From the NCBI RefSeq assembly GCF_000346485.2, contig NZ_KQ976354.1, forward strand, positions 10,870,341 through 10,934,340: a stretch of DNA of 64,000 bases, written 5' to 3'. Below are positions 1-64,000 of the stretch, one piece after another. Made by a program: the position numbers and the translations under genes. How positions within the stretch are numbered: position 1 is the first letter of the stretch; every line of letters begins with the position of its first letter. The DNA comes from Scytonema hofmannii PCC 7110. Lineage in GTDB: Bacteria; Cyanobacteriota; Cyanobacteriia; Cyanobacteriales; Nostocaceae. The notes under the pieces are model-generated. The model was given only the letters and a program-made list of their open reading frames with translations. It searched no databases and was not told the origin of the DNA.

Positions 1-515
1 TAATTCATATGACAAAAAAATCAGAATTTGTGTTTTACAAAACCATACTAGTGCTTACACAGTATAAATATAAACTTATTCTATTTTATTAAATCCTTAT
101 AATATCTGCCTTAAGGAAGAATTATTTTTAAATTAAAGTTAAATCAAGGTTAATAAACTAGCGACTGACCTCGCCTAGAAAAAGTTCCAGAATTTAGATT
201 TTTATATACAAAAATCTTTTTCTTTGGCTGTATTACTACTATTTAAAAAAAACACTCTATGGGTATAAGATCTTCACAACCATATAAGGATGTAAAAAAT
301 CAAAAAATGTCCTATTAAGTGAAAAACAGACTGCGAACGAGATTGGAATAACAATAAATCTAGAAGGTCGGTACAGGAGTTAAAATCGGGGCAATAAACC
401 CGGTTTCTCTTTGTCGGACACCTTGATATCTCGTATGCTCAACTTGAAGAAACCGGGTTTTTATAATTACTGTACCGGCGCTCTAGATGATTGCCAAAAG
501 CTTATAAAATTACAA
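1..515. other. AT-rich intergenic, no gene seen
   Basis: I see no convincing gene here; the few short open frames have no ribosome site or recognisable product. An inverted pair, 396-408 and 448-460 (AAACCCGGTTTCT against AGAAACCGGGTTT), belongs to a palindrome family that recurs at 11182-11214, 13967-13996 and near 58680. Confidence 0.6.
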
Positions 516-550
516 AAGCCTATCGCAATGAAAAATCTTTGGATAGGCTT
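516..550 (-). terminator. hairpin after the QueD-like gene
   Basis: AAGCCTATC (516-524) pairs with GATAGGCTT (542-550). On the minus strand the stem is followed by a short T-rich stretch, 29 bp beyond the stop of the PTPS/QueD gene. It probably ends that transcript; the T tract is weak. Confidence 0.5.
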
Positions 551-578
551 GATAATTTTTTTGTTGTTTGTATGAACT

Positions 579-1448
579 CTATACTCGTACTAAAACAGAC
601 TCGTTATGTACAATGTTGGTACTCAACTCATATTCAGTACAGTAGATTTCACAAGAATTGTTGGGGCTTTCGATTAATTTAACTTTGTAGAGCTTTGCGC
701 CTAATTCTTGAATAGGCGATCGCAACAAATGACTGATGTGAAGTGCAATGTTCTCAGCAGTGGGAACCACTTCAGCAAAATAAGGTATATCTTTATTGAG
801 GAAGGTATGGTCAAATGGCTCAACCACGTAGTCTTCAATTGCTTGATTAAGAGCTACCAAATCCGCAATCATACCAGTGCGGGGATTAATTTCCCCGACT
901 ACAGTCACTTCTAAGTGGTAGTTATGCCCGTGTCCGTTAGGGCGAGCACATTTCCCATAAATCTCGAAGTTAGCTTCATTGCTGATATCGGGATGAGCAA
1001 GTCGATGAGCAGCGCTAAAGTGAGTGCTAAGAGTGAGGTAAGCTTCCATTGCGTTTCCTAAATAATCAGCCCAAAGTTCGGGGTGTTCAAAAAGCTGCAC
1101 GCGAACAACAGGCAAATAGGGTGCCAGTTTGTGCCATATAACCCGTGCAATATTTTCTGTGGTAGGCAGAGTTTGTTGAAATTCTGACCACACATCGTTA
1201 AGATAGGAGAAATCCAATTGGCTAGTGACTTCGCGCTTGATAACGTGTTTCACGTCAGACAAGTTTAGTACCATACCATATTTGTCTAGTTCCCCAGCAA
1301 GGGAGACAAATAAAACATAGTTATGTCCGTGTCCGGGAAATTTAGAGCAAGCACCAAATTTCTCAAGATTTTCTGCATCGCTCAGTTCTGGTAACCAGTA
1401 GCGATGGCTTGCCGAAAATTGAGCGCGGCGATTTACAATGCATTTCAT
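579..1448 (-). CDS. tandem 6-carboxytetrahydropterin synthase-like protein (QueD/PTPS family)
   Basis: PTPS/QueD enzymes convert dihydroneopterin triphosphate to carboxy- or pyruvoyl-tetrahydropterin, for queuosine or pterin synthesis. This 289-residue protein carries the roughly 130-residue fold twice. Each half has the zinc and nucleophile signature: H15, C34 and H40/H42 (GHGHNY) in the first, H148, C167 and H173/H175 (GHGHNY) in the second. The second half keeps the catalytic Asp-His pair (FDHTFLN, D213-H214). The first has LDFSYLN, so Phe80 stands where the catalytic His should be. Each half ends in the expected Glu segment (FEHPE, LIESPN). The likely reading is one catalytic and one structural half. 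I cannot tell QueD from a true 6-pyruvoyl synthase. The gene stands alone on the minus strand. Confidence 0.85.
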   Translation of the reverse strand: MKCIVNRRAQFSASHRYWLPELSDAENLEKFGACSKFPGHGHNYVLFVSLAGELDKYGMVLNLSDVKHVIKREVTSQLDFSYLNDVWSEFQQTLPTTENIARVIWHKLAPYLPVVRVQLFEHPELWADYLGNAMEAYLTLSTHFSAAHRLAHPDISNEANFEIYGKCARPNGHGHNYHLEVTVVGEINPRTGMIADLVALNQAIEDYVVEPFDHTFLNKDIPYFAEVVPTAENIALHISHLLRSPIQELGAKLYKVKLIESPNNSCEIYCTEYELSTNIVHNESVLVRV

Positions 1449-1576
1449 GAGTGTTTGGAAGCAAAACTTAAAATTTCTTAAATTTTTCTGCTTCCAGCAT
1501 AAACTAATTTTTACTAAAGTTACAGCAAGTCGGCGGGAAAGCCCACATATAACTAGGGGTGGGATGAACTATTGCC

Positions 1577-1625
1577 CACCCCATGCCCCATGCCCCACTC
1601 TCCACTCCCTACTCCCCACTCCCCA
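1577..1625. repeat. CCCCACT/CCCTACT tandem repeat
   Basis: Degenerate tandem runs of CCCCATGC, CCCCACTC and CCCTACTC lie between two minus-strand genes. The same intergenic repeat type occurs many times in the window and also inside some coding regions (12284-12340, 15424-15480, 46240-46290). Confidence 0.8.
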
Positions 1626-1627
1626 TA

Positions 1628-2332
1628 CTAAACGTATGCACCCATAGAGTCGTGTGCTTCACGATACAAACGATTCGCAATGCGGAACATTTCTTGTCCG
1701 GTATGCAAATAATTCTCGTCATAGCTCAGAGGGTAGTATTTGAGCTCATCTAGTCCATCGCCAATTTGATTCAGGCAATAATAGAGATGGGCGGCGGCTC
1801 TTGCTAAGGTTGGAGGATTGGGTAAGGATCGAAATTTGGTTTGGGCTTGCTTGAGGTCATCACGACAGGCGTCCAAGTAATCTTGAAATTCATCTAATAG
1901 GACATCATCAAAGGGATCGGCAGAGAGTTTCTCTACTTGCTCTTTTAAAGAATAAAGAATGCGGGAAACCAAACGATTCACAGGCTGATAAACAAAGTGC
2001 AACCACTCTTCAATTTGCTCATCTGCTTCTTTTCCTGTTTGCCGGGTAGCCGGGTATTGCTTTTGTGCTGAGGCTGTACGCTGTTGGCGACTTCGACTTG
2101 CGCGATCGGAAAGCTGGCGCAGTTTGTGGTCGTAATTTTGGCGATTTTGAGCATCCCCTAAAACCTCATAAGCTGCGTTAATACGTATAATAGCGTCTGA
2201 GTCTGAGGATTCCTGTTTGCTATCTGGATGAAACAATTTTACCAAGCGACGGTAAGCTTGCTTGATCTCAGATTGGCTAGCGTCAGGACGAACTTTAAGT
2301 GTTTCGTAGTGATTGCTTTGGTCACTGGTCAT
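1628..2332 (-). CDS. J-domain (DnaJ-like) protein
   Basis: The N-terminal 70 residues form a J domain: helix II, the HPD motif at 35-37 that stimulates Hsp70 ATPase, then the AYEVLGD helix and YDHKL end. The remaining 165 residues are charged and helical, with no zinc-finger or substrate-binding DnaJ region. It is therefore a type III J protein that probably recruits DnaK to a specific client. The ATG and next codons (MTSDQ) read through a CCAGTGA-type repeat that lies directly upstream, and I see no other good start before the J domain. It follows cysK on the same strand 54 bp away and may be cotranscribed with it. Confidence 0.8.
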   Translation of the reverse strand: MTSDQSNHYETLKVRPDASQSEIKQAYRRLVKLFHPDSKQESSDSDAIIRINAAYEVLGDAQNRQNYDHKLRQLSDRASRSRQQRTASAQKQYPATRQTGKEADEQIEEWLHFVYQPVNRLVSRILYSLKEQVEKLSADPFDDVLLDEFQDYLDACRDDLKQAQTKFRSLPNPPTLARAAAHLYYCLNQIGDGLDELKYYPLSYDENYLHTGQEMFRIANRLYREAHDSMGAYV

Positions 2333-2386
2333 TGGTCAGGTGGTCACTGGTCATTGGTCAGGTGGTCACTGGTCACTGGTCAGGTG
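2321..2386. repeat. TGGTCAC/CCAGTGA heptamer repeat
   Basis: About eight degenerate copies of GGTCACTGGTCA-type units fill the gap between the J-domain gene and cysK and overlap the J-domain start codon. It is the same heptamer as at 6946, 9136 and 27502. Confidence 0.85.
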
Positions 2387-3349
2387 TTAACTTATGCTAG
2401 CGGCTATTTTGGGTTCCAAGTCTTGGAACAATGGTGTACTTAAATACCTTTCGCCAAAGCTAGGCTGAACCATGACAATCAAGCGCCCTTCGTTTTCTTG
2501 ACGTTTGGCAACCTGAATTGCCGCGCACAACGCAGCACCACTAGAAATTCCCGAGAGAAGCCCTTCTTCTCTTGCCAAACGACGACCGTAGGCAATAGCT
2601 TCATCATCCGTCACAGAAATGACTTCATCTATTACGTTTACATTCAGAACTTGAGGAACAAACCCCGCCCCAATTCCCTGAATTTTGTGAGGTCCGGGTC
2701 TTCCCCCAGCTAAAACTTGGCTGTTGGTGGGTTCAACTGCGATCGCTTGAAAACTGGGCTTGCGTGCTTTAATCACCTCTGCCACACCTGTAATAGTACC
2801 ACCAGTACCCACCCCAGCAACAATGATATCAACTTGTCCTTCCGTATCTTCCCAAATTTCTTCAGCTGTGGTTTCCCTGTGTATTTTAGAGTTAGCCGGG
2901 TTGCGGAACTGTTGCAACATATAAGTATGAGGTGTTGTGTCAACAATTTCCTGTGCTCGCCGAATTGCCCCACTCATACCTTCAATTCCCGGTGTGAGTT
3001 CAAGTTCAGCGCCAAAAGCCCTTAGCATAGCCCTTCTTTCAGAGCTCATTGTTTCAGGCATAGTCAAAACTAAGCGGTAACCCTTTGCAGCCGCAACCAT
3101 TGCCAAAGCAATTCCCGTATTTCCAGAAGTCGGTTCCACCAGCACTGTCTTACCTGGAGAAATCAAACCTTCCTCCTCAGCATTATTAATCATGCTCACG
3201 CCAATGCGGTCTTTAACTGACGCAGCTGGGTTCATGCTTTCCAACTTCACGACAATTCGAGCAATACAACCTTCCGCTTGAGGAATGCGGTTAAGTTGTA
3301 CTAGAGGAGTTCGTCCAACAAGTTCTGTAATATCACGTGCTATCCGCAT
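2387..3349 (-). CDS. cysK: cysteine synthase (O-acetylserine sulfhydrylase)
   Basis: This PLP enzyme makes cysteine from O-acetylserine and sulfide in the cytoplasm. At 320 residues it is full length for CysK. The PLP lysine is K46 in NPAASVKDR, the substrate loop TSGNTG is at 74-79, the phosphate-binding GTGGT loop is at 181-185, and SSGAA lies near the end. The C-terminus has [13 protein letters not shown] in place of the enteric LPDTGERYLST; I believe this is common in cyanobacterial paralogs. An Rrf2 regulator gene lies 109 bp upstream on the same strand, which suggests regulation by cysteine or sulfur status as with CymR. CysM-like activity cannot be excluded. Confidence 0.92.
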
Positions 3350-3362
3350 ATTTTTATCCTTA

Positions 3363-3450
3363 GTTAGTTGTGAGTTGTGAGTTGTTAGTGGTTAGTGGTC
3401 AACGACTAACGATGACAGGCGAGACGCCTGTCCTACACCACTAACCACCA
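3363..3450. repeat. short repeats and hairpin between cysK and Rrf2 gene
   Basis: GTTAGTGGTTAGTGG-type repeats flank a short hairpin, GACAGGCG (3414-3421) pairing with CGCCTGTC (3425-3432). There is no T tract, so it looks like a dispersed palindrome rather than a terminator. Confidence 0.6.
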
Positions 3451-3458
3451 ACAATTAA

Positions 3459-3896
3459 TTAAATGTAGTACATTATGTCCAATTGCCGACGAGAATCTCG
3501 CTTTTCACATAAATCAGCAAGTGTATACTTTTGCAAAACTGAATTTGCTGCGTGCATTGCTTCAAGCCAGACGTCTTCTATAACAGCGTTATCTACAGTT
3601 TTAGGGTTAACGTCCTCTTCAGCAGTCCGCACGTCCAACCCTTCCAAACAACCTAAAATCTCAAATAGCGTTATTTTCCAAGGGTCTCGCGCCAACAAGT
3701 AGCCACCTTTCGCTCCGCGTTGGCTTTTAACCAAACCGCCACGTCTTAAAGTTGCTAGGAGTTGTTCTAGATAGCGATCTGGTATATTTTGCTGTGCTGC
3801 AATCTGTCGAATTTGTAGCGGTTCCCCGCTTTGGTGATGGGTTGCGAGCTCCAGTAAAGCAAGAATTGCGTATTCTGACTTACACGATAGTTCCAC
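3459..3896 (-). CDS. Rrf2 family transcriptional regulator
   Basis: Rrf2 proteins (IscR, CymR, NsrR) are winged-helix repressors. The N-terminal helix-turn-helix (KSEYAILALLELA, then the IPDRYLEQLLATLRRGGLVKSQRGAKGGY wing) is typical. The three closely spaced cysteines that bind the Fe-S cluster in IscR and NsrR are absent from the middle of the protein, so it should work without a cluster, like CymR. I start at the GTG at 3896 (MELSCKSEY, the usual family start); a TTG nine bases upstream is also open. Because it lies just upstream of cysK and reads the same way, control of cysteine synthesis is a reasonable but unproven guess. Confidence 0.85.
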   Translation of the reverse strand: MELSCKSEYAILALLELATHHQSGEPLQIRQIAAQQNIPDRYLEQLLATLRRGGLVKSQRGAKGGYLLARDPWKITLFEILGCLEGLDVRTAEEDVNPKTVDNAVIEDVWLEAMHAANSVLQKYTLADLCEKRDSRRQLDIMYYI

Positions 3897-4031
3897 AGGT
3901 GACAAATAAAGGATGAAGGATATACGGATGAAGGATAACTATTGTTTATGCTTTATCTTATATCCTTCATCCTTTTTCTATTATACTCCGGTTATCCACT
4001 AGGGTTTGTTCTTTTTAAAGTAAATTTTCAA

Positions 4032-4058
4032 CAAAAAACCCCACCTTGTGGTGGGGTT
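4032..4058 (-). terminator. rho-independent terminator of porin gene
   Basis: AACCCCACC and GGTGGGGTT form a 9-bp stem with a TTGT loop. On the minus strand a run of six T follows (4032-4037). It lies about 80 bp after the porin stop. Confidence 0.85.
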
Positions 4059-4059
4059 G

Positions 4060-4137
4060 TTGGTTAGCCGTTAGTCGTTAGTCGTTAGTTGTTGGTTGTT
4101 GGTTATTACTGCTACTAACCACTAACCACTAACAAAA
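4060..4137. repeat. GTTAGTC/GTTGGTT short repeats
   Basis: Tandem GTTAGTC, GTTGGTT and ACTAACC units fill the space between the terminator and the porin stop codon, which they almost touch. Confidence 0.7.
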
Positions 4138-4139
4138 CT

Positions 4140-5921
4140 CTAGAAAGTAAATGTTGTTCTCAAAGTACCAATGAAAGCATCATCATTGTCGCTGTTCTGA
4201 CCGGGTGCTGTTAGCCAGATAACACCAGGGGTAATGGAGATGTTTTCGTTGACTTGATACTTGTAGAAGCCTTCAACGTGGTATGGGGTATCGTTACCAG
4301 TGAAACCAGGACGGTTGCGGGAATAGGGTTCTGCACCAGCAAAAACACCTAAAACGTTACCTTTCTTACCAAAGTCAGGTAGGGCAACGCCTACTCCATA
4401 ACCCCAAGCTTCAAAGTCATCATTGGCACCAAAGCCAGTGACATCATGGTAAGAAATAAAGCCACTGATGGAGAATTTGTCGCTTGGTCTGATAGCTGCA
4501 GATAGACCGTAGGAGTTACTCGAAGATGCTTCTATAGCACTCAAGGTGTTGGCTTGTGCAGTACCTACCACAGGAAGGTTTGTACCGCCAACGTTACCTG
4601 CTAATCCACCAGCATCGAATAGATTGCTACCGGAACCGTGATAACCGTGAACGTAGGTTGCAGCTAATGCAAATCTTTGACCGAGGTTAAAGTTCAATTG
4701 TCCTAAAGCAGCATAGTTACCGTTGAAGACACCTGAACCCAAACCAGGATTATTTGGTTCTGATGCCAAGTAACCTACAGTTAGAGAACTCGGTCTGAGG
4801 ATACCGCCACCTTTACCAAAGTTAATATTGAGCGCTCCACCTGCGCCACCACCAATCCGGTAGATGGGGTTTTCAGAAGCGAAGGTAGACAGTGCGCCAT
4901 TACCACCGTCGTAGTCTTCAAAATAGGGGTTGTTGGTAGCAGCATAGTCGCTGTGAATACCACCAGTTGCTGCAACATAGAGTTGAGCAGGTCCAATGGG
5001 AACGTAGTAAGCCAACCAATCTAGCTGGACATCATTACCATTGTTGTTGAGGTTGAAGGTCTGCAAGCCTTCGCCACTGGTGTTATTGTTAACACCACCA
5101 ACGTTGAACCTATTACCATTACCAGCCGCAAGACGAGTATGCAAAACGTCTTTACCTGTAAAGCTGGTTTGTAAGTCCAAACGAACTCTGTTTTGGAAGA
5201 CAGTGTTGTTGTTGTCACCGGTGCTGTCTCCAAAAGCATCAGTGAGAGCGAAGATGGCTTCACCAACGAGTTTGGTTGTGGTTGAGAACTGGTTAGCTTC
5301 CAATTCTGCAGCCCGTGCTTCTAGTGCATCAACGCGACCGCGTAGGGTTGCTAGTTCCGCCGCAAATTCTTCTTGCAACCTCTGTAAGGTTGCCAAATCT
5401 TCTTTTCTAACCAAGTCAGCTGTTGCTGTTGCAATCAATTCATTGACTCTATCCAAACAAGCGTTTAAACCAGCCGCAAATTCATAACGGGTTAAAGCCC
5501 TGTTACCGCGATAGGTTCCGTTAGGATAACCAGCAATACAACCATAACGTTCAACCAAGGACTGCAATGCTTGGAATGCCCAATCTGTTGGTTGTACATC
5601 AGAAAACTGAGAAACAGATGTCACTTGAGCTTGGGTTTGACCTCTGCCCTCATTAGTGTACTGATTCACTTGGTCTAACACATTGACCTGTGTTGTAGAC
5701 TCTGCTTGAGCCACTATTTCTTGCTTTTTGGCAACTTCCGCAACACTAGAAGTTGTTGATACTGATGTGAAAGCCTCTTGAGTTCCTACTTGTGAAACTC
5801 CTGCTGTCACAAATTCACTCTCTGTGGGGTTTTGAGCAGCCATCGCAGCTGCGGACATCAGCAATGTTGCTCCCAAAACTGCTGGACTTACCACTAGAGA
5901 TTTCCACAAGATATTAGCCAT
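4140..5921 (-). CDS. SLH-domain outer-membrane porin (SomA/OprB-like, iron uptake porin)
   Basis: This is a major cyanobacterial outer-membrane porin. From the ATG at 5921 it has a signal peptide (hydrophobic core VVSPAVLGATLLMSAAA, cleavage near AMA-AQ). An SLH domain follows (FSDVQPTDWAFQAL ... YGCIAGYPNGTYRG ... LTRYEFAAGLNACLDR) that ties the barrel to peptidoglycan. Next is a coiled coil rich in Leu, Glu and Ala (about 150-190), then a long beta-barrel ending in aromatic F (TLRTTFTF), as beta-barrel assembly requires. I prefer the start at 5921, with AGGA just upstream, to a frame start 18 bases earlier. Such proteins pass small solutes and inorganic iron; the exact substrate cannot be read from sequence. 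Confidence 0.88.
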   Translation of the reverse strand: MANILWKSLVVSPAVLGATLLMSAAAMAAQNPTESEFVTAGVSQVGTQEAFTSVSTTSSVAEVAKKQEIVAQAESTTQVNVLDQVNQYTNEGRGQTQAQVTSVSQFSDVQPTDWAFQALQSLVERYGCIAGYPNGTYRGNRALTRYEFAAGLNACLDRVNELIATATADLVRKEDLATLQRLQEEFAAELATLRGRVDALEARAAELEANQFSTTTKLVGEAIFALTDAFGDSTGDNNNTVFQNRVRLDLQTSFTGKDVLHTRLAAGNGNRFNVGGVNNNTSGEGLQTFNLNNNGNDVQLDWLAYYVPIGPAQLYVAATGGIHSDYAATNNPYFEDYDGGNGALSTFASENPIYRIGGGAGGALNINFGKGGGILRPSSLTVGYLASEPNNPGLGSGVFNGNYAALGQLNFNLGQRFALAATYVHGYHGSGSNLFDAGGLAGNVGGTNLPVVGTAQANTLSAIEASSSNSYGLSAAIRPSDKFSISGFISYHDVTGFGANDDFEAWGYGVGVALPDFGKKGNVLGVFAGAEPYSRNRPGFTGNDTPYHVEGFYKYQVNENISITPGVIWLTAPGQNSDNDDAFIGTLRTTFTF

Positions 5922-6312
5922 TGTTCCTCTTCTCCTCACACCTTAGATAGATAACTTTGTTCGTTACAACTATTCCGGATTTGCCTGTTTGTGTTGATAC
6001 TTGTGGATTAGGCATATACGCCCTCTACACACCATTTTAGTTTTTGCCAAGCTAACGATTAGTTAATTTTAGGTAAAGAATTAATGTAATTAACTTATGC
6101 AAAAACATAGCTGCATAGTTTGTAATTATAGTTCACCATTACTGGATGGCAAGATATAAGCGTTCGCCTTCTGAACTGTCACATAACTTGTCTCAGTACG
6201 CAGATACAAATCAATCACAATTTGCACAGGGATTCTCTCTAAACGCTATCCAAAATAGACAACACTTTTACACAAGTAACTTTTAGGCAAATGACATAAG
6301 CGCTAGTAACAC
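5922..6312. other. intergenic, porin upstream region
   Basis: About 390 bp of AT-rich DNA between the porin start and the phhB-like stop. It should contain the porin promoter, but I see no clear -10/-35 pair or operator. Confidence 0.5.
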
Positions 6313-6594
6313 TTATTTGATTTGAGAAATCACTTTTGCCAAATCAAAGTCTTTTTGTGTTAACCTACCTGCATCGTGAGTGGTTAGTGAAATTTTGACT
6401 CGGTTGTAAGAAATTTCTATATCTGGATGGTGTCCTGCTGTTTCAGCAGGTTCGACAAGCTTGTTGACGAACTCAATCGCTTCAACAAAGCCATGAAACC
6501 TGCGGGTACACCCTAATTGTGTCCCAGATACAGTCCAACCTGTCAAATGGGTTGTCTGTTCTTGAATTTCCGTCTCTGAGAGTAGCTGCGCCAT
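6313..6594 (-). CDS. pterin-4a-carbinolamine dehydratase
   Basis: This 93-residue cytoplasmic enzyme dehydrates 4a-hydroxy-tetrahydropterin and belongs to the PhhB/PCD family. The signature is complete: AGHHPDIEISYNRV, then LTTHDAGRLTQKDFDLA, with the catalytic His pair H55-H56 and the later His in THD. Length matches the family. In cyanobacteria, which often lack aromatic amino acid hydroxylases, the role may be in pterin recycling or another pathway, so only the family is certain. It is monocistronic. Confidence 0.9.
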   Translation of the reverse strand: MAQLLSETEIQEQTTHLTGWTVSGTQLGCTRRFHGFVEAIEFVNKLVEPAETAGHHPDIEISYNRVKISLTTHDAGRLTQKDFDLAKVISQIK

Positions 6595-7010
6595 ATCAAA
6601 TCATCCCAACAACTCAGACTAGATCCTTTGTAACACTTTGTACTGAAAATGTCTTGTTATTTTACTCACGTACTTGTGCCTCCCCTACTACGGAATACGA
6701 TCGAAAAGGATTTAAGTATAGACGATAAAAGAAATACACTCGCTTTTTCTGTATGTACAACCTACAGGTTAAACCTGAGCCACCTCTCTTCATCCTTGAT
6801 ACTTCACACCTCATCCTTTAGACATGGTTCCCTGGTATGACTTTATTCTTATCAAGATGCACTGGTTTTCTAGATTGAGATATCAGGTTAATTCTAGTTT
6901 ATAAAAAAAAAGACGTTATCTGTCTTGAGACGTTCCCTAATAAACAGTGACCAGTGACCAGTGACCAGTGACCGCTGTACGGGCGCAAAGCCTTGCGCCT
7001 AACCAAACAT
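6595..7010. other. intergenic with heptamer repeats
   Basis: I see no gene. CCAGTGA heptamers run from 6946 to 6974, and a small hairpin GGGCGCAAAGCCTTGCGCC at 6981-6999 belongs to a dispersed family also seen near 33745 and 39066. Confidence 0.6.
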
Positions 7011-7056
7011 AAAACTATCCGCTCTAAATTAGATTAGGGAACCTAACTTAGAGCGG
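7011..7056 (-). terminator. strong terminator of small transcript
   Basis: CCGCTCTAA (7048-7056) pairs with TTAGAGCGG (7019-7027), and the stem extends inward through TTAG/CTAA. On the minus strand it is followed by ATAGTTTTATG. It closes the small transcription unit described next. Confidence 0.7.
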
Positions 7057-7300
7057 TGTAGCGGGTCTTCAGGTTGCAACCAGACTGCCGGAAGGAACTC
7101 CAACTAGTCTAGCTGCTTAGTTTTTAGCAGAGCTAAAGAACTAAGGCTAGCTCTTAGAGAACAGCCCCGGCACACAGCCGATATTCAGCAACCTGATGAC
7201 CCATGCATTTACTACTTTCTATCATGGGCATCACCTCCTTGTTGCCTAAACGGTCTTAGTCTCAAAGACAGAGGATTGAACCCCTGTGTTGTTCACTTTA
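7019..7300 (-). ncRNA. candidate structured small mRNA/sRNA with 23-codon ORF
   Basis: On the minus strand a -10-like TATATT (7304-7309) is followed by a leader, an AAGGAGG ribosome site (7234-7240), a 23-codon ORF, a long hairpin and the terminator at 7019-7056. The hairpin pairs CTAGC..TTAGTT with AACTAAG..GCTAG with a two-base bulge, and an inner TTTAGC/GCTAAA stem caps it (about 7110-7155). The layout, about 280 nt with few loose ends, suggests a discrete RNA. It does not match tmRNA, 6S RNA or RNase P RNA as I know them. Confidence 0.45.
7154..7225 (-). CDS. 23-residue small protein with perfect Shine-Dalgarno
   Basis: The peptide begins MIESSKCMGH and ends LCAGAVL. It is preceded by AAGGAGG with eight bases to the ATG, an optimal spacing; an in-frame ATG two codons earlier is too close to that site. 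It has two cysteines (C7, C18), no membrane segment and no RGSGR pattern like PatS/HetN. I do not recognise it. Its place between a promoter-like element and a strong hairpin plus terminator suggests a translated leader or a true microprotein. Confidence 0.5.
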   Translation of the reverse strand: MIESSKCMGHQVAEYRLCAGAVL

Positions 7301-7327
7301 GCTAATATAACACAAGTTTTTGAGAAT

Positions 7328-7367
7328 AGGGAGTTGGGAGTTGGGAGTTGGGAGTTGGGAGTTGGGA
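7328..7367. repeat. GGGAGTT tandem repeat
   Basis: Five perfect or near-perfect GGGAGTT heptamers lie between the small transcript and the psbD terminator. Confidence 0.85.
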
Positions 7368-7431
7368 TTGAAGACAAGGGAAAAATAACGATTGTTCTAA
7401 CTTCTACCCCCTAACCCCTACCCCCTAAATT

Positions 7432-7456
7432 AAAAAACCCCGCTTGAGGGCGGGGC
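7432..7456 (-). terminator. psbD terminator
   Basis: CCCCGC (7438-7443) pairs with GCGGGG (7450-7455). On the minus strand six T follow (7432-7437). It lies 37 bp after the psbD stop, so psbD is monocistronic. Confidence 0.88.
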
Positions 7457-7492
7457 AAAGTTATCTATATAAGGTGTTGAAATAGCGCACTA

Positions 7493-8551
7493 TTACAACG
7501 CATTACCACGAGGCAGAACTTCCTCAGGGAAGACAAATTTTTCGTGAGGCTGGTCTTGAGGAGCCATCCAAGCGCGGATACCCTCGTTTAGCAAAATGTT
7601 TTTGGTATAGAAGGTTTCAAATTCTGGGTCTTCTGCCGCACGCAATTCTTGCGACACGAAGTCATATGCTCGCAGGTTGAGTGCCAAACCCACAATCCCA
7701 ACTGCGCTCATCCACAGCCCGGTCACTGGTACAAACAACATGAAGAAGTGTAACCAGCGCTTGTTGGAGAAAGCAATCCCGAAAATCTGTGACCAGAAAC
7801 GGTTCGCTGTCACCATGGAGTAGGTTTCTTCTGCTTGGGTGGGGTTGAACGCACGGAAGGTGTTTGACCCTTCACCGTCTTCAAACAGGGTGTTTTCTAC
7901 TGTTGCTCCGTGGATCGCACACAGCAACGCTCCACCTAGTACACCTGCAACTCCCATCATGTGGAAGGGGTTGAGTGTCCAGTTGTGGAACCCTTGCAAG
8001 AACAGCAAGAAGCGGAAGATTGCTGCCACTCCAAAGCTGGGTGCAAAGAACCAGGATGATTGTCCCAAGGGGTACATCAAGAATACGCTCACGAACACTG
8101 CAATTGGTGCCGAAAACGCGATCGCATTGTATGGACGTATCCCTACGAGTCTGGCGATTTCAAACTGTCTGAGCATAAACCCGATCAGCGCAAAGGCTCC
8201 ATGCAGCGCTACAAAAGGCCACAATCCGCCTAATTGAAACCAACGGGTGAAATCTCCTTGTGCTTCTGGTCCCCACAACAGCAACAACGAATGTCCCATG
8301 CTGTCTGCTGGTGTGGATACTGCTACTGTCAGGAAGTTACACCCTTCCAAGTAGGAGGACGCCAAGCCGTGTGTATACCAGCTTGTTACGAATGTTGTAC
8401 CGGTCAGCCAACCGCCGAGGGCTAGGAAAGCACAGGGAAACAACAGTATCCCCGACCAACCTACGAATACGAAACGGTCGCGCTTCAACCAGTCGTCTAG
8501 TACGTCAAACCACCCTCTTGTACTGGGGGCGCGTCCAACTGCGATGGTCAT
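7493..8551 (-). CDS. psbD: photosystem II reaction centre D2 protein
   Basis: D2 pairs with D1 to bind the chlorophyll, pheophytin and quinone cofactors of photosystem II in the thylakoid. The protein has exactly the usual 352 residues, with Y160 (YD), H197 (P-D2 chlorophyll ligand) and H214 and H268 (non-haem iron), and the conserved ends MTIAVGRAP and [12 protein letters not shown]. In most cyanobacteria psbD overlaps psbC. Here the stop is followed at once by a terminator and psbC is absent, so this should be an extra, monocistronic copy (psbDII type). Such copies are often light- or stress-induced. A few conservative differences from the common D2 sequence ([15 protein letters not shown]) fit a paralog. 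Confidence 0.97.
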
Positions 8552-8857
8552 TGCAACAAATCTCCAAACTTTTATGATTACAGGTTTCCTATCCCTGCCT
8601 ACAGACAGACGTTTAACCGTTGCCTACAAGCAGAAAGTTAACAGGTTTATCCGTCAAGTTAACAATTTTTAACTGACGTTAATTTAAATTCTATGTATAA
8701 ATCGTGAATTTTTCCAGTCTTTTTTCAAAAATATTTAACTTCTTAATCTAATGTATAATTCTGTCACCTCGCCCTCCTCCCCTCATGTCCCACTTTTCAC
8801 ATCCCGGCTTTGCTAACGCTAAAATGAGACCTGAGCCTGAAATTTGATGAGTAATAG
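8552..8857. other. divergent promoter region psbD / UPF0367
   Basis: 306 bp between divergent genes. It must hold the psbD promoter and leader. An imperfect repeat, CGTTTAACCGTTGCCTACA and a later CAAGTTAAC, is visible, but I cannot define promoter boxes with confidence. Confidence 0.4.
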
Positions 8858-9130
8858 ATGTATACCATTGACTTAACAGTAAAAAACACAGCCTTCCCCA
8901 TATCAGTGGAACGTAAGTCAGCTGAAGAGGCTGAAGAACTGTATCAACTTATTTTGAAAGCAATGCGATCGGGTAACCCTGATATTGTGGAATTGCAAAG
9001 TGAGGGGAAAACAGACAAAAAAATTGCAGTCAGAGCCAGTGAAATTTCAGGAGTACAAGTGATTCAGAAAGATGGTTCAGCAGCTGGATCTGGCAGACCA
9101 CCAGGTTTCTTTGCGATCGCATCTGAGTGA
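8858..9130 (+). CDS. UPF0367 family protein
   Basis: This 90-residue soluble protein is widely conserved in cyanobacteria but its role is unknown. It is recognised from the start MYTIDLTVKNTAFPISVERK, the central EELYQLILKAMRSG helix, and the end KDGSAAGSGRPPGFFAIAS. It has no signal peptide or membrane span. It is followed after the repeats by an ABC ATPase gene on the same strand, but the 129 bp of repeat between them argues against tight coupling. Confidence 0.85.
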   Translation: MYTIDLTVKNTAFPISVERKSAEEAEELYQLILKAMRSGNPDIVELQSEGKTDKKIAVRASEISGVQVIQKDGSAAGSGRPPGFFAIASE

Positions 9131-9135
9131 ATATC

Positions 9136-9256
9136 AGTGACCAGTGACCAGTGACCAGTGACCAGTGACCAAGGGAGACAAGGAAGAAGTGCCATTATTC
9201 CCTACTCCCTACTCGCTACTCCCTACTCCCTACTCGCTACTCCCTACTCCCCACTT
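9136..9256. repeat. CCAGTGA heptamers followed by CCCTACT repeats
   Basis: Five CCAGTGA units (9136-9170) and then about eight units of CTACTCC/CTACTCG (9198-9256) fill the gap before the ATPase gene. Both repeat classes occur side by side here. Confidence 0.9.
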
Positions 9257-9259
9257 TCC

Positions 9260-9937
9260 ATGACAGAACTAGGCATTGAGGTCAAAGATTTAAACTTTAG
9301 CTGGTCATCTGGAAACAACATTATAGATGGTTGTTCGCTCGAAGTGCCTAAGGGAGAATTTTGGATGCTCTTGGGTACTAATGGCAGTGGTAAATCCACT
9401 TTACTCAGACTGCTAGCAGGAACATTAATTCCTCAGTCAGGGGAAGTTAAACTTTCCCATCCTGTAGGCTTTGTTTTCCAAAACCCAGATCACCAACTGG
9501 TAATGCCAACAGTTGGGGCTGATGTTGCTTTTGGGCTAGTGGAAGAAAAACTCCCTTTAACTGCTGTCAGGACAAGGGTTGAAGAAGCTTTAGAGGCTGT
9601 CAATTTGCTGTCACTGCAAAAGCGCCCCATTTATGCTTTGAGTGGAGGACAAAAACAGCGAATTGCGATCGCAGGTGCTTTAGCTCGTCGCTGTGAAGTC
9701 CTTTTATTGGATGAACCCACTGCCTTACTCGATCCAGATAGCCAATTGGAATTAGTAGATGGTGTCCGCCGTCTGGTAAAAGGTCGTGGGATTACAGCCC
9801 TTTGGGTAACCCATCGTCTAGAAGAGTTAAATTATTGTGACGGTGCTTTTTTATTAGAAAAAGGTTCTTTGGTAGATCGAGGTGAACCCGAACGCTTAAA
9901 ACAACGTTTAATGGAGTTACACGAAGAAAATCCTTGA
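9260..9937 (+). CDS. energy-coupling factor type ABC transporter ATPase (CbiO/EcfA family)
   Basis: This is the ATP-hydrolysing subunit of an importer for a vitamin or metal ion. From the ATG at 9260 it is 225 residues with Walker A GTNGSGKST (39-47), Q-loop VFQNPDHQLV (71-80), signature LSGGQKQR (126-133), Walker B VLLLDEPT (146-153) and the H-loop in WVTHR. The QNPDHQ stretch is typical of CbiO/EcfA ATPases. A longer open frame starts at 9158, but its first 34 codons are the intergenic repeat, so I reject it. No membrane or substrate-binding subunit is nearby, as is usual for scattered ECF systems; the substrate is unknown. Confidence 0.85.
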   Translation: MTELGIEVKDLNFSWSSGNNIIDGCSLEVPKGEFWMLLGTNGSGKSTLLRLLAGTLIPQSGEVKLSHPVGFVFQNPDHQLVMPTVGADVAFGLVEEKLPLTAVRTRVEEALEAVNLLSLQKRPIYALSGGQKQRIAIAGALARRCEVLLLDEPTALLDPDSQLELVDGVRRLVKGRGITALWVTHRLEELNYCDGAFLLEKGSLVDRGEPERLKQRLMELHEENP

Positions 9938-10131
9938 ACATAGGGCAATCGGCAATTCCCTATGCCCAATTCCCAATTCCCTCTTAATACTTTGTAACAC
10001 CCTGTCAGAGCCGCTTTGGAGTGGCTGCTGCATTTTTTTGAATTTGTAACATAATGTTACAAGGCATGATTGAAGTACTATAAAAGTTATGAATGAATTT
10101 GGTTAACTTTTGAAGACTGTGAATAAAAATC

Positions 10132-10689
10132 ATGCTGCGTTCCTCATCCCAAGCCGTCTTATTAGTAGACGGCTACAACATAATAGGCGCTTGGCCTTGT
10201 TTAAGGAAAACCCGCGATAAAACAGGCTTGGAACCTGCACGCTGGGAACTCATAGAAGCTTTGACCAGTTACACTGCGTTTCAAGGCTACGAAACCCAAA
10301 TCGTGTTTGATGCTCAATACCAAAACGGTTGCAGCAACAGAGAAACGATTACCGAACATCTATCGGTTTATTATACTGATTTTGGGCAAACTGCAGACAC
10401 ATATATAGAAAAACTCTGTGCATCTTTAAGACATCAAGTGGCTCAATCTATTATATCTCGTGTGATTGTTGCCACATCAGACAGAGCACAGCAGTTAATG
10501 ATCATGGGATACGGGGCAGAATGGCTGTCAGCACAGCAGTTGTGTTATGAGGTAGAAGCTAGCGTTTGTCGAGCGCGGCAGAAGTACCAACCCCGAAAAC
10601 AATCTCACAAAAGATTTTTAGCAAACTCTATTGATGATAAAGCACGTCAACGATTGGCCGAATTGCGAATGGGGTTCACAAAATCTTGA
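10132..10689 (+). CDS. YacP-like NYN-domain nuclease
   Basis: The NYN (PIN-like) fold of YacP/Rae1 proteins cuts RNA, in Bacillus inside ribosomes. Here the first strand is LLVDGYNIIGAWP with metal-binding D13, the middle acidic residue is D89 in TADTYIE, and D117 is in ATSDRAQQ. The 185-residue length fits. The C-terminal 40 residues are basic (RQKYQPRKQSHKRF) and may bind RNA. It is monocistronic on the plus strand, 190 bp after the ABC ATPase. The family is confident; an mRNA or rRNA target is unknown. Confidence 0.85.
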   Translation: MLRSSSQAVLLVDGYNIIGAWPCLRKTRDKTGLEPARWELIEALTSYTAFQGYETQIVFDAQYQNGCSNRETITEHLSVYYTDFGQTADTYIEKLCASLRHQVAQSIISRVIVATSDRAQQLMIMGYGAEWLSAQQLCYEVEASVCRARQKYQPRKQSHKRFLANSIDDKARQRLAELRMGFTKS

Positions 10690-10906
10690 GAACTCGTGCT
10701 AAATCCTGAGATCAACAAATATAGAGGTTGTTTCAATCCAAAATATGTTTGGGCCTTTTGGGGCAAAGTGAAAGTTTAGAGACAAGCGTCATCTAGACGA
10801 TAAGTGCCATGGGACGCATAGGTTCAAAAGAATTTCCCAAAAATTTTCCAAAAGTACTTGCCATTTCCTTCTTTCTACTTTACTATAAGTAATTGTTGAC
10901 TGACGT

Positions 10907-10978
10907 TCCTCAGTAGCTCAGTGGTAGAGCGATCGGCTGTTAACCGATTGGTCGCAGGTTCGAATCCCGCCTGGGGAG
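10907..10978 (+). tRNA. trnN: tRNA-Asn (GTT)
   Basis: The cloverleaf is complete. The acceptor stem is TCCTCAG/CTGGGGA with one G-U pair, the D arm is GCTC..GAGC, the anticodon loop CTGTTAA has anticodon GTT at 10939-10941, the T loop is TTCGAAT, and the discriminator is G. CCA is not encoded. The T stem (GCAGG/CCCGC) has one A-C mismatch, unusual but in a position that tolerates it. Confidence 0.95.
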
Positions 10979-11608
10979 TTTAAATGAATCATTGATTGTG
11001 AAGTCAAAGTTCTTGGCTTCATAGTTAATAAAAGTGCTTCCAAATGAAAAAATGTTATAAAGCCCATTGTTTAATGTTGGTAAGCGACTGGATTTCTTTG
11101 TAGAGACTAAGCACGGCTAGTCTGTACGCATACTAAACTACACAGAAACCAGATTTTTGCCCCCATTTTAACGCGGAAATTAGAACCCCGGTTTCTTCAA
11201 GAAACCGGGGTTCTGACATCTCAATTGGGGTTCCAACACCTCAATTATCGTATCCTTTGCAGTATCAGTATCGTTCTCTTCCCAACTCCCCACTCCCCAT
11301 TCCCTACTCCCTCTTTTCTGTGACAGTGCATGCAAAGCACTATTAGTTGACAACAATTTATTAAAAAATAATGAAGAATATGTATTTCTAATGAATTTGT
11401 GTTTCTACCTTTAAAATTTCCAATTGAAAAACTTCATAATATCTTTCTATTAAGTACTAAAAGTGGGAACCATACTTTTTCAGAGGGTGTCACTCTCCGT
11501 AACTATACAGCGGTCTTATAAAGCAAACTGTCTGTAATTAATTGCTATTTGACCCCTAAAACTTCTATTTCAGTCTGCCAACAATAGCACTATAGGTTTT
11601 ATTAAGTA
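10979..11608. other. 630-bp intergenic with perfect palindrome
   Basis: I find no gene. A perfect 16-bp inverted repeat with a one-base centre (11182-11214, AGAACCCCGGTTTCTT) belongs to the dispersed AACCGGGTTTC family. A short CCCCACTCC-type repeat lies at 11281-11312. The last 200 bp are AT-rich and presumably carry the GH65 promoter. Confidence 0.55.
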
Positions 11609-13891
11609 ATGCTTTACCTCTCAAATCAAACTAGCCAAAACAATCAACAGCTCATTGACTCCAATGGTTGGAATGTTATTGAAACTGAGTTCAACCCTGC
11701 TCAACTGCACCACAAAGAAACAGTCTTCACCACAGGTAATGGTTACTTGGGAACGCGGGGTACTTTTGAAGAAGGATATCCTAACGAATTAAGCGCAACA
11801 CTCATTCACGGTATTTATGATGACGTTGCGATCGCGACTACAGAACTTGTGAACTGTCCCAACTGGCTCACTTTAGTTGTGAACGTAGAAGGAGAACGCT
11901 TTCGACTTGATACTGGTGAACTTATATATTATGAGCGTCGGTTGGATATGCGTTTGGGTATAGTTAATCGTGAAGTGCGGTGGCGTTCCCCAAAAGGTCA
12001 CACCATAGACTTCCATTTTGAGAGGTTTGCCAATCTTGCAGATCGACACGTTTTAGCGATCAGATGTCAAATCACCTCACAAGACTTCGAGGGAGAAGTT
12101 TCTGTAGAAATTGAATTTGACCCCAATCCCCACAACCAAGGTGTCAAACACTGGAAAACCCTCAATCAAGGAAGTGCAGACAATATAATTTGGCTCCACA
12201 GCCAAACCCTCCATTCTGCAATGCAACTTGGCATCGCCGCTAAGCTTTCAGTAGCAGGGGATTTTGAAGACAAGGTAGAATTGTCCTCCCCCCTCCCTCA
12301 CTCCCTCACTCCCTCACTTCCTCACTCCTCCATCTCCTTCCACTGTTCGCCACAACAAACGGTGATAGTAGAAAAAATTATCACCGTCTTTACGTCACGG
12401 GAAACAGAAACTCCTATAGCTACAGCCTTAAATAGATTGGCTGAAGTACCCAGTTACAGCACTTTGCTAGCTGCTCACATTGCAGCCTGGGAGAAAGTGT
12501 GGCAAGACAGCGATATTGTTATTGAAGGTGATATCAAAGCTCAGATTGCCGTTCGCTACAATCTGTTCCAGTTACTTGCTGTTGCACCCCGTCATGACGA
12601 TCGCGTCAGCATCCCTCCAAAAACACTTTCTGGTTTTCCCTACAGGGGACATATTTTTTGGGACACAGACATTTTTATCCTTCCCTTCATGACTCTGACT
12701 CAACCTGCACTGGCGCGGAACTTGCTGACATATCGCTACCACACTCTTGAAGGAGCAAGACGCAAGGCAAAAGAAGCTGGATATGCAGGAGCCATGTATG
12801 CTTGGGAAAGTGCTGCAACTGGCGATGAAGTCACGCCTCGTTGGGTACCCGGTCCAAATGGTGAGTCCATCCGTATTTGGTGCGGTGATATTGAAGTGCA
12901 TATCAGCACTGACGTAGCTTATGCTGTTTGGCACTACTGGTTGCACGCGGGTGATGATGAATGGATGCGCGATCGCGGTGCTGAAATAATTTTAGATACA
13001 GCTACGTTTTGGGAAAGTCGAGTTGAGTGGAACCCAGAGGGCAATTGTTATGATATCCGCGATGTCATTGGACCCGATGAAAATCACGATCGCGTAGATA
13101 ATAACGCCTTTACCAATTTGATGGTGCAGTGGCATTTACAATCGGCTTTAGCTCTGTGGGATTGGTTGTGTCAAGCTTATCCTGACAAATCAGCACAATT
13201 AAAAATCAAACTTAATTTGGAAGCAGAACGGTTTGAAAAGTGGGCGTTGATTGCCAATAAACTCTATGTCAACCAAGATCCACACACTGGTTTGATGGAA
13301 CAATTTGAGGGCTTCTTCCAACTAGAAGATGTCAATTTAGCTGAATACGAACCTCGGTCAAAATCAATGCAGGGTCTTTTGGGAATTGAAGCCACAAGTC
13401 AAAAGCAAATTCTCAAACAGCCAGATGTGTTGATGCTCATGTATTTATTGCGCGACCGCTACGACCAAAAAATATTGCAAACCAACTGGAACTACTACAG
13501 CCCCCGTACCGATCACAGCTACGGTTCTTCCCTTGGTCCTGCAATTCATGCCATTCTAGCTTGCGACTTGAATCAAACAACAGAAGCTTATACCCATTTT
13601 ATGCGAGCAGCGTTAGTTGATTTAGAAGATGTGCGCCGTAACGCAGCTGAAGGAATTCATGCTGCAAGTGCGGGTGGAGTTTGGCAAGCAGTTATCTTTG
13701 GGTTTGGAGGCGTTCGCATGACTCAATTTGGTCCTGTTGCTTGTCCCAATCTTCCCCAAGGTTGGACTCGTCTCAAGTTTCGCTTGAACTGGCGCAATGA
13801 ATGGTATGAGTTTGATTTAACGAGTGGCGATCGAGTTGGGGAAACAACGGTACAAGAAGAACAAGAAGCAGTCTTGGTAGAGGCTGCTTAA
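11609..13891 (+). CDS. glycoside hydrolase family 65 protein (disaccharide phosphorylase-like)
   Basis: GH65 enzymes split alpha-glucosides such as maltose, trehalose or kojibiose, mostly with phosphate. The protein has 760 residues, the family size. The N-terminal beta-sandwich has the FTTGNGYLGTRGTFEE motif, and an (alpha/alpha)6 barrel follows with RGHIFWDTDIF and the catalytic acid E491 in the IGPDENHDRVDNNAFTN segment. The phosphate loop region (DHSYGSSLGPAIHA, then HAASAGG) is present, which favours a phosphorylase. Residues about 226-244 (SPLPHSLTPSLPHSS) are encoded by a CCCTCACT tandem repeat of the intergenic type and look like a loop insertion. The substrate cannot be assigned. No beta-phosphoglucomutase is adjacent. 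Confidence 0.9.
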   Translation: MLYLSNQTSQNNQQLIDSNGWNVIETEFNPAQLHHKETVFTTGNGYLGTRGTFEEGYPNELSATLIHGIYDDVAIATTELVNCPNWLTLVVNVEGERFRLDTGELIYYERRLDMRLGIVNREVRWRSPKGHTIDFHFERFANLADRHVLAIRCQITSQDFEGEVSVEIEFDPNPHNQGVKHWKTLNQGSADNIIWLHSQTLHSAMQLGIAAKLSVAGDFEDKVELSSPLPHSLTPSLPHSSISFHCSPQQTVIVEKIITVFTSRETETPIATALNRLAEVPSYSTLLAAHIAAWEKVWQDSDIVIEGDIKAQIAVRYNLFQLLAVAPRHDDRVSIPPKTLSGFPYRGHIFWDTDIFILPFMTLTQPALARNLLTYRYHTLEGARRKAKEAGYAGAMYAWESAATGDEVTPRWVPGPNGESIRIWCGDIEVHISTDVAYAVWHYWLHAGDDEWMRDRGAEIILDTATFWESRVEWNPEGNCYDIRDVIGPDENHDRVDNNAFTNLMVQWHLQSALALWDWLCQAYPDKSAQLKIKLNLEAERFEKWALIANKLYVNQDPHTGLMEQFEGFFQLEDVNLAEYEPRSKSMQGLLGIEATSQKQILKQPDVLMLMYLLRDRYDQKILQTNWNYYSPRTDHSYGSSLGPAIHAILACDLNQTTEAYTHFMRAALVDLEDVRRNAAEGIHAASAGGVWQAVIFGFGGVRMTQFGPVACPNLPQGWTRLKFRLNWRNEWYEFDLTSGDRVGETTVQEEQEAVLVEAA
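12284..12340. repeat. CCCTCACT repeat inside the GH65 gene
   Basis: Five CTCCCTCA-type units read in frame within the GH65 coding sequence, adding a Pro/Ser/Leu-rich loop at about residues 226-244. Their composition matches the intergenic repeats, not the surrounding gene. Confidence 0.8.
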
Positions 13892-13966
13892 TTTCACCTC
13901 AATAAGTCATCGCAATCACTAGTTTGTAGTTGCGCTGTCTTCGCTCTTGTATAAAATTCACAAGTG

Positions 13967-13996
13967 AAAACCTGGTTTTGCACAAACCGGGTTTTT
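13967..13996 (+). terminator. terminator after GH65 gene
   Basis: AAAACCTGGTTT pairs with AAACCGGGTTTT around a short loop with one mismatch, and the strand continues into six T and TATA. It lies about 75 bp after the stop codon. Confidence 0.75.
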
Positions 13997-14060
13997 TATA
14001 AGCATTTTGAACATTTTCCGCTCCATTTAGTGAAATTTAAAGATGACGTTGCTACAATGT

Positions 14061-14089
14061 TAAATTATGTTAAACTTTAACATAATTTA
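14061..14089. promoter_or_regulatory. perfect 29-bp AT palindrome upstream of egtC
   Basis: TAAATTATGTTAAA, one central C, then the exact reverse complement. It lies 121 bp before the egtC start, is unlike the repeat families of the window, and is symmetric as expected for a dimeric repressor or activator site. A hairpin role is possible but it is GC-free. Confidence 0.45.
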
Positions 14090-14210
14090 GACTTTGTCAT
14101 GCTAAGAGAGTATTCCCAAAGGACTATCGCACTGTAAATTTATGGCAAATTCAGGAAATTCTCAGTAAATCAACTTAATTTCTAAAATATGGAGAACAAA
14201 TTCCCCTCTT

Positions 14211-14999
14211 ATGTGCCGATTACTTGCTTATCTTGGTTCCCCCACTTCTCTAGAACCCCTATTATATCAACCCGACCATTCACTCATAGTTCAAAGCTAT
14301 AAACCACGTGAAATGCTCTCTGGTGTGGTGAATGCCGATGGCTTTGGTGTTGGTTGGTATCATTCTCGCCAAGAGACCGAACCATTCATCTACAAAAATA
14401 CACTACCGATTTGGAATGATATTAACCTACCAAGTCTCAGCCGTTACGTAGAATCCGGATGCGCGATCGCTTATATTCGCAGTGCTACCCCCGGTCAAGC
14501 ATTAGATTTTAGTAACTCTCAGCCGTTTCAGTATCAGAATCTGTTATTTATTCACAATGGTCGAATTGACAAGTTCCGGCAAACGCTTTACAGACCCATA
14601 CGCAGTCAGTTAAGTGATGAAATTTATAAATGGATTGGTGGAGCTACAGATTCAGAACATATTTTTGCTTTAGTGCTCAACCAGTGGTTAACTCATCCTG
14701 GTAAAAGTCTAGAGCAAGCTTTACACACAACATTGCTCAAGCTAACAGAGTTAGCCCAAAGCCATCAAACCTATGTCCTTGCCAATATCGTCATCAGTGA
14801 TGGAAAACGCCTAATTGCGTCTCGCTTTGGCACACAATCACCTGCACCTTCCCTTTACTGGTTATGTAACGATCCAACTTTTCCCAACTCTACGATTGTT
14901 GCATCTGAACCGCTATTTACTGGTAACTGGATTCCTTTTGAAGAAAATAGCATCCTCAGCGTCGGAGAAAATTGTGATATCAGAATTGAGCAAATCTAA
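14211..14999 (+). CDS. egtC: ergothioneine biosynthesis glutamine amidotransferase EgtC
   Basis: EgtC removes glutamate from the gamma-glutamyl intermediate in the EgtBC route to the thiol antioxidant ergothioneine. It is a class II amidotransferase: Cys2 becomes the N-terminal nucleophile (MCRLLAYLG), and the fold is supported by NADGFGVGWY, the IAYIRSATPG strand and the FIHNGRI glutamine site. At 262 residues it is standard. The egtB frame overlaps its last 26 bases, a sign of translational coupling. A perfect palindrome lies upstream. Confidence 0.93.
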   Translation: MCRLLAYLGSPTSLEPLLYQPDHSLIVQSYKPREMLSGVVNADGFGVGWYHSRQETEPFIYKNTLPIWNDINLPSLSRYVESGCAIAYIRSATPGQALDFSNSQPFQYQNLLFIHNGRIDKFRQTLYRPIRSQLSDEIYKWIGGATDSEHIFALVLNQWLTHPGKSLEQALHTTLLKLTELAQSHQTYVLANIVISDGKRLIASRFGTQSPAPSLYWLCNDPTFPNSTIVASEPLFTGNWIPFEENSILSVGENCDIRIEQI

Positions 15000-16269
15000 T
15001 TTAAAAGAAACAATTTATAACGCATACCATCAATGTCGCTCTAAAACCCTCACCTTATTTGAAGATATTGATGAAGTTAGCTTTTGTCAGCAAGCTCATG
15101 CGGACTTTAGCCCTGTTGGGTGGCATTTAGGGCATATTGCTTACACCGAGTCCTTTTGGCTGTTAGAACGCACGGCTGGTTTTCCCTGCTTATTTCCACA
15201 GTACCGAAAGTTGTTTGCAGCTGATGGCTTACCAAAAACAGAGCGAGTCAAATTACCCAGCTTAGAAGAAACTCGCGATTACTTAGAGACTGTTAGAGGC
15301 AAAGTTCTGCATTATTTGGAAGTTGCCAATTTAGAGAAGCAAGACCGTCTTTGGCGTTTTATGCTGCAGCACGAAAGTCAACACAGCGAAATTGCTACCT
15401 TTGTGTTGGAAATCCTGAAGAGAGAAAAGGGAGTGGGGAATGGTGAGTGGGGAGTGGGGATTGGAGACAAGGAGGACAAGGAAGTAATCCAAAATCCAAA
15501 ATCCAAAATCCAAAATCCAAAATCCCCTGAAATGATTGAGATTCCTGCAGGCGAGTTTGAGATGGGAAACAACTCAGTGGATGCGCTAGATAATGAACGT
15601 TCAGCACATCGAGTTTATCTAGATACATATTGGATTGACCGCTATCCCGTGACTTGCGGGCAGTATCGGGTATTTATGGAGGCAGGAGGGTATCAAAATT
15701 CACAATGGTGGTCAAAAGCGGGTTGGGAATGGCTGCAAACAGAGCAAGTGACACAACCACTTTACTGGTATAGCGATCGCCATCAAGAAAATCACCCAGT
15801 TTGTGGTGTCAGTTGGTACGAAGCAGAAGCTTATTCACTGTTTGTAGGGAAACGATTACCAACTGAAGCAGAGTGGGAAAAGGCAGCTAGTTGGGATACC
15901 CAGTTTAATCGTCGTTTATTATACCCTTGGGGAAATCAAGAACCCATGCGACAACTTTGCAATCACAACAGTTTCAACAAAGGAACAACCCCTATAGATG
16001 CCTTTCCTGATGGGCAAAGTGCATATGGTTTGTACGATACTCTAGGTAATGTTTGGGAATGGACATCGACTTGGTTTGATAGTTATCCTGGTTTCCAAAG
16101 CTATCCGTATATAGGATATTCGCAAGTTTATTTTGATCAACAGCATCGCGTTTTAAAAGGTGGCAGTTGGGCAACACGCCCTTGGGCATTACGCTGTAGT
16201 TTTCGTAACTGGTATTATCCTCATATGCGCCAAATTCTTGCAGGATTTCGCTGTGCTCGTGGTTTGTAA
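14974..16269 (+). CDS. egtB: ergothioneine biosynthesis iron sulfoxide synthase EgtB
   Basis: EgtB is a non-haem iron enzyme that joins hercynine to a thiol donor with O2. The N-terminal DinB_2 helical domain supplies the three iron ligands, H51 (GWHLGHIAYTE) and H133/H137 (LQHESQHSE). The C-terminal FGE-sulfatase fold follows (MIEIPAGEFEMGNN ... GNVWEWTSTW ... VLKGGSWATRPWALRCSFRNWY ... GFRCARG). I start at the GTG at 14974, which has GGAG six bases upstream and overlaps egtC; a TTG at 14986 is also possible. Residues about 150-185 between the two domains are encoded by two tandem repeats of intergenic type (GTGGGGA and AAAATCC units) and are not part of the family fold. Confidence 0.92.
   Translation: MISELSKSNLKETIYNAYHQCRSKTLTLFEDIDEVSFCQQAHADFSPVGWHLGHIAYTESFWLLERTAGFPCLFPQYRKLFAADGLPKTERVKLPSLEETRDYLETVRGKVLHYLEVANLEKQDRLWRFMLQHESQHSEIATFVLEILKREKGVGNGEWGVGIGDKEDKEVIQNPKSKIQNPKSPEMIEIPAGEFEMGNNSVDALDNERSAHRVYLDTYWIDRYPVTCGQYRVFMEAGGYQNSQWWSKAGWEWLQTEQVTQPLYWYSDRHQENHPVCGVSWYEAEAYSLFVGKRLPTEAEWEKAASWDTQFNRRLLYPWGNQEPMRQLCNHNSFNKGTTPIDAFPDGQSAYGLYDTLGNVWEWTSTWFDSYPGFQSYPYIGYSQVYFDQQHRVLKGGSWATRPWALRCSFRNWYYPHMRQILAGFRCARGL
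15424..15530. repeat. two intergenic-type repeats inside egtB
   Basis: GAGTGGGG-type units (15431-15465) and five AAAATCC octamers (15488-15525) sit in frame in egtB at the junction between the DinB_2 and FGE domains. Both repeats occur elsewhere only between genes. Confidence 0.85.
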
Positions 16270-16398
16270 GAAGCGTCCAGGGCAGAGGGCAGGAGGCAGA
16301 GGGCACAAGGCGATAATATAGAATTATGGGATTTTGCTCTTCAAACATCCCATAAGTTAAAATTTTCTGTGATTTTCGCTACGCAAAGAAAAGCAATC

Positions 16399-16689
16399 AT
16401 GGTCGAAGCAACGCTGGTTCAGCAGGAAAATGCACCAAGTTCTGTGCAACATAAAGTCGGGCATTGGGTGCTATTATCAACGATTCTTGCCTCAAGCATG
16501 GCTTTTATCGACGCTTCAGCGCTAAACGTCGCCCTCCCTGCTTTACAGAGCAATTTTGGAGCCACTGGTGTAGAACTGCTGTGGATTGTTAATGCCTACC
16601 TACTCATGCTCGCTGCTCTCATCTTAGTTGGCGGTTCGCTTGGCGATCGACTAGGGCGGAAAAAGGTGTTTGCAATTGGCATTAGGTAA
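16399..16689 (+). pseudogene. MFS transporter, N-terminal fragment (EmrB/QacA type)
   Basis: This is the start of a drug:H+ antiporter-2 type MFS protein: TM1 with ILASSMAFIDASALNVALPAL, TM2 with LLWIVNAYLLMLAALILVGG, and the motif A loop GDRLGRKKVFAIGI. Homology ends abruptly at about 16681, where the recombinase-bearing insert begins and the frame stops within three codons. The C-terminal part resumes at 18367, but TM3 to about TM8, roughly 200 residues, is absent from both pieces. It lies between egtB and egtD, so the intact gene may have exported ergothioneine or a related solute. That role is inference. Confidence 0.85.
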
Positions 16690-16720
16690 ATTAGATAGAA
16701 CATATAAACGAATAAAAATT

Positions 16721-16831
16721 GTGAAGAGAGTAGAGACACAAGAGATAGATGAAAGTAAAAAGCTAGAACTAGAAAACAAGATTAGGAACTACCATTATCC
16801 ATATGAGAAGCTAGAGTTCACAATCAAATAG
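16721..16831 (+). CDS. 36-residue small ORF at left end of the element
   Basis: From the GTG at 16721 a charged Lys/Glu-rich peptide (VKRVETQEIDESKKLELENK then IRNYHYPYEKLEFTIK) reads to 16831. The frame stays open leftward to the element edge (LGKLDRTYKRIKI), so it may be the tail of a longer protein cut at the insertion boundary. I do not recognise it. Base composition matches the recombinase gene rather than the MFS flank. Confidence 0.35.
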   Translation: MKRVETQEIDESKKLELENKIRNYHYPYEKLEFTIK

Positions 16832-16888
16832 TTTCTCTAAGTTATCGCACAAATTTATCTGATAACTTTCAGGATATTAGTTATATAA

Positions 16889-16913
16889 AAAGCTAGGTTA
16901 ACAGCCTAGCTTT
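16889..16913 (-). terminator. terminator of the recombinase gene
   Basis: AAAGCTAGG and CCTAGCTTT form a 9-bp stem with a 7-base loop. On the minus strand TTTTTATAT follows. It lies 47 bp beyond the recombinase stop. Confidence 0.75.
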
Positions 16914-16959
16914 CATATTACTTGATTTGTGAGTGTGCCACTAGTGTGCTATCAGTGTG

Positions 16960-18372
16960 CTACTTATTTTTTAACTGTTCTTGCAAGCTTGCTATTACTT
17001 CAGACTGTGTTTTTAACTGTTCTTGCAATGACTTAATGATGTTTCTCATTTCATCCATCTCATTACTCACTTGTTGTACCTGTTGATTGTTAACTGGTAA
17101 CTCAGGATTGATTTGTGATGCCCTATCAGCTATGTCCTGATAGTGTTTACTGCTCACTGCTTCACTATGTCCGCACCATGCACTTACTATTTTTTCATCA
17201 CGACCTAAATCAAATATTTGATGAGTAACAAAAGTATGACGTGTGTTATATGGTGGTAGATATTTACTCAGCTTACCTTGCTCTATGAGCGTTGGGATTA
17301 TTCCTTTATTTCTTTTGCTTTCACGACCTCTCCATGCTGTACCAAATATATCAATATGAATCATTTTCTCATTTTTACTTTTAAACACAGGTTCACTAGG
17401 ATTACCCTGTGGTAATGACTTAAGTAAATTCCATAGTTCACCGTCTACTGGCATAGGAAATACTCTTTTCTCTTTTTCTGTTTTAGTTGGTTTATAGAAT
17501 TTTAATCGAGTCCATGTTTTAGAAATTACAACACATTGTCCATCCCATTTAACATCCATCCAACATAGCCCTATGGCTTCACCTGTTCTGCATCCCGTGA
17601 GAAATTTAAATGCTACAAAATGATACCAGTGTCCATAACTAGGCGAATCTTTCAAGTATTCCATTATCACTTGCGCTTCATCCCATGTGTAAGCTTTTGA
17701 CTTGTTTAGTAAGTCTTCATCCGATTCTTTAGTAACATCAATTTCTGTCTCTCTTTTTATTCTGCTAACATCTTCCATTATCCCTTCATAAGGATTAAAG
17801 CTAACTAATTTTTGTCGCAATGCTACTTTGTAAGCTTGTTCTAAACCAGATAGAATCTTGCATACTATTTCTCTATTCCTATTTTCAAGCAACCAGTTTT
17901 TGATTTTGATAGCATCTTCACCGCCATTAGCTTCCATGGCTGAAATTAAATAGTTTCGGTACTGACTTTTGTATTGCCCATAGGTTGTTTTAGCTAATTT
18001 CCCGTTTTTAAACTTGTGCTCACAGTACATATCCCATACATCAAGCAATGACATTTGAGGCTTAGGTGGTATCTCATCACTAGGTAAACCACCAGTGATT
18101 AACTTTAAGTCCGTTCTGAGATTACCTTCAATGTTGTACTCAGCAAGCACTTTGTTGTAATGCTCTTTATTGAATGCAGTAGAACCATCTGGTAGTGCGA
18201 CCGTTAACTTACCGTCCTGAAAGTCCATCTCTAACCTGCGTGCTACTCTACTGGCAAGTGCCATATTTACTTCAGTAGCTTCTAACTTCAAGTTCCATTG
18301 TTGTTGTTTACCACCAAACCATTGGCGTGGTAGGTTAAAACGAATGCGTCCTTTGAAGGTAACTATGTGCAA
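16960..18372 (-). CDS. XisA/XisC-like tyrosine site-specific recombinase
   Basis: This 470-residue recombinase has an N-terminal arm-type beta domain (KGRIRFNLPRQWFGGKQQQW), a SAM-like core-binding domain (about 105-200) and a catalytic domain. The catalytic set reads R262 (TGCRTGEAIGL), Y375-N-T-R378, H402 (WCGHSE) and nucleophile Y411 (KHYQDI). The first His of the usual R-H-R-Y set is therefore Tyr, a substitution I associate with XisA and XisC, which excise the nifD and hupL elements in heterocysts. Residues 435-470 are a coiled coil. The start is uncertain: the frame opens with TTG at 18372, which already lies in MFS sequence, so the native N-terminus may be truncated or replaced at the element edge. 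Confidence 0.85.
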   Translation of the reverse strand: MHIVTFKGRIRFNLPRQWFGGKQQQWNLKLEATEVNMALASRVARRLEMDFQDGKLTVALPDGSTAFNKEHYNKVLAEYNIEGNLRTDLKLITGGLPSDEIPPKPQMSLLDVWDMYCEHKFKNGKLAKTTYGQYKSQYRNYLISAMEANGGEDAIKIKNWLLENRNREIVCKILSGLEQAYKVALRQKLVSFNPYEGIMEDVSRIKRETEIDVTKESDEDLLNKSKAYTWDEAQVIMEYLKDSPSYGHWYHFVAFKFLTGCRTGEAIGLCWMDVKWDGQCVVISKTWTRLKFYKPTKTEKEKRVFPMPVDGELWNLLKSLPQGNPSEPVFKSKNEKMIHIDIFGTAWRGRESKRNKGIIPTLIEQGKLSKYLPPYNTRHTFVTHQIFDLGRDEKIVSAWCGHSEAVSSKHYQDIADRASQINPELPVNNQQVQQVSNEMDEMRNIIKSLQEQLKTQSEVIASLQEQLKNK

Positions 18373-19044
18373 GCACAGGGTTACAGCCAGTCAATCGCTG
18401 GATTGGCAGATACGCAGTTTGCATTGCTACTGAGCGGGTTGTCTCCTTGGGCGGGTCAGTGGGCAGATCGTTGCGGTCCCCGCATACCACTAATTGTTGG
18501 TCCTTTTCTCGTTGGGCTTGGGTTTCTGTTGATGGCTTTCGTAGGTTTGACACGTGGTGCTTCCGAATATTGGACAACATTCTTTCCGGGCATTGTAGTC
18601 TTTGGGCTGGGGATGGCAATTACAGTTGCACCATTGACGACTGCTGTGATGGGTTCAGTTGGTACAGAATATGCAGGAACTGCATCGGGAATTAACAATG
18701 CTGTCTCTCGGACGGCTGGAGTTCTGGCGATCGCAATTGTTGGTTCGCTGGCGCTGTCTACCTATTCGCTTTCGTTACAAGAGCATACAACCTGTATTCA
18801 CCTGTCCAATGCTGCACGTCTTCTGCTACAATCCCAAGCCAGACAACTCGGTCAGATATCACCGATTGTTGGGATTGCACCGGAAAATGTGGATGCTGTA
18901 GCAACAGCAGTCAAACTTGCTTTTGTTGACACTTTTCGATTGGTAATGATAATTTGTGCCGGATTAGCTTGGTTGAGCGCAATCATGGCAGCACTTTTAG
19001 TAGGGAGTGGGGAGTGGGGAACTCGGGGCCCCCTCTGGGGATAA
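18367..19044 (+). pseudogene. MFS transporter, C-terminal fragment
   Basis: The frame resumes at VQAQGYSQSIAGLADTQ, which in EmrB-type proteins lies at about residue 300, and runs through the second motif A-like loop (AGQWADRCGPR) and about five membrane helices to the end (FRLVMIICAGLAWLSAIMAALL). It could be translated alone from the GTG at 18367 but would make half a transporter. The last dozen residues (GSGEWGTRGPLWG) come from a GGGAGTGG repeat. Simple excision of the insert would not restore a normal protein because about 200 residues are missing. Confidence 0.85.
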
Positions 19045-19070
19045 GGGGCAATGGGGAGTGGGAAGTAGGG
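19004..19070. repeat. GGGAGTGG repeat at end of MFS fragment
   Basis: Degenerate GGGGAGTG units run across the 3' end of the MFS frame and into the egtD upstream region. Confidence 0.75.
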
Positions 19071-19269
19071 TTGCAACAGCTTCTAAGGAATCACACGGAT
19101 ATAGTAAGGATTTTTGCTGAAAGATCTGCCCTTGTGTTCAAGCGCTAGGCAATTTCGTTATTCTAACATCAAATAGAAAGGGTTAGCTTTCTGCTTAAAT
19201 TTTTGTTAAGATCTACTCTTAACACGAATTCAAGTTGAGAGTCCCAACCGCCAAGTCAACGGAGGATGA

Positions 19270-20307
19270 ATGTCTAGATCTCAGGCTGTCGGTAGCAAAG
19301 AGACTTCCCAAAACACTCATGAAGAACGCTTGCAAATACAGCGTTTGCAGGAACCAACTATGGTTGTTTCTTCTAGTGCAGGAAGTGATGTCGTTAAGGG
19401 ATTAACTCAAACAACTAAGTCCTTACCCCCTCGTTACTTCTATGATGACCGTGGTTCTGAGCTATTTGAGCAAATTTGTGAATTACCAGAATATTATGTA
19501 ACGCGAACAGAAACAGCAATTTTACAAGAGTGTGCTGGTGAAATTGCTCAGATAACTGGTTCGTGTGAATTGGTGGAACTTGGCAGTGGCAGTTCTACCA
19601 AAACCCGTATTCTACTTGATGCCTATAATCAGGCTGGTTATCCTTTACACTACCTTCCAATTGATGTTAGCGCTGGAATGTTAGAAAGCACTGCTCTACA
19701 ACTTTTAGCAGAGTACCCCACACTGAAGGTTCAAGCACTAGCGGGAACCTATGAATTGGCGTTGGTACAGCTTGAACCTACCAAATTACCAACCAGAATG
19801 GTTTGTTTTATTGGTAGCACGTTGGGTAATTTAAATCCTCAAGAATGCGAGGAATTCTTTTCTCAAATCATAGATGCTTTACAAGTAGGAGAATATTTCC
19901 TACTTGGTGTAGATTTACAAAAGGCCAAACATTTGTTAGAAGCTGCTTATGACGATCGCCAAGGAGTCACCGCAGCATTTAACCTAAATATGCTAGAACA
20001 TCTCAATCGGCTGTATGAAGGAAATTTTGACACAACACAATTTGAACATTGGGCTTTTTACAATGAAACTAAGAGTCAGATAGAAATGCATTTACGCAGT
20101 TTGCGATCGCAAACCATCCAATTGCAAGCTTTAAACCTCACAGTTTCTGTTGACCAAGACGAAACTATTCTCACGGAAATTTCTCGCAAATTTGACCTCA
20201 ATGCTATTCAGCAAGAATTGAAAGCAAAAGGTTTAGTACTGCAAAAGGTGTGGACTGACAAAAATAAGTGGTTTGGATTGATATTGTGTCAATTGCAAGC
20301 TCATTGA
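19270..20307 (+). CDS. egtD: L-histidine N-alpha-trimethyltransferase EgtD
   Basis: EgtD uses three S-adenosylmethionines to turn histidine into hercynine, the first step of ergothioneine synthesis. The 345-residue protein has the family marks: LPPRYFYDDRGSELFEQICELPEYYVTRTE near the start (two blocks), the SAM-binding LVELGSGSSTKTR at about 120-132, a YLPIDVSAGML segment, and FIGSTLGNLNP. It completes the egtC-egtB-(MFS)-egtD cluster. The first 40 residues are a polar extension before the conserved domain. The upstream sequence has GGAGG seven bases before the ATG. Confidence 0.93.
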   Translation: MSRSQAVGSKETSQNTHEERLQIQRLQEPTMVVSSSAGSDVVKGLTQTTKSLPPRYFYDDRGSELFEQICELPEYYVTRTETAILQECAGEIAQITGSCELVELGSGSSTKTRILLDAYNQAGYPLHYLPIDVSAGMLESTALQLLAEYPTLKVQALAGTYELALVQLEPTKLPTRMVCFIGSTLGNLNPQECEEFFSQIIDALQVGEYFLLGVDLQKAKHLLEAAYDDRQGVTAAFNLNMLEHLNRLYEGNFDTTQFEHWAFYNETKSQIEMHLRSLRSQTIQLQALNLTVSVDQDETILTEISRKFDLNAIQQELKAKGLVLQKVWTDKNKWFGLILCQLQAH

Positions 20308-20342
20308 TTTTGAGGAGTTAGGTTACTCAGCTCCCTCAGATA

Positions 20343-20365
20343 CCCGACTTCTTAAAGAAGTCGGG
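20343..20365 (+). terminator. palindrome after egtD
   Basis: CCCGACTTCTT pairs with AAGAAGTCGGG around one base. It may terminate egtD but has no T tract, and the motif resembles a dispersed cyanobacterial palindrome. Confidence 0.45.
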
Positions 20366-20487
20366 GGTCTTGCCGCCCTTAATGTTTTATACTGTAATTT
20401 TTGTTCCGTCAAATTTGGTAAACGTATAACAAAACTTTAATTAGAATATAGTAAAATCTGCTTCCTCGCCGTCTTCTGTGAATCTTC

Positions 20488-20589
20488 ATGAAGTGTCCAC
20501 GTTGCGGTTCAAATCATATCCGTAAAAATGGAAAACCAGAAAATCCTGAGACAACAGAAATACCAGAGATAACGGAAATTGATAACTAG
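20488..20589 (+). pseudogene. InsA-type transposase N-terminal remnant
   Basis: The first 15 codons (MKCPRCGSNHIRKNG) match the zinc-binding start of IS1-family InsA proteins. After that the frame runs into a repetitive Glu/Thr/Pro stretch (ENPETTEIPEITEI) and stops. Only the 5' tip of the insertion sequence survives. Confidence 0.6.
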
Positions 20590-20674
20590 AAACTTAATCT
20601 CCAAGATGTTGAATTAAATAGGTTGCTTCAAAACCAGCTATTTAACGCACTCAATGCCAATCATAGGCGCACAT

Positions 20675-20724
20675 GTCACCCAGACGATAATTTGTCTGGG
20701 TGACAAAATTATCGTCTGGGTGAC
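20675..20724. repeat. GTCACCCAGAC inverted repeat
   Basis: GTCACCCAGACGATAATTT and its reverse complement AAATTATCGTCTGGGTGAC are nested with a third inverted copy of GTCTGGGTGAC in the middle, forming alternative stems. It may be an IS end or a REP-like element. Confidence 0.7.
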
Positions 20725-20948
20725 AGCAAATAACGCTTGCAATTACCGCTAAAACTCGAAATGGTGCCGCGACTTTGTACACTATTAGTCTGCTACTTTG
20801 TATGCTAGTAGGCGATCGCTAATGCCGTTCTACCAAAAACTTCATGCAGCTGGTGATATTTCCACGGCTGGATATCGTAATTCAGCAACGCCAGGTATTT
20901 TATCTAACAGAGATAGACCGTGTAATTTTAAAATTCAACAATTGGATG

Positions 20949-21566
20949 TTACGCACTCTCGTTAGGAATTGATGTGATGGCGACAAGAATTCCCAAAAGC
21001 TCATTTAAAGGTGTTAAATAACGTTCATTAAGGTCAACTTTTACTTGCTGATTTTTATCAATTGAAAGAAATCTCCATACTTGTCCAGTTGTTACACTAC
21101 CATAAACAGCTTTAATATTTTCTTCGAGATTTTTTTGATTGATTATTTGTGCTGCATACATGGACGCGATACACTGTGCAAGTCCATCGTTAATATTCTC
21201 ATTTTTTGCTTCTACAATAACTACTACTGGTGCTTTAATCACCAGCTTATTTGGATTGTGAGTGAGAATAAAATCACAAAATCCTGTTAATCCTCTGCTT
21301 GCGTCTACATTAAAATTACGTCCCGAAAATAAACTTACCTGAGAATTAATGAACGCAATTTCACTGACAATTGGAGCAATTATATATTCTGATCGTGCTT
21401 TTTCTGTATTGATAGCAGTTGCTAGAGGTACGAATCTTTTCAATGCTTCAATAAGAAATAAGCTCGGTTCAATCGGTTCGGAAGCTATTAAATTTTGCAC
21501 TGATTCAATCGTTGTAATTCCTAAAGATTTTAGGCTATCTAAGTCTTTAAAATCACTATAGGACAT
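20949..21566 (-). CDS. PD-(D/E)XK-like conserved protein
   Basis: The 205-residue protein has a core that looks like a restriction-endonuclease fold: E60 in a helix, D98 in GFCDFIL, E119-A-K121 at the end of the VVVIVEAK strand, and Q131 in the following helix (LAQCIASMYAAQ). This is the order expected for PD-(D/E)XK nucleases. Such stand-alone proteins are common and multicopy in cyanobacteria and are often annotated as hypothetical. No methylase or partner is next to it. Activity is inferred only. Confidence 0.6.
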   Translation of the reverse strand: MSYSDFKDLDSLKSLGITTIESVQNLIASEPIEPSLFLIEALKRFVPLATAINTEKARSEYIIAPIVSEIAFINSQVSLFSGRNFNVDASRGLTGFCDFILTHNPNKLVIKAPVVVIVEAKNENINDGLAQCIASMYAAQIINQKNLEENIKAVYGSVTTGQVWRFLSIDKNQQVKVDLNERYLTPLNELLGILVAITSIPNESA

Positions 21567-22080
21567 TGCTCATTACCAAAAAAATAATATCTTTATGTTT
21601 ACTATACCAAAAGCGCTTGCGCCTGTACTTACTCCTTTTTGTGGTTTCGTGAGAATGTTGCTATCATAAAATATGCTTCAAATGAAAACAATACGGGCTA
21701 ATAGATTACACTTGATCTGTCGCGTTAAGATATGCCGAACCCATTTCCACCGAATGAACCCCTATCTCGAACAGTCGGATTACGGTACTGAAAAGCTATT
21801 GTGCTAAAAAGCAATAGGTGCCACTAAGCGCGACGAGTTTTTTTAGCTAAGTAGCGCATCATTCAACAGCCAGCATCTACTGAGAAGCAGATATTTTCAG
21901 TAACATTAACTACGACATTGGATAGAGGTTGTGTTACAAAAACTCTCCTTTTTCAGTAGATTTTATATGTAACATTAACTGCAACTCTTAGGGGTTGTCT
22001 CTTCATCCTCCCTGTGCTCAAGAAGATATTGACGAAACTCGGGGCGGGTCATTGTTGCGAAATCGAGTGTGTTCATCTAA
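21567..22080. other. 510-bp intergenic, no gene recognised
   Basis: Degenerate DNA between two minus-strand genes. I see no reading frame with a ribosome site. A repeated phrase (GTAACATTAACT at 21900 and 21969) is visible. It may be a decayed gene. Confidence 0.45.
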
Positions 22081-22722
22081 TTACAAAGCCAAGTTAAAAA
22101 TCTGTTGCGCGGTGAGGTTAAATTGTGGGAAAGTAGGGGAGATGATCGCATCACTGTCTCTAAATGTTGTTTTTACATATTCCCCGTCAATTAGTTCGTA
22201 TACAAAGATGGTGCGTTGTTTTGGATAGCCGATAAATTCACGCCCTCCCAAGGCGGCATAATCTACAATCCAGTATTCGGGAATGCTCATAGCTTCATAA
22301 TCACGACGTTTGTCGTAGTAGTCGTCTTGCCAATTGGTACTAACAACTTCTACTATCAATTTGACCGAAGTCGCGTTTTGAATAACTGACTCACTTTCCC
22401 AGCGTGTCTCAGTACCAATAGTTTCTTGATTCAAAACAATGATGTCCGGTTCGTACCCTGATTTGTCACGGTACGGTTTTACAATCGATTCTCTGGGTAT
22501 TGTCCAAATGTCGGTTTTACCCATTTTATCAATGGTTGTAAGTAACCGTCCACCGAGAGAACCCGTTAAATTTGAATGCTTCCCCCTAGGCTTAGGCATC
22601 TCGACAATTACTCCATCATATAATTCATACCGAACTTCCGAGTTTTCTGGATACCATTCAATAAATTCATCAAAAGTGTATAATTTGGGGTCGGTTTGTG
22701 CTTGTGTTTGGGCTTGGGTCAT
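22081..22722 (-). CDS. Uma2 family (DUF820) endonuclease-like protein
   Basis: Uma2 proteins have a PD-(D/E)XK nuclease fold and are hugely amplified in cyanobacteria. Marks seen here are YTFDEFIEWYPENSEVRYEL, the GYEPDIIVL acidic site, LIVEVVSTNW with the second acidic residue, DYYDKRRDYEAMSIPEYWIVD, and LTAQQIFNLAL at the end. Length 213 is normal. A second copy, closely similar in its C-terminal half, lies at 40886-41500. The biological role is unsettled. Confidence 0.88.
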   Translation of the reverse strand: MTQAQTQAQTDPKLYTFDEFIEWYPENSEVRYELYDGVIVEMPKPRGKHSNLTGSLGGRLLTTIDKMGKTDIWTIPRESIVKPYRDKSGYEPDIIVLNQETIGTETRWESESVIQNATSVKLIVEVVSTNWQDDYYDKRRDYEAMSIPEYWIVDYAALGGREFIGYPKQRTIFVYELIDGEYVKTTFRDSDAIISPTFPQFNLTAQQIFNLAL

Positions 22723-22769
22723 AGTTACAACCTCCGCATAATATTTGACTTTAACATCTGTCTAGAAAA

Positions 22770-22938
22770 TAGGGAGTAGGGAGTAGAGAGTGGGGAGTAG
22801 GGGGTAAGAAATTTTTCATTACCTCGTTGTGGGCAATTGCCCGTGGGGGTCTAGCTTGAAAATAGGGAGTGGGGAGTAGGGGGAAGAAATTTTCATTACC
22901 TCGTTTTGGACAATTTGCCAGTGGGGGTCTAGTTTGAA
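22770..22938. repeat. 75-bp imperfect tandem duplication
   Basis: Two adjacent copies share GGGAGTGGGGAGTAGGGGG, AAGAAATTTT, TCATTACCTCGTT and GTGGGGGTCTAG in the same order. Each begins with the GGGAGTAGGGAGT repeat. Confidence 0.8.
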
Positions 22939-22985
22939 ATTTCGGTTTTGGTTGCATCAAGAAGGCGACACTAGTGTAAGCACGA

Positions 22986-23114
22986 TCAAACTCTTCTGTA
23001 AGAAACTGTCCGGCGTCCTGTTGCTGGATCGTTAAGGTAGACGTAGTTTTTGGCGAACCCTTTCACCACCTCAACCCAGCAACCTTGCCTTTCATACTGG
23101 CGAAAAAGCACCAT
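22986..23114 (-). CDS. 42-residue small ORF, unknown
   Basis: The frame starts MVLFRQYERQGCWVEVVKGF and ends GRRTVSYRRV. It looks protein-like, with alternating aromatic and charged residues, but I do not recognise it and there is no clear ribosome site. It could be the tail of a decayed gene. Confidence 0.3.
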   Translation of the reverse strand: MVLFRQYERQGCWVEVVKGFAKNYVYLNDPATGRRTVSYRRV

Positions 23115-23494
23115 TGAGCATTCGGTCTATTCTGTCAAGGCACAGTATGAGTGTAAATTTTTTGAGCAAACAACAGATTTACAAAGTTGATATGCTCCCA
23201 TTATCAATTCTGTTTGAGCATCCAAGGGTGAGAGCATCACGCTTCGCTTTGGTGATACTCTTGACACAAAAATTTTATTTATTGTGGCGCTACCAGTTTT
23301 TAGTTACTATTTTTTGCAAACTTTGAGCAAGTACCCGACTTTGCAATTATAGATTGGACAATTATCGTTTATTGAGTCCGAGTCAAAGAGCAAAATTTGG
23401 TTTCAATGCCTCAGTTGCAAGTGGAACGGACTTTATAAGCTGAATAAAGTTAAAGAGGCTGGATTTGTAAATCCTTATCATTAATTGCACGTAG
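23115..23494. other. intergenic, possible decayed gene
   Basis: No intact gene. At about 23375-23483 a plus-strand frame reads KIWFQCLSCKWNG and on to a stop, with a CxxC pair, and may be a remnant of a zinc-ribbon or transposase gene. Confidence 0.4.
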
Positions 23495-23716
23495 TTATGC
23501 AGTCTTGACCAAAACCTCAACTTCATGAGCAATGCTTATAGGGTTAGGTATGGTTTCCCCACCTTCAAGCATACCTTCTATATGAAATTCGATAGCCTCG
23601 GCAATTAGTGCTTTAACTTCATCTATGGTTTCACCTACAGCTACACAGCCTGGTAAGTCAGGGATATAGGCACCGTAGCTAGTTTCTCCCTTTTCGATTA
23701 CAACTAAATAATGCAT
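23495..23716 (-). CDS. hicB: HicB-like antitoxin
   Basis: The 73-residue partial RNase H-fold protein reads YLVVIEKGETSYGAYIPDLPGCVAVGETIDEVKALIAEAIEFHIEGM, the classic HicB pattern. It neutralises HicA by direct binding. Its start overlaps the hicA stop by one base (TGATG), so the two are translationally coupled with toxin first, the usual order. It lacks the C-terminal helix-turn-helix of longer HicB proteins, so DNA-binding autoregulation may be absent. Confidence 0.9.
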   Translation of the reverse strand: MHYLVVIEKGETSYGAYIPDLPGCVAVGETIDEVKALIAEAIEFHIEGMLEGGETIPNPISIAHEVEVLVKTA

Positions 23717-23907
23717 CAGCGTTCATCCAATTGAGCTTGTCTCCATATATTTTTTAGCGTACCAATTGGTACGTCAACATTCAACTTACCGGATACTGTA
23801 ACGGTACCAGGTTTATCGGGATGTTTAAATTGCCGATGACTGCCCTTAGTTCTGTCATGATACCATCCATCAGCTTCGAGTCGCTTGATAACTTCACGTA
23901 CTTTCAT
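23716..23907 (-). CDS. hicA: HicA-like mRNA interferase toxin
   Basis: HicA is a small double-stranded-RNA-binding-fold toxin that cleaves mRNA. From the ATG at 23907 it has 63 residues: MKVREVIKRLEADGWYHDRTKGSHRQFKHPDKPG (two blocks), with the catalytic His in the GSHRQF motif, then VTVSGKLNVDVPIGTLKNI. A longer frame begins 63 bases upstream, but its extra residues do not fit the family. It is paired with hicB directly downstream. Confidence 0.9.
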   Translation of the reverse strand: MKVREVIKRLEADGWYHDRTKGSHRQFKHPDKPGTVTVSGKLNVDVPIGTLKNIWRQAQLDER

Positions 23908-24036
23908 GCTTCTATTCTGTACAGTTGAAATCTCTGTTACAAATAGAGTACATTTTTGAAAAACAAGCAATAAGTACAGTTTTTGCTCTTAAATGACAGA
24001 TTGTATCAGTATAACCTACCTTGACATCTGTATAAA

Positions 24037-24645
24037 TTAACCAATAGGGAGATTTCCCGGATTGACTGCATGAATGTACTCGCTCCCTGAAGCAGGAAAT
24101 CCTCGCTTGTAAGAAGCTTCTTCTGGCTTACCCCATCCTAACTGTAAAATTATTTCCAAAAAGTTAGAATTTTCCCACTTCCATATACTTGCCCATTCTG
24201 TTCTTTGAGTCATTCTATCTACATCAGATATCGTTATTTGTCGGTGTTCTTTATTATTATTAATGCTTAAGTACAAATCTAAGCCCAAAGAGACATTTCT
24301 CCAGAACTCTAATACGGAATTCTTTGCAGCTTTTAGGATTTCTATATCATTGGATAAAGCTATGAGCTGTGCATCTACTTCTGGATAGCATAAGGTTTTT
24401 TCTCTAACAGTTATCTCACGCCATACAATTCCCGAAACTTGATGTTCTCTTTGGTATTCGTGGATAGCGGCTTTGAAATCTTGATAAGCAGTAAACTTTT
24501 GCAATCCGTCGGTTTGGATAAATTGATCTATGACAGGATTGCCGGAGACAGGGACTGCTAACTTTAGACGCTTTCCTTCTAGACACGCTTGGCGTTCGGA
24601 ACGCACAATTTGGATCAGTTCTTCTGTGGTGTAAACCTTTGACAT
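24037..24645 (-). CDS. conserved hypothetical protein
   Basis: The 202-residue soluble protein begins MSKVYTTEELIQIVRSERQA. It is helical and charged, with no signal peptide or membrane segment, and has a Trp-rich C-terminal part (TEWASIWKWENSNFLEIILQLGWGKPEEA). I do not recognise a catalytic motif. It stands alone, 140 bp from the next gene on the same strand. Confidence 0.65.
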   Translation of the reverse strand: MSKVYTTEELIQIVRSERQACLEGKRLKLAVPVSGNPVIDQFIQTDGLQKFTAYQDFKAAIHEYQREHQVSGIVWREITVREKTLCYPEVDAQLIALSNDIEILKAAKNSVLEFWRNVSLGLDLYLSINNNKEHRQITISDVDRMTQRTEWASIWKWENSNFLEIILQLGWGKPEEASYKRGFPASGSEYIHAVNPGNLPIG

Positions 24646-24783
24646 ATAAATTATGAATTATGAATTATGAATTGAAGGTTTCATCATTCAGCATTCTCTT
24701 AATATATTATCTCTAAATATCTATTTTTAGATGTATTTAATATTACTAAAATTTAGGGCAGACAATTTTGCCTGCCCCAAATT

Positions 24784-25371
24784 TTACTGAGTGGTTAGCT
24801 CGCTGTTCAACTCGTTAAAGGAGCGTCTCTTTAACTGCACTGATTTAGAACGAGGTAATAAATCAAACACAATTCTAAATTGGTCGTCTATGTCTTCATA
24901 GGGGATTTGACCCTTTTTATTGAGAACGACTTGACCGGCGCGATCGAAGACAACGACTTGGGGAACAGCTCCAGAATAGTAATAACCAGCCTCTGTAGGG
25001 CTATAAGTTTCTTTAACTGGTAAGGTGTCTACATTGACAGGGATAATTTCTGTTACCCGACCATAAAATTCCTGTACTCTTGAAACAACAAGGGCATATT
25101 CCTTGCAATCACTGCTGTCATCTACGTAAAAGAATAGCAGGGCAGGTTTTTGCTCTGATAAAGCTTGGGAGAGTGTTTCTTTAGGGGGAACTAATGAGCC
25201 GTTACCAGCATAAACCACAAAAATGTTGCCATCGTATCTGTCATCTTTTAGACCTGCAAATGCTGACTGCGTATCAATAAATAACAAGCAGGAAAGCAGG
25301 ATTAATACTGACAAAACCCGTTGCCAGTCTGGAATGAGATTGTGTAAAAATTGCCACTTGATGCCATTCAT
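24784..25371 (-). CDS. thylakoid photosystem I accumulation factor (thioredoxin-like)
   Basis: This matches a cyanobacterial family annotated as thylakoid membrane photosystem I accumulation factor. It has an N-terminal hydrophobic segment (VLSVLILLSCLLFI, ending SAFAG), the conserved LKDDRYDGNIFVVYAGNGSLVPP stretch (two blocks), and a thioredoxin-like domain with PALLFFYVDDSSDCKEYA. Only one cysteine sits at the usual CxxC place, so it should not be a dithiol reductase. Then come VPQVVVFDRAGQVVLNKKG and the LLPRSKSVQLKRRSFNELNSE end. The family name implies a role in PSI assembly or stability; the biochemical action is not clear from sequence. Confidence 0.75.
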   Translation of the reverse strand: MNGIKWQFLHNLIPDWQRVLSVLILLSCLLFIDTQSAFAGLKDDRYDGNIFVVYAGNGSLVPPKETLSQALSEQKPALLFFYVDDSSDCKEYALVVSRVQEFYGRVTEIIPVNVDTLPVKETYSPTEAGYYYSGAVPQVVVFDRAGQVVLNKKGQIPYEDIDDQFRIVFDLLPRSKSVQLKRRSFNELNSELTTQ

Positions 25372-25610
25372 CTAAAAGAACCTGTTAATGTTTGTTTTTC
25401 CTGAGTTTGTGCTGAATGTCGCAAACTGGGGTGGAATTATAATGACACCTGACTGGAAAAAGGGAGTTGGGAATAGGGAGTAGGGAGTAGGGAGGAAAAG
25501 TTTCATGATTGGTGATGAAATTTCATCGGGACTGCTACCAAGTTTTAGCTTAAACCAAAAGAAGCCCCACGTCCTACACGAAGTGAGGCGTGGGATGAAT
25601 TTTGGGGAAG

Positions 25611-25814
25611 TCAAGGTACGTCCCCCGACCAATTTTTCTCGTCGAGAAAAGAGGGAGTGGGGACAGTACCTTGACTTCCTATCTCTGTGTTGGGGAGACG
25701 ATCAATCCAATCCTCAACTATTTGTGTGATTGTTTTCTCTTTGCTTGCTGCATATAATCGCAACTTATTCAATCTACGGGTTGATATTCTCAAACTTAAT
25801 CTCGATTCTTTCAT
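25611..25814 (-). CDS. ribbon-helix-helix-like small protein
   Basis: From the ATG at 25814 the protein reads MKESRLSLRISTRRLNKLRL then YAASKEKTITQIVEDWIDRL, the beta-helix-helix pattern of short antitoxins and DNA-binding RHH proteins. The rest, about 25 residues, runs through repeat-like DNA and may be unstructured. No toxin gene is adjacent; it could be an orphan antitoxin. Confidence 0.55.
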   Translation of the reverse strand: MKESRLSLRISTRRLNKLRLYAASKEKTITQIVEDWIDRLPNTEIGSQGTVPTPSFLDEKNWSGDVP

Positions 25815-25854
25815 AATAATGGATAGCCAATAACCACCCACTATGCTATCATAA

Positions 25855-26012
25855 ATATAACGCCCAGCTTGCTGGAGTCACTGCCGGAGGGTTCCCCGGT
25901 ACCGCGAGTGGAGTCTGCGTAAGACCGAATATCCGTAAGGAGAAGGGGCAGCGGCCTATGAAGCTCGAAGCCAAGACTTACGGCTTGCAGAAGTGTTGGT
26001 AGTTCACAATAA
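25855..26012 (+). mobile_element. probable IS605-type right-end / TnpB guide-RNA remnant
   Basis: The stretch is GC-rich against its flanks and contains CGTAAGACCGAATATCCG and GAAGCTCGAAGCCAAGACTT, and ends GTGTTGGTAGTTCAC. It resembles the structured region at the 3' end of cyanobacterial IS200/IS605 tnpB genes, which encodes the guide RNA scaffold. No tnpB frame remains. This is pattern memory, not an alignment. Confidence 0.35.
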
Positions 26013-26161
26013 CTTCTTTTGGGGATTGGGTGTTGGGCATTGGGCAAAAGTTATTCTTCCTTATCCCCCTTGTCCCTACCCCTCCCTACTCCCTACTCCC
26101 TACTCCCCACTCCCCTTCCATAGGTTATAAGTTATTAACGTTAACAAATTAGGGTACTGAT

Positions 26162-27499
26162 GTGGGCAACAAAATTCAACTTATAGATAGATTGCGACTG
26201 GGTTTGGCTGTCTCAGTAGCAAAAAGTGTAACTTTTATGGTGCGATCGCTACGCCTGGGTGCAGCAAGTGTTTTACCGGGTTCCATCGCCCGTCGCATCG
26301 AACCGCGCCTCTTGCAATTATTGAGCAAGCAAGTGAAAAATGGAGTGATTCTCATTGGCGGGACAAATGGCAAAACCACGACATCGCTGCTTCTACGCAC
26401 AATACTGGAACGCAAGGGGTATCGGGTTGCTCACAACTCCACAGGTGCTAACTTAGAAAATGGTTTGATAACTGCCATGTTGGAAATTACCAACATAGTA
26501 GGTTCACTAGATGTTGATTACGCAATACTAGAAGTAGACGAGAATATCATACCGAAGGTTTTAGCACCGATTCAGCCTCGGATTGTTCTTTGCTTAAACC
26601 TATTTCGGGACCAATTGGATAGATATGGAGAAGTCGATGTCATTAGCAAGCGCTGGACAAAAGTGATTTCTACCTTACCACTAGAAACAGTCGTTATTCC
26701 CAACGCTGACGATCCCACACTATCGCTTCTCGGTCAGCAATTACCCCAAAAGGTTTTATTCTTTGGCTTGAATGAACCGGAGAATTATCTAGAAGAGATT
26801 CCTCACGCTGTCGATTCTATCTTTTGTCCTAGCTGCGGACATTCCCTCGACTACAAAGGAGTTTATTTGTCTCACTTGGGAGATTTCCACTGTCCCAACT
26901 GTGGATTTCAGAGAAGTCAACCGGAACTTAATAGCAATGATTGGTCGCAAATTCTCGTTGGTTTGTACAACAAATACAACACATTAGCTGCTGCTACTGC
27001 TGCGATTGAATTGGGGGTAGATGAAGCAACTATTCGAGAGACAATTAGTAACTTTCAAGCGGCTTTTGGTCGTGCTGAAGAGTTAGAAATAAACGGTAAG
27101 CGAGTCCGAATTTTACTATCAAAAAATCCTGTAGGAACAAATGAAACAATTCGGGTTGTGACTCAAAGCAGTGACAAAACCACATTGTTTGTATTAAATG
27201 ACCGAATACCCGATGGTACAGATGTATCTTGGATTTGGGATGTTGATACAGAAAAATTAGTAGAAAGAGGAGGGACTTTAGTTGTCAGTGGCGATCGCGT
27301 TTACGACATGGCATTACGCCTCCGCTATAGCGAAAAGACACCGGAAAGTCATTTTAAACTCATTGTAGAAGAAGATTTGCGGCAAGCGATCGCAACAGCA
27401 CTGGAAAACACTCCAGATAATGAAACATTACACATTCTCCCTACCTATTCCGCCATGCTAGAAGTGCGAGAAGTTCTCATTGGTAGGAAGATATTATAA
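26162..27499 (+). CDS. murT: MurT, lipid II isoglutaminyl synthase ligase subunit
   Basis: MurT is a Mur-ligase-like enzyme that, with GatD, amidates the D-Glu of peptidoglycan lipid II. It has the ATP loop GGTNGKTTT (66-74), the ENGLITAMLE segment, a zinc ribbon (CPSCG at about 223 and CPNCG at about 246) inserted in the central domain, and the C-terminal DUF1727 end (YSAMLEVREVL). The start codon is GTG at 26162. The gatD gene follows after a block of heptamer repeats, so the pair probably forms an operon. In cyanobacteria the exact substrate is less tested than in Gram-positive bacteria. Confidence 0.9.
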   Translation: MGNKIQLIDRLRLGLAVSVAKSVTFMVRSLRLGAASVLPGSIARRIEPRLLQLLSKQVKNGVILIGGTNGKTTTSLLLRTILERKGYRVAHNSTGANLENGLITAMLEITNIVGSLDVDYAILEVDENIIPKVLAPIQPRIVLCLNLFRDQLDRYGEVDVISKRWTKVISTLPLETVVIPNADDPTLSLLGQQLPQKVLFFGLNEPENYLEEIPHAVDSIFCPSCGHSLDYKGVYLSHLGDFHCPNCGFQRSQPELNSNDWSQILVGLYNKYNTLAAATAAIELGVDEATIRETISNFQAAFGRAEELEINGKRVRILLSKNPVGTNETIRVVTQSSDKTTLFVLNDRIPDGTDVSWIWDVDTEKLVERGGTLVVSGDRVYDMALRLRYSEKTPESHFKLIVEEDLRQAIATALENTPDNETLHILPTYSAMLEVREVLIGRKIL

Positions 27500-27501
27500 A
27501 C

Positions 27502-27557
27502 CAGTGACCAGTGACCAGTGACCAGTGACCAGTGACCAGTGACCAGTGACCAGTGAC
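27502..27557. repeat. eight perfect CCAGTGA heptamers
   Basis: Eight exact tandem CCAGTGA units occupy nearly the whole murT-gatD gap. This is the longest uninterrupted run of this heptamer in the window. Confidence 0.95.
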
Positions 27558-27573
27558 TTATTTAAGGAATTTT

Positions 27574-28392
27574 ATGAATCATCAACAATATGAATTAACA
27601 ATTGGTTGGCTGTATCCAAAACTGATGAGTACTTATGGCGATCGCGGTAATGTTATTTGTATAGAACATCGTAGTCAGTGGCGGGGATATAGTGTCCGCG
27701 TATTGCCTCTAGATCAAAGTTCTACTGCAGATGATATACGTTCGGTTGATGTCATTGTGGGTGGTGGCGCACAGGATCGTCAACAAGAAATTGTCATGCG
27801 CGATTTACAAGGTGCGAAAGCAGAAGCTATGCGGGAGAAGATAGAAAATGGGACTCCAGGAGTATTTACTTGTGGTTCACCTCAGTTATTGGGACATTAC
27901 TATGAACCTGGATTTGGACAGCGGATTGAAGGTTTGGGCATATTAGATATGGTGTCCGTGCATCCAGGAGAAAATGTCCGGCGTTGTATCGGTAATTTGG
28001 TTATAAAAGTCAGTGCAACTCGTTTAGCACGAGACTTGGAGGAGATGACAGGTAGCAAGCCATATTTGATTGGGTTTGAAAATCACGGTGGACGTACCAA
28101 GCTCGGAAAGGTGGAAGCACTCGGGCGTGTCGTTTATGGATTGGGTAATAATGGTGAAGATGGAACAGAAGGGGCATTTTATCAGAATGCGATCGCAACT
28201 TATTCTCACGGTCCTCTGTTACCAAAAAATCCTTTTGTGGCTGATTGGTTGATTCAAACTGCTTTGCGGTTGAAGTATCAACGGCCTATTACACTGTCAC
28301 CTCTAGATGATACCTTGGCTATGCAGGCGAGGGAGGCTATGTTTAAGCGATTGAAGGTAAATTCGCCAACTGTTGCTGCGGCTCAAGTATAA
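27574..28392 (+). CDS. gatD: GatD, lipid II isoglutaminyl synthase glutaminase subunit
   Basis: GatD is a class I glutamine amidotransferase that feeds ammonia to MurT. From the ATG at 27574 it has 272 residues. It has the start LTIGWLYPKLMSTYGDRGN, nucleophile C100 in GVFTCGSPQLLG, and catalytic H212 in YSHGPLLPKNP. An in-frame start 21 bases upstream would add codons made from the heptamer repeat, so I reject it. It is downstream of murT, with a terminator following. Confidence 0.9.
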   Translation: MNHQQYELTIGWLYPKLMSTYGDRGNVICIEHRSQWRGYSVRVLPLDQSSTADDIRSVDVIVGGGAQDRQQEIVMRDLQGAKAEAMREKIENGTPGVFTCGSPQLLGHYYEPGFGQRIEGLGILDMVSVHPGENVRRCIGNLVIKVSATRLARDLEEMTGSKPYLIGFENHGGRTKLGKVEALGRVVYGLGNNGEDGTEGAFYQNAIATYSHGPLLPKNPFVADWLIQTALRLKYQRPITLSPLDDTLAMQAREAMFKRLKVNSPTVAAAQV

Positions 28393-28418
28393 ATTTTATG
28401 CCCAAAACCTCTAAGAAG

Positions 28419-28449
28419 AAACTTAATTTTTACAAAATTAAGTTTTTTT
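28419..28449 (+). terminator. terminator of murT-gatD
   Basis: AAACTTAATTTT pairs with AAAATTAAGTTT around TAC, and a run of seven T follows. Confidence 0.85.
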
Positions 28450-28480
28450 GCCTTAATCAGTAACCTAGTCAGATAGTTTC

Positions 28481-30160
28481 ATGACAAACTTCTTGCTACC
28501 AATTTTGACATTTGTCGCTGAACGTGCTAAAGAAAATTTTGTTAAGAACATCCGTCAAACTGATGCCGTACAGGAACAGTTTTTACGCAAGCTGTTGCAA
28601 ACCCACAAAGATACTGAATTAGGTCGTAAATATGGGTTAAGAGATATCAAAACCATTGACCAGTTTCGACAACAGGTTCCAATTTTACCTTACAGTGGTT
28701 ACGAAGCTTACGTTGAGCGTATTGCCAAAGGCGAAAAAAACCTCCTTACACCAGACCCGGTTGTCTATCTAAATACGACTAGTGGATCTACAGGAAACCA
28801 GAAATTAATTCCCGTTACTAAACGATTTCAGAACTCTTTGGGATGGGCTAACCTGACTTGCATCGGTTTTTTGAATGAAGCACTGCGATCGCGGCAAAAA
28901 AATTTTGGCAAACTGCTAGTCACCAACACAGCGCAAATAACAGGGCGTACCAGTGGGGGTATTGATTACGGACCGGGAAGTGCGGGAGTTTTGCGTATGG
29001 GAAAATTCCTCTACGAACAACTCTTTGCTCATCCCTATGAAACCTTAAAGGCAGAGGATAGCATAACACGGCACTATTTGTGCTTTTTATTTTCCCTGAA
29101 TGATCCCTCCATGCGAGGAGCGATCGCTAACTTTCCCATGCTGATCCTCAGAACTTGCAACTACCTTGAGCGATACGCAGAAGATTTAATCCGAGATATA
29201 GACAAAGGGACAATAGCCGATTGGTTGAAACTCGAACCCGAATTGCGGTTCCAATTAGAACGGAGATGGTCAGCCAATCCGAATCGCGCCGCACAACTGC
29301 GAGAAATTTTACACTCAGAAGGACGCCTTACCCCAAAATTAGCTTGGTCCAATCTGTCTTACATTGCCACTGCAAGAGGAGGAACTTCAGATTTTTACTT
29401 TGAAAGATTTCCTCACTACTTGGGAGACACTCCCGTATTTGGTGCAGTGTTTGCCACAGCAGAAGGCACACTGAGTATTTATAATGACTTCAACAACGAT
29501 GGCAGCATCCTTGCTATAGAAACTGGCTTTTTTGAATTTATTCCAGAAGACCAATGGGAGGAAGAACATCCGAAAACCCTACTCGCTACAGAAGTTCAAC
29601 CAGGAAAACTCTACCGCATCCTGATGACTAACTACAGTGGCTTCTACCGTTACGATATTGGTGATGTTGTTGAAGTTTTAGGATTTTACGAGCAAGCCCC
29701 CCTGATCGTCTTTCGTTACCGTCGTGGCGGAATACTTTCTTCTACCACAGAAAAAACAACTGAATTTCATGCCACTCAAGTGATGCAAGTTTTGCAGCAA
29801 GAATTTGGCTTACCCCTTGAGGATTTTTGTATCACTTTGTCAGAGAATGAGTTTCCCGCTCACTACCTGGTAAACATTGAACTTGCTCCCAGTGTAAAAT
29901 TGAGCGATCCCCAAGCTTTCCTTACTAGCTTTGACCGCAGGCTCAAAGAGATTAACGTCTATTACGGTTCCAAACGCAAGAATCAGGTACCTCCTCCAAG
30001 ACTGCGGATTTTAGGAGCGGGAAGCTTTGCTATTGTTCGGAAACGCCAGTTGCAAAAAGGAATTCCCGATTCTCAACTGAAATTTCCTCACATCAGCGAA
30101 GATCGCAGTTTTTTGGGAGGGTTAACAATAGAACAGGAGGTTAGGTTACCTGAAGAGTAG
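28481..30160 (+). CDS. GH3-like adenylate-forming acyl-acid amido synthetase
   Basis: GH3 proteins activate a carboxylic acid with ATP and join it to an amino acid; in plants they conjugate auxin and jasmonate. This 559-residue protein has the P-loop-like motif 1 TTSGSTGNQKLIPV at about 99-112, the VFGAVFATAEGT segment (motif 2 region), and the YSGFYRYDIGDVVEVLGF block (motif 3) with the adenylate-binding Asp. The C-terminal subdomain follows (NVYYGSKRKNQVPPPRLRIL). Length is at the short end of plant GH3s and normal for bacterial ones. The substrate is unknown. It lies downstream of the gatD terminator, so it has its own promoter. Confidence 0.88.
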   Translation: MTNFLLPILTFVAERAKENFVKNIRQTDAVQEQFLRKLLQTHKDTELGRKYGLRDIKTIDQFRQQVPILPYSGYEAYVERIAKGEKNLLTPDPVVYLNTTSGSTGNQKLIPVTKRFQNSLGWANLTCIGFLNEALRSRQKNFGKLLVTNTAQITGRTSGGIDYGPGSAGVLRMGKFLYEQLFAHPYETLKAEDSITRHYLCFLFSLNDPSMRGAIANFPMLILRTCNYLERYAEDLIRDIDKGTIADWLKLEPELRFQLERRWSANPNRAAQLREILHSEGRLTPKLAWSNLSYIATARGGTSDFYFERFPHYLGDTPVFGAVFATAEGTLSIYNDFNNDGSILAIETGFFEFIPEDQWEEEHPKTLLATEVQPGKLYRILMTNYSGFYRYDIGDVVEVLGFYEQAPLIVFRYRRGGILSSTTEKTTEFHATQVMQVLQQEFGLPLEDFCITLSENEFPAHYLVNIELAPSVKLSDPQAFLTSFDRRLKEINVYYGSKRKNQVPPPRLRILGAGSFAIVRKRQLQKGIPDSQLKFPHISEDRSFLGGLTIEQEVRLPEE

Positions 30161-30296
30161 GGGGTGGGGAGTGGGGAGTGGGGTGGGCGTCAAGGCCCGC
30201 CCTCTCGGAGTGTACGAGCAAGGACGAACTTTAGTATGAAATGGTATAACAAGGAAAATCCCTACTCCCTACTCCCTACTCCCTACTCCCTAATCC
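30157..30296. repeat. GGGAGTG and CCCTACT repeats between convergent genes
   Basis: GGGGAGTG units begin in the GH3-like stop region, and CCCTACT units (30261-30296) run into the 3' end of the convergent MFS gene, encoding its last eight or so residues. Confidence 0.8.
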
Positions 30297-31466
30297 CTGT
30301 TTTTTTGCCAATTTACCATTTGTAGAAAAAAATATCAGCAGCACTGCAGATGCGAGAGATAAACTTGCCGAAGTATAAAATATTGCTTCAATTCCACCAT
30401 AATTAAGCGCCTGTCCAAGCAGGATGGGACAAAGGAACTGACCCAGGAAGCCTGCGCCTGTTCCGGCGGCGAGTACGCTCGCTCGCAGTTCTACAGGAGC
30501 CAGATTTGCCAGAATGCTGTAGATATTGGGCATGACGATACCAAAACCAACACCAAAAAGCACCGCTGTTATCAGAATTAAGCTGAGTTCTCGGAGTAAG
30601 GGAATTGTTGCCAGTGTCAGCGCCATTAATCCAAATCCGACTGCGATGGAACGTTCTGTACCGATATTTTTGGCGAGTTGTCGAGCACCAAATGCTGAGA
30701 TGGCTGCAGCCCCAACTGCCCGTGATGCTAAAACAACTCCATTGAGGACTGCTCCAACTCCTATGGTTTGTTTCAGGTAAAGAGGTGTGTAAATAACTAC
30801 AGAATACATCACAATGGAAGCCAACCCAAGGGTTAGTAACAACCACAGTACAGATTGATTGCTAAAAACTTGGCGGAGTTTATCGCGAGTTGAAACTACA
30901 TTTGCTTTTTTATGTACCGACTGCTTTGTCCTTAAAGTTAAGGCGACAAAAATTGCCAGTGGCAATCCCAAACCATATAAATAAAAGGTAAAGTGCCAGT
31001 TAGATGAGCCTACCCAACCACCTAATAGAGGAAAGAAAATACCAGCGATTGTTAGAGTACTCGTTGCTTGACCCAGGGCTTGACTTCGCGCCTGACCTTC
31101 ATACATACCAGCTAATAAGCCCAGACTCGCCGCAGCAATTCCACCACTTGCAATGCCAAGCAAACTTCGTGTCACTAACAATAGCTCTATCGATCGCATA
31201 AAACCCCCCGCCGTACCAGACAGAGCATAGAGGAGCAATGAAGCTATCAAAACACGCAAGCGACCGACTCGATCTGCCAAGATACCCAATAAAGGACTAA
31301 ACACAGCATTTGTCAAGCAGTGGATGCTGACTAAGTGAGCTGCTAACCCCGGATTGAGGTTGAGTTGTTGCGCCATTTCTGGCAACACAGGGGCAACAAT
31401 CCCCCCCGCCATTGTTGTCAAAGAACCTGCTAAAAGCAACACTAACAGCTTGCGATCGCGTAACAT
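30276..31466 (-). CDS. MFS transporter (12-TM, DHA1-like)
   Basis: The 396-residue protein has twelve predicted membrane helices. TM1 is LLVLLLAGSLTTMAGGIVAPVLP, the motif A loop is GILADRVGRLRVL, and the motif C-like region in TM5 is GIFFPLLGGWVG. The fold is an efflux-type MFS; the substrate cannot be told. The C-terminus (KQGLGSRE) is made by the repeat DNA. It is divergent from the alpha-oxoamine synthase gene across a 460-bp gap. Confidence 0.85.
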   Translation of the reverse strand: MLRDRKLLVLLLAGSLTTMAGGIVAPVLPEMAQQLNLNPGLAAHLVSIHCLTNAVFSPLLGILADRVGRLRVLIASLLLYALSGTAGGFMRSIELLLVTRSLLGIASGGIAAASLGLLAGMYEGQARSQALGQATSTLTIAGIFFPLLGGWVGSSNWHFTFYLYGLGLPLAIFVALTLRTKQSVHKKANVVSTRDKLRQVFSNQSVLWLLLTLGLASIVMYSVVIYTPLYLKQTIGVGAVLNGVVLASRAVGAAAISAFGARQLAKNIGTERSIAVGFGLMALTLATIPLLRELSLILITAVLFGVGFGIVMPNIYSILANLAPVELRASVLAAGTGAGFLGQFLCPILLGQALNYGGIEAIFYTSASLSLASAVLLIFFSTNGKLAKKQGLGSRE

Positions 31467-31927
31467 CGATAAAATGTGAGATATTTTTGATAACTCTGAA
31501 ATTTAAACAGAATATTGAGGTGAATAAGTTCACAGAATAAAAATATACCGTACTGCTAAATTAGACGGTTACTGAGACGAATAGGTTCACACAGAGGAAT
31601 TACACAGTTATGTATTCTAGCAGCAATAAACAACACAAGCACAAAAATATGGGAACCAACTACGCTATTCTGGTGGTCATTGAACAGCAGGTAAACACTA
31701 TACCTAAGTCATGTCTATAACTTAAGTCATGTCCATAGAGGAAAATAGCTGATAATCCAGTAATATCAAAAATTCATGTAAAAATGTATTAAATCACAAC
31801 CCAAGGCACACTTAACCCCAAAATTTGGGGGGGCGATAACGCCAACAAATCAGGAATACGGTAGAAGACAGCGATCGTTGCCTCTTTCTTTTCATAGATA
31901 AAAGGCACCTGTCTTGCGAGACAAACG
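31467..31927. other. divergent intergenic region
   Basis: 460 bp between divergent genes. A tandem phrase, TAAGTCATGTC(T/C)ATA, occurs at 31706-31720 and again at 31723-31738, in a position where a regulator of the downstream gene could bind. A short ATG frame at 31611 has no ribosome site and I do not count it. Confidence 0.45.
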
Positions 31928-33232
31928 ATGTTTGGTGAGAGGAGTAGAAGAGTGCAAATTGTCAAAGAGTATGTCCAGCGTTGGTACGAGAGTGGACTCG
32001 AACCAGACGAGTTTATTTGTCATCAAAAGCAGGGGAATTTGGTAGAGATTACAGAAGTGGCAACTGGTGAACATCGGACTGTTCTCAGCTTCTGTAGTAA
32101 CGACATCTTAGGGCTAGTTCAAGAAGAAGCAGTCAAGCAAGCGGCTATTGATTCTATTCTTAAGTACGGTACATCTAACAGTTCTTGCTCAGTTTTAAGC
32201 GGTCGTATCGATTTACATCAACAGCTAGAGGACGAAATTTCAGCTTTTAAACATTTGCCTCATACGCAACTGTTTTTAAATGCTTGGATGGCAATGCAAG
32301 CTTTTATGGATGCCTTCTGTCACTTGGCAATCCCAGTACCGGGATTCCAGAATACCAGAGAGACTGTTATTTTTACAGACGTCCTCAATCATGGCTGTAT
32401 TGTCTCAGCAATCGTCAATGCTGGAACTCGTTCAGGTAAGGTGTTTGGTCACAGCCCACGCGTCCGAGTCAAAGCTTATCGCCACTGTGATGTAGAAGAC
32501 TTGGCTCGTAAAATGTATCGCCACGTCCGCCCCAACGATCGCATTGTAGTGGTTTCTGATGCGGTCTTTTCCATGGATGGCGATATTGCTCCCCTGCCAG
32601 AAATGATCGAAGTCATGCGTAAGTATGAAGGTAGCGTCCTCCTGATGGATGAAGCCCATGCAAGTGGTGCTCTTGGTTCTACAGGAAGAGGAATATACGA
32701 ACACTTTGGTATTTTACCGTCTTACGCAATTGAGCGTGGAGTTATACCTTTAATTATGACAACGTTCTCGAAATTTGCTGCCTCAGCAGGCGCTGCAATC
32801 AGCACTCATATTTCAGAGTTAAAACCACTGTTAAATGTCTCCCCAACCTCTATTGGGACAATTTCTTTATCGCCACCACTCGCAGCAGCGGCTTTAGAGA
32901 GTATCCGCCAAGTACGGCAATTTCCAGAACGAGTGAAAAAACTTCAGGAGAATACTCGCTACTTGCGATCGCGCTTGCTCGAGCAAGGCTTTATGGCAAT
33001 TGGCGAAACTAATGTTGTTCCAGTTGTTTTACCACCAGATATCGATCCCAAGATTTTTGGTAGACAAATTATGACAAACCATGGTGTTTGGGTGTCTCCC
33101 ATTTGGTTTGTTGCTAAACCCCGGATTCGCATTACTGTGAATGCCCTCCATACCCAAGAAGATATGGATCTTTTAGTATCAAGCATGGTAGCCACTCGCA
33201 ACCTATTGTATAAACCAACAATTAGTGCTTAG
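31928..33232 (+). CDS. alpha-oxoamine synthase family PLP enzyme
   Basis: This family (KBL, BioF, ALAS, serine palmitoyltransferase) condenses an amino acid with an acyl-CoA and releases CO2. Seen here are YGTSNSSCSVLSGRIDLHQQLE (two blocks), VFTDV..NHGCIVSAI for the substrate His, the DEAHASGALGSTGRG cofactor aspartate block, and PLP lysine K282 in TTFSKFAAS. Length (434) is normal, with about 40 extra N-terminal residues. The lysine segment SKFAAS differs from the SKA.G of BioF, so biotin synthesis is not implied. A small gene follows 230 bp downstream after a hairpin. Confidence 0.85.
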   Translation: MFGERSRRVQIVKEYVQRWYESGLEPDEFICHQKQGNLVEITEVATGEHRTVLSFCSNDILGLVQEEAVKQAAIDSILKYGTSNSSCSVLSGRIDLHQQLEDEISAFKHLPHTQLFLNAWMAMQAFMDAFCHLAIPVPGFQNTRETVIFTDVLNHGCIVSAIVNAGTRSGKVFGHSPRVRVKAYRHCDVEDLARKMYRHVRPNDRIVVVSDAVFSMDGDIAPLPEMIEVMRKYEGSVLLMDEAHASGALGSTGRGIYEHFGILPSYAIERGVIPLIMTTFSKFAASAGAAISTHISELKPLLNVSPTSIGTISLSPPLAAAALESIRQVRQFPERVKKLQENTRYLRSRLLEQGFMAIGETNVVPVVLPPDIDPKIFGRQIMTNHGVWVSPIWFVAKPRIRITVNALHTQEDMDLLVSSMVATRNLLYKPTISA

Positions 33233-33322
33233 AAGATGTTTTAAAAAACGTGGGCGAGTAAAATTCGCAACTACACAAACGCTCATCCGCCGACGCGGAC
33301 TAACAGAAAGTTAGGAATTTTG

Positions 33323-33342
33323 AACCCGCGCAGGCGGGTTTT
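33323..33342 (+). terminator. GC hairpin after alpha-oxoamine synthase
   Basis: AACCCGC pairs with GCGGGTT across GCAG, followed by TTT. It is weak in its T tract. Confidence 0.6.
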
Positions 33343-33463
33343 GCCTGTATGGCAGCGAATTCCATTCGCTAGAAAGAGACATAGTCCACCGTTTGAAGGA
33401 TGAGTCTCTAGCAAGTAATTGATAACCTAAACAAGAGGCAATAAGTAACAAACAACTAAGAGT

Positions 33464-33721
33464 ATGGCATCCCCTACACCATTAAAAGGCACTGAACTAG
33501 TCGATTGTGCAAGAGCGAATGCCAAGCAGGGAATTGAAACTGCTGCTTACCAGTGTGGCTATGGAGATGACCTTAACCGATTCGCACAAGAATTACAAAA
33601 AGCGTGTGAGGATATGAATTTGCAAGTTAAGGAACTCTCAGATTTAATCACAGACCAAGATCTGGTCTTAAATATAGGTACTGGGGAAACTGTCGCCCCA
33701 AATACGCCCTCAGAACTATAA
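33464..33721 (+). CDS. small conserved hypothetical protein (85 aa)
   Basis: The protein begins MASPTPLKGTELVDCARANA and contains a GYGDDLNRFAQELQKAC helix. It is acidic and helical, with no signal peptide or membrane segment. I do not recognise a family with a known role. AAGAGGC lies about 30 bases upstream, so the ribosome site is poor. The composition and codon use look genuine. Confidence 0.6.
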   Translation: MASPTPLKGTELVDCARANAKQGIETAAYQCGYGDDLNRFAQELQKACEDMNLQVKELSDLITDQDLVLNIGTGETVAPNTPSEL

Positions 33722-34146
33722 AAGTGGTAAGTGGTTAGTAGGGGCGTAAAGCCTTGCGCCCCTACTAACCACTAATTAGTAATTAGATATACTGAGCGAT
33801 GTGAGCTTTGGAGCGGGTTATTCCAGTGAATATATTAGACAAGATATCAAATGACTTGATATTGGTATAAATTACAGCTTCTAAATGAGTAAAAATACGC
33901 TTGCGCCGATTTTGACAGTCAGGAGTGTGGAATATTGGTTAAAACTTTGCGCCCAAAGCATTGTCATCGCCTCGCTACTATCTTCTTCCTTCGGATAATG
34001 AATCTTTAAGAATCACTACTAAATAATTGGCTTTCCTAGCGCTCTTTCATCACTCTGGCTAGAGTATAATAATCAAAAAATTACTTGATTCTAGAGTTTA
34101 TCCATGATAGTGCCCAGAAAACCAGTCACGACTGTCCGCTTCGTGC
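33722..34146. other. intergenic with perfect 16-bp hairpin
   Basis: GTGGTTAGTAGGGGCG (33731-33746) pairs perfectly with CGCCCCTACTAACCAC (33757-33772), ten bases after the upstream stop. It may act as a terminator but belongs to a dispersed GGGCGCAAAGCCTTGCGCCC family. The remainder shows no gene. Confidence 0.6.
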
Positions 34147-34398
34147 TTAAGGTAGGATTTTTTCACGGGTGAGAGACATTCCTTTGAAACTGAGCGACCA
34201 CCAAACCAGATGGGTGAATTGAGCGCACTCAAACCACGTGAAGGTGAACGCGAGGTAGGCGATCGCCACTGCCTCTATGCCACGATAGGGTGACTGGATG
34301 ACCTGCCACATACAAAATGCTAACAAGGCAAAGTATGGCAGCATCCCCAGTAAACCTACAGATAGAGTTGTGTCTAAAATCAGATTGTGTGCTTTCAC
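34147..34398 (-). pseudogene. O-antigen ligase-like C-terminal remnant
   Basis: The 83 residues begin with the conserved AHNLILDTTLSVGLLGML of Wzy/WaaL O-antigen polymerases, followed by two membrane helices and a short tail. The other 300 or more residues of the family are absent upstream, so it is a truncated gene. Confidence 0.7.
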
Positions 34399-34504
34399 TG
34401 TAGGTAGCTGTGGAACAGTTTTTTAGCAGCATTTTTATATCCTCTGTACAATAATACCTTGCAAGAAAATAGTCTTTCTGTATCCAGAATGATTCAAAGT
34501 CAGT

Positions 34505-34726
34505 TTAGGGTTGGAAGAGGCGAAACTCAATTGGAGGTGTAGAAACATCACCTACCCAGACATCTTCCATTTTGATAATGTCACCTCTCGAGTTATTGTA
34601 AATTGCCTCCTTCCAAACTGGCTTAAAATCAATAGGAACATTCTGAGTAGTTCTTTCTTCCCATGCAGAGTAATGCAATGTGCGACTGCGAGAGAAGTCA
34701 AAGAATGTTTTTCGCTTAATAATCAA
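34505..34726 (-). CDS. hypothetical protein, possibly partial
   Basis: The frame from a TTG at 34726 gives 73 residues, with WEERTTQNVPIDFKPVWKEA and VWVGDVSTPPIEFRLFQP. It looks protein-like but there is no strong start or ribosome site, and it may be the end of a lost gene. I do not recognise it. Confidence 0.35.
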   Translation of the reverse strand: MIIKRKTFFDFSRSRTLHYSAWEERTTQNVPIDFKPVWKEAIYNNSRGDIIKMEDVWVGDVSTPPIEFRLFQP

Positions 34727-34739
34727 TTCTTTGCTATTT

Positions 34740-35363
34740 TTTATTTTTGGTAAATCCCAAAATTTACTGAATTGATAAAACCAGTATCTCTCGAATTATT
34801 GATGAATATTTATTGAAACTTCATAAAGTCAATTTAAAGGAGATGATCGTCAAAGAAGTTGAATAAAAAAACATAAAGACACAGAGAGCACCTCGTAGTG
34901 TACCGACGCGGCTACCTCTGCTATTAGATTGTCGTCAATTTTGATATCAACCCATCTAAATGTGGAGTACTTTTGAGGTATGTCACGAGTAGGGAATTTG
35001 ACTTCACGATACGCGCTCGCTAAGAAGAAGCGGGTGCTGAAGTACTATAGCTGCGTTTGGGGCTTAATAACTCCAGGCTTAAACGATATAGAGCATAGTT
35101 ACCATCAACTAATATAGAGCGGTTATGGTCGAATTGAGTCCCACAACATAGCACAATCGCTTGCATCACAATTAAATTGCGTTCTAGCAATTGTAATTTT
35201 TTTTACTATACTCAACTCGATTTCATTATATACAGATTTTTGTCAAGCTCATTCTTGGCAAATTTTAGATGCGTTTGCCCTAGGGGAGTTTCTGAGTGAG
35301 GGAGCAGAGGTGATAACTAATACTCAATCCCCTTTTGCCTAATGCCCAATCTCCTAACCCCTA
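34740..35363. other. intergenic with possible 48-codon ORF
   Basis: Mostly structureless. On the minus strand 35020-35166 reads MQAIVLCCGTQFDHNRSILV and ends KRSYSTSAPASS. It is open for 14 codons further upstream and lacks a ribosome site, so I do not list it as a gene. Confidence 0.35.
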
Positions 35364-36908
35364 TCAAGAAAACTGTTTCACCCAAGCTAACAATCGTTTA
35401 ATGTTTGGTGTCAAAGTCTTAGAAAGATAGTACGTATCTGCTGCTTTTTTAATAGCTTCAGATTGTGTTGGATACGGATAAATAACTTGATTTAACTGGC
35501 TTAAAGTTATCTTGTTAACAATAGCTATGGTGAGTTGAGAAATCATTTCGCCTGCATGACGAGCAACAATTGTCGCACCGAGAATGCGATCGCTCTTTTT
35601 GGGATGAAGAATTTTGATAAATCCTTCTTCTTCACCATCAGTCACGGCTCGATCAACATCAGTAAAAGGAATTTTAATCGTCGCAACATCAATCCCCATT
35701 TCTTGCGCTTCACGTTCGTACATTCCCACATGGGCAATTTCGGGATCGGTGTAAGTGACCCAGGGCATAACGAGGTTGCTGAGTTTTTGACGCCCCAATC
35801 CAAAAGGAGAAAAGAGTGCATTTCTGATGACTATTCGTGCGGCGGCATCAGCCGCGTGAGTAAATTTCCAGTTCATGCATATATCACCAGCTGCATAAAT
35901 TTTGGGATTTGTGGTTTGAAGATAATCATTGACCTTCACACCTTGTTTGGGATCGTATTCCACACCAATGGCATCTAAATTCAACCCTTCCACATTTGGG
36001 ACGCGTCCCGTACCTACTAAAATATCATCAACTGAGAGAACATCTGTCTTGCCATTGTGGCTGAAGTAAAGCGTTTTGCCTTCTTTGGTTTTTTCGAATT
36101 GTTGTATTTTTCCCCCCAAGACCAAGCGAATTCCTTCTCTAGCAAAAACCTTTTGGATAATCTCAGCAGCATCAGTATCTTCTTTATTAAGGATATGAGT
36201 TCCTTGATGAAAGAGTGTGACTTCACAATCAAAACGTCGAAAAGTTTGTGCTAATTCACAGCCAATAGGACCAGCACCAATGACTGCTATACTTTGGGGT
36301 TTTTGGATCAGAGAAAAAACAGTTTCATTAGTTAGATATCCTGCTTCTTCAATTCCTGAAATTGAGGGTTGTGCAGCTCTTGCTCCTGTAGCAATGACTG
36401 CTTTTCTAAAGCGGAGAGTTTTGTCTCCAACCTCTACAGTATCATCGCTAGCAAACCGCGCACTACCCAAAAAGACATCCACGCCCATTTTTTGGAACCG
36501 TTCAGCTGAGTCATGAGGGCTAATTTTTGCCCTTACGCGTCGCATCCTTTCCATAACAGAGGAAAAGTCTACGTCAACATATTTGGGCGCATTAATGCCA
36601 AATTTTTTTGCATTCCACATTTCTCCTACCACACGGGATGACCGGATGATAGATTTGGATGGTACGCAGCCAAAATTTAAACAGTCCCCTCCCATGAGGT
36701 GTTTTTCAATTAAGGCAACTTTTAAACCTATATTTAAAAGTGCTGCACCTCCGGCTACGACTAATCCTGCTGTACCGGCACCAATGACTACTAAGTCGTA
36801 ACGCTCGGCAGGCTGAGGATTTACCCAAGCAGGTGGATGCACGTAGGATACCAATGTCTGGTTATACTCGTCCATTGGGCGAAGTGAGACTCTCTGGAAT
36901 TCTGACAT
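35364..36908 (-). CDS. FAD-dependent pyridine nucleotide-disulfide oxidoreductase (MerA/Lpd-like)
   Basis: Cyanobacterial relatives are often called mercuric reductase. The protein has an FAD loop (DLVVIGAGTAGLV, about 39-51), the redox disulfide in GGDCLNFGCVPSKS (C76, C81), an NAD(P)H loop (IAVIGAGPIGCEL), and the second FAD site (IYAAGDIC). The C-terminal dimerisation domain has IYPYPTQSEA where dihydrolipoamide dehydrogenase has HAHPTLSE, so the catalytic His is Tyr. The C-terminal Cys pair of true MerA and the N-terminal heavy-metal domain are also absent. Mercury reduction is therefore doubtful; the electron acceptor is unknown. A 25-residue N-terminal extension precedes the FAD domain. 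Confidence 0.85.
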   Translation of the reverse strand: MSEFQRVSLRPMDEYNQTLVSYVHPPAWVNPQPAERYDLVVIGAGTAGLVVAGGAALLNIGLKVALIEKHLMGGDCLNFGCVPSKSIIRSSRVVGEMWNAKKFGINAPKYVDVDFSSVMERMRRVRAKISPHDSAERFQKMGVDVFLGSARFASDDTVEVGDKTLRFRKAVIATGARAAQPSISGIEEAGYLTNETVFSLIQKPQSIAVIGAGPIGCELAQTFRRFDCEVTLFHQGTHILNKEDTDAAEIIQKVFAREGIRLVLGGKIQQFEKTKEGKTLYFSHNGKTDVLSVDDILVGTGRVPNVEGLNLDAIGVEYDPKQGVKVNDYLQTTNPKIYAAGDICMNWKFTHAADAAARIVIRNALFSPFGLGRQKLSNLVMPWVTYTDPEIAHVGMYEREAQEMGIDVATIKIPFTDVDRAVTDGEEEGFIKILHPKKSDRILGATIVARHAGEMISQLTIAIVNKITLSQLNQVIYPYPTQSEAIKKAADTYYLSKTLTPNIKRLLAWVKQFS

Positions 36909-37075
36909 TGGCGATCGCTCCTTGATTCAAAAATGCAAAGTTAACTACTTGAGTTTTGCTTTTGCAGGGGCAAAAATAAGAATCCTTCCTTAAGGAATAC
37001 CAATTTTTTGCCAGTAAGAAAATGGTTCATGCTACCTGATTAAAATAAATAAGATCGTTCTTTGGAGAATAACCT

Positions 37076-37885
37076 ATGGAAGCAACGGAGGTTCATAGCT
37101 CAAAAAGCTTTAGAAAACTGGAAGCACATTTACGTACTTTAGTAGGAAAAGCCATTCGTGACTACAACATGATTGAGGATGGCGATCGCATTCTGGTGTG
37201 CGTATCTGGTGGTAAAGATTCATACACCATGCTAGACCTGCTGCTGACTCTCCAGCGTAAAGCTCCAGTGAAATTTGATATTCTTGCTGTTAACTTAGAC
37301 CAGAAGCAGCCCGGATTTCCAGAACACCTACTGCCAGAGTATTTAGAATCTCTAGGAGTAGCTTACAGGATAGTAGAAGAAGACACATACAGTATTGTAA
37401 AACGTGTTATCCCTGAGGGAAAGAAAATGTGCAGTTTATGTTCTCGCCTGCGACGAGCCATTCTCTACAGAGTCGCAAGTGAAGAAGGCGCGACTAAAGT
37501 TGCTTTGGGACACCATCGGGATGATATTTTGGAAACTTTGTTTCTCAATATGTTTTATGCAGGCAAACTCAAAGCCATGCCTCCAAAACTTTTGAGTGAT
37601 GACGGACAACATATCGTTATCCGACCATTAGCTTACTGCGCTGAGTCCGACATTGAGCAGTACGCGAACTTAAAAAGATTTCCAATTATACCATGCAGTC
37701 TTTGTGGTTCCCAGGAAAATTTGCAAAGAGCACAAATAAAACAGATGCTGCAAGCTTGGGAAAAATCATACCCCGGAAGAGTGGAGAGTTTGCTCTGTAG
37801 CGTTCAAAATGTTTGCCCATCTCATCTTGCTGATACTCAGTTGTTTGACTTTGCCAGTTTAAGTAATAATGGGTTTATGAAGTAA
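37076..37885 (+). CDS. ttcA: tRNA 2-thiocytidine(32) synthetase-like TtcA
   Basis: TtcA thiolates C32 of some tRNAs with ATP and a 4Fe-4S cluster. The PP-loop SGGKDS is at 44-49. The cluster cysteines are C119 and C122 in KKMCSLCSR plus one of C207/C210 (PCSLCG). [11 protein letters not shown] matches the family. Length 269 is somewhat short of the E. coli protein. A PP-loop relative with another tRNA target is possible. A vapBC-like pair follows 18 bp downstream. Confidence 0.88.
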
Positions 37886-37903
37886 GAATCGGGAGTGCTG
37901 GTT

Positions 37904-38098
37904 ATGCCCTTGGTGACTATTCCTAGGCGTTATGTTGTTTCTGAAAATGAGGAATCGCTTGTACTAGATTTACCAGAATCAATTCTAGTGTCATGGCAAC
38001 GGGATTATGGCAAGGTTGCTAAGGCTAAAGGGATTCTTCAGCATCAGAAAGAGGCAATGTTAGCTCATCTAGATACGGTGCGAGAGGAATGGGAATAA
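37904..38098 (+). CDS. VapB-like antitoxin
   Basis: From the ATG at 37904 (GGAG nine bases upstream) the 64-residue protein begins MPLVTIPRRYVVSENEESLV. The remaining part is helical and charged (KAKGILQHQKEAMLAHLDTVREEWE, two blocks). A PIN-domain toxin frame follows directly. The size, order and acidic helical end suit an antitoxin, though the DNA-binding part is not a clear AbrB or RHH type. Confidence 0.65.
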   Translation: MPLVTIPRRYVVSENEESLVLDLPESILVSWQRDYGKVAKAKGILQHQKEAMLAHLDTVREEWE

Positions 38099-38102
38099 AC
38101 TC

Positions 38103-38474
38103 TATGATACAAATATTTTTATTTACTATTTGACGGGAGATGAAACGGTTTCTGAATATTTCTCAAATGCTTTTCTCAATAATAATTATGTTGAAACATC
38201 GCCAATTGTACGAATAGAGCTACTTTGTTTTTCTGGTTTGTCGAATAAAGAGAAAGAGGTTATTGAGGATTTATTAAGTCAGTTTGATTCAATACCAATT
38301 TCAAGGAAAGTTGAGAATCGGACAATAGCTCTAAAGCGGAAACACAAAATCAAATTACCAGATGCTGTGATTGCTGCAACATCTCTATGCCAGAAAGCAG
38401 CGTTGGTGACTCGCAATGTACGTGATTTTCGCGCTTATTGCAGAATTAAAATTAGAGAATCCTTTTGGGGATAA
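38103..38474 (+). pseudogene. VapC-like PIN toxin with a broken start
   Basis: The frame reads LYDTNIFIYYLTGDETV, giving the first metal Asp of a PIN nuclease at 38106-38108. SPIVRIELL carries the middle Glu, KLPDAVIAATSL the third acidic residue and LVTRNVRDF the last. No start codon lies in frame before the first Asp. The natural ATG (38087, overlapping the antitoxin stop) is out of frame by one base. The first usable start is TTG at 38130, beyond the catalytic Asp. A one-base deletion in the AAACTC stretch would explain this. A sequencing error is the alternative. Confidence 0.65.
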
Positions 38475-38518
38475 ATGAAAAGTTTTGGGACATGAAATAT
38501 ACGTTCTGGATAGTATTA

Positions 38519-39037
38519 ATGAAGCGTCAGATAAAGGCTTGGTTAAAATTTATTGTCAGCGTACTGTTTTTTCTGTTGCTGACAGGGTGCTGGTTACTCT
38601 TAGATATTTCTCCAGCCATGGCACAGGAAAATACCGTTAACTATACACTTGCCGATTTACGATACCAAGACTTTTCCAACAAAAATTTAGAAGGAACGTC
38701 CCTTGCAGGAGCAAATATGCAGGAGGCAAAGTTCCGAAGAACAAATCTGAGAGCAACCATTATGAGTAAGGGATCATTACTGAAAGCAGATTTGGAAGAA
38801 GCCAATCTCTCAGGAACATTTGCCGATCGCGTCATCTTTAGTGAAGCCAATTTAACGAACGCCATTTTTACTGATGCGATTTTAACAAGCAGTCGCTTCT
38901 ACGGTGCAAAAATTACAGGAGCCGATTTTTCTGGTGCAATCCTAGACACTTACGAAGCGAAGTTGATGTGCGAACGAGCTGATGGGGTTAATCCCGTGAC
39001 AGGTGTAGCAACTCGCGATAGTTTGGGGTGTCGGTAA
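38519..39037 (+). CDS. secreted pentapeptide-repeat protein
   Basis: The 172-residue protein has a signal peptide ([20 protein letters not shown], cleavage near AMA-QE; an LTGC lipobox-like site is also present). About 18 pentapeptide repeats of the A(N/D)LXX type follow ([38 protein letters not shown]), forming a right-handed beta helix. The C-terminal [21 protein letters not shown] (two cysteines) is found in lumenal thylakoid relatives and may form a disulfide. Lumenal or periplasmic; the function is not known. Confidence 0.82.
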
Positions 39038-39130
39038 TGGCTAATGTTTATTAACTACCACCATGTACGGGCGCGGCGGCCTTGCGCCCCTACCAACCAT
39101 TAACAACTAACAACTAACAACTAACCATTA

Positions 39131-39835
39131 ATGGAAGTGATTCTTCTCGATATTGAAGGGACAACTACCCCAGTTGATTATGTTTTTGGAGTGTTATTTC
39201 CGTTTGCTCGCGATCGCGTGACTGATTTTCTCACAACCCATCAGCAAGATACCGAGGTTCAAACCGATCTGCAATTGTTGAGAAAAGAGTATGAAACGGA
39301 TCTCGCACAGGGGGTGTCAGTACCTAGTTGGCAAGAAACAGAGGTAACTCTTGCTGTTCCTTACATTCATTATCTGATTTCTATTGACCGTAAATCGACT
39401 GGTTTGAAATCGTTACAAGGCAAGATTTGGGAGCAAGGGTATCGAGATGGTAGACTGCGATCACAAATATTCCCAGATGTCAAGCCTGCTTTTCAACGTT
39501 GGACAAGTGCTGGCAAACGTTTGTATATTTTCTCATCTGGAAGTGTTCAAGCACAACAACTTCTCTTTCGTTATAGCGAAGAAGGAGACCTCACGGGTTT
39601 TATTAGTGGTTACTTTGATACTCAAACTGGTTCCAAGCGTGAAGCCCAGAGCTATGCTAAGATATCATCTGCCATTGGAACGGTGCCAGAAAAAATTCTT
39701 TTTATTTCAGATGTCACTGCTGAGTTGAAAGCATCTCAAGCAGCCCGAATGCAAACGCTGTTTTCTATCAGACCGGGAAATCATTCATTAGAACCAGAAG
39801 GCTTCCCCTCTATTCAGAGTTTTGAAGAGGTTTAG
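39131..39835 (+). CDS. mtnC: enolase-phosphatase E1 (methionine salvage)
   Basis: MtnC converts the diketo phosphate of the methionine salvage pathway to acireductone, by enolisation and dephosphorylation. The HAD motif I is ILLDIEGTTTPVDYV with nucleophile D7, motif II is FSSGSVQAQ, the FDTQTGSKREAQSY loop carries the Lys, and motif III/IV is ILFISDVTAELKAS. At 234 residues it is full length. No other mtn gene is adjacent. Its stop codon is one base from the repeat array that follows. Confidence 0.9.
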   Translation: MEVILLDIEGTTTPVDYVFGVLFPFARDRVTDFLTTHQQDTEVQTDLQLLRKEYETDLAQGVSVPSWQETEVTLAVPYIHYLISIDRKSTGLKSLQGKIWEQGYRDGRLRSQIFPDVKPAFQRWTSAGKRLYIFSSGSVQAQQLLFRYSEEGDLTGFISGYFDTQTGSKREAQSYAKISSAIGTVPEKILFISDVTAELKASQAARMQTLFSIRPGNHSLEPEGFPSIQSFEEV

Positions 39836-40818
39836 GTAGGTTGGGTTGAGGAACGAAACCCAACATTGAACCGAATCGTTGGGTTTCGTTCCCAGGAGGT
39901 TCTTGCGATCGCAAACCCAACACGGAACCGAATTGTTGAGTTTGGTTCCCAGGAGGTTCTTGCGATCGCAAACCCAACACGGAACCGAATTGTTGAGTTT
40001 GGTTCCCAGAAGGTTCTTGCGATCGCAAACCCAACACAGAACCGAATTGTTGAGTTTGGTTCCCAGGAGGTTCTTGCGATCGCAAACCCAACACGGAACC
40101 GAATTGTTGAGTTTGGTTCCCAGGAGGTTCTTGCGATCGCAAACCCAACACAGAACCGAATTGTTGAGTTTGGTTCCCAGGAGGTTCTTGCGATCGCAAA
40201 CCCAACACGGAACCGAATTGTTGAGTTTGGTTCCCAGAAGGTTCTTGCGATCGCAAACCCAACACAGAACCGAATTGTTGAGTTTGGTTCCCAGGAGGTT
40301 CTTGCGATCGCAAACCCAACACGGAACCGAATTGTTGAGTTTCGTTCCCAGAAGGTTCTTGCGATCGCAAACCCAACACGGAACCGAGTTGTTGGGTTTG
40401 GTTCCCAGGAGGTTCTTGCGATCGCAAACCCAACACGGAACCGAATTGTTGAGTTTCGTTCCCAGAAGGTTCTTGCGATCAGAAACCCAACACGGAACCG
40501 AATTGTTGAGTTTCGTTCCCAGAAGGTTCTTGCGATCGCAAACCCAACACGGAACCGAGTTGTTGGGTTTGGTTCCCAGGAGGTTCTTGCGATCGCAAAC
40601 CCAACACGGAACCGAGTTGTTGGGTTTGGTTCCCAGGAGGTTCTTGCGATCGCAAACCCAACACGGAACCGAGTTGTTGGGTTTGGTTCCCAGGAGGTTC
40701 TTGCGATCGCAAACCCAACACGGAACCGAGTTGTTGGGTTTGGTTCCCAGGAGGTTCTTGCGATCGCAAACCCAACACGGAACTGAATCGTTGGGTTTCG
40801 TTCCTCAACCCAACCTAC
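39836..40818. repeat. sixteen 57-bp tandem repeats inside an inverted-repeat-bounded element
   Basis: GCGATCGC octamers recur at exact 57-bp spacing from 39905 to 40760 (16 units; the eleventh, at 40475, is mutated to GCGATCAG). Each unit also has GGTTCCCAGGAGGTTCTT and AAACCCAACACGGAACCG. The array is closed by GTAGGTTGGGTTGAGG at 39836 and its inverse, CCTCAACCCAACCTAC, at the right end. Because 57 is a multiple of three, long frames are open on both strands; I regard them as artefacts. Confidence 0.95.
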
Positions 40819-40885
40819 GTAATATATTACGCTTGGCGATTTTCTCAATCCAAAATCTTAATTCTAAAATCCAAAATGGTACAAC

Positions 40886-41500
40886 CTACAACGCTGCATC
40901 AAAAACCTGTTGTGGGGTGAGGTTCAGTTCGGGAAAGGTGGGGGAAACAATGAGACTACTCCCAGTGAACTTGGTGATTTGGTATTCATCTCCCACAAGC
41001 TGACACACTGACACTGTAGGTTGTTTTGGGTTGCCAATAAACCGTTTACCTCCCAAGGCAGCATAATCCGCAATCCAGTATTCGGGAATACCCATTTCTT
41101 CGTAGTCTCTTAACTTGTCGTAGTAGTCATCGCGCCAATTTGTACTTACGACTTCAACAATTAAGGGAACTGATGCGCTAGAGCATACAGTTGATTGCTT
41201 TTTCCACAAGGGTTCATTGATGAGATTGTCATGGTTGAGCAACAAAATATCTGGGGAATAACTTGTCTCATTATTAGGAGTTTTGACAAGTCCAGTTTTT
41301 GGAATGCGGTAGGGTAACTGAAGACGCGCATACTCTAAGGTAAATTTTTGGGCTAAAAATCCAATGACATTTTCATGGTCGCCCGTTGGAGGTGGCATCT
41401 CTACAATAACTCCTTTGTGCAATTCATAGCGTCCCCCATCATTGGGGTACCACTCAATAAATTCGTTGTAAGTAACTAGCTTAGGTAGGGCTTGAGTCAT
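40886..41500 (-). CDS. Uma2 family (DUF820) endonuclease-like protein
   Basis: A second Uma2 protein, 204 residues: VTYNEFIEWYPNDGGRYEL, SYSPDILLL acidic site, LIVEVVSTNWRDDYYDKLRD, YWIADYAALGGKRFIG, and LTPQQVFDAAL at the end. It resembles the copy at 22081-22722 closely in the C-terminal half and less in the N-terminal half. It sits 68 bp from the 57-bp repeat array. Confidence 0.88.
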   Translation of the reverse strand: MTQALPKLVTYNEFIEWYPNDGGRYELHKGVIVEMPPPTGDHENVIGFLAQKFTLEYARLQLPYRIPKTGLVKTPNNETSYSPDILLLNHDNLINEPLWKKQSTVCSSASVPLIVEVVSTNWRDDYYDKLRDYEEMGIPEYWIADYAALGGKRFIGNPKQPTVSVCQLVGDEYQITKFTGSSLIVSPTFPELNLTPQQVFDAAL

Positions 41501-41573
41501 AAAATGGTCTGCTCTAAATTTTGCTCTACTTTCTTAAAGTATATGATTTGCAACGCCTAAAACCTTTATCAAT

Positions 41574-41606
41574 GACAAATGACAAATGACAAATGACAAA
41601 TGACAA
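41574..41606. repeat. TGACAAA heptamer repeat
   Basis: Five exact TGACAAA units lie upstream of dapL, a different heptamer from CCAGTGA. Confidence 0.9.
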
Positions 41607-41676
41607 ATTGTTCTTGTAATCGTGTGTGACAATTAGCAGTAAGCTGTTTATTTATGGCGTTTTTCACGATTTACCT

Positions 41677-42912
41677 ATGGCAACTATTAACGATCACTAC
41701 CTTAAGCTAAAAGCTGGTTACTTGTTCCCCGAAATTGCACGGCGAGTTAATACCTTTGCAGAAGCCAATCCCGATGCTAAGGTGATTCGCTTGGGTATTG
41801 GTGATGTGACGGAACCTTTACCAGAAGCTTGTCGTACAGCTATGATTAAAGCTGTGGAAGAAATGGGCGATCGCTCTACTTTCAAAGGTTACGGACCAGA
41901 GCAAGGTTATGCTTGGTTGCGGGAGAAAATTGCTGCTAAGGATTTCCAAGCACGGGGATGCGAAGTTGATGCTAGTGAAATTTTTATCTCTGATGGTTCT
42001 AAGTGCGATAACGGCAACATTCTAGATATTTTAGGCAATGACAACGTTATTGCAGTGACTGACCCAGTGTATCCTGTATATGTAGATACTAACGTTATGG
42101 CAGGGCATACTGGCCCAGCTAACGATAAGGGTGAGTTTGAGGGCTTGGTTTATTTACCAATTACTGCTGAAAACAATTTCACTGCTGAAATTCCCTCACA
42201 AAAAGTCGATTTGATTTATCTTTGTTTTCCTAACAATCCCACAGGAGCAACTGCTACTAGAGAACATCTTCAGGCATGGGTGGACTATGCTAAAGCACAT
42301 GGATCTATCATTTTCTTTGATGCAGCATATGAAGCCTTCATTACAGATCCAGAACTTCCACACTCCATCTATGAGATTGAAGGAGCAAGAGATTGTGCGA
42401 TCGAATTTCGTTCCTTTTCCAAGAATGCAGGCTTCACCGGGACACGTTGTGCGCTTACTGTCTTACCCAAAACACTCAAAGGTAAAGCAAGCGATGGTTC
42501 TGATGTAGAACTGTGGAAGTTGTGGAATCGCAGACAGTCCACCAAGTTTAATGGAGTCTCTTACATCGTACAACGTGGAGCCGAAGCAGTTTACTCAGAA
42601 GAAGGACAGGCGCAAACAAAGCAGTTGGTAAGCTTCTACATGGAGAATGCCAGAATTATTCGCGAGAAACTGACAGCAGGAGGGTTAGCAGTTTACGGTG
42701 GTGTGAATGCGCCCTACGTTTGGGTAAAAACGCCCAATGGTTTATCCAGTTGGGACTTCTTCGATAAATTGCTGCACACCTGTAACGTTGTAGGTACACC
42801 TGGTTCTGGTTTTGGTGCAGCAGGCGAAGGTTACTTCCGCATTTCCGCTTTCAACAGTCGGGAGAATGTTGAGGAAGCAATGAAGCGCATTACTGAAAAG
42901 TTTAAGGTCTAG
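41677..42912 (+). CDS. dapL: LL-diaminopimelate aminotransferase
   Basis: DapL converts tetrahydrodipicolinate directly to LL-diaminopimelate for lysine and peptidoglycan; plants and cyanobacteria use this route. From the ATG at 41677 it has 411 residues: [59 protein letters not shown], and PLP lysine K249 in [13 protein letters not shown]. The upstream in-frame ATG at 41626 would add 17 residues not seen in the family. It is monocistronic. An aspartokinase gene for the same pathway lies 3 kb away on the other strand. Confidence 0.93.
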
Positions 42913-43167
42913 AGAGGGTTTTTGAGTCACAACCCTTGCTGCACTAGTTAAACTCGATTAGTAGAGTCAAAAGTTTGTGGTGGGCAATACCCACCTGCTT
43001 AGGGACTTCCAAACAAAATAATAAACTTTTTCTTGTGGTGCGGTGCTCACAGCCCGCCACTGGCATGGGACGGGCGAGGACGCCCGTACCACAAGATTGG
43101 ATAATTTATTTCTTGGACATCCCTTAATCGATTACAAAAGAGATACAGTTGCTAGTAGGAGACTTGT

Positions 43168-44307
43168 ATGCACTTACTACAAGTTCAAGTTCCCAATTTC
43201 CGTGTCTTAAAAAACGTTGACATTACTTTTGAAAAAGAATTTATTCCTCGTATTTTTCCTCTTGGTAGCCAGAATGGGGGCGGAAAAAGTACACTTTTAC
43301 AATTAATTTTTCTCCTGTTACATTGTTCTGTTGATTCTGAAAGAAAAAGTTATTTGAGAAATATGCTTCAAGGATTTAGAATTTCTCAAAATTCTGATAG
43401 TAGAGTCTTAGCTAATATAGACATATTGCATGATGATAAGAACGTATCCCTCAATTTCTTTTCTTACAAAGATTCTTATATTCAAGACTTATTAAAATTT
43501 AAAATAGATGGCTCTAATAATAATTTCACATTTTCTACAGCTACTAAATTATAAGAAAATAGCAAAAAAATATATAATTTAGAGCAAGAAATTAGAGATA
43601 TAGAGAAAAGTATTAATCGATTAGAAAGTATTAAAAAAATAGAGAATATTGAAGAAAGAGAGCGTATTTTAAAAAGAGAAGTAATGAATTTATTACCAAG
43701 ACCGAATTTAAAATTATTGAATAGCTCTTTAGGAAATTCAGTAGAAGAACTGCAAGAACAGTCTCAATCAATTTTAGAAGTATCTAAACTCAATTTAGCA
43801 GAAGCTTATAAAGTAAAGAAACAGCTTGAAGATATTTTACAAAAAATTATAAGTTATCTAGAATCACAAAATTTAGTATACGTATGTAATTATTCAACAG
43901 ATAGTAATAAAGGTGAAGATGAGGCATTACTTTGTCAAGTTTCTAATATAGATATAACTGAAGCAAATAATTTTTTCAGGGAATTGTCGCAAAGAATTTT
44001 CCTTGCAGCTCTCATGACTCAAGTTTTTCTTTTTATTCCTCAAGAATCTAGAACTGTCTTATTTAGAGAACAGAGAGGGCAAAATGACTATTACCCATTA
44101 ATTAAATTAGCAAAATCAAAAATGCCTGGTTTTTTTACTTATGACTTTTTAGCAGTGAATTTACTCATTGAATCCTTTAAATCCGCGAGGGATCGAGATT
44201 TTATAGCAGCATTAGAAACAGGCGAATATGGAAATAGCTATAAAGAATTATTACAGGATTTGAATTTGATATTAGTTCTGTGTGTAGGACTTTATTGTCT
44301 GGGGTAA
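43168..44307 (+). pseudogene. AAA (SMC/RecF-like) ATPase split by an in-frame stop and truncated
   Basis: The first part has an ABC-class P-loop (LGSQNGGGKSTLLQL) after the VQVPNFRVLKNVDITFEKE start typical of AAA_15/AAA_23 ATPases. A TAA at 43552-43554 interrupts it. The same frame continues at once with a coiled coil (LEQEIRDIEKSINRLESIKK) and then a helical segment to 44307. The signature, Walker B and effector parts are missing because the gene ends where IS-derived DNA begins. The region is much more AT-rich than its neighbours, so it looks acquired. Relatives are often defence ATPases, but too little remains to say which. Confidence 0.75.
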
Positions 44308-44675
44308 GGGTTTATTGCCAAGAGTTGAACTTTATTGTTTTTATACAGAAGGGAAGACAGCGATTTAGGGTTAAACTAAACAATGTAATACACGGAGGAG
44401 GCTAATGTCAGCTTTATCGAAAACTTTTGTCAGGGAACGCAAGAATGAGGGTTTCAGCCGATGTTTCTAGATCGGGTGAGAGCGATTGCAAGCGATCGCA
44501 AAATATGCCACATACAACCCTATTGCTCAAAAAGCGAATTTTGAGGGGATTTCAGCCAATGGTGTACAACCGCTTAAATAAAGGTCTAGTAAGAGTTCTG
44601 GAAAACTTTGCGCTCTACTGACTGTTGAAACGGGACATTCAATATCATTGGACTTTAGATAAAAGGAGATGATTC

Positions 44676-44810
44676 TTGTCAAAAAGCGCTGATTTATCGG
44701 GGGAAGACGTAATTAGGTCTTGTGTAACACCGAATTTACCTGATAAAGAGACTCAGGCATCTTCATTAAGGAAAGAATTTGTTTTTGTAGCTCAGACAGA
44801 GGCGAGATGA
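44676..44810 (+). CDS. 44-residue small ORF with good ribosome site
   Basis: TTG start preceded by AAAAGGAGATGATTC. The peptide begins MSKSADLSGEDVIRSCVTPN and ends EFVFVAQTEAR. It is unknown and lies between the inverted IS arms, so it may be an accidental frame or a trimmed passenger gene. Confidence 0.3.
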   Translation: MSKSADLSGEDVIRSCVTPNLPDKETQASSLRKEFVFVAQTEAR

Positions 44811-44821
44811 AGATGGTAGAG

Positions 44822-45277
44822 TCATTCGTGCCACCGTACCCACTTATTGATTTCTGGATTGAACCAAAACTTCCCTAACTCTACTTCAAAGCCCTTTCCC
44901 ACAGCAGGTTCTTCTTCATCTTGTCGCGGTAAACGAATCTCAAATGTCTCTGGTGGTGGGTCGAGTACCCATTGCTTAAGATATTGCGGATGTTGACCAC
45001 TCATGGGTACAGGAACGCAATAGATTCCTCCACTACCTGCGATGGTGGCACGGGTTGCAATTGACCCGGCTTTACAATCGGCAATGAAGATCAACTTTTT
45101 GTGCCCAATCACTTTGACCATTTTTTGCCATGTTGGTAAATATAACGGGTCATCGGCCCCATTACCTTCAACAGTGGCGCTGACCAACGGCATACCCATC
45201 GGGTCGAGAGTTGCCAGTAATTGACGATACTGTAACAAGTCTGGACGAAAATCTTTATCGCTTGCAATCGCTCTCAC
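44822..45277 (-). pseudogene. IS1634-like (IS4 superfamily) transposase fragment
   Basis: The 151 residues include LDPMGMPLVSATVEGNGADD, then KKLIFIADCKAGSIATRATI with the second catalytic Asp region, a portion of the DDE fold of IS1634/IS4-type transposases. The N-terminal start (MSALSKTFVRERKNEGFSRRF) lies in another frame just upstream, so a one-base shift separates them. The C-terminal half is absent. It is dead without complementation. Confidence 0.7.
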
Positions 45278-45405
45278 CCGATCTAGAAACGTCGGCTGAA
45301 ACCCTCATTCTTGCGTTCCCTGACAAAAGTTTTCGATAAAGCTGACATTAGCCTCCTCCGTGTATTACATTGTCTAGTTTAACCCTAAATCGCTGTCTTC
45401 CCTTC

Positions 45406-45734
45406 AGCCGAATGCCGAGCGCACGCTCATTGGTGATTCTCTACCCACAACTGGCATACGCCTTCGTCAAAGTTTCGTTGTAGTACCAGATCGTGTTGAG
45501 TCCGAACAACACAACCTATAAATAAATTCAATGCTTAACCATGTATTACACCGAAGAATTCGACACGGGAGCGACCATGTATTACACCGTTAATCTCTGA
45601 CCTCTTTTCCAAGTATTACATGGTATCACTACCATCAGATCTAGAATTAAGTTTTTGCCTTACCCAGTCAGGCTTTAATTCCTCTCACCCTTCAAAAATG
45701 AGGAACGTACAGCAGTCAGCAGCCCATCGCACAA
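45406..45734. other. intergenic IS debris
   Basis: CCATGTATTACACCG occurs twice (45539-45553, 45575-45589) and resembles the inverse of the IS leader TGTAATACACGG. It looks like leftover IS ends. No gene. Confidence 0.5.
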
Positions 45735-47552
45735 TTATGCTGGCACTTGAATTCTTTCAGTACCCGCAAGCTCAAACGCTGCATGGATAGCTTGCAAAGC
45801 TTTTACACCTTCCTCACGTGCTACAACACAGCTAATTTTAATTTCTGAGGTAGTAATCATTTGGATGTTAATTCTATGCTCTGCTAATGCTTCAAACATT
45901 TTAGCGGCAACACCTGGTTGACCTACCATACCAGCACCCACAACACTCACCTTGGCAATGTCGCTATCTAAAACGACTTCACCCCAACCATGTTCGGCTG
46001 CACTGTGCTGAAGCATTTTTTGTGCTGCTTCTGCATCGGGTCGGGCGACGGTGAAGGCAATATCTCGTGTAGGAATGCCATCGATCGCGTGACAGCGCTG
46101 GGACTGAATAATCATGTCTACGCTGACATTATGTTGTGCCAACAGCCCAAAAATCTTTGCTGCTGTTCCCGGACGATCTTGGACTTGGCGAATTGCCAAT
46201 CGTGCTTGGTTCATATCCAAAGCAACGCCTCTGACTTGAGGCGGGGGAGAGGGGGGGACAGAGAGAGGGGGGGACAGGAGAGGAGTGGAAGAACTGTAGA
46301 TCTCGAATGTTTGACAAAGTGCTGTTACGGCGCGATCGCAATCTGTGTTAGCAATGACACAGCTTACCTTCACTTCACTGGTAGAAATCATGCGGATATT
46401 AACACCTGCTTCCGCAAGAGCCGCAAACATCTGAGCAGCAACACCGGGACGCCCAATCATTCCCGCCCCTGCAATGCTAACTTTGGCGATATCTTGCTGT
46501 ACCATCACCTCAGCTTCTTCTGGATTAGTGCTGTTGTGACGAAGAACTGGAGCGATCGCAGCCGCTACAGCTTCTGCTCGATTTAATATTGATGTCACCA
46601 CAGTAAAGGCAATATCGTTTGTATTCCCTTCGTGAATCGACTGAATAATCAAATCCACATCCACATCTTGACGGGAAATTTCGCCAAATAACCGTGCTGC
46701 TACACCTGGTTTATCGGGTACGCGCAACAGAGCAACCCTTGCCTGGTTGGTATCAAATTCTACCTTATCTACCGGACGGGCAATTTCTAGATTAATTAAT
46801 GGTCGTGGCTGCGGTTTGGGTGAAATCACCCAAGTACCGGGATCTTCTGTCCAGCTAGAACGCACTACCAAAGGAACGCCGTAGTTTCGGGCAATTTCTA
46901 CAGCACGGGGATGTAATACTTTTGCCCCCAAACTGGCTAGTTCCAGCATTTCATCACTGGTAATTTCATCCATCAACCTTGCGTCTGGAACCAAACGGGG
47001 GTCAGTGGTTAAAATTCCCGGTACATCGGTATAAATCTCACAAAAATTAGCTTGTAATGCAGCTGCCAACGCCACGGCTGAAGTATCCGAACCACCACGT
47101 CCTAAAGTGGTAATTTCCAATTCCTCAGTACTTGTAATACCTTGAAATCCAGCAACTATCACAACTTTACCCTGATTGAGATGGCGCTGAATGCGTTCTG
47201 TTTCAATATGTAAAATTCGGGCGCGGGTGTGTTCGCCTTCAGTCACAATTCCCACTTGAGCACCTGTGAGGGAAATAGCAGGCTGTCCGAGTTCCTGAAC
47301 TGCCATGCTAAGTAAAGCAATGGATACTTGCTCTCCAGTTGAAAGCAGCATATCCATTTCTCGACGGTTAGGGGTTTTTGCCAATTCGTAAGCTAGTTTA
47401 ACGAGTCCATCGGTGGTTTTTCCCATTGCGGAAACTACAACTACCAGCGAGTTTCCTGCTTTCACAGCTTTACACACACGCTGTGCCACAGATTGGATGC
47501 GTTCTACAGAACCAACTGACGTACCACCGTATTTTTGAACAATGAGAGCCAT
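45735..47552 (-). CDS. lysC: aspartate kinase with four ACT domains
   Basis: The enzyme phosphorylates aspartate, the first step to lysine, threonine, methionine and diaminopimelate. The kinase domain has VQKYGGTSVGSVERI, TTLGRGGSDTSAVALAAAL and TDPRLVPDARL. It is followed by two pairs of ACT domains, each with the VSVVGAGMVG- or VSIAGAGMIG-type segment that binds lysine or threonine; most bacterial enzymes have one pair. Length 605 is as expected for the cyanobacterial form. The linker between pairs (STPLLSPPLSVPPSPPPQ) is encoded by a CCCCCTCTCT repeat. Feedback regulation by two amino acids is likely. Confidence 0.92.
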   Translation of the reverse strand: MALIVQKYGGTSVGSVERIQSVAQRVCKAVKAGNSLVVVVSAMGKTTDGLVKLAYELAKTPNRREMDMLLSTGEQVSIALLSMAVQELGQPAISLTGAQVGIVTEGEHTRARILHIETERIQRHLNQGKVVIVAGFQGITSTEELEITTLGRGGSDTSAVALAAALQANFCEIYTDVPGILTTDPRLVPDARLMDEITSDEMLELASLGAKVLHPRAVEIARNYGVPLVVRSSWTEDPGTWVISPKPQPRPLINLEIARPVDKVEFDTNQARVALLRVPDKPGVAARLFGEISRQDVDVDLIIQSIHEGNTNDIAFTVVTSILNRAEAVAAAIAPVLRHNSTNPEEAEVMVQQDIAKVSIAGAGMIGRPGVAAQMFAALAEAGVNIRMISTSEVKVSCVIANTDCDRAVTALCQTFEIYSSSTPLLSPPLSVPPSPPPQVRGVALDMNQARLAIRQVQDRPGTAAKIFGLLAQHNVSVDMIIQSQRCHAIDGIPTRDIAFTVARPDAEAAQKMLQHSAAEHGWGEVVLDSDIAKVSVVGAGMVGQPGVAAKMFEALAEHRINIQMITTSEIKISCVVAREEGVKALQAIHAAFELAGTERIQVPA

Positions 47553-48004
47553 AACCTTAATATAGTATTAAATATGCCTGTGTTATCAGTGTCCGTGCCG
47601 ACTAAAAAGCCTTGAAGGCAATGTCATTCCCGATCAGGATCTATACAGAACTACGGGCAGATGATAACGTAGGAGCCTAATTTATATTAAATGTAATTAT
47701 ACACCAGGCATATGAGACTTTTTTGATTTTACCCTCGAAAGAATTCCTGTAGGTTGGGTTGAGGAACGAAACCCAACATTTACAGGCATTTGTTGAGTTT
47801 CTCCAAGGGTTTTCCCAACCCACAAAAATTCTCAGCCCTTGTAGTATTGGCACCGAAGAGAGTAGCAATTGGAAGAGATGTAACTTAAGCAGTATCTAGA
47901 AATGTAGCTAATATGGAACAAGTGAAGTGTCAACCCAAAGGGAAAGGTCTTGTGGTGTGTTAAACATAAAGTTTTTTGTAGTATGTTGTTCCTTAATTTT
48001 TTAT
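47553..48004. other. intergenic with solo palindromic repeat
   Basis: GTAGGTTGGGTTGAGG and GAACGAAACCCAACATT at 47749-47780 are the same sequence that closes the 57-bp array at 39836, here as a single copy without the array. Nothing else is recognisable. Confidence 0.7.
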
Positions 48005-48802
48005 TTAAAAATAAAAATTGCGTAATTTAGGATTACCAGGATTAGCTCTTTTTGCAGCTTCTAAAAGTTCTATGAGTTGTCCCTGAGCTTCAGCATAGTC
48101 AATTAAACTAAACACAACTTCTTCATAATTGTCTCCACCAGATATTTGATTTAATTTCCAATCTAACTCATAACTTATCATTATCTCTAAAGCTTTTTCA
48201 CTACGGAAAGCATCCATTAAAGCTTCACAAAACTGTTTTCTTTGAGAACCTACTAATTTGACAGATTGAGAGTTTTCACCCGTTGAGCTATGACAATCTG
48301 CCAGTTTTTGAGAGAGAACAGAGATAAGAGTAGGGTCATTTATAACGGCGTTACCAAAAGCAACATCGCCCAGATTCAATACAAATGAATTTAACCGCAG
48401 ACTTGTCATGATTCCTTCTGCAGGAAACAAATACCTTCCTTGCATATGAGGAAGATGTCCCACGGGAGCATTCAAAGTCCAATTGAGCTGATTGTAACCG
48501 ATCCATTCCCCATTAACTCGCCAACCAACACGTTCGCAAAAGTTATAGTAAACTTTTCTCTCTTCCTGGAAAAGACGTGCTTGAGTTGAAAAACCAAAGC
48601 GTCCATAACTGTAATTTCTCCAGAGTTCATCAATCGTATGCAAGTCTTCACAAGATAATTGTAGAAGATCGGCTGATGATAGAAGGTTTTGTATGTCAAC
48701 AGCTTTTAGCATCACCTTAATGGTTTCTTGATCTGCATCTTTCCACTTACCCGCCGCCAGTAGTTTATCTAACCGAGTATAATCAATCTCTTGTCTAGTC
48801 AC
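48005..48802 (-). CDS. GUN4 domain-EAD1 fusion protein
   Basis: Residues 8 to about 150 form a GUN4 domain (YTRLDKLLAAGKWKDADQET, CEDLHTIDELWRNYSYGRFG, GWRVNGEWIGY, LNAPVGHLPHMQGRY), a fold that binds tetrapyrroles. The last 80 residues form an effector-associated domain 1: LVGSQRKQFCEALMDAFRS, then FSLIDYAEAQGQLIELLEAA. EADs are helical adaptors that recruit partners in bacterial conflict systems. I start at the GTG at 48802, which has AGGAG nine bases upstream; a TTG at 48850 would add 16 residues. Closely similar EAD1 tails occur at 49017 and 57476. A tetrapyrrole-sensing input module is my inference. Confidence 0.8.
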   Translation of the reverse strand: MTRQEIDYTRLDKLLAAGKWKDADQETIKVMLKAVDIQNLLSSADLLQLSCEDLHTIDELWRNYSYGRFGFSTQARLFQEERKVYYNFCERVGWRVNGEWIGYNQLNWTLNAPVGHLPHMQGRYLFPAEGIMTSLRLNSFVLNLGDVAFGNAVINDPTLISVLSQKLADCHSSTGENSQSVKLVGSQRKQFCEALMDAFRSEKALEIMISYELDWKLNQISGGDNYEEVVFSLIDYAEAQGQLIELLEAAKRANPGNPKLRNFYF

Positions 48803-49016
48803 TTTTAACTCTCCTGAAATAATTTTCTCATGCAATGGAAGAGACCTCAAAACTTTCTACTCTGTTCCAATACTGCTTGGTAATTTATGATTTATTAAAT
48901 GATAATTTTCCTGAAAAAGATTTGACACTTTTTTTTATTAAAGTCTTATAAAAAACTTCAAGTTTGAATTATATTTGACTCGATTTCCATTGCTTATATT
49001 AGTAATATAAGTATTA

Positions 49017-49700
49017 TTAAAAATAAAAATTACGTAACTTAGAGTTCCTAGGATTAGCTCTTTTTGCAGCTTCTAAAAGTTCTATGAGTTGTCCCTGAGC
49101 TTCAGCATAGTCTATTAAATTAAACACAATTTCTCTGTAATTGTCTCCACCAGCTATTTGATGCAATTTCCAATCTAACTCATAACTCAGCATCATCTCT
49201 AAAGCTTTTTCACTACGGAAAGCATCCATTAAAGTCTCACAAAATTGTTTCTTTTGAGAACCTATTAAATTAACTATTTCTAGGAAATCTGGTAGTTGCG
49301 ATCCTTGTATTGTTTCTTCTAATGTAGGTCGGTGCTTATCTTGTCTTATCTCATTTGTCTTGGACTGAGGTTCAGATTTCTTAATGAGATAAAGTTCTGC
49401 TTTCCTAATGCATTCATTAAGCTCCTCATGCAATGCATTTTCCTCTGGGTAGCGATCGCGCAGTACTTCTAGGAAAATAAGAAGTATAGATTCTCCACTG
49501 CGGTGACGGTTCTGAAGCAGATAGTTCAAACACAAATCCACTCGTTCCGTTCTGCTTGTGGCTTCTGGTAGTCCTGAGGAGAAAGGACTAAGCTGTTCGG
49601 TGACGAAGATTGTTTGTAGCGATCTGTGAGTATCAAATTCGCTACACTTCTTAAGAACATTTCGACAAAGAGTATAGATATCATTGGGTATACCGATCAT
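49017..49700 (-). CDS. EAD1 adaptor with a helical N-terminal domain
   Basis: The first 95 residues (PNDIYTLCRNVLKKCSEFDT, then RVDLCLNYLLQNRHRSGE, FLEVLRDRYPEENALHEEL) closely match the start of the nucleosidase protein at 49783-51009. They resemble small effector-associated helical domains, though I cannot assign a number. A polar linker leads to a C-terminal EAD1 (LIGSQKKQFCETLMDAFRS). With one domain that can pair with the nucleosidase protein and one that pairs with other EAD1 proteins, it looks like a bridge between modules. No catalytic domain is present. Confidence 0.75.
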   Translation of the reverse strand: MIGIPNDIYTLCRNVLKKCSEFDTHRSLQTIFVTEQLSPFSSGLPEATSRTERVDLCLNYLLQNRHRSGESILLIFLEVLRDRYPEENALHEELNECIRKAELYLIKKSEPQSKTNEIRQDKHRPTLEETIQGSQLPDFLEIVNLIGSQKKQFCETLMDAFRSEKALEMMLSYELDWKLHQIAGGDNYREIVFNLIDYAEAQGQLIELLEAAKRANPRNSKLRNFYF

Positions 49701-49705
49701 AATCT

Positions 49706-49752
49706 ATCTTAAAAATAGGGAGTAGGGAGTAGGGAGTAGGGAGTAGGGAGTA
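49706..49752. repeat. GGGAGTA heptamer repeat
   Basis: Six exact GGGAGTA heptamers lie between the EAD1 adaptor and the nucleosidase gene. The two genes read in the same direction across it. Confidence 0.9.
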
Positions 49753-49782
49753 GGAGTTTTGCCACATTATATATCAGTTGCC

Positions 49783-51009
49783 TCAGGACTTTTTAATAGA
49801 ATTCAGTACAGTTTTTTGAGACAACACGTGATGTACAAGTGAAGCCGCTACCGCCGCCGCCAAAGGTTGATGTTTTTTGTGTTTTTTGCCATCACCCCAA
49901 TCGCAGATGGACTTGACTAAAATCCATGCTGTACCTACACGCCCTGATGCAGCACAGAGTCCAGCCCCTTCCATTTCTCCTCCCACTGCTTGGGGAAACT
50001 GCTGAAACAAGGCGGCTTTGAACTCTGGATTGTCAACTAACTTTTCTCCTGACAAAATGGGACCAACAATCAGGTTGGAATGTAAACCATCGGGACGAGT
50101 GAACTTCCAGTTTTGAACGTTTTCAAAACGATTTAGCAATGTTGTGTGACTTGGTGGAATGCTACTGCGATAAACAATTTCTTCCCCAATGCGCTGTTGT
50201 TCGTAGGAGATAATCTGGGAAGCAACCAGCACATCTGCTATCTTTTGCTTGTTTGGGTCTTTTCCAAAAGCAATCCCAACCATAATCACTGCTCTAGGAC
50301 TCCACAAACGTTGAGCTTGCTCGGTTGCTAGAATAACTGAACCCTCGCCAATCGATCCCATGCGACATTTGGTAACAACAGTATTGTACTCGCCGAATTT
50401 TCCTAAATAGTAAGTTTCCGGTCCAACGTATGCCAATAAAACTTTTTTCCTACGAGGATATGGCTTGAGCAACTTCGCCACTGCTTTCAGTTCTACATCT
50501 GTGGCAGTCATAATAACAACATCAATTTCTTGTTTGAGCGACTGACATTGATTTTCATCAATTTCTTGGGTTTCTGGAAGATTGGGTGCATACCAAGGTT
50601 GGTCTTCGATCGCATATTCAATTTCTTCTTCAGGGGAAATAGATGGATTGATTATTTCTTGGCGAGGGAGCAAACTCCTTTTGTCCTCTTTCCAGATTTG
50701 CTTTGCTTCCTCCATACACTGAGTGAGTTCTTCACGTAATGCGTTTCCTTCAAGGTAGCGATCGCGTAATACTTCTAGAAAAATGGGAAATACAGGTTCT
50801 CCACTACTGTGGCGTTTCTGGAGCAAATAGTTCAAACACAAATCGACGCGCTCCGTAATGTTTGTGGCTTCCGGTAGCCCCAATGAGAAGGGATTTAGCT
50901 TTTCGGTTATGAAGATTGCACGCAGCTTGGCATTGGTATCGAATTCTTCGCACTGCAAAAGAACATTTCGACAACGAGTGTAAAAGTGATTGGGTATACC
51001 TATTATCAT
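49783..51009 (-). CDS. nucleoside phosphorylase-like effector with N-terminal adaptor domain
   Basis: The 408-residue protein joins an N-terminal helical domain (as in 49017) to a nucleoside phosphorylase/MTA-SAH nucleosidase domain. That domain has IDVVIMTATDVELKAV, GSIGEGSVILATEQAQ, VIMVGIAFG, GGEMEGAGLCAASG with the catalytic Glu, and SICDWGDGKK with the catalytic Asp. In conflict systems such domains cleave nucleotides once activated. The start at 51009 gives MIIGIPN, as in the paralog; earlier starts would run through a MITE and gene debris. Paralogous domains occur at 54828 and, damaged, at 57476. The real substrate is unknown. Confidence 0.8.
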   Translation of the reverse strand: MIIGIPNHFYTRCRNVLLQCEEFDTNAKLRAIFITEKLNPFSLGLPEATNITERVDLCLNYLLQKRHSSGEPVFPIFLEVLRDRYLEGNALREELTQCMEEAKQIWKEDKRSLLPRQEIINPSISPEEEIEYAIEDQPWYAPNLPETQEIDENQCQSLKQEIDVVIMTATDVELKAVAKLLKPYPRRKKVLLAYVGPETYYLGKFGEYNTVVTKCRMGSIGEGSVILATEQAQRLWSPRAVIMVGIAFGKDPNKQKIADVLVASQIISYEQQRIGEEIVYRSSIPPSHTTLLNRFENVQNWKFTRPDGLHSNLIVGPILSGEKLVDNPEFKAALFQQFPQAVGGEMEGAGLCAASGRVGTAWILVKSICDWGDGKKHKKHQPLAAAVAASLVHHVLSQKTVLNSIKKS

Positions 51010-51016
51010 AATATGC

Positions 51017-51253
51017 TTTTTGGCAAGAGGCATTTTGGGGAGGTTTTTTAAGGCTAATATCATGTCCGGTAAATCACTTATCATAAAAAGACCCTTCCCC
51101 AACCCTCCCCTTGGCAAGGGGAGGGTGCCGTCAGGCGGGTGGGGTAGAATCGGTATCATAAGTAATTAGTCGGACATGATATAAGGCATCGAAAATTAAC
51201 TTGGCGATCGCCTATCCATGTTTTCATGCCAATGGTCAGCACAGCATTCCCAT
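51017..51253. pseudogene. debris of an AAA gene and an FGE gene, split by a MITE
   Basis: 51017-51056 plus 51183-51219 together match 55709-55780 of the intact AAA gene (five or so mismatches in 75), showing a lost paralog. Directly after it, 51221-51253 matches the FGE gene at about 58941-58973 (two mismatches). The two fragments share a junction, so an earlier copy of the same gene cluster was deleted down to these ends. Confidence 0.7.
51057..51181. mobile_element. 125-bp MITE with 12-bp inverted ends and TA target
   Basis: The ends are ATATCATGTCCG and its inverse. TA dinucleotides flank it (51055-51056 and 51182-51183). The intact paralog (GGCTAAGACATCGG near 55745) shows the empty site, so the insert is exact. 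Inside is a CCCTCCCCTT hairpin. A TA target and short perfect ends suggest mobilisation by an IS630/Tc1-type transposase. Confidence 0.8.
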
Positions 51254-51303
51254 AAAGTAGATAGAGTTGTTGAGTTTTCGCTCAATTAAAACCGGGTCAA
51301 TTT

Positions 51304-52198
51304 TTAACTAGCGCTACAAAATACGGGTTTCTGCCATAATTGATGTGAAGTGGTATTGTCATTAGCTGTCAATAACACCTCGCCTTTTTCGTTTATCAAC
51401 CACTCAGTAGCTTCCACAATGCGTTCTAATGTAACAGTAGTTGGTTGAGCAGTGACAGATGAACGCAAATGTTTTTCTGCTATTGGTTGGAGAGCCACCA
51501 AATCTACTATTACCGCGTCAGGTGTTAACCGATCGTAGGGAGCAGGTGGTAAACCGCCATGTCCGGTGACGGTAAATTTACTTCCAACACTCTGTTGACA
51601 AGGATTTTGAGCAATCAGCCGTGTCGGGTCTATGACAGAGTTTGGTAATTCAACTAAACCTTGGCTTGGATTGACGTTCGGGTTATTCAGTTGCACCTGA
51701 CCGCTATAGTGTAGACCAAGATTGGATGTGGCAGTGATTTGGGTGTCTGGTGACTAAACTGTTAGCTGTACTTGCCAAAAATGAACCACCCACATCCAAC
51801 CGGGTGTTTTGTCCAAAGATAATACCATTGGGATTGATGAAAAATAGGTTAGCATTGCCTAATACACCAAGTGTTCCCAGAATTTTCGAGGGATTACTCC
51901 CAGTGATACGACTGAGGATGTTCGCAATTCCTGGTGGATTGGAAAAATAAGCTCCTCTAGCTGTATTAATATTAAAGTCTTGAAAACTGTGGAATAGGTT
52001 CGCACCGCGAACTGCGCCCCCACCAATCTCCTCGCTAAGAATGCCTTTAATGACGACATTGGGAGTGATAATGGAACTTTCTGCACCGAGAGTATTATCG
52101 GGAATGACTTCCGCTATGGCGACGGTGAAAAAAGTAAAACTTAATATGGTTGCTATGGGTAAGGTGAAGAAAAAAAGTGTGTAATGCACCTGTTTCAT
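51304..52198 (-). pseudogene. filamentous-haemagglutinin (TpsA) gene reduced to its two ends
   Basis: The N-terminal part (51704-52198) has a signal peptide and the two-partner secretion domain (ITPNVVIKGILSEEIGGGAV, RGANLFHSFQDFNI, NANLFFINPNGIIFGQNTRLD). It shifts frame at about 51755 and continues as the typical C-terminal end (ITATSNLGLHYSGQVQLNN, LVELPNSVIDPTRLIAQNPC, KFTVTGHGGLPPAPYDRL). The whole middle of the protein, normally hundreds of residues, is missing. One large deletion with a frameshift explains it. Not functional. Confidence 0.8.
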
Positions 52199-52599
52199 TT
52201 TTAGTATTTTTGTAAAAATTAGTTAAAAAAAGATCCTGTAAAAAAACTCCATAACTTAATTTTATCGTCTGACTTTGTTTTTCTGTCTGATTGCGATCGC
52301 CACGCCAATTTGAATGAATGTATGGTGCGATCACTATTCCAATTCTTCAGGAGGAGTATATGGATTCACTGTTTCTTGATTTAAAGGTATTTGCATTCCG
52401 GAATTATAGCTTATCTAGATGAAGTCCTTTATGGAAAATAGACTAAATGCACGAGCAATATTAGTATTATTGAGATAATAAGATGACAGCAAGTATATTG
52501 ATACAAACTGTTAAGACCGAAAGCAAGTTTACAGTTCTCAGTTCGTATTAAAAAGATTCTAATATTCAAAGCCCTCAAGAAATTAAATAATTAAGTTTT
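52199..52599. other. divergent intergenic region
   Basis: 400 bp of AT-rich DNA between the TpsA pseudogene and the CHAT-ATPase gene. It should hold a promoter for the two-gene operon downstream. No clear element seen. Confidence 0.45.
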
Positions 52600-54828
52600 A
52601 TGACTCAAAAAAAATCCCTAAAAATTCTCCTTTTAGCGGCTAATCCTAAAAACACTCTACGCCTAGAGGAAGAAGTACACGCAATTAAAGCTGTACTGAA
52701 ACGAGATAAAAACCGAGAGAGATTTGAAATCATTACTAAGTTGATTGTACGTGTGGATGACTTGCGCCGCGCCTTGTTGGACTATGCGCCAAAGATTGTT
52801 CATGTTTTCGGACATGGAGCAGGAGAGCATGGACTTGCTCTTGAGGATTCTACAGGAGTCACACAGTTTGTGAGTCATAAATCTTTGGCAAGGCTATTTG
52901 AATTGTTTGCTAACTTAGTAGAGTGCGTGCTACTTGATGGTTGTTATTCTGAAATACAAGCTAATGCGATCGCTCAAAATATTTCCTACGTGATTGGGAT
53001 TAGCCGAGAAAGAGATTTTGCGGCTTTAGATTTTGCAGCTAGTTTTTATGATGCTTTGGCTACCGGGCGTTCAATTGAGGAAGCTTATCAATTTGGTAGT
53101 GCGGCGATCTCACTTAGAAGAGGAGATGTTTCAGAATGCTTAACCCCAATACTTGTAAAGAGGGGTCAACTGAAATTACAAGAATATGACCGAGCTACAA
53201 AGCGCTATGAAGAAGAATTTTCACAAGCGATACAGCAAGAATGTCCTCTGAGTGAGGAAAGCCGTCTGAGATTAAATCGTTTGCGATCGCTTTTAAGAAT
53301 TCGGGACGAAGATGCAGAAGCAATTGAAACAAGAGTAAATGATCTTCAAGAGATGTGCCTATCTCTGCAGTCTCAATCTATTAGAAATTATCAACGTCTA
53401 GCACAAGCAATTCTACGGCGGATAGGTGCTACAGATATAACTCCCATTTCATCTCCACAATTTCCTGAAGGTAGTCTTTGGGATATGACTCTCCCCTCCA
53501 CTGGTTTGCAACTCCCAACACAAAGCGCTATTTTTTATTTGAATCAAGAAACTGACTCTATACCCAATGACCAACTTCAACAAATTACTCAACAACGAGA
53601 AGGAGCTTTCTTAATTTGTGCCTCAGTAACTAATAATTGTCCTCATCGACTAACGCCATTACCAGTCATCTGGTTGAGTTCCTCATCTTTAATCGAAATG
53701 ATTGCAACTCCAGACAACGACCTTCTTGTTTGGTTAGCTAGGTTTTTGTTTGGACAAATTAACGTAGTTGCCTTACCTGGTATGCTACCGTATAAAACCA
53801 GGGGGATTGCTAAACTGTTTTTTGGACGAGAGAATGAATTGGCACGCATAACGAGTGGCGATCAAAGAGGGGGAATTATTATTGGTGCTCACCGTAGTGG
53901 CAAAACCTCTTTTTTGGAGAAGCTAAAGGAAAAATTACAACAACGGTTCTGTAAGGTCATTGGTCCTCTAACATTTTTCGAGTTCCAGTCTTTTTTTAAA
54001 GACACATTAGATCCCGTAGGAAAAAGCTATTTTACAGGGATGAGCATACAAGATTGGTCTTCAGCTTTGAAAATCTTTAGTATAAATAACCCAGATTGTC
54101 GCCTCATCTTTCTCTTAGATGAAGTAGACAAAATGATTCAAGAGGATATCAAAATTGACTCAAGTTTAGGACAAATGATGCGAGCGTTGCAAAACGGAGG
54201 TTTCTGTGAGTTCTTTCTTGCTGGTCATGCAAAATTGCGCGAAGCAATTGCCATAGAAGGTGGACCATTTCGCAACTTTGCAGAAGAAATTACACTGACA
54301 GGACTCACACAAGAATCTGCAATAGACTTGATTCAGAGACCTATGAAATTATTGGGATTTGAGGTTTCCGATCTTCAAGCTAATCGTATTTATCAAGGAA
54401 CTGCAGGTGTAGCAGTCTTAATTCAAGAGTTTTGTCTCCAACTATTAGATGCTCTTCGTCAAAGTGGTGTATCGGAAATCAGTGATGCGATGATTGAAGA
54501 GGTTGAGCAATGTCCTGGGTTTCTGGATATTGTGTTCGAGCATTACAGATACGCTCAAACATGGGATTCTATGGCAATTACTCTCTTTACTGCTATGAAG
54601 GGAGAGGTACAAAGAAAAGATATTACAGAAGTTTTCCAACAGTATGGAATTGATTTAAAAAGAGATCGACTCGATAGAGCACTGGATTTTCTTAGCCGAT
54701 TTGGGGTCTTGCAAAAATTCAGATATAGTTTTTACCGCGTGTTATCCGGTTATTTAATAGATGCCATAAAAGCGAATGACCCCGAATCTCTTTTGGAATC
54801 AGAATTAGACAAAGGGAGGGTAGCCTAA
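52600..54828 (+). CDS. CHAT protease-like and AAA/STAND ATPase protein
   Basis: CHAT domains are caspase-like proteases used by bacterial immune systems. Here the CHAT fold spans 1-190, with catalytic H72 in VFGHGAGEHG and C115 in LLDGCYSEIQ. A helical linker (200-280) follows, then an ATPase with Walker A GAHRSGKTS (429-437) and Walker B LIFLLDEVD (502-510), and a winged-helix-like end. The CHAT half is close to the CHAT at 59839. The next gene starts in the stop codon (TAATG), so the pair is coupled. Activation by ATPase-driven assembly is inference from family logic. Confidence 0.85.
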   Translation: MTQKKSLKILLLAANPKNTLRLEEEVHAIKAVLKRDKNRERFEIITKLIVRVDDLRRALLDYAPKIVHVFGHGAGEHGLALEDSTGVTQFVSHKSLARLFELFANLVECVLLDGCYSEIQANAIAQNISYVIGISRERDFAALDFAASFYDALATGRSIEEAYQFGSAAISLRRGDVSECLTPILVKRGQLKLQEYDRATKRYEEEFSQAIQQECPLSEESRLRLNRLRSLLRIRDEDAEAIETRVNDLQEMCLSLQSQSIRNYQRLAQAILRRIGATDITPISSPQFPEGSLWDMTLPSTGLQLPTQSAIFYLNQETDSIPNDQLQQITQQREGAFLICASVTNNCPHRLTPLPVIWLSSSSLIEMIATPDNDLLVWLARFLFGQINVVALPGMLPYKTRGIAKLFFGRENELARITSGDQRGGIIIGAHRSGKTSFLEKLKEKLQQRFCKVIGPLTFFEFQSFFKDTLDPVGKSYFTGMSIQDWSSALKIFSINNPDCRLIFLLDEVDKMIQEDIKIDSSLGQMMRALQNGGFCEFFLAGHAKLREAIAIEGGPFRNFAEEITLTGLTQESAIDLIQRPMKLLGFEVSDLQANRIYQGTAGVAVLIQEFCLQLLDALRQSGVSEISDAMIEEVEQCPGFLDIVFEHYRYAQTWDSMAITLFTAMKGEVQRKDITEVFQQYGIDLKRDRLDRALDFLSRFGVLQKFRYSFYRVLSGYLIDAIKANDPESLLESELDKGRVA

Positions 54829-57080
54829 TGCCAACCCTGATTGAGCGTCTACAGTTGAGAAAAGATTTATGCGAAATTTTAAAATCCGATTATGTTGCGT
54901 TATTAGGTCAACGTGGTAGTGGTAGTCGAACACTGATTCATTTGATGACCACACATACTTCTCCTTTACCTAGTATGAAATTCCTTGCTGTTGCTCTCCC
55001 TCAAGGGGTACAAAACAGCGAACAATTCATGGAGAGATTCCTCAATAACTTGATTGATGCATCTACCCAAATTCCTCCACAACCAGAATTAACCGACAAA
55101 GTTAGGCAAACTCTCAAGCAAGAGGCAGAATTTTCTGTTGTCTTTCGCTTGAGAAGTGTTTTGGATGTTTTGGGCAAAAATTCTGCTACTAATTATTTGG
55201 TTATTGTTTTACACGCTTTAGCTGATATCTCAGAGCAACCATTAAAAGACTTGCTCATCTTACTACGTGAATATCACAAGCAGATAGGAATTCCTAACTT
55301 AGGTGGTGAAAAATTACGTTTTTTGGTAGTAGGAGGTGTTCGTTTATGGAATCTTTGCTGTCATAAACCTTCTGATTTTGAATCTCCTTTCAATATTGCC
55401 AAACGATATTTTATTGGGGGTCTTTCTTACAAGGAGGTTCAAAGTCAATTTAACGATATGAAAATTGAGCAAGCCATAAAGTTAACCGATTTGACTGATG
55501 GAGTTCCTTCATTGATTGACTTGATTAGTCAGGAAGCAGAAGATTTTGAAGATTTATCTAGTTGTTTTGGTCCTCTAGAAAATAGTTGGAACTCATTGTC
55601 AGATGCTGCTCAAGCGGCTTTAATAAACTTAGCAAAAATTGCTCAAATTTTTCCTGGCTGTCAACTGGATTTTGAATGTCCGCAAATTCCCAAGTTTTCC
55701 GAGCTAACAGTTTGGCAAGAAGCATTTTGGGGAGGTTTTTTAAGGCTAAGACATCGGAAATTAACATGGCGATCGCCCATCCATAAAGCATTTATCATGA
55801 CTCAAGCAGAGATCGAGGAAGATATTTGTAAATCTACCCTACTTAGAAATCATTTGCTAGAAAGAGTCACGAGCTTAGAAAATGCTTTCAGAAGTTCGAT
55901 GAATACAAAAGCGTTAGCTGAATGTATCGAAGAATTAGTTTCTCTTTCTTTACACTCAGGCAATGTTGAATTAGTTTCTTTGCTAGAGATGATGCTAGAA
56001 CGAAAGCCAAGAGATGCGATCTTAATGGAGTTAAAAAATATAGCCGCCAAATCTTTTAACCCATGGATTAAAGATTTAACAAAATTGATAGCAGAGTCTC
56101 CAGAATTTTTTAACAAACGGCTTATTGAGGCTGTAATGCGCGGCTCTACTTGTGACATGAGGATGGGTACTAAGCAACAGGTCTTTATGCCGATTTTTGA
56201 CGATAGTATTATCCCATATGATTCCGAGCAAGAACTATTAGAGTATCAAGAAGAAGAGCAACCTTGGTTTATTCAAGATCTTCCAAAAACTACAGCGATC
56301 GCTTCAGAAGAGTCAGAAATTTATCAAGAAAAAATTGAAGTGGTGATTATTACAGCAACAGATGTAGAACTTAAGGCGGTAACACGCTATCTCAAACCTT
56401 TTCCACCTCGGAAGAGAGTACTGCTACTATATTCGGGGGCTGAGACATATTATCTAGGAAAATTTGGAGCTTTTCCCACCGTAGTTACCAAGTGTCGTAT
56501 GGGTGCAATTGGAGAAGGGTCAGTTATTCTAGCTACAGAACAAGCTCAACGTCTATGGCACCCGAAGGCAGTTATTATGGTTGGGATTGCATTTGGTAAA
56601 GATGCAACAACACAAAAGATTGCAGATGTATTAGTAGCTTCTGAAATAATTTCTTACGAACAGCAACGCATTGGAGAGGAGATAATTTATCGGGGCAGCA
56701 TTCCCCCTAGTAATACTATACTACTTAATCGGTTTGAAAATTCACAAAATTGGAAATTCTCACGTCCTGATGGCTCATATTCTGAGGTAATTTTTGGTTC
56801 TATTTTGTCGGGTGAAAAATTGGTAGATAACCCGGAATTCAAAGCAAAGCTTTTTCAGACCTTTCCAGACGCAATTGGTGGAGAAATGGAAGGAGCAGGT
56901 CTTTGTGCTGCTTCAGGACGTATGGGTACAGCATGGATTTTAGTTAAATCTATTTATGACTGGGCGGATGGAAAAAAAGATGATAAGCATCAAGCTTTAG
57001 CTGCAGCCGCCGCCGCTTCATTAGTTCATTACGTATTATCTCAATCAACTGTCTTAAATGGTTTGAACAAAATTTATTGA
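54828..57080 (+). CDS. degenerate ATPase fused to nucleoside phosphorylase domain
   Basis: The first 300 residues look like the ATPase of a conflict protein, but the P-loop is GQRGSGSRT (27-35), with Ser where the catalytic Lys should be, and the Walker B region reads YLVIVLHALADIS without the acidic pair. The ATPase is therefore probably inactive and may serve as a scaffold. A helical region follows (about 330-480). From about residue 502 there is a nucleoside phosphorylase domain (VVIITATDVELKAV, GAIGEGSVILATEQAQ, GGEMEGAGLCAASG, SIYDWADGKK) with the catalytic Glu and Asp intact. It is cotranscribed with the CHAT-ATPase, overlapping by one base. Confidence 0.82.
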   Translation: MPTLIERLQLRKDLCEILKSDYVALLGQRGSGSRTLIHLMTTHTSPLPSMKFLAVALPQGVQNSEQFMERFLNNLIDASTQIPPQPELTDKVRQTLKQEAEFSVVFRLRSVLDVLGKNSATNYLVIVLHALADISEQPLKDLLILLREYHKQIGIPNLGGEKLRFLVVGGVRLWNLCCHKPSDFESPFNIAKRYFIGGLSYKEVQSQFNDMKIEQAIKLTDLTDGVPSLIDLISQEAEDFEDLSSCFGPLENSWNSLSDAAQAALINLAKIAQIFPGCQLDFECPQIPKFSELTVWQEAFWGGFLRLRHRKLTWRSPIHKAFIMTQAEIEEDICKSTLLRNHLLERVTSLENAFRSSMNTKALAECIEELVSLSLHSGNVELVSLLEMMLERKPRDAILMELKNIAAKSFNPWIKDLTKLIAESPEFFNKRLIEAVMRGSTCDMRMGTKQQVFMPIFDDSIIPYDSEQELLEYQEEEQPWFIQDLPKTTAIASEESEIYQEKIEVVIITATDVELKAVTRYLKPFPPRKRVLLLYSGAETYYLGKFGAFPTVVTKCRMGAIGEGSVILATEQAQRLWHPKAVIMVGIAFGKDATTQKIADVLVASEIISYEQQRIGEEIIYRGSIPPSNTILLNRFENSQNWKFSRPDGSYSEVIFGSILSGEKLVDNPEFKAKLFQTFPDAIGGEMEGAGLCAASGRMGTAWILVKSIYDWADGKKDDKHQALAAAAAASLVHYVLSQSTVLNGLNKIY

Positions 57081-57107
57081 CTAAAATACTCTAGTAAGGA
57101 GATTCTT

Positions 57108-57338
57108 ATGAAAGAATTAATGAAGCAGCCTTCGTCTTGGTTACCAGATGGAATAAAACTTAATCTTGCAGATCAATTCCGTCCTTTTTCTTTTAGCGAA
57201 GAATTGCAAATTCGTTTAGAGGAACTTTTAGAAAAGAATAAAGAACGTTTACTAAATGCTGATGAACAAGCAGAATTAGCTGGTTTATTAGAATTAGAAA
57301 AAATTTTCAGTTTTATCAATGCTAAACTTGCTTCTTAG
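57108..57338 (+). CDS. small helical protein, third gene of the CHAT operon
   Basis: The 76-residue protein starts MKELMKQPSSWLPDGIKLNL and has a helical, Glu/Leu-rich C-terminal half (RLEELLEKNKERLLNADEQA). AAGGAG lies six bases upstream. It follows the ATPase-phosphorylase gene by 27 bp. It resembles small antitoxin-like or adaptor helices, but I do not recognise a family with a known function. Confidence 0.6.
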   Translation: MKELMKQPSSWLPDGIKLNLADQFRPFSFSEELQIRLEELLEKNKERLLNADEQAELAGLLELEKIFSFINAKLAS

Positions 57339-57475
57339 TTGTGGATATCAATAATTTTATTCGCTTACAAGTTCGTAAAAGAGCAAAGTACTTGTGTGGT
57401 TAACGGCAGGTTGGCATCCACCTATTGACGAGCTATGTCAAGATTAATAAAGATTGGATTGGCTACACGAAATTG

Positions 57476-58456
57476 TTAAGAATTTACTAAATCTACATAA
57501 AAATTGCGTAATTTAGGGTTATCAGGATTAGCTCTTTTTGCAGCTTCTAAAAGTTCTATGAGTTTTTCCCGATCTTCTGCATAATCAATTAAACTAAACA
57601 CAATGTCTTCATAATTGTTTCCACCAACTATTTGATTTAAATTCCAATCTAACTTATCACTCAGCATCATCTCTAAAGAGTTTTTACTACGAAAAGCATC
57701 CATCAAAGCATCAATAAATTGTTTCTTTTGAGACCCTAATAAATGAAATGGTTCTAGTAAATTTGGTGAGGACGCTCCTTGACTTTCAGACTTTTTAATA
57801 GAATTCAGTACAGTTTTTTGAGACAACACATGATGTACAAGTGAAGTCGCCGCCGCCGCCGCTAAAGGTTGATGTTGTTTGTGTTTTTTGCCATCACCCC
57901 AATTGCAGATAGACTTGACTAAAATCCATGCTGTACCTATGCGCCCAGATGCAGCACAAAGTCCAGCCCCTTCCATTTCTCCTCCCACTGCTTGGGGAAA
58001 CTGCTGAAACAGGGCGGCTTTGAATTCTGGATTGTCAACTAATTTTTCTCCAGATAAAATCGGATTAACAATCAGGTTGCAATGTGAACCGTCAGGACGA
58101 GTGAACTTCCAATTTTGAACGTTTTCAAAACGATTCAGCAATGTTGTGTTACTTGGTGGAATGCTACCGCGATAAACAATTTCTTCCCCTATGCGCTGTT
58201 GTTCGTAGAAGATAATTTTGGAAGCAACCAACACATCTGCTATCTTTTGCTGTAAAACTTTTTTCCGGCGAGGATATGGCTGGAGTAACTTTGCTACCGC
58301 TTTCAGTTCAACTTCTGTTGCAGTGATGATGACAACATCAATTTTGTCTTTGAGTGACTTACATCCCTCTTGATTGATTTCTTCTGTTTCCGGAAGATTA
58401 GGTGCATACCAAGATTGTCTCTCAATCTCATAGTTTTGCTCTCCGTGACTCATCAT
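57476..58456 (-). pseudogene. decayed nucleoside phosphorylase-EAD1 protein
   Basis: The frame is intact but the enzyme core is not. Compared with the copy at 49783, 62 residues are missing between KKVL and QKIADV (junction near 58250), an in-frame deletion that removes GSIGEGSVILATEQAQ and VIMVGIAFG. The catalytic Asp of SICDWGDG is Asn (SICNWGDG). The N-terminal helical domain of the paralog is also absent. A C-terminal EAD1 follows the phosphorylase remnant (LLGSQKKQFIDALMDAFRS). It could still act as an adaptor or decoy through EAD1, but not as a nucleosidase. The start is ATG at 58456. Confidence 0.75.
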
Positions 58457-58733
58457 CCTCACTAAGCTGAAAGAATCAAAACTTTCCTATGACTTACACA
58501 ACTGGCATAAAGTGCGAGTGGGCAGACAGCCATGCGGCAATTAAAATTAGACCAAACACATATGAATTTTATAAGTGTTGTGCTAAGTGAGTAAGAGTAT
58601 AGTTGATTTGACTGCTCAAGTAAATATTGGCAATAATCTAACTTTGTAAAGTTCATCAACACGTTAAGCCTTACGCAAAGAAACCGGGTTTCTCGACTCT
58701 TACAAATCATTCAAGATTGCTATACTTCCGGAA

Positions 58734-59618
58734 TTATGACTGACTCAGGTGAGGTAAGTTTATCGGGAATTGCACAACTCGAAACCCAATGTTATTACCC
58801 TTGTCGTCTGGCTCGAGATGGAAGCGAAATGCCGAACGACAAAACCACGGGGTAAAGTCCCAAGAACCACCACGCAGTACTACTCTACTACGATCCCTAG
58901 AATTTAACCAAGCACTACCATCTGTAGGTGCTCCTTCATAGTTTTCATGCCAATGGTCAGCACACCATTCCCACAGTAACCCATGCATATCGTACAATCC
59001 AAAGGCGTTTGCTACCCCAAAACTGCCTACAGGTGTTGTCTCTCCACGATATTTCCCTTTAGGACTATCACCATAAGTATTAACACCGTTATAATTCACT
59101 AAATCGGTAGTAATTGTGTCACCAAAGTGGAACGGAGTTGTTGTGTTAGCACGGCATGCGTATTCCCACTCTGACTCACTTGGAAGACGGTAAGTACGTC
59201 CGGTGTATTTTGATAGTCTGTCACAAAATTCCACGGCTTCATACCATGATATTGTTTCTACAGGGCGATCGCTCGTTTTAAATCTAGATGGATCGGGATC
59301 GAGTTCGCAATTGACTCGTTCAAAAGTTGCAACCATTTGCCATTGTTCTTGGGTAATATGATACTTCCCCATGAAAAAAGGTTGAATTGTGACCTGGTGT
59401 AAGGGTCGCTCGGAGTCTTCGCTGCTACATTCTGCTTCAGAAGCACCCATTGTGAATGTACCGCCAGGAATAGCAACCATGTCTAGAGTAACGCCATTAC
59501 CAAAGTCTTCCGTTAAAGACTGAACTTGACGCTGTTCTTGGTTAACGATCTCGCCCTTAGCATTAACGGTAGCGACATCAAATGAAAAAGAGGTGACTTG
59601 CTTCGACCTTAAATCCAT
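58734..59618 (-). CDS. FGE-sulfatase (SUMF1-like) domain protein
   Basis: The 294-residue protein has the formylglycine-generating-enzyme fold: MVAIPGGTFTMGASEAE, HQVTIQPFFMGKYHITQEQW, YRLPSESEWEYACRANTTTP, FGLYDMHGLLWEWCADHW, VVLRGGSWDFTPWFCRSAFRF and GFRVV at the end. Only one Cys sits where true FGE has a redox pair. The first 45 residues (FSFDVATVNAKGEIVNQEQR) are a beta-rich lead seen in related cyanobacterial proteins. In conflict systems this fold commonly serves as a ligand-binding or effector partner. A 33-bp fragment of a second copy survives at 51221. Confidence 0.82.
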   Translation of the reverse strand: MDLRSKQVTSFSFDVATVNAKGEIVNQEQRQVQSLTEDFGNGVTLDMVAIPGGTFTMGASEAECSSEDSERPLHQVTIQPFFMGKYHITQEQWQMVATFERVNCELDPDPSRFKTSDRPVETISWYEAVEFCDRLSKYTGRTYRLPSESEWEYACRANTTTPFHFGDTITTDLVNYNGVNTYGDSPKGKYRGETTPVGSFGVANAFGLYDMHGLLWEWCADHWHENYEGAPTDGSAWLNSRDRSRVVLRGGSWDFTPWFCRSAFRFHLEPDDKGNNIGFRVVQFPINLPHLSQS

Positions 59619-59838
59619 TATTAATCTTTAGGTGAGTTAAGATTTTACTTGAAATGGCTAAATCATAACCAAACACCATCATAATTTAACTGAGGGGCTT
59701 CTAAGAAATCAATTCCTGCATAGGGGGTGGCTATCCCTGTCTGAACCTTTTATAAATTTTTGTAAATAAATAGAAAACTGTGCGTAAATCTGAGCGTGTA
59801 TACCGAAAAGTAAGATAAATTTTCTACGCGAGCAGCTA

Positions 59839-60582
59839 ATGATCAAAAAAATCCTTATCCTATCAGCAAATCCAAAGAACACAAGCAAGCTGCGTTTAGA
59901 TGAAGAGGTACGGGAAATACAAGCGGGTTTGGAACGTGCCAAAGCTAGAGAACAGTTTGAAATTATTACGAGATGGGCAGTTCGCATTGAAGACTTGTAT
60001 CGAGCTTTGTTAGATTACCAACCACAGATTGTCCATTTTTCCGGACATGGGGTAGGAAGTGATGGCTTGGCTTTAGAAAATAACTCTGGAGAACTGCAAT
60101 TAGTTAGCACGCAATCTCTAGCAGGATTATTTGAATTGTTTAAGGAAACTATTGAGTGTGTTTTCTTGAATGCTTGCTATTCTGAAACGCAAGCTGAAGC
60201 AATTCACCAACATATAAATTATGTAGTTGGTATGAGCCAGACTATTAACGATCGCGCAGCCATTGATTTTGCTAAAGGGTTTTATGATGCACTTGGAGCA
60301 GGGAAATCCTATGAGTTTGCTTACAAATTTGGCTGTCATGCGATCGCTCTACAAGGAATTTCGGAGTTAGAAGCCCCAGTCTTAAAAAGTAGGGAAAGTG
60401 CAGTTTCTGTTAACAGTGCAACAAATTCCAACCAAGAATCTAATTTAGGGAATACAAAAGAGCGATCGACACAAGAAAATCAGCAAGAATCAGCTTTACC
60501 AAATATCAACCAACAGGCTGGAGATAACGCGATTCAATTTGGACACATCGGACAAGCTGGAAATCTGAACTTTCATCGCTAG
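59839..60582 (+). CDS. CHAT caspase-like protein with C-terminal amyloid (RHIM-like) motif
   Basis: Residues 1-185 form a CHAT protease-like domain with H70 (HFSGHGVGSDG) and C113 (FLNACYSETQ), close to the domain at 52600. A polar linker (185-225, rich in Ser, Asn and Gln) ends in a motif at 227-246: AGDNAIQFGHIGQAGNLNF. The AIQFG core resembles the I/V-Q-x-G core of RHIM amyloids and the bacterial amyloid signalling sequences found at the ends of effectors beside STAND receptors. The next gene begins 11 bp later and carries the matching motif at its N-terminus. I infer that the CHAT protein is the effector of that receptor. Confidence 0.85.
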   Translation: MIKKILILSANPKNTSKLRLDEEVREIQAGLERAKAREQFEIITRWAVRIEDLYRALLDYQPQIVHFSGHGVGSDGLALENNSGELQLVSTQSLAGLFELFKETIECVFLNACYSETQAEAIHQHINYVVGMSQTINDRAAIDFAKGFYDALGAGKSYEFAYKFGCHAIALQGISELEAPVLKSRESAVSVNSATNSNQESNLGNTKERSTQENQQESALPNINQQAGDNAIQFGHIGQAGNLNFHR

Positions 60583-60592
60583 AATTAAGATT

Positions 60593-63460
60593 ATGCAGGG
60601 TACTATTTCACAGTCGGCTGGCAACCATGCTATTCAGTTTGGATACGTTGGACAGATAGAATCCTTGTCTGTTGATAATAGAAGTCAGCAAGCAACTGGT
60701 AATGGTATCCTTCAAGTTCAAATTGGCTCGATTACAGGAAGTACCGTCAATGTCTCCCATGGGGAACAGCAACAATCTCCACAACTTCGTTCTCTTCCTG
60801 TCCTTTTAGTTCCCCGTTCTTTTCCCTTATTGTTAGGTCGTCGGGAAGAAGTGAAAGTTGCAGTGAATGCTCTACCCTATGACCAACCAGTAGAATTCTA
60901 TGGTTCCCCAGGGATAGGAAAAACAGCATTACTGAGACATCTAGCTCATCATCCCTCAATAACTCCTGCTTTCTCCGATGGGATTGTTTACCATCACTCA
61001 ACTCGTCACCAACCAGTTTCCGATTTGCTCCAAATTCTTTTCAATGCTTTTCATGAAAGTAGCGTTCCTTTTAAATCAACAGATATTCAAATACGTCATG
61101 CTTTCCAGGAAAAAAGAATTCTTATTATATTAGAAGTTGCAAAGCTCAATGGAGAAGAATTAGAAAATCTACTCAATAGCTTACCGAGTTGTACTTTTCT
61201 TGTCACTTCACAAGAACGCCAATTGTGGGGAGAAGGACACTCTGTAGGACTCCACGGACTGCACTTAAATGATGCGGTGTCTCTTGTTGCAAGAGAACTG
61301 GGGCGCACTCTTAGCCCGGAAGAACGCCTTGTTGCAGAAAAACTTTGCACTGCTTTACAGGGACATCCATTGCGAATCCTGCAAACAGTCGCGCTTGTCA
61401 GAGAGGACAATATTTCGCTAGCACTTATGCAAGAGCGAATACAATCTACCACTTCAACTCTAGGCTGGGTTGAACAACTTCTGGCTTCCTTACAAAAACC
61501 ACAGAAGTTAATTGTCACGGCATTAGCAGCTTTGGGTGGTGTAGCCTTGGGAGTAGAATTGCTAGAAAATTTAACTGAAATTCCACAAGTCAAGCTTGTG
61601 CTAGAAACATTAACACGGCGTAACTTATTGCAAGTTGATGGTTCGCGTTACAGTTTAAGTAACAACTTGATTGAGTACATTCAACAACACTGGAACTTAA
61701 CACCTTTTTTGGAGAAGGCTACAACATACTTCACCACTTGGATTCAACAACAAACAACTCCACAAAGTTTATTAGAAGAATGTGATGCCATTCTCCAAGT
61801 TTTAGAGTGGGCTGTCAAAGTTGGTCGCTGGTCTGACGTGATTTGCTTGGGAAGAGGTATAGAAGGTACACTTGCTTTGAGTGGGCAATGGGGTACGTGG
61901 CAAATAGTGCTGCAGCATCTGCTTCAGGCGGCGCGTGTTCTTGGAGACCCAGCAGTTGAAGCTTTTGCCTTACATCAATTAGGAACTCGTTCTCTTTGTC
62001 TGAGTGAAGTCACGCAAGCACGAGATTATTTAACACAAGCGCTTCGTATTAGAGAATCTCTGAATGACCAAATTGGAGCGGAAGTCACCCGTCACAATCT
62101 GGAATTTCTTTTGGAACCCCCTTTACCACCTCAGACCAAGCCACAATCTGAATCCGCCGTTAGTCCACCACGTACACGCGATCCATTGTTGTTTAAAGGT
62201 AGTCTTGCTGTTTTACTCTTAACACTAGGGGGATTGCTGTTCCTCATTCTATGGTTTTTGTACTCAAAGCCACAAGCCCAAGACTACTCAACAACTCAGA
62301 TTCCCATCCCAAGCAAAACTCCCGTCCCAACTGAGACTCCTATCCAAACAACACCTCCTACCACAACTCCCGTCCCAACTGAGACTCCTATCCAAACAAC
62401 ACCTCCTACTGAAACTCCCGTCCCAACTCCAACTCACAGCCCAACAATAACTCAGCCTGAAACTCCAACCCTCCAATCTTTATCTCTCAATCAAAGCAGT
62501 GTCATTGGGGGTGCAACTGTGGAGGGAAGAGTCATTCTCAGCCATCCAGCACCAGAAAGTGGTGTTATAGTCAATCTCAATAGTCGCAATTCATCTCTTG
62601 CTAGAGTTGCACCGTCATCTTTGAAAGTTGAGGCTGGGAATAAAGAAGCTTCATTTGAAATCTTCACGTCTTCTGATGGCAATAACTCCTTAAATGCTGG
62701 CATTGTTGAAATTACAGCTACCTATGCAGGAGTAACTAGAATAACATCGCTGATGATTGAATCCGAAAAGCTTCCAAAACCAGAAATCAGCTCTATAAGG
62801 CTAGAACAAGGACGCATACCTTGGGGTAAAAAGGTGAAGGGAGCAGTCACTCTCAAGAGCACAGCACCAGATGATGGCGTTATCATTATTTTTACCAGTG
62901 ATGAGCCATCTCTTGCCACAATCTTACCGTCATCGCTGAAAATTGAAGCTGGAAACACAACAGCTCCTTTTGAGGTCTTAACTTCTATGAACGATCGCAA
63001 TTTCCTAAAAGATAAAATTGTTGAAATTGCAGCATCTTTGGAAGGAGGAGAGTCCCGTCAGACGGAAAAACTGTCTATTTATACAGAGAATATTTCCCCT
63101 AGACTTCAATCGTTACACGTAGAGAATGGTAATGGAGTTAAAATTGAGAGTCTAACTTGGAGTCGAAGAATAACGACCGTGCAAGGAAAACTGACTCTCA
63201 ATCAACCAGATCCTAACAGAGATATTGCGATCGCACTCACTGGCAGAAATGTGAAAGTGCAGGAAACCGTGACAGTGAAAGCAGGTGAAACTACGGCAAT
63301 ATTTCCAATTAGAATCTTAGGATTTGATGAAAATCAGCAACCCATCAACTTTGTAGAAATCAAAGCTTCCTATAAGAAAATGACTGTAACCGCAACTTTG
63401 AAAGTTGTGAAGATAGTACCGAAAATTCCTTTAATCAAAGTCCCTCTTCGATCCCCTTAG
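60593..63460 (+). CDS. NB-ARC (STAND) receptor with amyloid motifs, membrane span and Ig-like repeats
   Basis: The 955-residue protein has these parts in order. Two amyloid-like motifs come first: AGNHAIQFGYVGQI (9-22), matching the CHAT protein's tail, and ILQVQIGSITGSTVNV (39-54) with a VQIG core. An NB-ARC NTPase follows with Walker A GSPGIGKT (104-111), a weak Walker B (ILIILEVA, 176-183), the sensor strand TFLVTSQERQLW and GHPL at 257-260. Then come a winged helix (about 300-365), a short helical region, a membrane helix (about 536-557), a Pro/Thr linker with PVPTETPIQTTPP repeats (570-625), and three Ig-like beta repeats (627-722, 729-832, 836-940). The usual cytoplasmic TPR or WD40 sensor is replaced by repeats that would face the periplasm. 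The gene begins 11 bp after the CHAT gene. Confidence 0.85.
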   Translation: MQGTISQSAGNHAIQFGYVGQIESLSVDNRSQQATGNGILQVQIGSITGSTVNVSHGEQQQSPQLRSLPVLLVPRSFPLLLGRREEVKVAVNALPYDQPVEFYGSPGIGKTALLRHLAHHPSITPAFSDGIVYHHSTRHQPVSDLLQILFNAFHESSVPFKSTDIQIRHAFQEKRILIILEVAKLNGEELENLLNSLPSCTFLVTSQERQLWGEGHSVGLHGLHLNDAVSLVARELGRTLSPEERLVAEKLCTALQGHPLRILQTVALVREDNISLALMQERIQSTTSTLGWVEQLLASLQKPQKLIVTALAALGGVALGVELLENLTEIPQVKLVLETLTRRNLLQVDGSRYSLSNNLIEYIQQHWNLTPFLEKATTYFTTWIQQQTTPQSLLEECDAILQVLEWAVKVGRWSDVICLGRGIEGTLALSGQWGTWQIVLQHLLQAARVLGDPAVEAFALHQLGTRSLCLSEVTQARDYLTQALRIRESLNDQIGAEVTRHNLEFLLEPPLPPQTKPQSESAVSPPRTRDPLLFKGSLAVLLLTLGGLLFLILWFLYSKPQAQDYSTTQIPIPSKTPVPTETPIQTTPPTTTPVPTETPIQTTPPTETPVPTPTHSPTITQPETPTLQSLSLNQSSVIGGATVEGRVILSHPAPESGVIVNLNSRNSSLARVAPSSLKVEAGNKEASFEIFTSSDGNNSLNAGIVEITATYAGVTRITSLMIESEKLPKPEISSIRLEQGRIPWGKKVKGAVTLKSTAPDDGVIIIFTSDEPSLATILPSSLKIEAGNTTAPFEVLTSMNDRNFLKDKIVEIAASLEGGESRQTEKLSIYTENISPRLQSLHVENGNGVKIESLTWSRRITTVQGKLTLNQPDPNRDIAIALTGRNVKVQETVTVKAGETTAIFPIRILGFDENQQPINFVEIKASYKKMTVTATLKVVKIVPKIPLIKVPLRSP

Positions 63461-63462
63461 AC

Positions 63463-64000
63463 CTACAGTCCTTGCACTTCTGGCGCAGCTGATATCCTAT
63501 GAACAAGAGTGGCTGACATTTGGGAATAAGGCTCAAGAGTAAAGCTCCAAGTACAAAAACCGTTGTTATCGGGTTGGACACCATTTGTAGTTTCCTCTGC
63601 AATCACCTCAACCTTCACTTGCTCCAATTCTGAGACGGGAATGCGTTCAATTGTTTTTATAAACCTTGCCTCTGCTCCTATATTAGAGAGAAATAATGTT
63701 CTTGTTTCTGTCAGCTGATTCCACTGAGTGAGATGGTCTTGTTCTTTTTTCTCCTTGGTTGTACGCTGTACCCGCATTGCTGCATCAGGACCCCATCCTA
63801 GGGCAAACTTTTCACCAGGAGCAATAAACCCTACAGATGTCTTACCCACAAACTCTGTAGAACGAACTAAATCCACAGGTCCCGCAAGAATAGGTAAATT
63901 TGCTGTGTTCGTCTGTTCGCTCTTTAAAACAACTTGACAGGCAACTTCTGGCATCAAAATATACTCTACCAAAGCATCCGAGGAGAAAGAAAAAATTGGC
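63463..64000 (-). CDS. DUF4139 (mucoidy inhibitor MuiA-like) protein, partial
   Basis: The frame runs off the right edge of the window; only the C-terminal 170-180 residues are seen. They contain the DUF4139 end (YILMPEVACQVVLKSEQTN, AGPVDLVRSTEFVGKTSVGF, ISPGE-like IAPGEKFALGWGPDAAMRVQ, and WSFTLEPYSQMSATLVHR, all in order), a beta-rich domain often joined to an N-terminal coiled coil. It ends three bases from the stop of the convergent NB-ARC gene. Its role is unknown; E. coli and Pseudomonas homologs are linked to the envelope only by name. Confidence 0.75.
   Translation of the reverse strand, partial: PIFSFSSDALVEYILMPEVACQVVLKSEQTNTANLPILAGPVDLVRSTEFVGKTSVGFIAPGEKFALGWGPDAAMRVQRTTKEKKEQDHLTQWNQLTETRTLFLSNIGAEARFIKTIERIPVSELEQVKVEVIAEETTNGVQPDNNGFCTWSFTLEPYSQMSATLVHRISAAPEVQGL

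What the first reader, a model, noticed from the sequence alone, without database searches (positions are those of the whole stretch)
62160..63460. NB-ARC receptor with a membrane span and three periplasm-facing Ig-like repeats
STAND receptors normally sense with cytoplasmic TPR, LRR or WD40 repeats. This one has a TM helix (about 536-557), a Pro/Thr stalk with tandem PVPTETPIQTTPP units, and three Ig-like repeats. That suggests sensing of an envelope or phage-surface signal outside the cytoplasm, passed inward to the amyloid/NTPase part.
Basis: partly seen in the sequence, partly recalled or inferred. Interest (0 to 1): 0.8.

Follow-up and report, generated by a model that had tools for sequence, protein, structure and literature searches.

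The report
Membrane-spanning bacterial NLR-like receptor with protease partner
A bacterium, very likely a filamentous cyanobacterium, carries an immune-receptor-like switch protein that appears to cross the cell membrane, with three antibody-like domains predicted outside and a short motif inside that it shares with a neighbouring protease-like protein, which suggests a way for bacteria to sense trouble at the cell surface.

Summary
ORF 60593-63460 (955 aa) is an NB-ARC/STAND switch (best structural match Apaf-1) with a helical/TPR region, one predicted TM helix (534-557), a Pro/Thr stalk and three Ig-like sandwiches (nearest intimin D00-D0, tied with GH2 Ig-like domains). It is not a one-off: in a 25-protein family, 20 have a strongly hydrophobic segment (KD 1.7 or more) after the helical region, against 0 of 31 other NB-ARC proteins of this genome. 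What follows varies: Ig-like, Big_9/cadherin-like, HYDIN/ASH, Pro-rich tails, or 21 residues. A remote Streptomyces plasmid protein has the same order. The upstream gene (59839-60582) is a CHAT protease homologue whose C-terminus repeats the receptor's N-terminal RHIM-like motif. In all 4 genomes with a linked pair that were searched, the only two full-length motif copies are these neighbours; in one of them the protease is replaced by a small protein bearing the same motif. Two relatives have no partner. Best reading: a membrane-anchored STAND receptor passing its signal to a CHAT executioner by motif templating. Outside sensing by the Ig domains is plausible but unproven; anchoring remains a serious rival. 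New variant of known amyloid-NLR signalling.

The parts
59839..60582 (+). CHAT (caspase-HetF-like) protease homologue, 247 aa, probable effector
   Evidence: Pfam CHAT 1.2e-11, 45 bits against a cut-off of 24; PADLOC chat 2.7e-22; HFSGHG (aa 66) and LNACYS (aa 110) motifs, with S/C variation in the first, in 4 of 4 CHAT homologues checked, this one included
60502..60579 (+). C-terminal RHIM-like motif of the effector (NINQQAGDNAIQFGHIGQAGNLNFHR)
   Evidence: Aligned with the receptor motif; one of two full-length motif hits in this genome
60593..63460 (+). Receptor gene, 955 aa, starts 10 nt after the effector's stop
   Evidence: the gap is 9 nt in the four other linked pairs (coordinates)
60602..60676 (+). 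N-terminal RHIM-like motif of the receptor (TISQSAGNHAIQFGYVGQIESLSVD), aa 4-28, predicted disordered
60803..61687 (+). NB-ARC/STAND NTPase with winged helix, aa 71-365; P-loop GSPGIGKT at 60902-60925
   Evidence: Pfam NB-ARC 23.1 bits against a cut-off of 23.5, 23.5 bits in the genome search; Apaf-1 3sfz Z 25.4
61688..62113 (+). Helical/TPR region, aa 366-507
   Evidence: TPR_12 weak; TPR-containing solved chains; model helices; STAND-TPR 6mfv Z 24.4
62192..62263 (+). Single transmembrane helix, aa 534-557
62264..62467 (+). Pro/Thr stalk, aa 558-625, predicted disordered, 16-aa tandem units
62468..62764 (+). Ig-like repeat 1, aa 626-724
62783..63088 (+). Ig-like repeat 2, aa 731-832
63101..63412 (+). 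Ig-like repeat 3, aa 837-940

Best explanation
A two-gene signalling pair. The receptor is a type II (N-in, C-out) membrane STAND/NB-ARC switch; its stalk and Ig-like repeats reach into the periplasm or cell wall, its NTPase and N-terminal RHIM-like motif lie in the cytoplasm. A change outside (ligand, envelope damage, contact or phage adsorption) or, alternatively, at the TPR region lets the NTPase exchange nucleotide and cluster at the membrane; clustered motifs take an amyloid-like fold and template the same motif on the adjacent CHAT protease, activating it by proximity and killing or arresting the cell. Shown here: order of domains, predicted TM and Ig folds, matched motif pair, effector replacement. 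Inferred: topology, amyloid formation, CHAT activation, outcome. Weakest step: that the trigger is outside.
For: Hydrophobic segment of KD at least 1.7 after the helical region in 20 of 25 family members, against 0 of 31 other NB-ARC proteins of this genome scanned over their whole length; AF2 helix at 534-557. Ectodomain-type domains follow the segment: Big_9/Cadherin or HYDIN/ASH over their cut-offs in 6 of 18 family members scanned. Motif pair: in 12 genomes searched, full-length hits are exactly the receptor and its adjacent effector in 4 (G000, G330, G242, G309), the receptor alone in 2, none in 6 (the profile was built from these same copies, so what counts is the absence of others). Effector replacement under the same motif in L053. 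Apaf-1-like switch. Between window and L009, Ig repeat 3 changes faster than the NTPase: 44% identity, dN 0.44 against 74.5%, dN 0.14; dS 1.1 and 0.8.
Against: No ligand is known. Receptors L043 and L041 have no detectable partner motif in genomes 96% and 98% complete (L041 is cut by a contig end). L062/L063 end 21 aa after the segment and four members carry only Pro/Thr tails, so an ectodomain is dispensable in the family. In four members (L042, L049, L054, L055) the segment scores only 1.26-1.37, no more than the usual maximum of the control proteins, and rests on alignment alone; hydropathy also marks core segments of 1.7 or more in 10 of 25 members. Charge bias is modest: 13 proteins favour N-in, 3 the reverse, 8 tie, one not counted, and several are near-copies. 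The linker+TM stretch changes as fast as the Ig repeat (44.4% identity, dN 0.47), which fits relaxed constraint better than sensing.
Confidence: 0.48

Rival explanations
1. Anchor/spacer: the TM, stalk and Ig repeats only tether the switch to the envelope or peptidoglycan and set its position; the trigger is cytoplasmic, read by the TPR region, as in ordinary STANDs.
For: Ectodomain type and length vary (21 to 614 aa after the segment) while the segment's place after the helical region is kept; repeat number is 1, 2 or 3 in the motif clade; the linker+TM stretch changes as fast as Ig repeat 3; structural matches include S-layer and adhesin domains. PMC7159879 (passages) reads comparable TM plus wall-binding fusions as placing systems near the membrane.
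Against: Nothing decisive. The motif clade keeps one kind of Ig-like repeat in 6 of 6 full-length members, more than an arbitrary spacer would need.
Confidence: 0.31
2. Contact or kin receptor: the Ig repeats bind like repeats or surface polymers on neighbouring cells of the filament or on competitors, so the pair monitors cell-cell contact rather than phage.
For: Repeats resemble intimin, among other Ig-like domains; Big_9/cadherin-like modules take their place in relatives; the named organisms with members or remote members are a Nostocales cyanobacterium and Streptomyces.
Against: No binding evidence; Ig folds are generic.
Confidence: 0.15
3. Inside-out: the NTPase controls the exposure or clustering of a surface adhesin, and the CHAT gene is an independent neighbour.
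For: The ectodomain has an adhesin-like fold; two of seven receptors of the clade lack a linked effector.
Against: The matched motif on the adjacent effector, kept when the effector itself is replaced, ties the switch to an intracellular effector.
Confidence: 0.05

Closest known systems
NLR/BASS amyloid signalosomes of filamentous bacteria (Dyrka et al. 2020, not seen; reviewed in PMC7889193, passages)
   Same: Short RHIM-related motif at the NLR N-terminus and at the C-terminus of an effector encoded next door; effectors are mostly Bell, less often CHAT or TIR.
   Different: The NLR here has a TM helix and an Ig-like array after the TPR region. Which BASS family the motif falls in was not tested.
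Apaf-1 and STAND-TPR proteins (3sfz, 6mfv)
   Same: NB-ARC, winged helix and helical repeats superpose (Z 25.4 and 24.4); a caspase-like homologue is the probable effector.
   Different: Those are soluble and sense in the cytoplasm (recalled).
Multicellular-prokaryote conflict systems with TM and extracellular domains (PMC7159879 and PMC8195603, passages)
   Same: Conflict NTPase systems with TM segments and cadherin, PASTA, CHASE2 or periplasmic-binding domains; EAD1 and formylglycine-enzyme-type genes lie beside our locus.
   Different: The passages read describe GTPase (GAP1), iSTAND ternary and EACC components, not an NB-ARC receptor paired by a RHIM-like motif.
STAND targets of diversity-generating retroelements in Thiohalocapsa (PMC10907252, passages)
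   Same: One STAND system there is predicted to have a periplasmic lectin-type sensor target.
   Different: C-type lectin domains varied by a retroelement; a retroelement was not searched for here.
PASTA-type bacterial Ser/Thr kinases (recalled)
   Same: Cytoplasmic enzyme, one TM, extracytoplasmic repeat array.
   Different: Kinase instead of an NB-ARC switch; works-like only.

Membership tests
STAND / NB-ARC | P-loop NTPase of NB-ARC type | tested here: met
   GSPGIGKT P-loop; Apaf-1 Z 25.4 over 420 residues. By Pfam only borderline: window 23.1 of 23.5 bits, 23.5; over the cut-off in 7 of 18 family members scanned (L009, L043, L047, L050, L052, L053, L061), below it or not listed in 11
STAND / NB-ARC | Nucleotide-driven oligomerisation | not testable with these tools
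   -
NLR/BASS amyloid signalosome | Similar short motif at receptor N-terminus and adjacent effector C-terminus | tested here: met
   5 of 7 motif receptors have a linked partner; 4 of 4 searched genomes with a linked pair hold exactly two full-length motif hits, adjacent
NLR/BASS amyloid signalosome | Match to one of the ten BASS profiles | not testable with these tools
   Profiles not held
NLR/BASS amyloid signalosome | Motif forms amyloid | not testable with these tools
   -
CHAT protease | CHAT domain with His-Cys dyad motifs | tested here: met
   (45 bits, cut-off 24); that these motifs hold the dyad is recalled
Bacterial Ig-like domain | Ig-type beta-sandwich | tested here: met
   pLDDT 93.4; intimin D00-D0 Z 11.7, tied with GH2 Ig-like domains
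Bacterial Ig-like domain | A named Pfam Ig-like (Big) family | tested here: not met
   No Pfam family up to E 0.1 for aa 528-955
Single-pass membrane receptor | One TM helix | tested here: met
   hydropathy also marks aa 306-324, which the model puts inside the switch
Single-pass membrane receptor | C-terminus outside | tested here: inconclusive
   K/R 61 before, 36 after; types of ectodomain
Single-pass membrane receptor | Ligand-driven signalling | not testable with these tools
   -
Known anti-phage system (PADLOC 2.0) | Specific model match of the receptor | tested here: not met
   Only TPR 0.0061 and mad8 0.014

The most novel reading that the evidence does not exclude
Some bacteria have a class of transmembrane NLR-like receptors in which an apoptosome-type switch is wired directly to swappable surface modules (Ig-like, cadherin-like, HYDIN-type), and in one clade passes the surface signal by RHIM-like templating to a caspase-like or membrane-active executioner: a one-protein counterpart of a surface immune receptor and a death-receptor/apoptosome relay.
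Probability: 0.35. Interest if true: 0.85.

Novelty: new variant of a known kind. Interest (0 to 1): 0.6.

Why it matters
NLR-type receptors are thought of as cytoplasmic sensors. A family with a TM and exchangeable extracytoplasmic modules would give bacteria a surface-to-death pathway within one receptor, and makes the question whether bacterial NLRs can sense outside the membrane directly testable by topology fusions and ectodomain swaps. The private motif pair and its replaced effector also offer a natural test of amyloid templating specificity.

Tried and rejected
Rejected: chance hydrophobic stretch (28 of 2000 whole-protein shuffles reach KD 2.72; the segment recurs behind the helical region in the family). 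Rejected: fusion or assembly artefact (same order in L009, L044, L052, L053). Rejected: a general feature of this genome's NB-ARC proteins (3 of 31 reach KD 1.6, namely L067 at 1.61 inside the NTPase, L082 at 1.62 with two charged residues behind it, L084 at 1.68 far behind it, judged by eye as part of a beta-propeller; none reaches 1.7). Rejected: repeats copied from another protein of this genome (no other BLAST match to E 1). Hydropathy also marks aa 306-324 (2.19); the model puts that stretch inside the switch, so I do not count it as TM; 10 of 25 family members have such a core segment of 1.7 or more, so hydropathy alone is not specific.

Led nowhere: no NCBIfam family reached its cut-off for the receptor (best HaaT-type TPR 2.6e-10, 39 of 1125 bits); PADLOC named no system for it; the PDB sequence search gave mostly TPR proteins and a DotF match over the TM/stalk; the viral structure library gave generic phage proteins with Ig-like folds. 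A strict pattern for the pre-NTPase beta element matched 7 of 25 family members and 0 of 31 others, and missed the window itself, so it was dropped. dN/dS failed for repeat 2 and repeat 1 against L009's first repeat. Literature searches listed no paper whose title or abstract start names a bacterial NB-ARC receptor with TM and Ig-like ectodomain; only the top listings were seen, and the library lacks most subscription papers; the Dyrka 2020 paper was not among the listings.

Odds: on re-checking I lowered the best explanation from 0.50 to 0.48, raised the anchor rival from 0.30 to 0.31 and lowered interest from 0.62 to 0.60, because the linker+TM stretch changes as fast as the Ig repeat and because core segments also score as hydrophobic.
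Full report
WHAT IS THERE. The ORF at 60593..63460 + encodes 955 aa. Sequence profiles find a P-loop NTPase of NB-ARC type at the border of Pfam's cut-off (23.1 of 23.5 bits; 23.5 bits in the genome search) and weak TPR matches. An AlphaFold2 model from 23 family members (mean pLDDT 79.9) shows aa 1-31 disordered, a well-predicted NTPase, winged helix and helical repeats to about aa 507, one helix at 534-557, a disordered stalk to 625, and three beta-sandwiches. Among solved structures, Apaf-1 fits best (Z 25.4 over 420 residues), then, among others, a STAND-TPR protein, 6mfv (Z 24.4). A model of repeat 1 alone (pLDDT 93.4) fits intimin D00-D0 (Z 11.7, rmsd 1.9, 88 residues), tied with Ig-like domains of GH2 enzymes; Foldseek's own first rows are pilus chaperones with TM-scores near 0.5. 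No Pfam family reaches E 0.1 for aa 528-955. The repeats are Ig-like by fold, without a named family.

HOST. The one named close relative, L009 (71% identity in the best segment), is Iningainema tapete, a Nostocales cyanobacterium, so I take the host to be a cyanobacterium of that kind (inference).

IS THE MEMBRANE HELIX REAL. The segment aa 538-556 has a Kyte-Doolittle mean of 2.72; 28 of 2000 shuffles of the protein reach that. The stronger arguments are the model and comparison. A first search with the whole protein gave 105 of 291 order genomes with a match at 0.001, mostly to the NTPase, TPR or Pro-rich part alone. A profile of the core built from 13 proteins (A2) finds matches at E up to 1e-30 in 18 of 388 genomes drawn from the order and 10 of 386 drawn from the phylum (6 genomes shared; four candidates scored per genome, so further copies may be missed). 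The best hydrophobic stretch after the core is KD 1.7 or more in 20 of 25, 1.68 in L051, and only 1.26-1.37 in L042, L049, L054 and L055, where the segment rests on alignment alone (the L043 row was mis-set and is corrected). As control I took the 31 other NB-ARC proteins found in this genome (33 hits less the window and L042; 150 of 293 candidates were scored there). Over their whole length 0 of 31 reaches 1.7 and 3 reach 1.6: L067 (1.61, inside the NTPase), L082 (1.62) and L084 (1.68). Hydropathy is not perfect: 10 of 25 family members also have a segment of 1.7 or more inside the core, among them the window at 306-324, which the model places inside the switch.

TOPOLOGY. Lys+Arg in the 20 residues before and after the segment sum to 61 and 36 (25 rows with L043 at 0/0 through the mis-set row); 13 proteins have more before, 3 more after, 8 tie, L043 is not counted. 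Some rows are near-copies, so these are not independent. This modestly favours N-in. An ATP-using switch with a motif shared with an effector that shows no TM segment (best KD 1.02) points the same way (inference). In cyanobacteria the membrane could also be the thylakoid; nothing here decides that.

THE ECTODOMAIN IS A SWAPPABLE MODULE. Behind the same core and segment I find: the new Ig-like repeat (three copies in the window and L044, two in L009, one in L043, L052 and L053); Big_9/Cadherin_5 repeats (L048, L040, and by eye the near-copy L045); HYDIN/ASH domains over cut-off (L048, L054, L058, L060, L061), weaker in L046; Pro/Thr-rich tails (L042, L055, L056, L057); unassigned tails (L047, L050, L051); an HYDIN-like tail cut short, by eye (L049); and only 21 residues (L062, L063). 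L059 is a near-copy of L058. Pfam was run on 18 of the 25; L042, L045, L056, L057, L059, L062 and L063 were not scanned, and labels there are by eye. On a tree of the cores, 8 labels of ectodomain need 8 changes against a shuffled mean of 15.8 (0 of 200 shuffles as low); the ASH label needs 3 changes, and the motif clade forms one set with the long-branched L051 (7 rows, 97/99). So types mostly follow clades and have changed several times. Three of 72,556 plasmid records match the core. Two Streptomyces proteins match over 87-89% of it at 26-28% identity; one has a hydrophobic segment (KD 2.09), then a choice-of-anchor D domain (7.6e-17) and a CARDB domain (1.1e-4, just over its cut-off); the other has a segment of 1.91 and a tail without a Pfam match to E 0.1. 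At that identity they are remote relatives; the arrangement seems not confined to cyanobacteria.

THE PARTNER. The upstream gene ends 10 nt before the receptor's start and is a CHAT gene (59839..60582 +; Pfam 1.2e-11) with HFSGHG and LNACYS motifs, with S/C variation in the first, in 4 of 4 CHAT homologues (that these hold the His-Cys dyad is recalled). Its last 26 residues, NINQQAGDNAIQFGHIGQAGNLNFHR, match the receptor's start, TISQSAGNHAIQFGYVGQIESLSVD. I searched 12 of the 22 genomes with family members: the 6 known to hold a motif-bearing receptor, and 6 without. The motif profile gives exactly two full-length hits, adjacent, in G000, G330, G242 and G309; one (the receptor) in G253 and G118; none in the other 6. 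Three further hits at E 0.09-0.8 are 9 to 13 residues long. The profile was made from these same copies, so the finding is the absence of others, not the hits. The I. tapete pair is linked as well. In G309 (L053) the neighbour is not CHAT but a 143-aa protein with no Pfam match to E 0.1, a hydrophobic N-terminal stretch (KD 1.6) and the same C-terminal motif. That resembles the Bell effectors described in PMC7889193 (passages), which also says that BASS motifs occur, less often, on CHAT and TIR proteins. The gap between the genes is 10, 9, 9, 9 and 9 nt in the five linked pairs. Against this, L043 and L041 have a sulfotransferase-like gene upstream (my reading, not searched) and no partner was found.

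HOW IT MOST LIKELY WORKS. The pair has the anatomy of an amyloid NLR signalosome: switch, short RHIM-like motif, effector with the same motif. The new element is the membrane span and Ig array. Between window and L009 the NTPase is 74.5% identical (dN 0.14, dS 0.81), the helical part 73.1% (dN 0.18), the CHAT protein 69% (dN 0.20, dS 1.26), but Ig repeat 3 only 44% (dN 0.44, dS 1.12), repeat 2 38% against L009's first repeat (dN/dS failed), and the linker+TM stretch 44% (dN 0.47). The outward part changes about three times faster than the switch. That fits a sensor under changing pressure; since the linker and TM change as fast, it fits loose constraint at least as well. I put outside-in sensing ahead of anchoring, but not by much.

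WHAT IS KNOWN. Passages of PMC7159879 and PMC8195603 describe conflict systems of multicellular prokaryotes with TM segments and extracellular cadherin, PASTA, CHASE2 or periplasmic-binding domains, and suggest that they work at the membrane; PMC10907252 (passages) predicts a periplasmic sensor target in one STAND system. PMC8086366 and PMC9815663 (passages) describe the BASS motifs further. So the idea of envelope-facing conflict proteins is in print. I did not see an NB-ARC receptor with this order of domains in the listings. I therefore rate it a new variant of a known kind.

CONTEXT. The flanking genes fit a conflict island: a PNP-type nucleosidase protein (54828-57080), an EAD1 protein with a shortened PNP part (57476-58462, minus strand) and a formylglycine-enzyme-type protein (58734-59618, minus strand). 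This is suggestive only; PADLOC names no system for the receptor.

Noticed in passing
window 57476-58462 (-): EAD1 protein whose PNP-nucleosidase match starts at model position 88 and, compared by eye with the PNP protein at 54828-57080, lacks an internal stretch of about 75 residues; possibly an inactivated effector copy.
   Followed up: no
window 39856-40804: 16.6 tandem copies of a 57-nt unit containing GCGATCGC.
   Followed up: no
window-wide, e.g. 27500-27557, 49716-49754: Many arrays of 7-nt tandem repeats.
   Followed up: no
window 60707-60754 (aa 39-54) and family N-termini: A second RHIM-like or beta-hairpin element (ILQVQIGSITGSTVNV; in relatives such as L048, L050, L056 VGxxxxQIGSxxGxxV) sits just before the NTPase in many family members, also ones without the paired motif; blurred in L044, L052, L053. 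Could be an older adaptor motif; my one pattern test was too strict to judge.
   Followed up: partly
L050, L048, L040, L045, L046, L047, L049, L054, L058-L061, N-termini: Twelve family members carry, by eye, a similar N-terminal domain of about 100 aa (LELAKQGNLEAIETLINxxLxPQGITAKVG...) in place of the paired motif; Pfam scans of 10 of them listed nothing there.
   Followed up: no
L097:2251-3303 (Streptomyces plasmid): A 350-aa protein with no Pfam match to E 0.1 directly precedes the Streptomyces TM receptor, its end overlapping the next start by one base, and may be its effector.
   Followed up: no
L052 and L053 stalks: Stalks are built of many near-perfect tandem units (STDTNPSNTNSS; TETSTPTQ and the like), so stalk length may vary quickly.
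   Followed up: no
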